A stretch of 36,004 nt of DNA from Acidobacteriota bacterium. GTDB lineage: Bacteria > Acidobacteriota > Terriglobia > Bryobacterales > Bryobacteraceae. The first letter of the stretch is position 1, and each line of letters begins with the position of its first letter. The notes under the pieces are model-generated. The model saw nothing but the letters and a program-made list of their open reading frames with translations. It did no database searches and was not told the origin of the DNA. The position numbers and the translations under genes were made by a program. Location of the stretch: contig VFZX01000031.1 of assembly GCA_016871015.1 (NCBI GenBank), positions 1-36,004 of the forward strand, read 5' to 3'. Positions 1-36,004 of the stretch are shown here, piece after piece.

Positions 1-61
1 CACCCAGCGGGTGAACCCCTCGCGGATCCAAAACTTCGCTCATTCCGCCAGTGTCGGCCAT
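1..61 (-). CDS. Possible 5' end of a leftward gene, cut by window edge
   Basis: On the minus strand an ATG at 61-59 opens a frame that stays open for 20 codons to the window edge. Its translation begins MADTGGMSEVLDP. A purine-rich GCGGAAG lies directly upstream and could be a weak ribosome binding site, and the second Met (residue 7) is an alternative start. It would be divergent from the dehydrogenase gene at 164. Too little is visible to name a family, and it may be chance. Confidence 0.3.
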   Translation of the reverse strand, partial: MADTGGMSEVLDPRGVHPLG

Positions 62-163
62 CTTCCGCCACCCGCGCTCGTTTCAACTGCCTGATCTAGG
101 ATCATAGACCCTCCGGTGTGAGGAAAAGTTCCCGCCGGGGCCAAAAATGGGTATCATTCCCGA

Positions 164-1024
164 ATGCCAGCCAACTTCAAAGCAGAGCTCGTGGGCTGTT
201 TCGGACAGCCTGTGGCGGAAAATCCAACAGGTGTGATGCAGGAGGCGGCCTTCGCCGCCGCCGCACTGAACTGGCGCTACCTCACCATCGAGGTCGCGCC
301 GGACAAGCTTCGGGACGCGGTTCAGGCGGTTCGGGCGTTTGGAATGCGCGGCATCAACCTGACGATTCCGCACAAGGTTGCGGTCATGAAGCACCTGGAT
401 GCCGTCGCCCCCGATGCCGCGCTGATCGGTGCCGTGAACACCGTCCGCGTGGATCCGGACGGGCGGCTGATTGGCGAAAACACAGACGGCAAAGGCTTCC
501 TGCGCGGGGCCACCACCATCGGCGGACTCAATCCCAAGGACTGTTTCGCCGTGGTGCTTGGCGCCGGTGGCGCCGCCCGGGCCATTGTGGCCGAGCTTGC
601 CTTGGCGGGTGCGGCAAAGATCCTGGTGGTGAACCGGTCCGTCGAGCGCGGCCAGAACCTGGTCTCTGATCTGGCCGCCAAGACCGGCGCCAGGATCGAA
701 TTCGAGCCATGGCGCGGAACGTTTGCCGTCCCCGGTGCGGCGGACCTGCTGGTCAACGCGACCTCCATCGGCCTGTTTCCGGATGTCACCTCCATGCCCC
801 CGGTGGACTTCTCCGGCGCCGGCACCTGGCTGTTGGTGAGCGATGTGGTCTTCAACCCGCCGGAAACGCCCTTCCTCGCAGCCGCCAGCCGCAAGGGTCT
901 CCGCACCCTCGACGGACTGTCGATGCTCGTCTTCCAGGGCGTGATCGGATTCAAGTTGTGGACCGGCGTGGATCCCGATGAATCCGTCATGAGACAGGCC
1001 CTGCGCCGCGCTCTCGGCGTGTGA
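164..1024 (+). CDS. Shikimate/quinate dehydrogenase family protein (AroE-like)
   Basis: Predicted cytoplasmic NAD(P)-dependent oxidoreductase of 286 residues, the usual length for AroE, which reduces 3-dehydroshikimate in chorismate synthesis. The N-terminal substrate domain has NLTIPHK (residues 65-71, catalytic Lys71), GAVNT (89-93) and GENTDG (104-109, catalytic Asp108). The Rossmann domain has GAGGAA (133-138) and a VNRS turn (156-159) where the cofactor adenosine phosphate usually binds. A FQGV motif near the C-terminus matches the conserved substrate-binding Gln. The usual N-terminal S-x-S shikimate-binding motif is replaced by N20-P-T22, so quinate or another relative of shikimate is possible as substrate. 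The gene is alone on its strand and ends 7 bp before the convergent tRNA. The start at 164 has only a weak Shine-Dalgarno sequence. The family is firm; the exact substrate is not. Confidence 0.88.
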   Translation: MPANFKAELVGCFGQPVAENPTGVMQEAAFAAAALNWRYLTIEVAPDKLRDAVQAVRAFGMRGINLTIPHKVAVMKHLDAVAPDAALIGAVNTVRVDPDGRLIGENTDGKGFLRGATTIGGLNPKDCFAVVLGAGGAARAIVAELALAGAAKILVVNRSVERGQNLVSDLAAKTGARIEFEPWRGTFAVPGAADLLVNATSIGLFPDVTSMPPVDFSGAGTWLLVSDVVFNPPETPFLAAASRKGLRTLDGLSMLVFQGVIGFKLWTGVDPDESVMRQALRRALGV

Positions 1025-1031
1025 TTTGAAT

Positions 1032-1108
1032 TGGTAGGCGCGACAGGACTCGAACCTGTAACCCCCAGCTTCGAAGGCTGGTGCTCTATCCGGTTGCGCT
1101 ACGCGCCC
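1032..1108 (-). tRNA. tRNA-Arg (anticodon UCG)
   Basis: The reverse complement folds as a 77-nt cloverleaf with encoded CCA. The acceptor pairs GGGCGCG with CGCGCCT (first pair G-U), the anticodon stem is CCAGC/GCTGG with loop CTTCGAA, and the anticodon is UCG, which reads CGA. The variable loop is 5 nt and the T arm is ACAGG-TTCGAGT-CCTGT. The D stem GCGC/GAGC has one G-A mismatch. It lies 11 bp after the stop of the upstream minus-strand gene and 7 bp from the convergent AroE-like gene. It may therefore be co-transcribed with the ankyrin gene or use a promoter inside that gene. Confidence 0.96.
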
Positions 1109-1119
1109 ACTACGCCGTA

Positions 1120-2871
1120 TTATCGCACCGCGGCCAACGCAAGCACCGCCCAGCTTGTCGCGGCCGCCGAAATCCACTGGTCGTGCCCGTGTGGGAATCC
1201 GCTTTCGAAAAACGGCTGGAACGGAAGCGCGCGCGTGCGGACGTACCAGGATCCATCGTCCAACTGCTGCTTCAGCAGGAACGACACGCCTTTGGCGTAG
1301 GCCGGATCCCCGGCCGCCAAGCCGCTCTGGCTTAGCGCGTAGAGCGCAAGCCCGGTGCCGTAGGCGTCGCTCGCGATTCCGGGAACCTGCCTCCACCCCC
1401 CGTCCGCCGACTGGGTGGCGAGCAATTCCCTCCGCGCCGCACTCACCGTTTCCTGAGGCGCACGGCCCCAGGCGAGCCCGGCCAGCCGCATCGCCTTGTC
1501 CTCGGTGAATTCGGCGGGGGTGACCATGAACCAGTCCACCGCCTTGGCGATCTTCGCGTCGATATCCTTCCGCCGGCCCGCCGGTGCGTAGGCGTCGATG
1601 GACCGCAGCGACAACGCGGTCACCGCCAGATCACTGTATTCCTGCGGAGGGCGGTGCGCGGTCGTGTGCCAGCTCCCATCGTGGCGTTGGCGTCCGGCGA
1701 GGTAGTGGACCGAAGCGTCGGTCATGGCATCGGCGGGATGTCCGGCTTCGGCCAGCGACCACAGAATGTAGGCCGCCGTGTCTTCGGCGCCAGGCACCCC
1801 GGTACCGAGCATCATGTTCGACACCCGGCCGCGCGCGACACCGGCATTCATCTTGATGGCCTTGGCCTGCGCCGCCTCGTCGATCTTCAATCCGCGCTTG
1901 CGCGCCGCCGCGGCCGCAGCCACCGGAAGCGAGTTGTTGTGGCACGACACGCATCCGCGCAGTTTGATCACCGCTTCTCCGCAGCCTTGCAGCAGCGGGA
2001 GGCTCTTGGCGATCGCCCCCGCCGGATCCAGGCTCTGCTCGCGCGGCTTCGGGACTGCCGGTTCGGGCTTCCCTTCCGGCGCGCCCGCCTGGCGGAGCGC
2101 CTTGACGATCTCCGTATCGCCGCGCCGCAACGCGACCGACAGCGCCGTCTCGCCTTCCTTGTTCACGTGCTTGGGATCCGCGCCCGCTGCAAGCAGCGCC
2201 CGGACCACCGCTGCCGACGAGGTATCGCGGTGCGCGGCGCGCAACAGCGGCGTGTCGCCCCGTGAGTCTGTGACGTTGGGATTGGCGCCCATCCCGGCCA
2301 GCCGCCGGACCATCTCCGCGTTCCCGCGCTGGGCGGCGGACCGCATTACGTTCGAAGTCTTACTGGGCTTCGCACCCGCGGCGATGAGAATCCTCGCGCA
2401 CCCAAGGCACTCGGTGGCAGCCGCCACGCCCAGCGCCCGCTCGAGAAACACGGGTGAAGGCTTCTTTGCCAGGAGCGCGGCAATCGCGTCCACATCGGCC
2501 CGTTGAACCGCTTCGCTCAACGGCGTTACGTTCGAGCCCGTTTCGGTCAGCTCAGGATCGGCGCCCGCCGCGAGCAGCGCCTCCACCGCGCCGAACGCAC
2601 CGGACCGGGCCGCGATGAGCAGCGGGGTCCGGCCGTTCCGGGTCCGTGCGTTGGGATCGGCACCCTTGGCCAGCAGCAGCTTGATTTTGGCGAGATCCTG
2701 CACGGCCCAGTGAAGAGCCGTCGCGCCGTCCGCCGCGGCCTCGTTGACCTTCGCGCCGTCCTCGATGAGCGCCTTCATGCGATCAAGGGATCCGGACGCA
2801 GCTTCACGCATCAACGCGGGCGTGTCGGCATGGAGCAGGGTGGTCGCGAGCAGAACCGGGAAAATGCGCAT
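1120..2871 (-). CDS. Exported ankyrin-repeat / c-type haem / squalene-cyclase-repeat protein
   Basis: A 583-residue protein with a short N-terminal signal peptide (MRIFPVLLATTLLHA). Residues about 16-270 are ankyrin repeats, with repeated G-A-D-P-N and TPLL/TALHWA motifs. A single CVSCH haem c attachment site follows near residue 310. The C-terminal third has several copies of the Q-x-x-DGSW/DGGW signature of prenyltransferase/squalene-cyclase alpha-alpha repeats. The haem site implies a periplasmic or extracytoplasmic location and c-type cytochrome maturation. The three-part architecture points to a protein-binding scaffold carrying a redox centre; no enzyme activity can be assigned. It is followed 11 bp later by tRNA-Arg on the same strand. 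The domain calls are strong; the function is unknown. Confidence 0.85.
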   Translation of the reverse strand: MRIFPVLLATTLLHADTPALMREAASGSLDRMKALIEDGAKVNEAAADGATALHWAVQDLAKIKLLLAKGADPNARTRNGRTPLLIAARSGAFGAVEALLAAGADPELTETGSNVTPLSEAVQRADVDAIAALLAKKPSPVFLERALGVAAATECLGCARILIAAGAKPSKTSNVMRSAAQRGNAEMVRRLAGMGANPNVTDSRGDTPLLRAAHRDTSSAAVVRALLAAGADPKHVNKEGETALSVALRRGDTEIVKALRQAGAPEGKPEPAVPKPREQSLDPAGAIAKSLPLLQGCGEAVIKLRGCVSCHNNSLPVAAAAAARKRGLKIDEAAQAKAIKMNAGVARGRVSNMMLGTGVPGAEDTAAYILWSLAEAGHPADAMTDASVHYLAGRQRHDGSWHTTAHRPPQEYSDLAVTALSLRSIDAYAPAGRRKDIDAKIAKAVDWFMVTPAEFTEDKAMRLAGLAWGRAPQETVSAARRELLATQSADGGWRQVPGIASDAYGTGLALYALSQSGLAAGDPAYAKGVSFLLKQQLDDGSWYVRTRALPFQPFFESGFPHGHDQWISAAATSWAVLALAAVR

Positions 2872-3326
2872 GCCCCCAATTATGCGGCATTTCCGGACCC
2901 AAGGTCAGGCTGAGCCTCGTCACGAGACCGCCCCCAAACAGACCGGACAGTCAGGCAAGGCGTGGCAGGCCTCCCTCCGCTCATTGAACACCCGGGTCAT
3001 GGCCCAGGATTCCGGCAAGCGTGGCTCGCGATTCCGTTCCTAAATTTGCGAGTGCGTGACACGAAGCGGCACGCCATTTCCGCGTTACGGTTGTCTCCCG
3101 CACCGCGTCCGCGCAGGCCCCCCCACCCGGCATCGCGTTTGGTGCGCGCCACGCTGTCGCACTCCGCACCAACGGCGACGTGCTGCATGGGGCGGAAACG
3201 TTGGCTGCCAACTCGGACGAGGCGCTCGATCCGGACAAGCGCCAGACGGAGCGGCGCGCCTCGCAGCGTGTCAAAGAGGCCTTCAATTTCGCTGCACTGG
3301 CTGCCCTCGTCCAGTGAGGCTGGGCG
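2872..3326. other. 455-bp region without a confident gene
   Basis: This gap lies between the start of the ankyrin gene and the end of the Uma2 gene, both on the minus strand. It must hold the promoter of the ankyrin gene, but no convincing -35/-10 pair is visible. Open frames on both strands look like antisense composition effects of high-GC DNA, except the plus-strand frame at 3060-3317, listed separately. No strong hairpin was seen. Confidence 0.5.
3060..3317 (+). pseudogene. Possible gene remnant with an RCC1-like segment
   Basis: An 86-codon open frame bounded by TGA at 3057 and TGA at 3315. There is no ATG start; the first usable codon is GTG at 3180. The part GARHAVALRTNGDV resembles an RCC1 repeat core (G..H..AL..dG.V). 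It is followed by a charged, alpha-helical-looking tail ending FNFAALAALVQ. No signal peptide, Shine-Dalgarno sequence or complete repeat is visible. It could be the decayed 3' end of a larger gene or a chance frame in high-GC DNA. The RCC1 likeness is short, so this is a weak call. Confidence 0.2.
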
Positions 3327-3923
3327 CTACAGGTACACCTTGGCGAGATGGAGATCGAACCCTCCGACCGGCCCCTCACCGTGAACGGTCATATCGGTGA
3401 CTACCTGAGGTGAGCCCTGTGGACGGTACACGGTCGTGGTTTTCCGGATCGGATCGACAAGCCATGCCAATTGCGCGCCGTTGCTGATCCATTCGTGCAT
3501 CTTCTCTTCCAACCGCGCCAAGTCATCGGATGGCGACCGGAGCTCAATGACGAACTCCGGGCACACCGGAAAGACTTCCAGGGCTTCACTCTCCAGGAAC
3601 GCCGCCACGCGGCTGCTCTCTGTCCAGGCGGCATCGGGCGAACGGCGTGCACCGTTGGGCAGCCGGAACAGCGTGCTGGAGTCTGTGACGATGCCCCGGC
3701 CATCGCTCTCCGCCCAGAGCCCCAACTGAAAGTTTATCTGGCTGTTCCTACGCCCCGATCGGAATCCTGAGTTCGGCATGATCTCGAATTCCCCTCTTGA
3801 ATTAACCTCAATATCGAGATCCTCGTGCTCAGAACAAAACTGCAAGAGCTCCGTATCCGTCATCGGCGGACCAGTAAGGACCACTGGGACGTCGAGCGGG
3901 AGGTGATCAATTGCCAGTCCCAC
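3327..3923 (-). CDS. Uma2 family (DUF820) PD-(D/E)XK nuclease-fold protein
   Basis: A 198-residue cytoplasmic protein of usual Uma2 length. The family core is visible: SPDAAW (residues 95-100, Asp97), CPEFVIELRSPSD (121-133, Glu127), EEKMHEW (139-145, Lys141) and AWLVDP (153-158). These form the PD-(D/E)XK restriction-endonuclease-like fold. Uma2 genes are often numerous in Acidobacteria, cyanobacteria and Chloroflexi, and their role is not settled. The gene starts 18 bp after the DUF59-fusion gene on the same strand and could be its last co-transcribed partner. Family identity is firm; an actual nuclease activity is unproven. Confidence 0.88.
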   Translation of the reverse strand: MGLAIDHLPLDVPVVLTGPPMTDTELLQFCSEHEDLDIEVNSRGEFEIMPNSGFRSGRRNSQINFQLGLWAESDGRGIVTDSSTLFRLPNGARRSPDAAWTESSRVAAFLESEALEVFPVCPEFVIELRSPSDDLARLEEKMHEWISNGAQLAWLVDPIRKTTTVYRPQGSPQVVTDMTVHGEGPVGGFDLHLAKVYL

Positions 3924-3941
3924 GACTCCATCCTACCATCG

Positions 3942-5705
3942 TCACAGCCCCAGCGCCGCCCGGCCCGCCGGAGTCAGCCGGTTCGATGACCACCCTGGCT
4001 CCCACGTCTGCTCCACCACAACATTGCGCACGCCCGGAACCTTCATCAACCGCTGGCGCACCGGTACGGAATTCCCGCCCGACCCGAACGAGAAGAACCC
4101 GATCCGCGGACGCCCGCGGTGCGGCATCGCCATGACCACGTGCACGGTGTCGCCGCGGACCCGCAAGTCGTACACGAGCCCCAGGTCCACGACGCTCGGA
4201 TTCGCCTTGTACAACTGTTCGTCCTTACAGTCGCGCAACGCCTCCCATAGCACCTGCTTCGAAATGGGTGAGTCTCCGGCCTCGCCCGGACGCGCGAGGC
4301 GTCCCTTCACCGCGGCTCCCGCCTGAGGCAGCTCGCCCTCGGAGACCTTCAGCGGATTCATCATCTCGCGCCGGATCCGCTCGACGAGCTGCGCTCCGCT
4401 TTCGCGGTAATGGAGCGCCAGATACGCATTCCGCTGGTGTAGGACAGTGCCCGCCTTCATCTCGCGTCCGGGAAGCGGGTAGCGGCTCCACACATGTCCG
4501 TGCCACTTGTAGAAGAACAGTGGCGCGCCCGAGTGCCGGACCGACGGCAGTCCCTCGGCGCGATGTTCGAGGAACAGTGCGATGAAGGCATCCTCCGCCT
4601 TCTTGTGCACGAAGCCCACGCCCCACAGGTTGTCCTGCTGGCCCTGCGGCACCGGACCCGTGTGCAGAGTCCCGCCCTCATCCATCCAGACCGAATCGGT
4701 GAACGACTGTCCCGAGAAGACCCACTCGTCGTCACGCAGAGCGTCGGCCTCGAAATCGGTGAGCGCCTCCATGCGTCCGGATTTGACGAGCCACGGAACT
4801 CCAGCGAGAAAGCGGTACTCGATGTAGACGTGCAGGCGGCTCGGCGAGAACACCGGATGCACGGGCGAGTAGGGAAATCCCCAGCGGCGCACGATGGTGA
4901 CCAGCGGTCCGCGGATCACTTCGTAGTCGGGACAGGTGTCCCACAGCGTGATGCGGAACTTCTGGAAGTTGCCAGATCCTACGTAGTCGTGCGCCCAGTC
5001 GATGCCCGGAGGCTCGCCGTGTCCCTCGCCGCCCGCGAACAGTTCGAGTCCGTGCTCGCGCTTGAAGGTGAGCCGCTCCAGTTGTCCCATCTGGCGAGAG
5101 AGTGACGCCTTGAAAAAGTCGTTCTCGATGTCGAGTCCGAACCCCTCGCCGCGCGTGACGAGGTCGGTGGAATACTGCGGGAACTCGGCGTCCGGATTGC
5201 CGAACAGCACCAGGTACTGGGCCCGTGTGTAGGCGGCCGAGCGCGCGACAAAGACCACGCGGCAGGACCACTCGTTGCCGCGCCGGACCTCGGAATGCAC
5301 CTGGCTCACGACTTCGGTCAACTGGCCGTCAGCGATGCGCGCAACGCGGATCTCGCGCATCGGCGAGGTGACCTGGGCCGCCGGCAGGCTGAGCAGCACC
5401 TCCACCGGTTCCGGCGCGCGCGCCACGCCGATGGTCTCGTCGTGCGCGATCACCTGAAAGTAGCGCCAGCCCACGGCCCATTCGCGCCATGGACGGGGAA
5501 GCGCGGTCACGGGGTGTGAGTGGCTGGCGGGCATGAGCGGCGTGCCAGGATTTTCCTCCTCGGCCTGTGACTGAATGATCGTGTTGCGCACGGAGTTGGT
5601 GAGGGCGCGCGCGACGCGGTAGTCGCGCCGCTTCCACGCCGACTCGAGCAGTTTCATCTTCTGTTCGAACGTCTCCGTCCGCTCCCAATATCGTTGTTCG
5701 GCCAC
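3942..5705 (-). CDS. Large beta-rich protein with C-terminal DUF59 (MIP18-like) domain
   Basis: A 587-residue protein. The start is GTG at 5705, with a good GGGAGGC Shine-Dalgarno 7-8 bases upstream. There is no signal peptide. Residues about 1-60 look helical. Residues about 65-470 are aromatic-rich and probably beta-sandwich, resembling C-terminal sandwich modules of polysaccharide lyases and alpha-mannosidases; I could not assign a family. Residues 478-587 match DUF59/MIP18, the domain of Fe-S cluster assembly factors: VVDLGLVYDLRV, then a WEPGWSSNRL end like the family's PPWsPdrm. The conserved Cys after the second strand is absent (MAMPHRGRPRIG instead of a TxxGC-type segment). The gene lies 12 bp after the permease/amidohydrolase fusion and 18 bp before Uma2. 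The C-terminal domain is confident; the role of the whole protein is unknown. Confidence 0.72.
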   Translation of the reverse strand: MAEQRYWERTETFEQKMKLLESAWKRRDYRVARALTNSVRNTIIQSQAEEENPGTPLMPASHSHPVTALPRPWREWAVGWRYFQVIAHDETIGVARAPEPVEVLLSLPAAQVTSPMREIRVARIADGQLTEVVSQVHSEVRRGNEWSCRVVFVARSAAYTRAQYLVLFGNPDAEFPQYSTDLVTRGEGFGLDIENDFFKASLSRQMGQLERLTFKREHGLELFAGGEGHGEPPGIDWAHDYVGSGNFQKFRITLWDTCPDYEVIRGPLVTIVRRWGFPYSPVHPVFSPSRLHVYIEYRFLAGVPWLVKSGRMEALTDFEADALRDDEWVFSGQSFTDSVWMDEGGTLHTGPVPQGQQDNLWGVGFVHKKAEDAFIALFLEHRAEGLPSVRHSGAPLFFYKWHGHVWSRYPLPGREMKAGTVLHQRNAYLALHYRESGAQLVERIRREMMNPLKVSEGELPQAGAAVKGRLARPGEAGDSPISKQVLWEALRDCKDEQLYKANPSVVDLGLVYDLRVRGDTVHVVMAMPHRGRPRIGFFSFGSGGNSVPVRQRLMKVPGVRNVVVEQTWEPGWSSNRLTPAGRAALGL

Positions 5706-5717
5706 GAAAGCCTCCCG

Positions 5718-7454
5718 CTATTTTTGGCTGAGCAGATCCTGGCGGTCGATCCGCTCGCCTTTGAATATTACCGAAGAGATGCGCTCCGTGGCAGAGATGT
5801 CGGTGAGCGGATTGCCGTCGACGATCAGGATCGAGGCCTCGTAACCCTTGCGGATCGCGCCGGTACGGCCGCCAATGCCAAGTGAGGTTGCGGCGTCAAA
5901 GGTAGCAGCGCGGAGAGCTGCGCTGGCGGGCACGCCGGCCTGGACCCACAACTGAAGCTCACGGTGGATCGATGGACCGTGGAAGACCAGCGGCTCGCCC
6001 GACCGGGTGCCCAACAGGAGTGGCGTTGAGAGTTCGAACGCGCGGCGCAGCTCCGTGGCGCGGCGCGCGGGATCGGGCTCGGGCGTGCGGGGAGGAATGC
6101 CGCCGTTCCGCAACAGGAGCGCCGTCCGTTGCAGGATGTCGCGCGAGAATGCGGACTGCTGGACCAGGGTTCGCGACAGCGGACCCGGATCACGGCGCGC
6201 AACCGCCAGCGCCGCCTCCTCGGCCGCCAGCGCGGGGATGTAGGTGGGCGCTGCCGGTGTGGCGACCAGTTCCGCGCCGGACCACCCCGCCGGTCTCTGA
6301 GCAGGCTGCTGCGCGACCGCGCCCACTGCCACCACGCCGCAGAACAACTGCGAGGCGAGCGCCTCAGGCGTGTCCCCGCCGGGTCCCACTTGGACGTCAA
6401 TGAGGCCGGGAAGCAGCGTCTTGCCCGCGGCCTCGACGGCATCGGCGCGCAGCGAATCCGGATCGGGGATTTGGTCCGAGTAAACCTCGGCGATCCGTCC
6501 GCCGCGGATCAGAATCGCGCCGTTTGGGATCACGCGTCCGTCGCCCGTGAAGATCGTGGCGTTGCGGATGAGGCGCGTGTGATTGCGTCGGATCTCGCGG
6601 TCGAGTTGCTTTGATTCGGCGATATGCTCGCGTGTCCAGGCCTGATAGGTCCCCATGAGGATGAACGGCGCGAGCACCGCGAGCACCCACGCCTTCGATT
6701 TCCGCGGCAGCCTCTCTTCCTTCTCCCAACGGAACAGCTTCATCGCAATGAAGGTGCCGAGCGCGATGGTGACAAGCATCGCCGCCACCGATTCGAGGTT
6801 CGCGGCGATCCCTTCGCTCCGCAGCATCACGTGCTGGATTCCGGTGTTCAGGTAGGCCGCCGGCATGAACTGCGCGGCGATCTGCGCCGCGGGCGGCAGC
6901 GAGCTCACCGGCAGGGTCGCGCCGCTGAGGAACAGCATCGGCATGTAGAGGATCTGGATCAGCACGTTGCTCTCCGCCACCGAGTTCGCCACCGATGCAA
7001 CGATCAGGCCGACTGCGCGGAAGGCGAAACTGGCAAGCGTCACCAGGATCAGCAGCGAGAGCCAGCGCTCGGGGATTGGCATCCCATGCGCGAAATGCGC
7101 GAGCAGGATGATCAGCACGACGGAGGGAAGGTAGAGGATCCAGCCGGTGACCATGCTCGCCACCAGGATCGGCGCCGGTGAGATCGGCGCCACTTTGTAG
7201 CGGCGCAGGATGCCGGTCTCGCGCTCGATCACCGCGCGGATGCCCGCCCCGAAGAGTCCGCTGCCGAGGATCCCGATGACGATCACCATGGGGATGACGC
7301 GGAGCATGGGTCCGGCGCCGGCGTTGCCGTCCGACATGAACTGTCCGAAGGCGAAAAAGAAGATCAGCGGGAAAACGTAGTTGAAGAACAGGACCGCGCG
7401 CTCGCGCACGGCCAGCCGCAGGTTCAACCGGATCAGGGCCAGGTAGGGTTTCAT
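5718..7454 (-). CDS. ABC-2 permease fused to a degenerate amidohydrolase-like domain
   Basis: A 578-residue protein in one uninterrupted frame. Residues 1-245 are an ABC-2 type exporter permease with about six membrane segments (roughly 22-38, 53-72, 104-121, 133-154, 165-185, 222-241) and the usual ERETG segment (78-81). An additional hydrophobic segment (255-273) follows. Residues about 294-578 resemble the edges of an imidazolonepropionase-like amidohydrolase: a beta-sandwich start, PGLIDV (349-354), SIHREL..W.QAG (495-507), ALRAATFDAA and GAIRKGYEASILIVDGNP. The metal ligands are missing: HxH is Q355-V-G and the catalytic Asp region reads GTRSG (482-486). The domain is also about 100 residues short. 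The seventh segment would place it outside the membrane (inference). The gene abuts its ATPase, whose stop codon is immediately before this ATG. Confidence 0.85.
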   Translation of the reverse strand: MKPYLALIRLNLRLAVRERAVLFFNYVFPLIFFFAFGQFMSDGNAGAGPMLRVIPMVIVIGILGSGLFGAGIRAVIERETGILRRYKVAPISPAPILVASMVTGWILYLPSVVLIILLAHFAHGMPIPERWLSLLILVTLASFAFRAVGLIVASVANSVAESNVLIQILYMPMLFLSGATLPVSSLPPAAQIAAQFMPAAYLNTGIQHVMLRSEGIAANLESVAAMLVTIALGTFIAMKLFRWEKEERLPRKSKAWVLAVLAPFILMGTYQAWTREHIAESKQLDREIRRNHTRLIRNATIFTGDGRVIPNGAILIRGGRIAEVYSDQIPDPDSLRADAVEAAGKTLLPGLIDVQVGPGGDTPEALASQLFCGVVAVGAVAQQPAQRPAGWSGAELVATPAAPTYIPALAAEEAALAVARRDPGPLSRTLVQQSAFSRDILQRTALLLRNGGIPPRTPEPDPARRATELRRAFELSTPLLLGTRSGEPLVFHGPSIHRELQLWVQAGVPASAALRAATFDAATSLGIGGRTGAIRKGYEASILIVDGNPLTDISATERISSVIFKGERIDRQDLLSQK

Positions 7455-8369
7455 CTACTCGCGCAGTCTCCGTCCAGTGATTTCGAGGAACACGTCTTCG
7501 AGCGTGGGCCGCTTCAGGTGGATGTCGGCGAGTTCGACGCCCTGCTGGTCGATCCACTTGACGAGATCGGCGAGGGTGCGCGCGGGCCGGGAGGAACTGG
7601 CCGAGATCGAGCGTCGGTCCGCACTTATGGTGAGGGACTCGCATTCAACCGGAGGTGTTCCTTCTAGCGGAGCGGCGAGCAGGATTTCGATGCGGGAGTG
7701 GCCGAGAGTGCGCGCCTGGATCTCGCGCGGAGTGCCGAGGGCGATGATCTTGCCCTGGTCGACGATCGCGACGCGGTCGCACAGCCGCTCGGCTTCTTCG
7801 ATGTAGTGCGTGGTCAGCAGAATGGTGCGGTGCTCGGCGCGCAGCTCCTCAATGAGCTTGTGGATTTCGAGCCGGACCTGGGGGTCGAGTCCGGTGGTCG
7901 GCTCGTCGAGGAAGATCAACTGTGGCTGGTTGATCAGGGCGAGCGCGAGGGCGAGCCGCTGTTTCTGGCCTCCGGAGAGGGTCCCGTAGCTGGCGTTTCG
8001 CTTTTCCCATAACTGGAGCCGTTTGAGGAGCTCGTCTCCATCGGCGTTGCGGGAGTAGAAGGCGCTGAACAGCTCGACGGCTTCGGCCACGGTGCACTTA
8101 TCGGGGAGGTTGGTGGCCTGGAGGCAGACACCAATGCGGTCCTTGATGGCGGCGGCGTTTCGATCGGGGTCAAAGCCCAAGACCTTGACTTCACCCGAGG
8201 TGCGCTGGCGGATGCCTTCTAGGATCTCGACCGTGGTGGTCTTGCCGGCGCCGTTGGGGCCAAGGAGTCCGAAGACTTCGCCCTGGCCGACGGTGAAATC
8301 GATGCCACGGACGGCGTGGACGTCGCCGTAGGATTTGGTGAGTCCACGGACGTCGATGGCGGGGGGCAT
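7455..8369 (-). CDS. ABC transporter ATP-binding protein (ABC-2 / DrrA-NodI type)
   Basis: A 304-residue ATPase of exporter type. Walker A is GPNGAGKTT (residues 37-45), the Q-loop follows, the signature is LSGGQKQR, Walker B is LIFLDEPTTGLD and the switch histidine is in LTTHY. The about 80 residues after the nucleotide-binding domain match the C-terminal extension of this subfamily. The stop codon directly precedes the ATG of the permease fusion, so the two are translated together and almost certainly form one transporter. The upstream outer-membrane barrel gene ends 27 bp before this start. The start lacks a strong Shine-Dalgarno. The substrate cannot be told from the sequence; drug, lipid or glycan export are the usual choices. 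Confidence 0.93.
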   Translation of the reverse strand: MPPAIDVRGLTKSYGDVHAVRGIDFTVGQGEVFGLLGPNGAGKTTTVEILEGIRQRTSGEVKVLGFDPDRNAAAIKDRIGVCLQATNLPDKCTVAEAVELFSAFYSRNADGDELLKRLQLWEKRNASYGTLSGGQKQRLALALALINQPQLIFLDEPTTGLDPQVRLEIHKLIEELRAEHRTILLTTHYIEEAERLCDRVAIVDQGKIIALGTPREIQARTLGHSRIEILLAAPLEGTPPVECESLTISADRRSISASSSRPARTLADLVKWIDQQGVELADIHLKRPTLEDVFLEITGRRLRE

Positions 8370-8396
8370 GAACCTATAGTGTCGCCCACCTGCGCA

Positions 8397-9845
8397 TCAA
8401 AAGCGGTAGGTCAGCTCCACCAGCCCAAACGCCGCCTTCCCCGGCCGCGGATAAACAAACCGCGCCGCCGCCCGCGCCTGTGCCACACCGAGATAGGTGG
8501 TCACCGTCACGTTCGGTCGCGCACGCCAGTCGATGTTGGTGTCCCAGAGGTTCGCGAGCGACCGGCTGCCGCCCGTAGCCCGCCCGGCAAAACCAAACGT
8601 CCTCGGCTGGAACGCTCCCCCTCCCGCCAGCCACAGATCATTCCGGTTGGCCAGCCGCAGCGCGTGGAACTCGTTCGAAATCGTCACCGCCGCGTGCGGA
8701 CGCAGCGTGAGCGCGCCCATGATGTCCTGGTTGTTCATCATGTTGAAGAACGGGAACCGCGCGTAAAAACGGGGTGTCGGCAGAACCTGGAAAAACGTGC
8801 CGTGCTTGTTGTCCGCCGGATCGTTGTCGCCGGATCCGTGGTAGAACCCGCCCCGGAACCAGGGCTTGAGCTTGGACGCCATCTTGGGTTGGAATCCCGC
8901 TTCGATCGCGATGGCTCCAGCGCCGTGATCGTTCCGGCCCCAGCTTCCCGTCTGCCCCGCGGCCCACACCAGGAAGTCCGCTGTGCCGCGCTTGGATTCG
9001 AACGCGTGGACCGAGTGGAATCCGAACGTAGCTACCTTTACCGGAGCGGTGTCGGCGCGCCGTACGGCCAGCGCGCGGTTGTCCGTCTTCACCACGTTGC
9101 GCGCGTCGTGGTAGTGCAGCAGGAACACGCGCGTGTCCGCCGAGTGCGCCTTGCTCCCCCAGTTCCGCGTGTAGCTGCCGTAGCCGAATGCGATCCGGTT
9201 CCAGCCCCAGCCGTCGGTCTGGAACACGCCGCGCGTCGGAACGGCGAACACCGCGGTGATATTGCGGTCCGGACGCGCGTAGGCGTAGTGCGCGCCGTCG
9301 AAGGCGCGATGCACGTGGGTGGGGTTGAACGGACCGATCAGGCGCATCTGGATCCGTTCGCGTTTCAGCGCCGCGAGCGTGGCGTTCTTGGGGACCAGCT
9401 CCAGTCCGTCGGCGAATTCGAACCGGCCGAAACGGACACTGTGGTTTGGCCCTCCCAGGCCCTTCACCCGCACAAAGACCTGCTTGGGAAAGATCATCGC
9501 CGTATTGCGGTTCCGCTTGTTGGCGTTGAAATACGTAGCGCCGAGGCCCATTTCGCCCTGGGCGCCGGGGGCCGTGGCCTGGTCCGGCAGCCCCAGCAGG
9601 ATTGGCGCGGCGAGTTCCACTTGCCAGTCGAAGTTCTTCCCGGTTTGCGAGAAGCTGATGCGTGCGAGCGTTCCCTGGAATGCATAGCTCGGATCACCAC
9701 TGGACGGCTGAAACCAGTCCCAAATCTCGGTACGGGTGCGAACGCTGCCCTGCACGGTCACGTTTCCGATCTTCAATGGCTTTGGCCCCACCTGTCCCGC
9801 CAAGGTGCAGCCGGACAGGATGGCCCACGGAATCAATCTCCTCAT
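8397..9845 (-). CDS. Alginate-export family outer-membrane beta-barrel protein
   Basis: A 482-residue protein. I chose the ATG at 9845 because it opens MRRLIPWAILSGCTLAGQ, a signal peptide; the longer frame to 10061 has no such sequence and would overlap the divergent sulfatase. The mature part is a run of alternating amphipathic strands rich in Tyr, Trp, Phe and Gly, starting GSVRTRTEIWDW and ending in an aromatic residue (LVELTYRF), the usual C-terminal signature of Omp insertion. The pattern fits the alginate_exp family of AlgE-like porins. An LSGC sequence could be read as a lipobox, but barrels are not normally lipidated. It is first in a closely spaced minus-strand set with the ABC genes. 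The transported substrate is unknown. Confidence 0.82.
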   Translation of the reverse strand: MRRLIPWAILSGCTLAGQVGPKPLKIGNVTVQGSVRTRTEIWDWFQPSSGDPSYAFQGTLARISFSQTGKNFDWQVELAAPILLGLPDQATAPGAQGEMGLGATYFNANKRNRNTAMIFPKQVFVRVKGLGGPNHSVRFGRFEFADGLELVPKNATLAALKRERIQMRLIGPFNPTHVHRAFDGAHYAYARPDRNITAVFAVPTRGVFQTDGWGWNRIAFGYGSYTRNWGSKAHSADTRVFLLHYHDARNVVKTDNRALAVRRADTAPVKVATFGFHSVHAFESKRGTADFLVWAAGQTGSWGRNDHGAGAIAIEAGFQPKMASKLKPWFRGGFYHGSGDNDPADNKHGTFFQVLPTPRFYARFPFFNMMNNQDIMGALTLRPHAAVTISNEFHALRLANRNDLWLAGGGAFQPRTFGFAGRATGGSRSLANLWDTNIDWRARPNVTVTTYLGVAQARAAARFVYPRPGKAAFGLVELTYRF

Positions 9846-9941
9846 GTAAAGAGTGTGACACCCTGGCCGCGGAAAATCGCAACCTCTGCGTAAAAGTTTT
9901 GTAACGCCAGGCGGCCTCGTGATTACGGTACACTCCATCCG

Positions 9942-11432
9942 ATGAACCCAACACGGCGGAGCTTGCTGGCGGGGGCGGCGGCGCCTGCGATTCTGCGTCC
10001 GGCACAGGCGCGGCGCCCCAACATCCTGTTTGCGATCGCAGACGACCAGTCCTTCCCGCACACATCGGCCATGGGGGATCCGGTGGTCAAGACTCCGGCG
10101 TTTGACCGTGTGGCGCGGGCGGGAGTGTTGTTCCGCAACGGATTCTGTGCGTCACCCGGGTGTGCGCCCTCGCGCGCAGCCCTGCTCACCAGCCGGAACA
10201 TCTGGCAGCTCGAGGAGGCAGGCACGCACGCATCGCTGTTCCCGAACAAGTTCGCCACCTACACCACGGTCCTGGAAAAGGCGGGCTATCACGTGGGGTT
10301 GACCGGGAAAGGCGCGGGACCGTGCAACTTCAAGGATGGGGGATGGGTGCACAATCCGGCGGGCAAGTCCTACGATGACCGCGCGCTGCGGCCGCCCGGC
10401 GGGGTCTCAAAGACGGATTATGCGGGAAACTTCAAAGACTTCCTCGCCGCGCGGCCGAACGGAACTCCGTTCTGCTTCTGGTTCGGCAGCCACGAGCCGC
10501 ACCGGACCTACCAGAAGGGCTCGGGTCTGGCGTCCGGGAAGCGGCTGGCCGACGTCGTGGTCCCGCCGTTCCTGCCGGACACCGAAGAGGTGCGGTCCGA
10601 CCTGTTGGACTACCTCACCGAGGTCGAGTACTTCGACCGTCAATTGGCGAAACATCTCGAGCTGCTCGATCAGGCCGGGGAGTTCGAAAACACGATTGTC
10701 GTGGTGACCGCTGACAACGGAATGTCGTTCCCGCACGCGAAGGCGAATCTGTACGACTACGGCTGGCATCTGCCACTGGCGATTTCCTGGCCCGCACGGG
10801 CACAGGGCGGCCGCACGGTGACCGACCTGGTGGGTTTCATCGATCTGGGACCGACGTACCTGGAAGCGGCGGGAATCCCGAAGCCCGCAACGATGATGGG
10901 CCGCGGCATTCTAAACATCTTGTCGTCCACACGCCAGGGGCTCGTGGATCCTTCGCGTGACCATGCGGTCGCCGGCCGGGAACGCCACTCGCATGCCCGG
11001 TTCGACAACCTGGGATACCCGGCGCGCGCCCTCCGCACCAGCCAGCACCTCTACATCCGTAACTTCAAGCCGGACCGGTGGCCCGCGGGCGATCCGGAAC
11101 TTTTCGCCGACATCGACAGTGGTCCGAGTAAACAGTACATGATGACGCGTCCGCAGGATCCGCTCTACGGGCCCTCGTTCGCCAAGCGGCCTGCTGAAGA
11201 GCTGTTCGATGTCGCCAAGGACCCCGGGTGCATCACCAACCTGGCCGGATCCAAGGCGCACGCCGGGACGCTCGGACAGCTTCGCGGGCGGCTGGAGAAG
11301 ATCCTCCGCAGCCAGGGCGACCCCAGAATGCGCGGCGGTGAGATCTTCGACTCCTATCCACGGCATTCTCCGATGCGTCCCGAGTTGGGCGGATTCGCCG
11401 GGCGCGGAGCCTATAATCCAAAGTACAAGTAG
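9942..11432 (+). CDS. Secreted type I sulfatase (formylglycine-dependent), Tat signal
   Basis: A 496-residue sulfatase-family hydrolase. The N-terminus has a twin-arginine signal (TRRSLLAGAAAPAILRPAQA), so it is probably exported folded by Tat. After it comes PNILFAIADDQ with the metal-binding Asp pair (34-35). The sulfatase signature CAPSR starts at Cys74, which would be converted to formylglycine by a maturase not present in this window. VVTADNG matches the second metal site. Likely substrates are sulfated polysaccharides or sulfate esters; the sequence does not say which. The gene is divergent from the alginate-export barrel across 96 bp and is followed 12 bp later by a small orphan gene. 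The family call is strong. Confidence 0.93.
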   Translation: MNPTRRSLLAGAAAPAILRPAQARRPNILFAIADDQSFPHTSAMGDPVVKTPAFDRVARAGVLFRNGFCASPGCAPSRAALLTSRNIWQLEEAGTHASLFPNKFATYTTVLEKAGYHVGLTGKGAGPCNFKDGGWVHNPAGKSYDDRALRPPGGVSKTDYAGNFKDFLAARPNGTPFCFWFGSHEPHRTYQKGSGLASGKRLADVVVPPFLPDTEEVRSDLLDYLTEVEYFDRQLAKHLELLDQAGEFENTIVVVTADNGMSFPHAKANLYDYGWHLPLAISWPARAQGGRTVTDLVGFIDLGPTYLEAAGIPKPATMMGRGILNILSSTRQGLVDPSRDHAVAGRERHSHARFDNLGYPARALRTSQHLYIRNFKPDRWPAGDPELFADIDSGPSKQYMMTRPQDPLYGPSFAKRPAEELFDVAKDPGCITNLAGSKAHAGTLGQLRGRLEKILRSQGDPRMRGGEIFDSYPRHSPMRPELGGFAGRGAYNPKYK

Positions 11433-11444
11433 AATGGAAGAACG

Positions 11445-11762
11445 ATGAGCGTGATGGTGCGGTTCGGAAACCGGAAAGCGTTCCTGCGCGAGGGCGCCTG
11501 GACGAGTTCGGATGTCGAGCTCGAGCGGCGGCTGAACACCGCCACGTCAGACTGGTTCCGCAAGGAGGGCGGGCCTGGATTCTCGGATCCGCAAATGGAG
11601 CTGTCAGTGGCCCGTGAGATGGCGGAGCGCTACCAGGGGAAGGTGGCTCTGCACGTGAAGACCGGTTCGGGCCGGTCGAACGAGCCGTTTCTGCGCCACC
11701 GGCAGTTGGAGTTCGACTTCAGCGGGTTCATTCCAGGCAACAGCCGCCGGTCATCCCGCTGA
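11445..11762 (+). CDS. Small hypothetical protein after sulfatase
   Basis: A 105-residue protein with an ATG at 11445, 12 bp after the sulfatase stop and a weak GGAAG sequence 5 bases upstream. No signal peptide, membrane segment or known motif is visible. It is charged and looks soluble, with a helical middle (MELSVAREMAERYQGKVALH) and a basic Arg/Ser-rich tail. The last 12 bp overlap the end of the convergent PilZ gene. I do not recognise a family. Its spacing suggests co-transcription with the sulfatase. Confidence 0.6.
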   Translation: MSVMVRFGNRKAFLREGAWTSSDVELERRLNTATSDWFRKEGGPGFSDPQMELSVAREMAERYQGKVALHVKTGSGRSNEPFLRHRQLEFDFSGFIPGNSRRSSR

Positions 11763-12080
11763 TTGCGGGGGAGCGGCCGCGACGGGGAAGGAGGCCTCGT
11801 CCCACCGGAGCCCGCCGCCAAACTCAATCCCGATCAGGTACTTCATTCGTGAATGCACACAGGAGCGGACCGATCCGGATCCGGCGAACCCGGTGCCCAT
11901 CACGCGGAAATTGACAAGATCGCGCACCGGTACAGGCTCGGTGCTCGACAACCGCATTCCGGAGCGTGAAATGTCGAGCCCAGAGCAGGTGACTTGGACC
12001 AATTGTCCACCTCTTTCCCATCCGAGCCAGACTTTGCGCGGCAGGTCCGTGCGGTCATGCCTTCTGAGCCCGATCGACAT
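11751..12080 (-). CDS. PilZ domain protein (likely c-di-GMP binding)
   Basis: A 109-residue single-domain protein. It has the two PilZ ligand motifs in order: RRHDR near the N-terminus (RxxxR, R6-R10) and DISRSG (D-x-S-x-x-G, residues 36-41). A GSGSVRSCVHSRMKYLIGIEFGGG strand pair is typical of the barrel. Such proteins usually bind cyclic di-GMP and change surface-polysaccharide, motility or regulatory output. The partner is not evident here. The gene is 46 bp downstream of the enolase-superfamily gene on the same strand and tail-to-tail with the small gene at 11445. Its final residues form a low-complexity Ala/Pro tail. Confidence 0.85.
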   Translation of the reverse strand: MSIGLRRHDRTDLPRKVWLGWERGGQLVQVTCSGLDISRSGMRLSSTEPVPVRDLVNFRVMGTGFAGSGSVRSCVHSRMKYLIGIEFGGGLRWDEASFPVAAAPPQSAG

Positions 12081-12126
12081 TCTCGTGAGTTCCCTACTCC
12101 CTTCAATCGGCAGAGGATCGGATTCC

Positions 12127-13248
12127 CTATAGTGCCTCCATCCCGCCTACGGCGTCGAGGTCAAGCTCGACGCCGAGGCCGGGGCCCTCTGACGGTATCA
12201 GGAATCCGTTCGCAATTTGTGCGCCGGAGCTAACGATGTCGCGCAGGTAGCGGAGCGGTCCGAAAGTCTCGATCGCATAAGGGAGGTTCGGAACATGGAC
12301 CGCCAGGTGGGCACAGGCCGCGGTGCCGATTCCCATTTCCGCCTGGCTGCCAATGATGCAAGGAATATCGACGCTGGCGGCGAACGCAAAGATAGCAGCC
12401 GCGGCTTGAATTCCGCCCGCCTCGGCGACGTACACATTGAACACGTCGGCCGCCTCGGCACGCGCGAGCTCGTAGGCGTCGCGGAGCGAGTGCAGGCTCT
12501 CGTCCGCCATGATGGGGACTCCGGAGCGCTGGCGCAGGAGCCGCAGTCCTTCAAGGTTCCGCCGCGGCAGAGGTTGCTCGACCCAGGCGATCCGCGCGGT
12601 GTTGGCGAACGCCTCGATGGCTTGAGCGGCTTGAGCCACCGAGTGCCAGGCGCCATTGGCGTCCAGCCGCAGCGGCACGTCCGCGCCGGCGGCGTCGGCG
12701 ACTGCCCGGACGGCTTCGAGGTCGTCCTCCAGTTTCCGGCCGACCTTGAGTTTGATCGCGTGGAATCCCTGTTCAGCGGCGCGCCGCGCATCGGCCGCCA
12801 TCTCCTCAGGAGCCTTCTGATAGATCCCCCAGGCGAGCGGAACCTGGGTGCGCATCCGTCCGCCGAGCAGTTGATAGAGCGGGACCCCGTACCTGCGGCC
12901 GGCGAGGTCCAACAGTGCCATCTCGAACGCCGCGCGGATGTAGGCTGCGCTCAGTTCGCCCGCGAGGATGCGGTCCAATTCCGCGAGCACGCGGGGAGCG
13001 TCGAGGGCTTCGCGTCCGGTCAAGGCGGGCGCCGCCAGCGTCCGCGCGGCATGGCACAGCGAATGGCCGATGCGCGGAAACGTGATCGAGATTTCGCCCA
13101 GCCCCTCCAGCCCGGAACGGGTGATCAGACGGATGATTCCGAACTCGGATGCCTGGACCGGATCCCCGGCGTTCAGCCCGGAGCGGACTGCTTCCTTTCG
13201 CGGCGCCCGGATGGGAATCACCTCAATTCGCTCGATGGTTGTGTTCAT
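12127..13248 (-). CDS. Enolase-superfamily enzyme, mandelate racemase / muconate lactonizing group
   Basis: A 373-residue protein with the N-terminal capping domain and the C-terminal barrel of the superfamily. K166-L-K168 (in IKLKVG) is the first catalytic base motif, and metal ligands lie in RLDANGAW (Asp196), VEQP (Glu224) and MADES (Asp249). GSQAEMGIG starts near residue 300. The position that in the muconate lactonizing and epimerase group carries the second catalytic lysine (NIKLxKxGG) reads NVYVAEAGG (271-279), so that lysine appears replaced by Tyr273. The substrate is therefore not a standard dipeptide or muconate by sequence alone. It is divergent from an acetamidase/formamidase across 29 bp, which hints at a shared catabolic role. 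PilZ follows downstream. Confidence 0.9.
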   Translation of the reverse strand: MNTTIERIEVIPIRAPRKEAVRSGLNAGDPVQASEFGIIRLITRSGLEGLGEISITFPRIGHSLCHAARTLAAPALTGREALDAPRVLAELDRILAGELSAAYIRAAFEMALLDLAGRRYGVPLYQLLGGRMRTQVPLAWGIYQKAPEEMAADARRAAEQGFHAIKLKVGRKLEDDLEAVRAVADAAGADVPLRLDANGAWHSVAQAAQAIEAFANTARIAWVEQPLPRRNLEGLRLLRQRSGVPIMADESLHSLRDAYELARAEAADVFNVYVAEAGGIQAAAAIFAFAASVDIPCIIGSQAEMGIGTAACAHLAVHVPNLPYAIETFGPLRYLRDIVSSGAQIANGFLIPSEGPGLGVELDLDAVGGMEAL

Positions 13249-13277
13249 GGCCGAGATCCCAATTGTATACTCAGGCG
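13249..13277. promoter_or_regulatory. Short divergent promoter with overlapping -10 boxes (predicted)
   Basis: Only 29 bp separate the two divergent start codons. The sequence ATTGTATACT (13262-13271) contains TATACT on the plus strand (13266-13271) and TATACA/TACAAT on the minus strand over the same bases. The plus-strand -10 would put transcription start close to 13278, the ATG itself, giving a leaderless or nearly leaderless mRNA. The minus-strand box lies about 13-15 bp from its ATG. No good -35 is seen on either strand. This is a prediction from sequence only. Confidence 0.45.
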
Positions 13278-14198
13278 ATGGCGCTCCAGAGAATCACCCG
13301 CGACAAGCTCACTCCGCTGTTCGACCGGAGGACCCCGCCCGTGGCGCACGTCGCGCAGGGCGAGGAGTTCATCGTGGAAACGGAGGACTCGCGCGGCGGG
13401 CTTACCCGCATCCCCGAACACACCACTCCGGAATACTTGTTGGCGATCCGCAAGAAGGGCTATCACGGCAATCCGGTAACGGGGCCGGTGTTCATCGAGG
13501 GCGCCGAGCCTGGCGACACGTTGCGGATCCACATCCTGGAGCAGACCTGCGACACGCTCGGCTATATGGGCTACTGGCCGCTCCTGTTTCATCTGGAAGA
13601 TTTTTTCGATAAACCGGCGACGGCGTTGTGCGAGATCCGGGATGGGAAGACGGTGGTGTTCGCGCCCGACATCGAGTTTCCCGTGCGCCCGGTGATCGGC
13701 ACCCTGGGTGTCGCGCCGCCGCTCGAAGCAATTGCATCCGGCGCGATGGGCAAACACTGCGGCAACGTGGATGTCCAGGAGATGGCGGCGGGTACGATCG
13801 TGCAGTTGCCGGTCTATGTGCCGGGCGCGCTATTGTGTCTCGGCGACTGCCACGCAATCCAGAGCGATGGCGAGATCGGAAGCGTCGAGATCCGGAGCGA
13901 GGTCCGGCTGCGGTGCGAGGTTGTGAAGGGCCGGAGTCCGAACATGGTTTGGCCAAGGCTTGAGACCGCCGGTACGTTGGTCACCATTGGCATCGCGACA
14001 CCCCTCGAGGAAGCGATGCGGCAGTCGCTTCGCGAAATGCTGTTCTGGATCGAGGAGCTGACCGGGATGAGCAAGCACGAAGCGTACATGCTGGTGGGAT
14101 GCGTGGGCGACGCGCGTCCGGGCCAGGCGCAGGTCCCCAATTACTCGATGCGTTGCATCTTCCCGAAGAAGTACCTGCGCGACCGCCGTGGAGGCTGA
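13278..14198 (+). CDS. Acetamidase/formamidase family amidohydrolase
   Basis: A 306-residue cytoplasmic hydrolase. The start at 13278 (MALQRITRDKLTPLF) is preferred over the longer open frame from 13149, which would read through the divergent gene. Family features are GPVFIEGAEPGDTLRIHIL, the GNVDVQE region, and LCLGDCHAIQSDGEIGS, which matches the conserved GDxHAaQGDGE segment. The family cleaves formamide or short aliphatic amides, releasing ammonia, and length is near the usual 300-330 residues. It is divergent from an enolase-superfamily enzyme and tail-to-tail (2 bp gap) with an amidohydrolase_2 gene. True substrate is unknown. Confidence 0.92.
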   Translation: MALQRITRDKLTPLFDRRTPPVAHVAQGEEFIVETEDSRGGLTRIPEHTTPEYLLAIRKKGYHGNPVTGPVFIEGAEPGDTLRIHILEQTCDTLGYMGYWPLLFHLEDFFDKPATALCEIRDGKTVVFAPDIEFPVRPVIGTLGVAPPLEAIASGAMGKHCGNVDVQEMAAGTIVQLPVYVPGALLCLGDCHAIQSDGEIGSVEIRSEVRLRCEVVKGRSPNMVWPRLETAGTLVTIGIATPLEEAMRQSLREMLFWIEELTGMSKHEAYMLVGCVGDARPGQAQVPNYSMRCIFPKKYLRDRRGG

Positions 14199-14200
14199 GC

Positions 14201-15097
14201 CTACGCCCAGTGCGGGAAGAATTCCTTCCAGTTTTCGTACAGGATCATGTCCTGGACTTCGACTGGAACCACGGGCAGCCGCGTCCCCTCGACGATCTTG
14301 TTCACCGACCGCAGTCCGGCGATGATGTTCGACATCGTGCCTGACGGGAAATCGGATCCGGGCAGGATCTTGTGCTCAACTCCATACTCCATGGCGGTGA
14401 CCATCGCCTGCCAGTATCGCCACGGGCGGTAATGGACCGCGCTGATATCGGTGTACATGTTGGGACACTTGCGGATCAGCACCATCGTGTCTACCTCCCA
14501 GGGATGGCCCAGGTGGGCAATGATCATCTTGATGTCCGGGAAATCCATCGCGATGTCCTCGAGCTGAAGCGGCAGGCCCCATTTCAGCTTGGCAGCGCTC
14601 GGGAAGGTTGTCCCTTGGTGCCACATGATGGGGATTCCCAATTGCTGGACCCTCCGGAAGAAGGGCCAGTGCTTGCGGTCCTGCGGATCAAAGTGCTGGT
14701 AGACCGGGCCGAGCTTGAGTCCGCGCAGTTTGAGCGTGTTGATGGAGTGATCGAGCTGCTCGATGCAGTCCGGCTCGTTGGGGTCGATGGAGGTCCAGCC
14801 CTCGACCTTGTCCGGATGGGCGGCCGCGTAGCTGGCGATCAGCTCGTTCGGGACCCAGAGTCCGGAAGCGCGGGCCTGGAGGCCGAACACGACCACTTTG
14901 TCGACGATCTCGGAAGCTTTCCAGTGATCCTCGGGGGTCGAGTCGTAGCAGTGCTTGTCCAGGTGCGCGGAGTGGGCGAGTCCTCCGGAACGCTTCAGCT
15001 TGACCAGTTTGGAGGCCAGCGCTTCGCTCGCGTATTGCTCGCTCAGGTGGTCCGGGTACCACATGACGTGGGTATGGCAGTCGATGAGCCGGGGCAT
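14201..15097 (-). CDS. Amidohydrolase_2 family metal-dependent hydrolase/decarboxylase
   Basis: A 298-residue TIM-barrel metalloenzyme related to ACMSD and other amidohydrolase_2 members. Probable metal ligands are in order: the N-terminal DCHTH (His8, His10), MWHQG (His160), IIAHLGHP (His195/His198) and GSDFPSG (Asp249). No signal peptide is present, so it is cytoplasmic. The family includes decarboxylases and lactonases acting on aromatic or dicarboxylic compounds. The ATG overlaps the stop of a 34-codon upstream frame by one base (TGATG). The gene is tail-to-tail with the acetamidase gene and could belong to the same catabolic module (inference). Confidence 0.9.
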   Translation of the reverse strand: MPRLIDCHTHVMWYPDHLSEQYASEALASKLVKLKRSGGLAHSAHLDKHCYDSTPEDHWKASEIVDKVVVFGLQARASGLWVPNELIASYAAAHPDKVEGWTSIDPNEPDCIEQLDHSINTLKLRGLKLGPVYQHFDPQDRKHWPFFRRVQQLGIPIMWHQGTTFPSAAKLKWGLPLQLEDIAMDFPDIKMIIAHLGHPWEVDTMVLIRKCPNMYTDISAVHYRPWRYWQAMVTAMEYGVEHKILPGSDFPSGTMSNIIAGLRSVNKIVEGTRLPVVPVEVQDMILYENWKEFFPHWA

Positions 15098-15201
15098 CAG
15101 TCTATTCTACCGAGGTTGGCCCCCAAAACCGAAGCCCCGGGGATCTGGGCTCTCCGGGGCTTGGTCAGAGGGGATGGCGGCGAACTGGGACTCGCCGCCA
15201 T
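15097..15201 (-). CDS. Possible 34-residue leader peptide upstream of the amidohydrolase gene
   Basis: An ATG at 15201 opens a 34-codon frame whose TGA overlaps the amidohydrolase ATG by one base (TGATG at 15099-15095), the layout of coupled translation. The peptide is rich in Pro, Ser and Ala and has no known motif. The Shine-Dalgarno (TAGGC) is weak. Two strong inverted repeats lie inside it, which argues either for attenuation-like control or for a non-coding origin. The overlap could be chance. Confidence 0.25.
   Translation of the reverse strand: MAASPSSPPSPLTKPRRAQIPGASVLGANLGRID
15132..15162. repeat. Strong hairpin, 12-bp stem
   Basis: AAGCCCCGG (15132-15140) pairs perfectly with CCGGGGCTT (15154-15162), and the stem extends by G-T, G-C and A-T inside. 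The loop is TCTGGGC. No T-run follows on the plus strand; on the minus strand only a short CGGTTTTGG follows. It is in the leader of the amidohydrolase gene. Confidence 0.7.
15174..15201. repeat. Second hairpin, 10-bp perfect stem
   Basis: ATGGCGGCGA (15174-15183) is the exact inverted copy of TCGCCGCCAT (15192-15201), with an 8-nt loop ACTGGGAC. It lies 11 bp from the preceding hairpin, and both loops contain CTGGG. The ATG of the possible leader peptide forms the outer end of the stem on the minus strand. Confidence 0.7.
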
Positions 15202-15281
15202 GCCTAGTCGATGACGACTGTGTATGCCATTCTCAATGCAATTCGTGCGCCGGGAAATCTCCTTTAGAATCAGCGCTCTGG

Positions 15282-15361
15282 GTAGGCAGTGAGGCAATTC
15301 GCCCACCCACGGAGCGCGGTTTCGCGCTCCCCGGCCTACGCAAAGATCCGGCTAGTGGGCG
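15282..15361. repeat. Nested inverted repeats upstream of the DUF1549 gene
   Basis: GGAGCGCG (15311-15318), loop GTTT, CGCGCTCC (15323-15330) is a perfect 8-bp hairpin. It is enclosed by GTAGGC (15282-15287) and GCCTAC (15334-15339). A competing pairing exists between CGCCCAC (15300-15306) and GTGGGCG (15355-15361). It looks like a structured 5' leader or a REP-type intergenic repeat; the 307-bp gap 15098-15404 has otherwise no gene apart from the possible leader peptide. Confidence 0.55.
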
Positions 15362-15404
15362 GTTCGATTTCCGGCTATCATATTGTCTGGGGAACTGAAC
15401 CTTC

Positions 15405-17225
15405 ATGCGCCTCTTGTTGGCCTTTGCCGCCGCGGCGATCCTCCCGGCGGCCGATCCGAACTGTCCGCGCTATCCAGCCGCGGCCCGAACCGAGACCCAA
15501 GAAAGCATCGACCTGGACCGGGAATTTCAGGCTTTATCCAAGGGACCGCGGATCCGCTCCGCGGCTGCTTCAATCCGGGCCGCCGAAGCGCGGGGGATCA
15601 TCGACCAGCTTCTGTTCGGGAAGATGGCCGCCGACGGAGTGGCGCCCGCACCGCGGACGACCGATACCGAGTTCCTGCGGCGGATCTACCTGGATCTGAC
15701 CGGACGGATTCCAACGCCGGAGCAGGCGGAGCGCTTCCTCAACAGCTCCGTGGAGAACAATCGGGAGGCGCTGGTGGACGAGTTGCTCGCCAGTCCCGCC
15801 TACGCTGACCAGTTCGCGCTGTTCTTCAACAACAAGCTGAAAATCACGCGGGCCCACGAGAGTGTGTCGACTCCCGGCCGTGACGTGTTCTATGCGTTCC
15901 TGCGCGACATGGTGGCATCGGATCGGTCCTACGATGCCTGGGTCCGCGAGCTGCTGACCGCGGCGGGCGAAGTGGACACCGTTCCGGGGACGCAGTTCTT
16001 CACCCGCTGGATGGATGTCGCTGGGCCGATCCAGGATTCCTGGGACGACATTACCGACAAGATCACAACGACGTTCCTCGGCTACAAGACCGAGTGCGTG
16101 TCGTGCCACAACGGACGGGCGCACCTGGAGAAGATCAATCTCCACCTGACCACGCGGACGCGGCGCGAGTTCTGGGAGATGTCGGCGTTCCTGTCGCGCA
16201 TGGCTTATGTCCGCTGGAGCGACGATCCCATCGGATTCCGGCCGCGGATCATTCTGGTCGACCGCGACTATGGAACGTACTCCGGATCCGTGCCGCCCAC
16301 GAATCCGGGCAACCGTCCGGCGAGGCTGGGTGCGGTAGTCACGCCGCGCTACTTTACTTCGGATGCCGAGCCCCGTTCCGGCGAATGGCGCCGTGATCTG
16401 GCTGACATGGTCACGCGCGACCGGCAGTTCGCCAAGGCCACGGTCAATCACTTCTGGGATTACTTCTTTGGGCACGGAATCGTCGATCCGCCCGACGCCT
16501 GGGATCTAAACCGCGTGGATCCCAAGATGGCGCTGCCGCCTGACTGGCCGACCCAGAATTCATATCCCGAGCTGCTCGAACGGCTGGCGGACTCCTTCGC
16601 CGCCAACCAATTCAGGCTGCGCCCGCTGATCCGGCAGATTGTGTTGAGCCAAGCCTATCAGTTGTCGGCCCGTTACGAGGGGCAATGGAGACCGGGTTAC
16701 GTGAAGTACTTCGCGCGCCATGAGACGCGGCGGCTGTCGGCGGAGCAGCTTTACGACTCGATGATCACGGCCACCCAGACCGAGCAGCCGATGTCACTCG
16801 GATCGACCGGGCGGGTGGTCCGCTATGCGAATCAGCTTCCCGATCCCACGGAGCCGGTCACCGATTTCCGCGTGATCGACTTCCTGAACGCGCTCGGCCG
16901 TGGGAACTGGTTGACGATCGACCGGTCGTCCGAGCCCACCATTCTCGGCCTGCTCTACCAGATGAACGACGGCCAGAACGTGAACCGCTCGCTGGGCGCG
17001 TCGAACGCGAACGTCGGCATCCGGAACCGGGTGCATGAGGTGGACGCGATGGGGTTAAGCGACGAGGAGACGATCCAGCGGCTGTTTCTGGCCACTCTCA
17101 CCCGGCGCGCGACCGATGCGGAAATGGCTCTCGTGCTGGAACGCCGCAGCGGTCCGCGCTACCAATGGCTGAGCGACCTCCAATGGGCGCTGCTGAACAA
17201 GCTCGACTTCACGTTCAACTACTAG
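15405..17225 (+). CDS. Secreted DUF1549/DUF1553 domain protein with CXXCH site
   Basis: A 606-residue protein with a signal peptide (MRLLLAFAAAAILPA). It has the DUF1549 features RRIYLDLTGRIPT and a LVDELLASPAYADQF segment, and the DUF1553 end with NHFWDYFFGHGIVDPPDAWD, LRPLIRQIVLSQAYQLS and RRLSAEQLYDSM. A CVSCHNGRAH segment provides one possible haem c site, or the family's conserved cysteine motif. These proteins occur with DUF1501 in Planctomycetes and Acidobacteria. Function is not established; links to polysaccharide or cytochrome-related surface processes are proposed for the family. The next gene starts 10 bp downstream. The Shine-Dalgarno AGGAGG of that gene overlaps this stop codon. 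Confidence 0.88.
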   Translation: MRLLLAFAAAAILPAADPNCPRYPAAARTETQESIDLDREFQALSKGPRIRSAAASIRAAEARGIIDQLLFGKMAADGVAPAPRTTDTEFLRRIYLDLTGRIPTPEQAERFLNSSVENNREALVDELLASPAYADQFALFFNNKLKITRAHESVSTPGRDVFYAFLRDMVASDRSYDAWVRELLTAAGEVDTVPGTQFFTRWMDVAGPIQDSWDDITDKITTTFLGYKTECVSCHNGRAHLEKINLHLTTRTRREFWEMSAFLSRMAYVRWSDDPIGFRPRIILVDRDYGTYSGSVPPTNPGNRPARLGAVVTPRYFTSDAEPRSGEWRRDLADMVTRDRQFAKATVNHFWDYFFGHGIVDPPDAWDLNRVDPKMALPPDWPTQNSYPELLERLADSFAANQFRLRPLIRQIVLSQAYQLSARYEGQWRPGYVKYFARHETRRLSAEQLYDSMITATQTEQPMSLGSTGRVVRYANQLPDPTEPVTDFRVIDFLNALGRGNWLTIDRSSEPTILGLLYQMNDGQNVNRSLGASNANVGIRNRVHEVDAMGLSDEETIQRLFLATLTRRATDAEMALVLERRSGPRYQWLSDLQWALLNKLDFTFNY

Positions 17226-17235
17226 GAGGCGCGCC

Positions 17236-18588
17236 ATGACGAATTCAATCCATAAGACCTGCGGCGGGCACGCCCCCTACACGCGGAGGCATTTCCTGTT
17301 CGGAGCCGCCTCGGCGGGCCTGTTGAGCGTCCACGCCGACGCCGAGATCACCACCAGCCGTCCGGCCGTAAGCCTGCGCAAAACCGCGCGCGCCTGCATT
17401 TTCGTGAACCTGAACGGCGGAGCGAGCCATCTGGATACGTTCGATCCCAAGGACGGCCCCTGGAATCCGGCCGGAGTTGCGCTGGACCAGCATCCAGGAG
17501 GCCTGGTTCTGTCGAAGCTGCTGTTTCCGAAGCTGTCGACGCTCACCGGGGAGTTGCTGGTGTTGCGGTCGTGCGCAAGCTGGGAGGCGGCGCATGAGCG
17601 CGGGCAGTTCTACATGCAAACGGCGCACACGCAGAATCCGGCGCTGGCCGGGGAGACGCCGCACATCGGCGCCGTGATCGGGCACGAAAAGGGCGCGGGC
17701 AACGTGATGCCGCCCTTCCTGTCGTTCAACCAGACCAACCTCCAGGGCGCGACATTCCTCGGCGGGTCGTACATGCCCATGATGCCCGTTGCCAACCGGG
17801 CGGGAATCACCACTCTGACACATCCGTTCTTCGGAGCACAGAGCGAACAGCGCTTCGAAGAGCGCTTCCGCCTGCTGCAAGACCTGGACGCCCCAATCCG
17901 GGCCAATCCGTACAACGAAATCATGGGAGCCTACGCGGGTTACTACGCACGAGCGAAGTCGATGATGTACAACGCGGCGGTGGATGCGATCTTCAAGTTC
18001 ACCGTCGACGATGAGAACCGCTACGGCGCAACCACTCTCGGCCGCTCGCTGATCGTGGCGCGGAACGCCATTCGCGCCAACAACGGGACCGTGTTCATCA
18101 ACGCGACGCAAGGCGGCTGGGACACCCATGCCGACCAGTTCAACCGCGGCGTGGCGACCCAGAACTATACATTGTCGCGGGACCTGGACCTCGCCGCTGG
18201 ATCACTCATCGAGGACTTGCGGGCTTCGGGCGACCTGGCGCACACGCTCGTGGTGATCATGGGCGAGTTCGGGCGCACCCCAGGTCCGTTGAATTCGCGT
18301 GGCGGACGCGACCACTACCGTCCCGTCATGAGCGTGGCATTGGCGGGCGGCGGAGTCCGCGGCGGGCGCACAATCGGCATCACGGACTCGACCGGCGCCG
18401 CGATCACCAGTCCACAGTGGAAGGGCGACCGGCCCATCTACCCGGAGGACATCACTGCGACGATCTATTCGGCGCTGGGGATCGACTGGACCAAGGGGAT
18501 CAACGACACGCCTTCCTACCGCAGGTTCTACTACATCAACGGCGCGGTGGAGGGCCGCTACACGCCGGTGGAGGAAGTGTTCGGATGA
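17236..18588 (+). CDS. DUF1501 family protein, Tat-exported
   Basis: A 450-residue protein beginning with a twin-arginine signal (TRRHFLFGAASAGLLS). A strong AGGAGG lies 6 bases before the ATG. Family features are FVNLNGGASHLDTFDPK near residue 57, GGWDTHADQ and MGEFGRTPGPLNSRGGRDHY near 335-355. DUF1501 is a relative of the sulfatase/alkaline-phosphatase fold, and the motifs suggest retained metal ligands. It is the standard partner of DUF1549/DUF1553 proteins. The final base pairs overlap the next gene by ATGA, so the operon continues. Confidence 0.92.
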   Translation: MTNSIHKTCGGHAPYTRRHFLFGAASAGLLSVHADAEITTSRPAVSLRKTARACIFVNLNGGASHLDTFDPKDGPWNPAGVALDQHPGGLVLSKLLFPKLSTLTGELLVLRSCASWEAAHERGQFYMQTAHTQNPALAGETPHIGAVIGHEKGAGNVMPPFLSFNQTNLQGATFLGGSYMPMMPVANRAGITTLTHPFFGAQSEQRFEERFRLLQDLDAPIRANPYNEIMGAYAGYYARAKSMMYNAAVDAIFKFTVDDENRYGATTLGRSLIVARNAIRANNGTVFINATQGGWDTHADQFNRGVATQNYTLSRDLDLAAGSLIEDLRASGDLAHTLVVIMGEFGRTPGPLNSRGGRDHYRPVMSVALAGGGVRGGRTIGITDSTGAAITSPQWKGDRPIYPEDITATIYSALGIDWTKGINDTPSYRRFYYINGAVEGRYTPVEEVFG

Positions 18589-21371
18589 GACTCGCCGCGG
18601 CGCTCGCCGCTGTGGTTCCTCTTGCGGCGCAGACACCGGCTATCGTGCATATCCTTGCTGAGGAATCGCAGGTCCTGGTGGGACGCTCGGTGCAGTTGCG
18701 CGCGGTTGTGCGTGACGCCGCGGGCAACGCGATTCCGAACGCGCCGGTGACCTGGACGGCGAATCAGCCGCAGGCCGGGTCGATCAGCGGCAGTGGTGAA
18801 TTTACCGCGCGCGGGCTGGCGACGTTCCGCATCACCGCGCGGTCGGGCGCGGCGGTCGGAGAGGCAGCGCTGCAGTCAATTCCGAGCCGTGTGGACGTCG
18901 CGCCCGGTTCGATGGAACTGCTGGTAGGTGCGCAACACCGGTTCACGGCGGCGGCCTATGATGCCAATGGCGCTGTGATTCCGGGAGTAACCTTCGCCTG
19001 GTCGCTAACCAACCAACGCCAGGGAGGATCGTCACTCGGGCGGGTGGACACCACCGGTCTCGTCACCGCGACGGGAGAGGGCGGAGTCTGGGTCTGGGCC
19101 ACCTACACCTACAACGAAACGTTTCCGGGGCTGCAACGCCAGTGGGTGGCGTACTCGAAAGTCCGGATCGATGTGCCGAAGATGTACGAGTTGAACAAGC
19201 TGTACTCGACTCTCGGCAAGACGCGCAAGTCGTGGACTCTGCGGCCGCGGCAGTCGATGCTGTGGAGCACCGACGACGGGCAGTTGTTTCTCAACGCCTC
19301 GCTCGGCGGACTGGCGAACGGGCTGCTCAACTGGGATCAGGACCGTTGGAGGCTGGTGACCGGAGGCGGAATCCCGCGGTTCGGGCGGGGGGCGGTGGCA
19401 CTCGAGTTCCTGACGCACGCCATTGCCCGGAACGGCGAGATGGTGACGTATGAAAGCACCAACGGCAACGGAGTGGAGTTGTTCCGGGGCAATCGCAACG
19501 GACTGCGGGTGTTCCTGAACAACAACGTCCCGTTGGCTGAGACCGAAGCCAACAACGACCTCCGGGTCAACCGCAACAGCTATACCTCCTCGGGTTGGAC
19601 CACGGTCCGGGCCAATTTCCGGTTCGAGAACACGACGGTCAACCACGTGGGAGTATTCCGTGGATCACGCGGACAGATGAGCGAATTGCTCATCGGGACG
19701 CATGACGCGCTGCCGGGCTTCGCAAGCCCCATCACGATTGATGTCGACTTCGGGATCGCGGACAACGGCACGGCCTTCTATTCGGCCACGTCAGGGACCA
19801 TGCGGGCGTTCTTCAGGCATGGATTCTCCGGGCGCGAGCGGCTGCTGGCGGTGGGCGACGAGTTGGAAGGCTCGACTGTCGCACGGTTCATCGGCGGACG
19901 CGGGAATTCGCCGAGCTGGTGGTTTGACGAAGACGGCACGGCGATTCTGTGTGTCCAGTTGCAGGACAACAGCCAGTACTACGTGCGGATCAAACCCTCG
20001 GGCGCGCGCGAGACGATGCGCTGGACCGGACAGTCCGGGATCCTCTGGCACCATCCGGCACACGGAACGCTTCTCTACGTGAATCCATTCAACAACCGCG
20101 GCAATGGCGTCTATCTGTGGGACAACGCCGGGGCATTGAAGCAAGTGCTCGCCTCGGGAGTCCGTCTGTTCGACCAGACGATCCAGGAGATCGAGAGCGG
20201 GACCATCAACAAGTCCGGTGAGATCACGCTGCTGTTGCGCGGATCGTTGAACGCGCTGATGGCGGCGCGGATGGGCGAATCGCCGTACGTCCTGTTTGCC
20301 GCGGGGAACGAGATTCCGGTGGAACTCCCGGTCAACGCATTCACGTTCGTCGGGGGAGCCCGTACGGGTCCACCGCACATTCAGGCGGGCGGCAATTCGG
20401 GCAGTATCGCCACGTTCTGGAACGGCGATTTCCATTTGACGCTGGGGATCGGCGAGCGCTTGTTTGGCACCACCATGTGGTTCGGGGGATCGCACGGCAA
20501 TGCGGGCCTGTTCAACATGCGCAAGTCCGCGAATGGCGACATCTATTTCACCAACGGCGCGGGCATCGGGAGGATCCGGACAGGAGGCGAGCCCGAGCTG
20601 GCGCTGGCGTTCCCGTTGCGTCCGGATGCGTCCACGACGGTCAACGCGCCGGGTCAAATTAACGTGAATGCCCGCGGCGACCTGCTCTTCCAGTCGAGCA
20701 CCAACCTCGGTGACAACCGGATCTTCATCCACAAGGACGGGCAGACGCGCCAGATCCTGGTCCTTTCGGCAACGGCGAACACGGCGACGGTGATCGAGGG
20801 CCGGACCGTGCAGAGCCTCGACTCGTTCGCGATGGACGATCAGAACCGGGTCCTGGCGCAACTGCGCTTCCGCGACCTGGCAGTCCCGGTGATCGGCTAC
20901 TACGATGGCTTGCGGTGGAGCCTCGCTGCGATGCCGAACCAGACGCGCGTCGGACCACACGTGATCACGAACCTGCCTAACTTTCCGCGCGCCGATGGCA
21001 ACCGGCTCTTCACCGGATTCACGATTTCAACCGGCGGCGTGGTTGTGGGCGAGTGGAACGGCAGCGGATGGGACATGGTGGTCAACAACAGCACCACGAT
21101 GCCGAACGGGCAAGTGGCAAACAACGTTCCGCTCATGGAGCTCAACGCGCGGGGCGACCTGTTGTTCCAGTTCGCCAACGGCGTCACCTCGCTTGTGGTG
21201 CGGCGCGGGAACGAGTTCCACCAGGTGCATAATTTCTTCCGGCCCACGCCGCAGGGGGACTACCTGATCCGCATCACTTCAATGGACTTCCGCGACGACG
21301 GCACGGTATACTTCCTGGCTGTCACGGAAGAAGACGAAGTTGTCCTCTACGAAGCCCGGCCGTTGTTCTAA
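18585..21371 (+). CDS. Large secreted protein with two Ig-like (BIG2) domains and repeat region
   Basis: A 928-residue protein. I chose the ATG at 18585, which overlaps the DUF1501 stop (ATGA) and opens a signal peptide (MRLAAALAAVVPLAAQ); the frame extends further upstream without a credible start. Residues about 20-105 and 108-200 are Ig-like domains (VLVGRSVQLRAVVRDAAGNAIP and LVGAQHRFTAAAYDANGAVIP). The remaining 700 residues are beta-rich repeats with recurring NARGDLLFQ and G-D-G segments, like a beta-propeller or choice-of-anchor type repeat array. No C-terminal sorting signal is seen. It is probably a cell-surface or released adhesin-like or sensor protein whose expression is tied to the DUF1549/1501 pair. 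Confidence 0.75.
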   Translation: MRLAAALAAVVPLAAQTPAIVHILAEESQVLVGRSVQLRAVVRDAAGNAIPNAPVTWTANQPQAGSISGSGEFTARGLATFRITARSGAAVGEAALQSIPSRVDVAPGSMELLVGAQHRFTAAAYDANGAVIPGVTFAWSLTNQRQGGSSLGRVDTTGLVTATGEGGVWVWATYTYNETFPGLQRQWVAYSKVRIDVPKMYELNKLYSTLGKTRKSWTLRPRQSMLWSTDDGQLFLNASLGGLANGLLNWDQDRWRLVTGGGIPRFGRGAVALEFLTHAIARNGEMVTYESTNGNGVELFRGNRNGLRVFLNNNVPLAETEANNDLRVNRNSYTSSGWTTVRANFRFENTTVNHVGVFRGSRGQMSELLIGTHDALPGFASPITIDVDFGIADNGTAFYSATSGTMRAFFRHGFSGRERLLAVGDELEGSTVARFIGGRGNSPSWWFDEDGTAILCVQLQDNSQYYVRIKPSGARETMRWTGQSGILWHHPAHGTLLYVNPFNNRGNGVYLWDNAGALKQVLASGVRLFDQTIQEIESGTINKSGEITLLLRGSLNALMAARMGESPYVLFAAGNEIPVELPVNAFTFVGGARTGPPHIQAGGNSGSIATFWNGDFHLTLGIGERLFGTTMWFGGSHGNAGLFNMRKSANGDIYFTNGAGIGRIRTGGEPELALAFPLRPDASTTVNAPGQINVNARGDLLFQSSTNLGDNRIFIHKDGQTRQILVLSATANTATVIEGRTVQSLDSFAMDDQNRVLAQLRFRDLAVPVIGYYDGLRWSLAAMPNQTRVGPHVITNLPNFPRADGNRLFTGFTISTGGVVVGEWNGSGWDMVVNNSTTMPNGQVANNVPLMELNARGDLLFQFANGVTSLVVRRGNEFHQVHNFFRPTPQGDYLIRITSMDFRDDGTVYFLAVTEEDEVVLYEARPLF

Positions 21372-22137
21372 CGCGATTTCGCTCGAGTCGGTTTCGAAGT
21401 CCTTTGGGGCATACGAGGCAGTGCGGGACATCACGCTGGATGTCGCGGCGGGATCGTTTCTGTCGATTGTCGGGCCCAGCGGCTGCGGAAAGTCGACGGT
21501 GTTGAACCTGATCGCCGGACTCGCGAGTCCTTCGAGCGGACGGATTGCCGTATCCGGAGAACCGCTGCAGGGACTCAACCGCCACGCGTCATACATGTTC
21601 CAACAGGACGCTCTGCTGCCGTGGAAGTCCGTGGCCGCCAACATTGGGCTTGGCCTTGAACTGGCCGGAACGGATCCGCGGGAGGTGCGCAGCCGGACCG
21701 CTGAATGGGTGGAGCGGACCGGCTTGCGCGGGTTCGCCGGCAAGTTTCCCCACCAGTTGTCCGGTGGCATGAGAAAGCGCGTGGCAATGGCGCAAAGCTG
21801 GATCGTGGATCCCGGGATCGTGCTCATGGACGAACCTTTCAGCGCCCTTGATGTCCACACGCGGCTGCGCATGGGAGGCGAGATTCTGAACCTCTGGGCG
21901 GACTCCGGCAAGACCGTCGTGTTTGTGACGCACGATCTTGAAGAAGCGATCGCGCTGTCAGGAGAGGTTGTAGTGCTCTCCGCGGGTCCGGCGAGCCGGA
22001 TCGTGGGCCGCTACGCGGTGGACCTTCCGCGCCCGCGCAACCTGATCGACATCAAGACGGAACCGCGGTTTCACGAACTGTACGCGGCAATCTGGCGCGA
22101 CCTGCGCGGCGAGGTGCTCAAGTCGTATGAGCGTTAG
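21340..22137 (+). CDS. ABC transporter ATP-binding protein, NitT/TauT/SsuB type
   Basis: A 265-residue ATPase of importer type. Walker A is GPSGCGKST (45-53), a FQQDALLPWKS Q-loop fits nitrate/sulfonate/taurine transporters, the signature is LSGGM, Walker B is VLMDEPFSALD and the switch is THDLEEAIAL. The start is uncertain: the only codon near the N-terminus is TTG at 21340, overlapping the previous gene by 32 bp. The next gene begins 11 bp before this stop. Substrates of the type are nitrate, sulfonate, taurine, pyrimidine precursors or similar. A periplasmic binding protein is not in the window. Confidence 0.9.
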   Translation: MSSTKPGRCSNAISLESVSKSFGAYEAVRDITLDVAAGSFLSIVGPSGCGKSTVLNLIAGLASPSSGRIAVSGEPLQGLNRHASYMFQQDALLPWKSVAANIGLGLELAGTDPREVRSRTAEWVERTGLRGFAGKFPHQLSGGMRKRVAMAQSWIVDPGIVLMDEPFSALDVHTRLRMGGEILNLWADSGKTVVFVTHDLEEAIALSGEVVVLSAGPASRIVGRYAVDLPRPRNLIDIKTEPRFHELYAAIWRDLRGEVLKSYER

Positions 22138-22918
22138 TTTGCGCGCCGCCCAGGTCGCACTAGCGGCGGTGCTGCTGGGATCGTGGGAAGCCGGCACCAG
22201 GACGGGAGTCCTCGACAAGTTCTTCTTCAGCCGGCCCACGGATATCGGCGCGCGGCTGGTCCAGTGGATCACCAGCGGGAGCCTGTGGCCGCACCTCGCC
22301 ACCACGCTCGCGGAAGCGGCGCTCGCCTTCGCCATCGGCGTGAGTCTGGGAGTCACCGCCGGATTCGCACTGGGCCGCACGCGGTGGCTTGCGGACCTGC
22401 TCGATCCCTTCCTGCGGATCGCGAACGCTCTACCGCGGGTGGTGCTCGCGCCACTGTTCCTGCTGTGGTTCGGACTGGGAATCTGGTCGAAGGTCGCGCT
22501 GGGCGTAACGGTGGTCTTCTTCGTCGTGTTCTTCAATACGTTTCAGGGAGTACGCGACGTTGATCCGGTGCTCGTGAACAATGTACGGATGCTGGGCGCC
22601 TCGGAGCGCCAGCTTGTGCGCCACGTCCTGATTCCGAGTGCGTTGACGTGGATATTTTCGAGCCTCCACATCAGCATCGGATTCGCAATCATCTCGGTTG
22701 TTGTGGGCGAGTACCTGGGATCGTCGCGCGGTGTAGGATACTTGATCGCGCAAGCGGAAGGTGTATTCGACACCACGGGAGTGTTCGCGGGCATGGCGGC
22801 GCTGGCCGCCGTGGTGCTGGTGGTAGGCGCCGGGGTCAACCGGTTGGAGCGGCGCCTGCTGCGCTGGAAACCGCGCGCCTCAGAAGTTCACGATCGAAGC
22901 GAACGAAGCGGCATCTAG
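22127..22918 (+). CDS. ABC transporter permease, NitT/TauT/SsuC type
   Basis: A 263-residue inner-membrane protein of BPD_transp_1 type, with six hydrophobic segments. The EAA-like loop reads NVRMLGASERQLVRHVLIPSA. ATG at 22127 lies within the last codons of the ATPase gene (11-bp overlap). Together with the ATPase it forms the membrane part of an importer. The last 39 bp overlap, tail-to-tail, the coding end of tpiA on the other strand. The operon with the ATPase and Ig-like protein suggests these are expressed together, but the substrate-binding component is missing here. Confidence 0.92.
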   Translation: MSVSLRAAQVALAAVLLGSWEAGTRTGVLDKFFFSRPTDIGARLVQWITSGSLWPHLATTLAEAALAFAIGVSLGVTAGFALGRTRWLADLLDPFLRIANALPRVVLAPLFLLWFGLGIWSKVALGVTVVFFVVFFNTFQGVRDVDPVLVNNVRMLGASERQLVRHVLIPSALTWIFSSLHISIGFAIISVVVGEYLGSSRGVGYLIAQAEGVFDTTGVFAGMAALAAVVLVVGAGVNRLERRLLRWKPRASEVHDRSERSGI

Positions 22919-23632
22919 ACTGGCGCCGCCCACCAGGGCTCCGTCGATGTCTGGCTGGGCCATCAGTCCGCGGATGTTGTCGGGTTTCACGGATCCGCCG
23001 TAGAGGATCCGCACCGAAGCTGCCGCGTCATCGCCATAAACACCGCGCACCTGTGACCGCAGGAACCGGTGGGCGTCCGCTGCCTGGGCGGGTGTCGCCA
23101 CCTCGCCGGTGCCGATCGCCCAAACCGGCTCATAGGCAATCACAACTTGCGCGAATTGCGCCGGCGTGAGCTTCGCGATCCCGTCACGGAACTGCACTGC
23201 CAGCACGTCATTCGTCCGGCCGGATTTGCGCTCCTCCAGCCGCTCGCCCACGCACACAACGGGCTGCAATCCGGCGTCAAGCGCGGCCACGGTGCGCCGC
23301 AGTACGGTCTCGTCGGTTTCGCCGAAATACTGCCGCCGTTCACTGTGGCCGATGATCACGCTCCGGCATCCGGCGGCCTTGAGCATTCCGCCGGAGATCT
23401 CGCCTGTGTAGGCGCCGTCCTTGGCCCAATGCAGGTTCTGTCCGCCGATGCCCACCGCCGAACCCGAGGCCGCTTGCACCGCGGCCGCCAAATTCACGAA
23501 CGGCGGGCAGATGAGGATGTCGGCATGGGCGGACGCGCCCACCAACGGGAGGAACTTCTCAAAAAACGCCGCTGTCTCCGCGGGCGTCTTGAACATCTTC
23601 CAGTTGCCCGCCATCAAGGGTCGTCTCATCAC
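22880..23632 (-). CDS. tpiA: Triosephosphate isomerase
   Basis: A 250-residue glycolytic enzyme of standard length that interconverts dihydroxyacetone phosphate and glyceraldehyde 3-phosphate. Visible motifs are GNWKM (catalytic Lys near residue 12), GHSERR (catalytic His), AYEPVWAIGTG (catalytic Glu) and YGGSVKPDN. The start overlaps the stop of the preceding phosphodiesterase-like gene by four bases (ATGA). Two adjacent Met codons make the start uncertain by one residue. It is the last gene of the minus-strand cluster and overlaps the convergent permease by 39 bp. Confidence 0.96.
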   Translation of the reverse strand: MMRRPLMAGNWKMFKTPAETAAFFEKFLPLVGASAHADILICPPFVNLAAAVQAASGSAVGIGGQNLHWAKDGAYTGEISGGMLKAAGCRSVIIGHSERRQYFGETDETVLRRTVAALDAGLQPVVCVGERLEERKSGRTNDVLAVQFRDGIAKLTPAQFAQVVIAYEPVWAIGTGEVATPAQAADAHRFLRSQVRGVYGDDAAASVRILYGGSVKPDNIRGLMAQPDIDGALVGGASLDAASFASIVNF

Positions 23633-24798
23633 TTGTCCTTTCCAAATGGGATCTCGAGAACAGCGGCGAGACGCGCGGCGATCGACGTCATTTCGATCTC
23701 GCCCAGACTTGCGCGTTTGACGCCTTTGCCTGTGAGCAGGAACGTCGAGTGGTAGTCACGGCGCAGCGGCCAGTAGCCGTGGTCGCCGCGCGGCTTGAAG
23801 CTGCCGGCCATCTTAGCCACGAATGTCCCCCCTTCTGGCGGCTCGAACGCGGCCAGAGGCACCGGACGGTGCGGCAGCACGCGCTTCCACTCCGAGGCAG
23901 GAATCTCGCGGCCGATCGCTGCTTTGCGCAGTGCGGCGGCCACCGTGGGATCACTGGTAGTCACCAGCGGACCGCTGACTGCCGCCTGGCTTGTGACCGC
24001 CCCGACGTCGATGGGACGCTTGACGTGCTCAAAGCCATGGTCTGAAACGATCGCCACCGCCCAGTCCTTGGGTGTCGCGGCGAGGATCTCGCCCAACAGC
24101 TCGTCGGTACGTTCGAGCACGGCTTTGGCGTGCTTGGTGAACGGACCAGTATCATGCGCCTCGCCATCGTGGTCCACCAGGTGGAGCAGGATAAGATCCG
24201 GCTTCTCGTACTTGAGCAGGTAGATGGTGGCGAGCGCACGGACCCGGTCGTCCACCCACTCCTGCGGCATCGAGGGATACCGCGCGGTCATTTTCGCGAT
24301 CAACCCGGGTGTCGACTTCTGTTCGGTCGAATCCCAGTCCATGCCATGGCCGAGGCGGCGCTGAAAGTATTCCGGAAAGTTCCAGTCGATCTTGGCGTCA
24401 ACGGTCACCGGCCAATGCACCGCGCCAACCTTCTTGCCCGCCTTCTTCGCCGCGTCCCACAGGGTGGGCGCCTTGAGCAGATCCACTGACCAGTAGCGCT
24501 GTCCCGTTTCCGCCTGATTGTTGTTCAGGATCCCGTGGATGTGGGGCTGGACTCCGGTCACCATCGTTGTGTGCGATGGGAACGTCACGGTGGGCATTAC
24601 GCCGATGACGCCGCCGTCGGCCCAGGCCGCATCGGCCAGGAGCTTCCGCAGGTTGGGAATCTTGAGTCCCATCGCGTCACGGTCGCGCAGGTAGCGGTGA
24701 TCCATGCCATCGATCGAGATGAGCAGCAGCGGACGCGCGTCGAGCAGCGCCGCCGTGAGCAGGCTAAGCAGCAATCGCCGGTAGAAAACTCGTGCCAT
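23629..24798 (-). CDS. Alkaline phosphatase superfamily / nucleotide pyrophosphatase-phosphodiesterase-like
   Basis: A 389-residue exported enzyme. The start is ATG at 24798, which opens [21 protein letters not shown], a signal peptide. ISIDGMD has the metal-binding Asp30. [15 protein letters not shown] (68-82) has the NPP-type nucleophile threonine (near Thr72) and [10 protein letters not shown]. Other ligands are DGEAH (211-215) and SDHGFE (252-257). The family hydrolyses phosphodiester bonds of nucleotides or phospholipids; substrate is unknown. Its start overlaps the end of deoB by 35 bp, and its stop overlaps the tpiA start by ATGA. Signal peptide and family call are clear. Confidence 0.88.
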
Positions 24799-25933
24799 GT
24801 TTGATTCCTGTTCCGAAGTTTTGCGCCACGGTTTGGCCCACGTCGGAGAGCGTGGGCCGGGTTCCCAGATTTGTACCGCTCCGCACGCCAGGTCCGGAGG
24901 CCAATACCGGAACGTACTCGCGCGTGTGGTCGGTGCCCGGCGTGGTGGGATCGCAGCCGTGATCGGCGGTGAACACGAGGAGATCTCCCTGGCGCATCGC
25001 GGACTCGACGCTGGGGACCCAGGCGTCGGCCTCCTCCAGCGCACGCGCGTACCCTTCCACGTCATTGCGATGGCCGTAGAGCGAGTCGAAGTCCACCAGG
25101 TTGACGAAAATCAAACCGGCCGGCTGGTCCGCCATCGCGGCCAGCGTCTTCGACATCCCGTCCGTATTGCCTTTTGACGCAGTGTGCCGGGTGATGCCGC
25201 GTCCGAGGAAGACATCGGAGATCTTGCCGACACCCGTCACAGCCACGCCTCGCGCGGCGAGCTGGTCGAGCAGCATGCCGGACTCCGGGGGCAGCGCGTA
25301 ATCGTGGCGGTTCGCGGTCCGGGTGAACGCCCCTGGCGATCCGGTAAACGGACGCGCGATCACACGGCCCACGGCGTGGGGACCAGCGAGGATCCCACGG
25401 GCGGTCTCGCAGATCCGGTACAGCTCGGTGAGGGGCACAACATCCTCATGCGCGGCGATCTGGAACACGCTATCTGCCGAGGTGTAGACGATGAGCGCGC
25501 CAGTCCGCATGTGTTCCTCGCCGAGTTCCTTGATGATCTCGGTGCCGCTCGCGGGCTTGTTGCCGATCGCCCGCCGTCCGGTCCGTTGCTCGAACGGACG
25601 CATGATCTCCGGCGGGAATCCGTCAGGAAACAGCGGTAGCGGAGCAGCCAGGTGAATCCCCGCCATCTCCCAATGGCCGGTGGTGGTGTCCTTGCCGGGT
25701 GACGCCAGGGCGCAGGCTCCGTACGCGCCTTGCGGATCCGCCGAGGGCTCGATTCCCTTCAGTGGGCGGATGTTCCCCAGGCCAAGCCGCGCGAAATTCG
25801 GAAGCCGGAGTGTCCGTCTTGCGGCGATGTTTCCGAGCGTCGACGCGCCGGGCGGATCCCCGAATTCAGCGGCATCCGGCATCGCTCCAATGCCCACGCT
25901 GTCCAGCACCACCAGAATCACCCGGTCAAACAC
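24764..25933 (-). CDS. deoB: Phosphopentomutase
   Basis: A 389-residue enzyme that interconverts (deoxy)ribose 1-phosphate and 5-phosphate in nucleoside catabolism. It is itself of the alkaline phosphatase superfamily. Motifs: [14 protein letters not shown] at the N-terminus, [11 protein letters not shown] near residues 80-90 (nucleophile region), [33 protein letters not shown] and a C-terminal [15 protein letters not shown]. Length fits DeoB. The gene sits 3 bp after the TlpA-like gene and overlaps the next gene by 35 bp, so it is in the operon. No purine nucleoside phosphorylase is in the window. Confidence 0.95.
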
Positions 25934-25936
25934 CGC

Positions 25937-27190
25937 TCAATTCTCCTTGAGCGACTGCTCGATCCGCTCGGTGAGCATCTCAACGAACCGCTCCGCGATG
26001 AATCCGTTCATGCGGCTGACAATCTCGCCCTTCGGACTGATCACGATGGTCGTTGGAATCGAGGAGACCCGCAGGAGCTGCGACAGCCCATCCTCGAAGT
26101 ACACGGTCTTGTTCCACTGGTTACGGTCCAGGAACGGCTTGACCAGTTCGCGGTTCTCGTCTGCGTTGATGTTCAATAGAACGACTCGCGGATTGTCCTT
26201 GTAGCGCTTCTTCACCTCTTCGTACAGTGGTTGCTGCGCGCGGCACGGACCGCACCAGGTCGCCCAAAAGTCGAGCACCACAACTTTGCCCTTGAGCGAG
26301 GCGAGCCTCAACTTCTCGCCGTTCAGTCCCGACACGGTGAACTGCATCGGATCATTGATCGAGGAGTTGGGATCGTTCTTTGCGATGTTCGCCCGGTAGG
26401 CTTCAATCTGAGCCTGCGTCCGGTCCCAGGCGGCAAGGATCAGGTCGCCGAGTCCAGTCTCCGATCCGTGGATCTTGCGGTAGGCCTCGCCCAGCCTCTG
26501 GCGGTCACGCTGGCGGTCGGCGGATTCAAGCGCCGGATCCGCGATCGAGAACGCATCGGCCCAGAACGGAAGCGCTTCCGCGGTTTTCCCCTGCCGGTCG
26601 AGCCAGCGTCCGATTTCACGCGCGGCCTCGCCCGACGGATAGGTGGCGTAGCTCTGGCGCGCCAGATCGGTCGCTTCGGCCGGACGTCCCAAATTCCCTT
26701 GGGCGCGGGACTGGTAGACCAGCGCCTTGCTCAGCAGGATCTTCTGCTGCTCCGCAAGCTGCGCATAGTTACGGATCCCGGGCGAGGGCGCCATCACCCG
26801 CGCGGTCTCTTCTAGCTTCTTCGAGTAGCCGAGCGCGCGCTCGGCGCGGTCCTTGGAATCCTCCGACAGCAGGTGGCGCGACACGCGTTCGAGCAGCTCC
26901 AGGTTGATCGCGTCGGTCTTCAGCACCTCTTCGCCGTACTTGATGATCCGGGCGCCGTCGCGCGTCTCGATCGCGGCCTTGGCAAGCGCACGTTCGAGCT
27001 CGGGCCGCTGAGCGGTCCGCGGGAACCTCTGCAGGTGCAGCTCCAGCGCGCGAATGAAGTCGACCTGGCTCGATCCGGCCTCAGCCAGGGCGCGCGACAG
27101 CGACTCCTGCTCGGCCTTTTCAGGTTCAGACGGAGGCTGCTGGGCCGCGGCGAACGCCACGGCGGTGAAAAGCAAGAGCAGGTGGATCAC
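25937..27190 (-). CDS. Exported TlpA/ResA-like thioredoxin-fold protein with long N-terminal helical region
   Basis: A 417-residue protein with a signal peptide ([17 protein letters not shown]). Residues about 20-270 are helical and look like tetratricopeptide-type repeats. The C-terminal 140 residues are a redoxin/TlpA domain with KGKVVVLDFWATWCGPC (active-site Cys313 and Cys316) and SSIPTTIVISPKGEIV (cis-Pro). The domain suggests periplasmic thiol-disulfide exchange, as in cytochrome maturation or redox repair. It starts at the stop of the upstream orphan gene (ATGA overlap). The N-terminal extension is longer than in classic TlpA; its job is unknown. Confidence 0.85.
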   Translation of the reverse strand: MIHLLLLFTAVAFAAAQQPPSEPEKAEQESLSRALAEAGSSQVDFIRALELHLQRFPRTAQRPELERALAKAAIETRDGARIIKYGEEVLKTDAINLELLERVSRHLLSEDSKDRAERALGYSKKLEETARVMAPSPGIRNYAQLAEQQKILLSKALVYQSRAQGNLGRPAEATDLARQSYATYPSGEAAREIGRWLDRQGKTAEALPFWADAFSIADPALESADRQRDRQRLGEAYRKIHGSETGLGDLILAAWDRTQAQIEAYRANIAKNDPNSSINDPMQFTVSGLNGEKLRLASLKGKVVVLDFWATWCGPCRAQQPLYEEVKKRYKDNPRVVLLNINADENRELVKPFLDRNQWNKTVYFEDGLSQLLRVSSIPTTIVISPKGEIVSRMNGFIAERFVEMLTERIEQSLKEN

Positions 27191-27807
27191 TGTTGTGGCT
27201 TCGGCCGCCCATTCTTGATCCAGTCGATCAAGGTTCCGGCGCGCTCGCGGTCCATGTTCAGGAAGCTGGAATTCTTCACCACGCGCTCCAGGAGCGGGAA
27301 AAAGTGGGCCCCGCCCGCCAGCCGGTCACGCTCCATCAGCGCCTGAAGCTGCAGCAGCGCGCGGTTGGCGCCCAGCTTGTCGTACTTGACGCTTCGCTCG
27401 ACGGCGATGTAGATCTGTTGCGTGTCGGTCATCTTCTCGAACCACTCGAGCAGGAGACGGGCGTCGTCCACCTGTGAGTAGTTAAACTTCGCTTCTTGCG
27501 TCTGGCCGCCGTCCTCCCAGCGGAACGTCTTCATGCCCATGTTGGCGACCTTCAAACCGCTTTCCAGCGGATCCTTGAAGTGGTTCAGCTTCCCGGCGAG
27601 GGCAAAGATCGCGTCGGCGTCTTCTTTTTTGAGATCGAACCTGATGGGCTGTTCGTCATCCGGCGATTCCTTGTAGACCGCCTTCCCGTCGCGCTCAAAC
27701 GTGATCTGCACCCACGGCGGAATGCTGCCCTGGAAGACTTTCGAATAGACGATGCGCGGCTCAGCCCAGCAGGCAAGTGGAAGCAAGGCCAGCCAAGCCC
27801 GCCTCAT
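27187..27807 (-). CDS. Exported protein of unknown function
   Basis: A 206-residue protein. I chose the ATG at 27807, which overlaps the ruvC stop by ATGA and opens [17 protein letters not shown], a signal peptide; the longer frame has no such start. The mature part has a beta-rich first half ([16 protein letters not shown]) followed by charged helices. It has a lone Cys in the signal region and no recognised motif. Its stop overlaps the TlpA-like gene start by ATGA, so the two are expressed together. No family recognised. Confidence 0.7.
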
Positions 27808-28301
27808 GACGCCGCTCCCATCCGCCGCGTGAAGGTGCTTCGCACGGCATGGCATACCGCCACGGCCAGCGCGTCGCAGGCATCGGCCTGGTTAACCGGC
27901 GCAGCGGATCCGAACATCGACCGCATCATGAACTGGACCTGCTCCTTATCCGCACGCCCAAATCCCGTAACGGACTGCTTTACTTCAAGCGCCGAATACT
28001 CCGCGCAACTGAGGCCTGCCTCGGCCAGCACCAGCAGCACGGCTCCCCGCACGTGCGCGAGCTTCAGTGCGGATTGCGCGTTCACGGCGTGGAACACGGC
28101 TTCGACCGCTGCTTCCGACGGACCGTGCCCGGACATCACCTCACGCAACCCGCCGGCGATCTTGGCCAGACGAGCCGGAAACGGATCGCGGGCCGAGGTC
28201 CGGATGGTGCCCGCCGCCAGAATGCGGTGGACGCGGCCATCGCTGTCAATGACGCCATAGCCGGTGCGCTCCGAGCCGCAATCCACGCCAAGCACGCGCA
28301 T
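27804..28301 (-). CDS. ruvC: Holliday junction resolvase RuvC
   Basis: A 165-residue endonuclease that resolves Holliday junctions with RuvAB. The length fits. Catalytic acidic residues are at the expected places: Asp7 (VLGVDCG), Glu67 (AVEAVF), Asp140 and Asp143 (QADACDALA). It follows yebC by 8 bp. The yebC-ruvC order is common in bacteria, which supports the call. ruvA and ruvB are not in this window. Confidence 0.95.
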
Positions 28302-28309
28302 GTCCGGCG

Positions 28310-29053
28310 TCAGCCCATCGCTTCGATTTCGGATTCGTCGATATCGAAGTTCGAATAGACGTCCTGGACGTCGTCGTGTTCTTCGAGCGCGTCGCTCAGC
28401 TTGAGCATTCCCGTGGCGTTCTTGCCTTCGAGCTTGACCAGGTTCTTCGGAACCATCGCTACTGCGGCCTCAACGGTCGGGATTCCGGCCTTCTGGATCG
28501 CCTCCAGCAACCCGTCATGCGCCGCGGGATCCGCCAGCACTTCCCAGTTGCCCCCGCTGTCCTTGACATCATCGGCGCCCGCGTCGAGCGCGATGTTCAT
28601 CAACTGTTCCTCGCTCGCTTTGTCGCCCTCGATCAGAATGTGGCTCTTGCGCTCGAACATCCAGCCGACCGAGCCGACTTCGCCCAGGTTCCCGCCGTGC
28701 TTGGAGAACATATGGCGGATCTCGCTCACCGTCCGGTTCCGGTTGTCGGTGGCGGTGGATACCATCACCGCGGCGCCTCCTGGTCCGTAGCCTTCAAACA
28801 TGATCTCGTCGATCTGGCCGCCGTCGAGCTCGCCCGTGCCGCGCATGACCGCGCGCTTGATGTTGTCGGCGGGCATCGAGACGGCTTTGGCCGCGGCGAT
28901 TGCGGTGCGGAGACGTGGATTGCCATCGGGATCGCCACCGCTGCGCGCAGCGATGGTGATTTCCTTAATCAAGCGCGTGAAAACCTTGCCACGCTTGGCA
29001 TCCAAGGCGGCCTTCTTGTGTTTGATGGTCGCCCACTTTGAGTGTCCGGACAT
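28310..29053 (-). CDS. yebC: YebC/PmpR family regulator (TACO1)
   Basis: A 247-residue protein of standard length. The highly conserved N-terminus [23 protein letters not shown] is visible, followed by the FTRLIKEI segment and GPGGAAVMV and the [10 protein letters not shown] region. The family acts in transcription regulation or in relieving ribosome stalling at proline stretches; both have been reported. The ruvC gene follows directly. A 40-bp gap to the glycan cluster could hold a promoter, so yebC-ruvC and later genes may be expressed separately from the glycan genes. Confidence 0.95.
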
Positions 29054-29093
29054 GAATTCTCAGCATAACAGACCGGGCGGAATCAAGCGGATT

Positions 29094-30317
29094 TCAAATC
29101 ACGTCGGCGAAGGACTTCCGCAACCTCCAGAACACCGCGTGGCCCGCCACGCACACCGCCGCCGAACCCAGCCATAGCGCCGCCAGCCTGGTCCATTCCG
29201 GCGCCCTGCCTTCGAGCAGCACACTCCGGTAGCCCTCCACCAGCGCGAACAGTGGACTCTTGCTCAAAACCGGCAGCGCCCAGGCCGGAATCTGCGACTC
29301 CGGGTAGCAGATCGGGGAAAGGAAAAACAGCAGAGTGAGCGCGAATCCGATGATCTGGCCCAGGTCGCGCAGGTAGACTCCGGCCGCGGCGAGGAACCAG
29401 CAGCAGCCGAGCGTCAGCATGAGCTGCGGCGTCACCAGTGCCGGAAGCCAGACTAACGTCCAGGGTGGCGCGCCGCGCGATGCCAGCAGCAGGACCAGGA
29501 AAACGATCAGGGCGAACAATCCGGTGACCAGCCCGGTCATCGCCAGGTTCGCGGGCAGCGTCTCCACCGGAAAAACCAGCTTCTTGACGAAATTGCGGTT
29601 CTCCAGCATCACCGCTGGCGCGCGCCCCACGGCTTCGCTGAACGGCAGCCACGGCAGCATTCCGGCAAGGAAGTACAACACGAACCCTGACCGGCTCGGA
29701 TCATTGCCGAACCGGGCCTCCAGCACCACGCCGAAGACGAAGAAATAGGTGAGCATCAGCAGCAGTGGATGCAACACCGTCCACGCTGCGCCGGCGAGCG
29801 ACCCGCGGTAGCGCGACGAAATCTCCCGGCGCACCAGTGAGCGGATCAGCCGCCGGTTCCGCCACAGGGTCCGGAACGGATCCAACAGCAGGATCCGCAG
29901 TTTGCGCGGCCATCCCCGGCGGGACAACGCACCGCGCGTGATCACCTCGGTCCGCGACACTTCGGCGCGTCCGCCAGCGACGCAAGCCTCCACCAGCACG
30001 AACGGCCACTCGCGCGCGTGGAACCAGCCATCGGATTCCGACCGCGGCGAGACGTACACATGGTAGCTGCCATTCTCGGCGGGCAGTTCCACCGCCATCT
30101 CCACCGGGACGGCCGCACCGGGATCGACATCGCCCGGCAGCCTCCGCCACTCGCCTTCCGACAGGAACAGGCCCGTCGCCGGATCATAGACCTGGACGCC
30201 GGTGCACAGATCGGAGTCCGCCGCCCAGCGCGTGTGCGTGCGGTTTTCGAGTTCGAACCGCACCGCCAGCGCAAGCCCGGCGGCCGAGGCGCGCGGATTC
30301 AGGTATCCGGCGCTCAT
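29094..30317 (-). CDS. ABC-2 polysaccharide export permease with N-terminal extra-domain (Wzm-like)
   Basis: A 407-residue protein. I chose the ATG at 30317, which overlaps the previous stop by ATGA. Residues about 150-407 are an ABC-2 permease of O-antigen/teichoic-acid type, with VRREISSRYRGSLAGAAW, LHPLLLMLTY, FVKKLVFPVE and six hydrophobic segments. Residues about 1-112 are a beta-rich soluble domain with RFELENRTHTRW, VYDPATGLFLSEG and GSYHVYVS, like the Wzt C-terminal sandwich, which binds the glycan. In the usual system that domain is at the end of the ATPase; here it is fused to the permease. No ATPase is in the window. A start near the permease at GTG cannot be excluded. Confidence 0.8.
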   Translation of the reverse strand: MSAGYLNPRASAAGLALAVRFELENRTHTRWAADSDLCTGVQVYDPATGLFLSEGEWRRLPGDVDPGAAVPVEMAVELPAENGSYHVYVSPRSESDGWFHAREWPFVLVEACVAGGRAEVSRTEVITRGALSRRGWPRKLRILLLDPFRTLWRNRRLIRSLVRREISSRYRGSLAGAAWTVLHPLLLMLTYFFVFGVVLEARFGNDPSRSGFVLYFLAGMLPWLPFSEAVGRAPAVMLENRNFVKKLVFPVETLPANLAMTGLVTGLFALIVFLVLLLASRGAPPWTLVWLPALVTPQLMLTLGCCWFLAAAGVYLRDLGQIIGFALTLLFFLSPICYPESQIPAWALPVLSKSPLFALVEGYRSVLLEGRAPEWTRLAALWLGSAAVCVAGHAVFWRLRKSFADVI

Positions 30318-32287
30318 CCGCTGTAGAGCCACGCCGGAAACCGGTTGCGCACCGGTCCGGTCTTGATGCCCACGGCGTAGATTCCATCGCCGCGTTGATC
30401 GGTTGGCAGATTGTACCGGGCGAGCAGATGCGCGACCCAATGCAGGTCCGCCGAAGGGATCTCGCGGAACGGGCCGGTCTCAAGCAGGGTCACGGTGAAC
30501 CCTGCGTCGTTGAACAGTGAGTAGATCTCGCGCGGAGCGTACTCGCGGTTGTGCCGCGCGTTGGTCTCAGCGGCTTCCGGCCGCAGGTAGGCGGGAAAAA
30601 ATCCCGGATGGAACCCATGGAGCATCGCGTTGAGAGCGCGCAGCGACGCGATGTTGGGAGTCGTCAGCACCAGGTGTCCGCCATCAGCCAGGATCCGGTT
30701 TGCTTCGGCCATCAGGAACATCGGATCCGTGGGCAGATGTTCGATCAGCTCACAGCACAGCACGGTGTGGAAGTGCCCGTCCGGATAGGGGAACCGGTCC
30801 TTCTCCGCGTCGAACAGGTCGATCTCGCATTCAAAGCGCTCGCCTTCAGTGGACTCGGCCGTCTTGCGCTCCACCCTTCCCAGTGGCCCGTAGTAGCATC
30901 CCCGGACCTCGCCGTAACCGAGCTTCAAACGGAGCGCCGGGGTGATCTGCATATAAGCGCCCATTTCGAGGATGCGCGAGCCCGGTGCACCGGGCGGCGT
31001 TATCGCGAGCGTCTTCTCAAATCGCGTGAGATGGGTCTCGAAGTAGTCCTGGGCTTCCTCTTCCAGCGCCCAGGTGCGCAAGTATGCGGGTTCCACGCGA
31101 ACCGGTTCCGGCGCCAGGTCCGCGGCGGCTGCCGGTGTCACGGGCCGGGCCGGGGCGGATGGCTGGACCCAGGTCCGCCCCGCCGCGACGCACTCAAGGA
31201 ATTCCAGGTACAGCTCCGCGGCGCGGTCCCAGTTGCACTCCTGCTCCACCCACGTCTTTGCGCGGGCGCCCATCGCCGCGGCCAGATCCCGGCGCGCCGT
31301 GAACAACTGGAGGTACTCGGTGAGCAGGCCTTCCTCACGCCCGTTGACCGGGACTTTCAGGCACACCTCATCCGGGAACTCAGCGAATGCGCCGACATCG
31401 GAAACCAGCGCCGCGCGTCCGAGCCCGAACGCGCGCAGCAGCGTGCCCGACGTCTCGCCGACAGTCGGATAGCGCAGATTCAGCACGAGGTCGCAGGCTC
31501 CCAGGTATCCGGTGAAGTCGCTGATGCCGTCAATCCGGCCGAGCACGCGCACGGACTCCCGGAGATCCAGCGATTTGATCAGATCGTCGAGCGGCAGCTC
31601 GGGATGCGGCTCCCCGCCCAGAATCATCCTCGCGCGCGGATCACAGCGGACCACGCGCCGGAACGCACGCAACGACTGCTCGATCCGCTTGTACGGCTTC
31701 AGGTGCCCGAACGTTCCGATCAGTGGCGTGGTTTCGTCCAGTCCCAGACGCCGCCGGAACACCATCGGGTGCGGCTCGGGAATCCAGGCCCCGTGCGGGA
31801 TCCGCGCCGCCGGGCCCCGGAATCCTGCTTCCCGTGCGCGCGCAATCACGTAGTCGGAATGCGCGATCAGACCGCGCGCCTCCGACAGGATCCGCCGCAA
31901 CATCGGCACGCCATCGTAGTCGGGCCCCACTTCCAGCGCCCGCACCCGCCGTGCGTATTCAAGCGCTTCGGTCCCGCCGTCGAACTCGACTTCGCGCAGG
32001 TACGCGTCCCAGTCGTTGCGCCTGATCGTCAGTGCCGCGGCCAGATGATGCAGGTTCGCTTCGTGCAGGACCACCACGCCGGGCCGCTCCAACGCGGACT
32101 CATAGGCGTGTGCGTGATCTGGGTTGTTGCCGATCTGGTAGAGCGCGATGTCAGGCTGCCGCGCGGGCTCTGCGCCGGTGACCACGTCAAGATCGCAACG
32201 GCGGCCGAGCGCGCCCGCCAGGGCCTCGGAATAGTCCGCGATGCCGCTCATCGCCGGAGGCATCGGCGAATACATCGCCACGCGCAT
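30314..32287 (-). CDS. GT4 glycosyltransferase fused to a class I methyltransferase
   Basis: A 657-residue bifunctional protein. I chose ATG at 32287 (MRVAMYSPMPPAMSGIADYS), a typical GT-B N-terminus. Residues 1-370 are a family 4 glycosyltransferase, with GTFGHLKPYKR (191-201) and VLNLRYPTVGETSG (268-281). A Pro/Ala-rich linker (376-400) joins it to a SAM-dependent methyltransferase: RILEMG (438-443, motif I), CCELIEHL (511-518) and LTTPN (541-545). It probably adds a sugar to a surface glycan and methylates it or a linked carrier. It sits between the exporter permease and DUF3108. Both domains are clear; the order of action is inferred. Confidence 0.87.
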   Translation of the reverse strand: MRVAMYSPMPPAMSGIADYSEALAGALGRRCDLDVVTGAEPARQPDIALYQIGNNPDHAHAYESALERPGVVVLHEANLHHLAAALTIRRNDWDAYLREVEFDGGTEALEYARRVRALEVGPDYDGVPMLRRILSEARGLIAHSDYVIARAREAGFRGPAARIPHGAWIPEPHPMVFRRRLGLDETTPLIGTFGHLKPYKRIEQSLRAFRRVVRCDPRARMILGGEPHPELPLDDLIKSLDLRESVRVLGRIDGISDFTGYLGACDLVLNLRYPTVGETSGTLLRAFGLGRAALVSDVGAFAEFPDEVCLKVPVNGREEGLLTEYLQLFTARRDLAAAMGARAKTWVEQECNWDRAAELYLEFLECVAAGRTWVQPSAPARPVTPAAAADLAPEPVRVEPAYLRTWALEEEAQDYFETHLTRFEKTLAITPPGAPGSRILEMGAYMQITPALRLKLGYGEVRGCYYGPLGRVERKTAESTEGERFECEIDLFDAEKDRFPYPDGHFHTVLCCELIEHLPTDPMFLMAEANRILADGGHLVLTTPNIASLRALNAMLHGFHPGFFPAYLRPEAAETNARHNREYAPREIYSLFNDAGFTVTLLETGPFREIPSADLHWVAHLLARYNLPTDQRGDGIYAVGIKTGPVRNRFPAWLYSG

Positions 32288-32288
32288 G

Positions 32289-32945
32289 CTATTGTGCAAG
32301 CTCCATCGACAAAACTCCGAGCGCGAACGGGACACGCAGGGCCAGAGGGACGCGCCCTTTTTCGCGGGACAGGAACAGCTCGACCGTGAGCTCCGAAACG
32401 GGGCCGGTCAGCGAAGCGATCACCTTGTCCGCCTCCACTTGCTTCTGGCCGAGGGTGATCCGCTGGATCCCTTCGTGGTCGAACTTCAGCTCGTATTGAG
32501 CGCCAAAGAACACCGTCTGCGGAGGCGGAATCCGGCCAGCATCCATCTCGCGGCGAAGGTGGAACAGCGCGGTCAATGCATCCCGGGCGCACGGCTTCAC
32601 CGGCAGCTCTGACTTGCCACCACCCCGGGTCTGGCGGACAACCACCGAGCGTCCGGTGTCAAACTCGAGAGTCTCGCTCGACTTCCTTGTCCCGTGCTCG
32701 CTCTCCTTGCTGAAGTGCACCGAACACAGCCCGGGAGTCGCCTCGGCGGCGAAGCGGTCCTTGATGGCAAAGCCGGGCAAGGAGGCATCGACGAAGAGGC
32801 CGAACTTCAACGTATCCGCGGAGCGCGCGGACGAAATTGATCCCTCGCCCAAACTCAAACCCGGCGGGACGCTCACCGAATACCGCAGCGTCTCCGTTTG
32901 CGCCGCGGCGCACATGGCCACAAGCGCCAGGCTAGCGGGCCGCAA
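32289..32945 (-). CDS. DUF3108 family exported protein
   Basis: A 218-residue protein. No ATG gives a proper N-terminus; the TTG at 32945 opens MRPASLALVAMCAAAQ, a signal peptide, so I use it, but the start is uncertain. The body fits DUF3108: LRYSVSVPPGLSLGEG, then a beta-rich set of strands with LEFDTGRSVVVRQ and TGPVSELTVELFLSREKGRVPLAL at the end. DUF3108 proteins are exported and of unknown function. The start overlaps the glycosyltransferase stop by 14 bp, and the following gene starts 1 bp after its stop. This places it in the glycan cluster. Confidence 0.72.
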   Translation of the reverse strand: MRPASLALVAMCAAAQTETLRYSVSVPPGLSLGEGSISSARSADTLKFGLFVDASLPGFAIKDRFAAEATPGLCSVHFSKESEHGTRKSSETLEFDTGRSVVVRQTRGGGKSELPVKPCARDALTALFHLRREMDAGRIPPPQTVFFGAQYELKFDHEGIQRITLGQKQVEADKVIASLTGPVSELTVELFLSREKGRVPLALRVPFALGVLSMELAQ

Positions 32946-34089
32946 CCTGGCTCCGCCTCGCCGCGCTGATCCGCGACTGTTCGGCCACCTCATGATAGAC
33001 ACGCAGCGTCTGGCTCGCAGCTTCCTTCCACTGAAACGCCGCGGCCCGCTGCAAGCCTTTCTTTTCCATCCGGGCGCGGAGTTCGGAGTCGAGCAGCACG
33101 TCGCGCATCGCCCGCGTCATCTGAGCCGGCGAGGCGGGATCAAACGTGATCGCGGCGCCATCGGCCACTTCCACCACCGCCGTGGTGGAGGAGCAGACCA
33201 CCGCGCGCCCCGATGCCATCGCCTCCACGATCGGGATCCCGAATCCCTCATAGAACGATGGGAACACGAACAGGTCGCATCCGCCGTATAAACCCTCGAG
33301 TTCCGTGTCCGTGACGAAGCCCGTGAAGTGGATGCGCGAGGACACCGGACTTTTCCCCGCCGCCTCCTTGACGCGCGATGCGTACCAGCTATCCTGCCCG
33401 GCCAAGACCAAGCGGTGCGGGAGTTCCGGATGGGAGCGCACCAACTGTTCGAACGCCTGGATCAGTCCGATCTGGTTCTTGCGCGGCTGCAGATCGCCCA
33501 CCATCAGGATGTAGGGAGCCGGAATTCCGAAACGCCGCTCGACGCGTCCTCGCCTAACCTCACGCGCCATCAAATGAAAACGCGGACTCACTCCGTTGGG
33601 CACCACCGTGATCCGGTCGGCTGGAAATCCGAACGCGCGCCGGATGCAGTGCGCCGAGAACTCGCTCGGCGTCAGTACGCGTGCCGCGTTCTGCACCGTG
33701 TGGCGCACCGTGTGCCGGAGCTGGGCCGCCCGCAGCGCCGGAAAAAATTCGGGCCGGTCGATAAAGCTGACATCGTGCACCGTGGCCACCACCGGCACCG
33801 GACACCCAAGGGGCGCCGTGTACTGGACGTGCAGCAGATCCGGGCGGTCGCGCCGGACCCGCAGCGTGAGGTCGAGCCCCAGCCGCCGGAACGGATTCGA
33901 GGACACACGCCGCACCACGAATTGTTCAGGCACCATCGCCTCGGCGCCCGGCTCCGAGATATAAGCAACGAATTCAGACCGCTTGTCCTGAGCCGCGAAC
34001 CCGCTGAGGAGGTTTCGAACATAGACTTCGTTCCCCGTTAGGTTGCGCCCGAGTGCATGCGCGTCTACGGCAAAACGCATTCCTGGCAC
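32932..34089 (-). CDS. Family 4 glycosyltransferase
   Basis: A 385-residue cytoplasmic enzyme with the GT-B fold. Features: MRFAVDAHALGRNLTGNEVYVRNLL (N-terminal start; Met4 is an alternative start), VPNGVSPRFH, YILMVGDLQPRKNQIGLIQAF (linker into the donor domain), and the FPSFYEGFGIPIVEAMASG motif with the E-x7-E pair that binds the nucleotide sugar. It starts 15 bp after the preceding glycosyltransferase ends. It should transfer a sugar for the exported surface glycan. The acceptor and sugar cannot be told. Confidence 0.92.
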   Translation of the reverse strand: MPGMRFAVDAHALGRNLTGNEVYVRNLLSGFAAQDKRSEFVAYISEPGAEAMVPEQFVVRRVSSNPFRRLGLDLTLRVRRDRPDLLHVQYTAPLGCPVPVVATVHDVSFIDRPEFFPALRAAQLRHTVRHTVQNAARVLTPSEFSAHCIRRAFGFPADRITVVPNGVSPRFHLMAREVRRGRVERRFGIPAPYILMVGDLQPRKNQIGLIQAFEQLVRSHPELPHRLVLAGQDSWYASRVKEAAGKSPVSSRIHFTGFVTDTELEGLYGGCDLFVFPSFYEGFGIPIVEAMASGRAVVCSSTTAVVEVADGAAITFDPASPAQMTRAMRDVLLDSELRARMEKKGLQRAAAFQWKEAASQTLRVYHEVAEQSRISAARRSQVAAR

Positions 34090-34104
34090 GTTCTTCCAGT
34101 ATAT

Positions 34105-35271
34105 TCAAATCCCCAAAAGTTCCAGTACTCTCCAACCCGCGTCCCATGTAAAATACTCGGCGAAGAACTGGCGCCCCGCCCCGCCGATGCGTTCGCGCAA
34201 CGCTGTATCCTCAATCAATCGTGTGACTTGGGAGGTAAACTGGCGGGGCGCATCGGCTATCAGCAGGTGCGTCCCATCGCGGCACCCCAGCCCCTCCGCA
34301 CCGGTCGATGTCGAAACCACGGGCACTCCGGCCATCCACGCCTCAAGGATCTTGATCCGGGTGCCGCTGCCTGAGAGCAGTGGCACCACGGCGGCGAGCG
34401 ATCCGGCGAGGTACGGGATGGCATCGTCCACCGGGCCCGTGAGCGTGATCCGCGGCGCGCCACGGATCACGTCCCTCACGGCATTGGGATTCTTGCCCAG
34501 GATCCACCACTCGAGTCCAGGATGCGTGGCAGAGAGTTCCGGCCAGATGTTGCGCGCGAAGTGGGCCACGGCTTCGAGATTCGGCTGGTACTCGAGATTG
34601 CCGGAGAAGATGACGCGCGGCTGTGGTGCGGTGGCCGGGACGCTTCGCGCCGGGATCGTGTTCGGATACACGTGACCGGTTCCGGCGCGCTCGCGGTCCG
34701 CTTCCGAGGCCGTCAGGACCGTATCGAAGCGGGGCAGCAGCTCACGCTCCCACCGGGCGGCGCTATCGGCGAACCGCTGGTAGAGCGGCGCGAGCATCCG
34801 GTGCGCTGACCGCGCGTAGGCGGTGTACAGCGCGGACTCGATGTTGTGCAGATCGAGTACCAGCCGGCGCGCGCTCCCACGGAGCGGCTCACCGTAGGAT
34901 GCGCACCAGAAGTGCTCGACAATTGCGGTGTCCCATTGGCGTCCACGCGCGAATGCGGCTGCCGAGGCTTCGTGTCCGGCGAACCGGTCGTTGAGCGGCG
35001 GAACGTCCCGCCAGGCACGGCCGAGATTCCGGACCAGCCGCGCGGGCGCGGACCTGGAATGGCGCGGCAGGTCGATGAGGAGCGTGTCCTCCACCAGTCC
35101 GGCTGGCAGCGCGGCGCGGGGATCCGTTGAGCCTGCCTCTCGGAAAAAGATCGCGTCCAGCCGGTAGCGCCGGGCCAGATACTGCATCACCGCGGCCGTG
35201 CGGATCGCACCGCCCCCGTGCATCGGGTAGGGAGCCTCGGGACACAGGATCAGCGCGCGGCCGGATAGCAA
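34105..35271 (-). CDS. Family 4-like glycosyltransferase, TTG start
   Basis: A 388-residue GT-B enzyme. It has the N-terminal ALILCPEAPYPMHGGGAIR, the linker VIFSGNLEYQPNLEAV, and GSGTRIKILEAWMAGVPVVSTSTGAEGL near the C-terminus. The pattern resembles the group of exosortase/EPS-associated sugar transferases. The only in-frame start is TTG at 35271, since an in-frame TAG lies upstream. It is the first gene of the minus-strand cluster, and a divergent secreted PPC gene starts 26 bp away. The glycosyltransferase call is firm. Confidence 0.88.
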   Translation of the reverse strand: MLSGRALILCPEAPYPMHGGGAIRTAAVMQYLARRYRLDAIFFREAGSTDPRAALPAGLVEDTLLIDLPRHSRSAPARLVRNLGRAWRDVPPLNDRFAGHEASAAAFARGRQWDTAIVEHFWCASYGEPLRGSARRLVLDLHNIESALYTAYARSAHRMLAPLYQRFADSAARWERELLPRFDTVLTASEADRERAGTGHVYPNTIPARSVPATAPQPRVIFSGNLEYQPNLEAVAHFARNIWPELSATHPGLEWWILGKNPNAVRDVIRGAPRITLTGPVDDAIPYLAGSLAAVVPLLSGSGTRIKILEAWMAGVPVVSTSTGAEGLGCRDGTHLLIADAPRQFTSQVTRLIEDTALRERIGGAGRQFFAEYFTWDAGWRVLELLGI

Positions 35272-35297
35272 ACCTGCATGCTACCATCGGCGAAGCC

Positions 35298-35846
35298 ATG
35301 AAATCATTGCGAGTATTGATCGTTGCGGCGCTGTTCCTCGCGCCGGCCTTCTGCGAAAAATCCCGGACCGAGATCGTGAAGGCCACCACGCCCCACGACG
35401 ACTCCAAACCGAATAGCAACAAGGTGCCGGACGTTCTGGCGATCAACGGCCAACTCCAGCGGGTGGTGGTCCTGCGGTTCAAGTTCCAGGCGGATCTGCT
35501 GGCGGGGATCGAGAAGATGGTGAAAGAGCAGAAGATCCGGAACGCGGTGATTCTGGCCGGTATCGGATCCCTGCGGAACTACCATGTCCATTCGGTGAGC
35601 AACCGGGACTTCCCGTCGAAGAACATCTTCATCAAGGACACGGACACGCCGGCCGACATCATCAGCATCAATGGGTACGTGATCGACGGCCGGGTCCACG
35701 CGCATATGACGCTGACCGATGGGGACAGGGCGTGGGGCGGCCACATCGAGCCAGCGAACTCGGTGTTCACCTTCGCGATCGTGACGCTGGGGGTGTTCGC
35801 GGATGGCGTGGATTTGAGCAAGGTGGACGACAAGACGTTCCGGTAG
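35298..35846 (+). CDS. Secreted PPC (DUF296) domain protein
   Basis: A 182-residue protein. ATG at 35298 is preferred because it opens MKSLRVLIVAALFLAPAFCE, a signal peptide; a longer frame has no signal. The mature protein is a single PPC/DUF296 domain: LQRVVVLRFKFQADLLAGIEKM, AVILAGIGSLRN, then GRVHAHMTLTD (131-141) with a histidine pair at 134-136 and GGHI (147-150). The His residues in such domains are likely a metal site. In plants the fold occurs with AT-hook DNA binding; bacterial versions are single-domain proteins of unknown role. A secreted form is unexpected. Confidence 0.88.
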   Translation: MKSLRVLIVAALFLAPAFCEKSRTEIVKATTPHDDSKPNSNKVPDVLAINGQLQRVVVLRFKFQADLLAGIEKMVKEQKIRNAVILAGIGSLRNYHVHSVSNRDFPSKNIFIKDTDTPADIISINGYVIDGRVHAHMTLTDGDRAWGGHIEPANSVFTFAIVTLGVFADGVDLSKVDDKTFR

Positions 35847-35880
35847 GAACCGCCGTCCACCTGGATTGTTGGATTGCCTA

Positions 35881-36004
35881 GGAGCCTGTCCGAGAATTCC
35901 CGAACATCGTGGGAACGGATAGAACAAAACCAGTACATAATGTTTTATGCCCAAGGGGTACCGCGCCTACAACCCGGACCAGGATCTGCTACTGCCACCG
36001 AGCT
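35881..36004 (+). mobile_element. Left end of an IS1182-like insertion sequence
   Basis: The GAGCCTGTCCGAGAATT segment (35882-) has the look of an insertion-sequence terminal inverted repeat, and a transposase N-terminus starts 66 bp further on. The palindrome CTAG (35878-35881) lies at the boundary and may be the target. A possible -10 CATAAT (35936-35941) precedes the transposase ATG. The right end is beyond the window, so the family and target duplication cannot be confirmed. Confidence 0.6.
35947..36004 (+). CDS. IS1182-like transposase, N-terminal fragment cut by window edge
   Basis: ATG at 35947 opens MPKGYRAYNPDQDLLLPPS, which matches the usual start of IS1182/IS5-type DDE transposases (M.k.yR.YdpdQ.lLLPPS). 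Nineteen codons are visible. The DDE residues lie outside the window. It is the last feature on the plus strand. Confidence 0.8.
   Translation, partial: MPKGYRAYNPDQDLLLPPS

Follow-up and report, generated by a model that had tools for sequence, protein, structure and literature searches.

The locus considered here raises the question of whether a gene that joins an exporter permease to an amidohydrolase devoid of metal ligands encodes a genuine protein, and what such a domain might do on a transporter. The gene lies in a stretch of 36,004 nucleotides, hereafter the window, which corresponds to contig VFZX01000031.1 of assembly GCA_016871015.1, from an Acidobacteriota bacterium of the family Bryobacteraceae. 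A preliminary description of this DNA, made from its letters alone, had read the gene as a true fusion without an intact active site, whose remnant enzyme is placed outside the membrane. Those points stand, the last of them as the most likely location, but the description missed that the same design can be intact.

The fused gene and its ATPase partner

The reading frame runs without a stop through both parts, as the preliminary description had it, and each part has a Pfam match above its curated cut-off: ABC2_membrane (PF01061) over residues 5-210 (74.1 bits against 26.9) and Amidohydro_1 over residues 496-568 (39.8 bits against 25). The features of the gene and of its partner are the following.

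5718..7454, minus strand (7454 -> 5718): fused gene, 578 codons plus stop; stop-free open frame, AlphaFold pLDDT 93.1, pTM 0.87
6705..7454, minus strand: ABC-2 permease part, residues 1-250, six membrane helices; ABC2_membrane match, model helices and fit to 8yzp_A
6633..6704, minus strand: seventh membrane segment, residues 251-274; model helices 251-260 and 262-274, and unfused permeases
6405..6599, minus strand: first part of the beta-sandwich, residues 286-350; model strands, median omega 0.156 in ligand-lost pairs
6384..6392, minus strand: former HxH motif, now Q355-V356-G357; alignment
6243..6260, minus strand: region of the lost block, residues 399-404; pairwise alignment and block comparison, the exact place being alignment-dependent
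6003..6005, minus strand: former catalytic Asp, now R484; alignment
5721..6182, minus strand: C-terminal part, residues 425-578, with the barrel end and the remaining beta-sandwich; Amidohydro_1 at 496-568, H492, G493, E499 and R571 conserved
7455..8369, minus strand: ABC ATPase gene, 304 amino acids; ABC_tran 108.6 bits, its stop abutting the start of the fused gene with no base between

The ATPase harbors the motifs of a transport partner, namely Walker A (GPNGAGKT), the signature (LSGGQ) and Walker B (LIFLDEP). An ATPase relative is found directly upstream of 158 of the 167 distinct permease-matching proteins extracted; of the remaining nine, seven are no more than 350 bases away from where the examined stretch ends, leaving L044 and L166. 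In the ATPases that precede ligand-lost or 'del' proteins, Walker A was recognized in 60/63, the signature in 62/63 and Walker B in 60/63, several of the misses being partial matches. The fused gene and the upstream ATPase gene would form a two-gene ABC-2 exporter.

No frequent neighbor other than the ATPase emerged from rough gene calling on loci of unequal length. A DJ-1/PfpI-like gene, so named from the appearance of its sequence, occurs just before the ATPase gene at 30 loci, 20 of which belong to the ligand-lost or 'del' class. The window's own neighbors at 3327-3923, 3942-5705 and 8397-10061 were absent from the other loci compared, many of which are too short to reach that far. The frame just upstream of the ATPase gene (8397-10061, minus strand, 554 amino acids) has no Pfam match. 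On the other side, a 587-amino acid protein (3942-5705, minus strand), which starts 12 bases past the end of the fused gene, has a weak C-terminal match to FeS_assembly_P (DUF59-type), below cut-off. Farther away, a 583-amino acid protein (1120-2871, minus strand) combines ankyrin repeats and squalene-hopene-cyclase-like repeats, with a CVSCHN motif in between. Involvement in a defense system was also considered and set aside: PADLOC assigns the fusion protein to no family, and its matches to the ATPase look like generic ATPase similarity.

Predicted structure and topology

The AlphaFold model of the window protein shows six membrane helices followed by a kinked seventh (251-260 and 262-274), in agreement with the seventh hydrophobic segment noted previously, then a helix at 276-290 and the strands of the sandwich. 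By hydropathy alone, the seventh segment of the window protein is a borderline case (1.42 over 19 residues), and 138 of 161 aligned relatives reach at least 1.5. The unfused permeases L042, L044-L048 and L242 end in the same segment, indicating that the seventh helix can occur without the enzyme. The membrane part of 8yzp_A superimposes on residues 1-251 with a Z score of 21.6. In ABC-2 permeases the N-terminus is usually cytoplasmic; given such an N-terminus and a seventh helix, the enzyme domain would therefore lie outside. The location of the remnant is thus most likely extracytoplasmic.

The amidohydrolase fold, a sandwich plus a barrel, is recognizable in the remnant in a partly reduced form. 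Residues 291-569 fit the prolidase structure 2qs8 with Z 25.9 over 249 residues at 2.8 A, and residues 291-572 fit 3mtw with Z 24.9 over 251 residues. The superpositions that Foldseek itself gives are poor for the window model (rmsd 10-16) and better for the model of the intact relative L051, e.g., 5.1 to 2qs8. Barrel strands 1, 2 and 3 of the window model are residues 351-356, 374-379 and 395-398, and the weakest block of its enzyme part is 381-390 (pLDDT 66). The intact L051 model (pLDDT 88.5) contains barrel strands 1 to 7, and in both models the eighth strand is represented only by isolated bridge residues. The high confidence of the window model may be due in part to the presence of full-length relatives in its alignment.

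Loss of the metal site and of the middle of the barrel

The ligands of subtype I, two-metal amidohydrolases are defined as HxH, a carboxylated K, H, H and D (PMC11342369). To assign these positions, an intact fused relative was aligned to Cc2672 (3mtw) and to 2qs8, and HxH, K, H, H and D coincided. None of the six ligands is left in the window protein, which has Q, G, -, -, - and R at their positions. The HxH segment reads LIDVQVGP, the two histidines being replaced by Q355 and G357, and the Asp is replaced by R484 within GTRSG, as had been observed from the sequence; K, H and H are absent along with their strands, so that the barrel is not the complete eight-stranded one.

The shortening is larger than the approximately 100 residues first estimated, since the window protein has 578 residues compared with 729 in its two nearest relatives, i.e., 151 fewer. 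A pairwise alignment with one of these, L137, places gaps of 33 and 95 residues on either side of residues 400-403. Among the 153 complete fused proteins compared, 94 have the complete HHKHHD set and the other 59 lack one ligand or more. Thirty-two of those 59 are short forms of 564-629 residues, all of them without strands 4 and 5 and 28 of them also without strand 6. The missing block corresponds approximately to residues 422-555 of intact L137, with edges that vary by lineage and depend on the alignment (examples in L137 numbering are 425-553, 436-536, 430-535 and 422-551). The earlier view that the protein is unlikely to be active hence holds for the window protein, which has no intact active site, but not for the design as such, which is not inactive by nature.

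Distribution of the fusion

The protein sequences are open frames that begin close to the aligned start, independent of annotation, and the compared set is whatever the searches returned rather than a random sample. Among the 167 extracted proteins, 161 were aligned, leaving out L044-L048 (unfused, from other families) and L218 (in-frame stop). The 153 fused proteins retained from the alignment exclude L042 (unfused), six cut by contig ends (L078, L107, L122, L125, L070 and L039) and L088 (broken frame). The family name of the relatives is taken from the depositors' contig labels (Bryobacterales, Bryobacteraceae, Candidatus Solibacter).

A profile of the fusion matched 164 of 237 genomes of the family at E<=1e-60, a count that accepts the weakest matches on score alone and includes a few that are permease-only or cut by a contig end. 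The window's genome has one fusion gene, its other matches covering one part only. In an even sample of the phylum (396 genomes), only five matches were found at E<=1e-90: the window's own, the fusions L241 and L244, an enzyme lacking the permease (L243) and a permease lacking the enzyme (L242). Only 15 of 72,556 plasmid records gave a match, and none covers more than 80% of the query. The fusion is also present on contigs labeled Verrucomicrobia, Chthoniobacterales or Spartobacteria (L078, L098, L113, L119, L127 and L128), and in the permease tree these proteins cluster with those of two genomes from the window's family. All six ligands are present in five of the six, and L078 is truncated by its contig end before the Asp. 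Going by the depositors' labels, these cases may reflect horizontal transfer. The record of L120 is titled Arcobacter sp., probably a mislabel, and an identical protein (L016, G045) occurs in a genome of the window's family.

This distribution bears on whether two genes might have been joined by an assembly or sequencing error. The window is an entire 36 kb contig of a 720-contig assembly, a setting in which such a join might be suspected. However, the fusion recurs across many genomes, short forms are also present in assemblies of approximately one to three contigs (G208, G253 and G259), and nearly the same block is missing in frame in 31 other short forms, all of which makes an artifact extremely improbable. 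The preliminary description had proposed this search and had named separate genes with a join here, or relatives without a conserved second domain, as findings that would speak against it. Neither separate genes nor a join was seen at this place, and the second domain is conserved in the relatives.

Repeated inactivation of the enzyme

The two nearest relatives of the window protein, L137 and L053, are both intact and group with it with 99% support in the permease tree; the loss of its ligands thus occurred on its own branch. Over the whole permease tree, 25 losses are counted from an intact ancestor, or 23 and 14 when branches below 80% and 95% are collapsed, respectively. These counts presume that the ancestor was intact and that ligands were never regained, with lost branches pooled at unresolved forks, and the trees are of the 'quick' kind, built from 283 permease columns. 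In a tree of 57 rows hand-picked from the 153, the short or full label takes at least nine changes, and a single clade of the 23 short rows, hence one shared origin for the short form, is rejected (p-AU 2.5e-7).

The order of events varies, as L164 is nearly full-length yet ligand-lost and adjoins the short L188, and L173, L176 and L178 are short with HxH retained. None of the six ligands is missing from the distant L241, L243 and L244, which favors an intact ancestor; in the enzyme-domain tree, where L244 is a very long branch, these three and the fused forms are split from stand-alone enzymes by a 99% branch. As a control, stand-alone Cc2672-like genes were searched in 61 genomes of the family, and 29 of 30 loci had six ligands, the other being partly masked; this control is biased toward intact enzymes because the loci are the best scorers of an active-enzyme profile. 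Taken together, the sequences indicate that the enzyme was intact at first and was inactivated many separate times, the window representing one of these losses.

Selection on the remaining domain

Selection was estimated by NG86 on pairs at 78 to 98.5% permease identity, which share branches and in many of which synonymous sites are near saturation; depending on the region, 37-44 of the 45 ligand-lost pairs could be used, and 84-101 of the 105 intact ones. For the permease, residues 286-355, the barrel remnant and residues 425 to the end, the median omega values are 0.090, 0.156, 0.229 and 0.176 in the ligand-lost pairs and 0.082, 0.102, 0.102 and 0.106 in the intact ones. In the same order, the window protein gives 0.16, 0.27, 0.44 and 0.33 with L137, and 0.24, 0.23, 1.03 and 0.27 with L053, while the two intact relatives compared with each other give 0.17, 0.19, 0.23 and 0.22. 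Pairs with L169 or L170 have omega values of 0.40 to 0.76 in the barrel part. Purifying selection on the enzyme part of the ligand-lost forms is relaxed but present.

The relaxation might mean that the pump alone matters and that in many lineages a useless enzyme domain is slowly shrinking under little selection. Omega in the enzyme part is indeed approximately 1.5 to 2.2 times higher in ligand-lost than in intact pairs, lengths grade from 676 to 567 residues within one clade, and L042 and L242 lack the domain altogether, implying that it is dispensable and not needed everywhere. Nevertheless, the median omega is well below 1, and D353, G493 and R571 do not vary among 31 ligand-lost sequences, with H492 at 0.97 and E499 at 0.90 (the sample consists of 31 hand-picked rows of the 59 ligand-lost and 32 of the 96 all-ligand rows). 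Moreover, one clade of 17 rows is wholly short and has kept the short domain across long branches, which shows that the half-barrel persists, and among the rows compared only L088 and L218 have an interrupted domain. Mere decay of a useless domain is therefore considered unlikely, although it deserves to be weighed.

The conserved polar residues D353, H492, E499 and R571 might alternatively belong to a new active site, such that the cut barrel continues to perform chemistry with other residues. Yet all four are as conserved in intact forms, and are hence more likely structural, and the ligand columns of ligand-lost sequences scatter (Q, G, R, D, N, A and others) with no shared new set. A new catalyst thus appears quite improbable.

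A model for the origin and role of the remnant

The explanation that we regard as probable is that an exporter hydrolase on the outer side was turned into a non-catalytic accessory domain still serving the pump; its location, the direction of transport, the ancestral reaction and the present role are all inferred, and the computations themselves show the architecture, the missing ligands, their repeated separate loss, the recurrently absent block and the purifying selection that remains. In the ancestor, the seventh crossing of the permease chain would have put a two-metal amidohydrolase of the Cc2672/prolidase group on the outer face, where its target might have been an amide or peptide bond, either within the exported molecule or within something encountered outside. 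This putative reaction is suggested by analogy with the peptidase and amidase names of the solved relatives. In the lineage of the window, the metal site would have been lost and strands 4 to 6 or 7 cut out of the middle of the barrel; what stays, namely strands 1-3, the end of the barrel and the beta-sandwich, would form a compact domain with no enzymatic function. The remnant may have been kept because it is still useful to the pump, most likely by shaping or gating the outer side or by binding cargo or a partner. The binding module proposed in the preliminary description is a plausible role.

An arrangement in separate genes is found in the distant genome G309 (L275:4740-8712). The enzyme encoded there is intact, with what appears to be a single membrane anchor at its N-terminus and with a CIA30 domain at its C-terminus; its gene is followed after 5 bases by an ABC ATPase gene and, after a further 14 bases, by an ABC2_membrane_3 permease gene. 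In the enzyme-domain tree, this enzyme sits with the fused ones and off the stand-alone ones. The occurrence of the same parts in two layouts argues that enzyme and exporter act together. A 905-amino acid fusion in G648 (L276:4749-7466, the same protein as L241), whose start is overlapped by its ATPase gene, has a C-terminal extension that resembles the end at which the G309 enzyme carries its CIA30 domain (48% over residues 14-659).

For the family as a whole, we lean slightly toward the view that repeated, independent losses of the same strands converted exporter-bound amidohydrolases into non-catalytic half-barrels, which would represent a new extracytoplasmic domain for cargo binding or gating and a series of stages from enzyme to structural element. 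The family offers a replicated natural experiment, with one fused enzyme domain, one membrane anchor and 14 to 25 separate inactivations. It raises the questions of how a TIM barrel can do without three or four of its strands, whether the domain is retained on the transporter for catalysis or for another reason, and what cargo the exporter carries. In practical terms, 59 of the 153 genes compared would be misannotated if they were called plain amidohydrolases.

Comparison with known systems

As the preliminary description anticipated, no described transporter of this design was found: a full-text search of open-access literature returned neither an ABC-2/amidohydrolase fusion nor a pseudo-amidohydrolase on a transporter. 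The enzyme group closest in both sequence and structure is that of Cc2672, Xaa-Pro dipeptidase and ochratoxinase (3mtw, 2qs8 and 4c5y), rather than the imidazolonepropionases initially suggested. The best NCBIfam model for the window protein is the Xaa-Pro dipeptidase of Caulobacter type (NF051886; 67.6 bits against a cut-off of 500), and imidazolonepropionase (TIGR01224) scores 34.3 bits against 298.15, both below cut-off. The window remnant fits all three structures with Z scores of 23 to 26, and intact fused forms share the six ligand positions of their sequence relatives, the Cc2672-type carboxypeptidases. In contrast, the window protein lacks the six ligands and strands 4 to 6, and the known members found are separate enzymes with no permease attached.

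On the transporter side, the system resembles DrrAB-type ABC-2 exporters in its adjoining ATPase and permease genes, for which drrA (274.9 bits against a cut-off of 312.45) and drrB (49.1 bits against 223.05) are the best transporter models of NCBIfam. It differs in that both scores are under the curated cut-offs and that the window protein adds a seventh helix and a large domain, predicted to be on the outer side. Transporters with a built-in hydrolase are known, namely peptidase-containing ABC exporters (PCAT) and ABC-2 permeases fused to M1-type peptidases, and they have in common with the present family a hydrolase domain on the transporter chain. However, the peptidase domains of PCAT are N-terminal and cytoplasmic, whereas the domain described here is C-terminal, is a TIM-barrel amidohydrolase and has been repeatedly inactivated.
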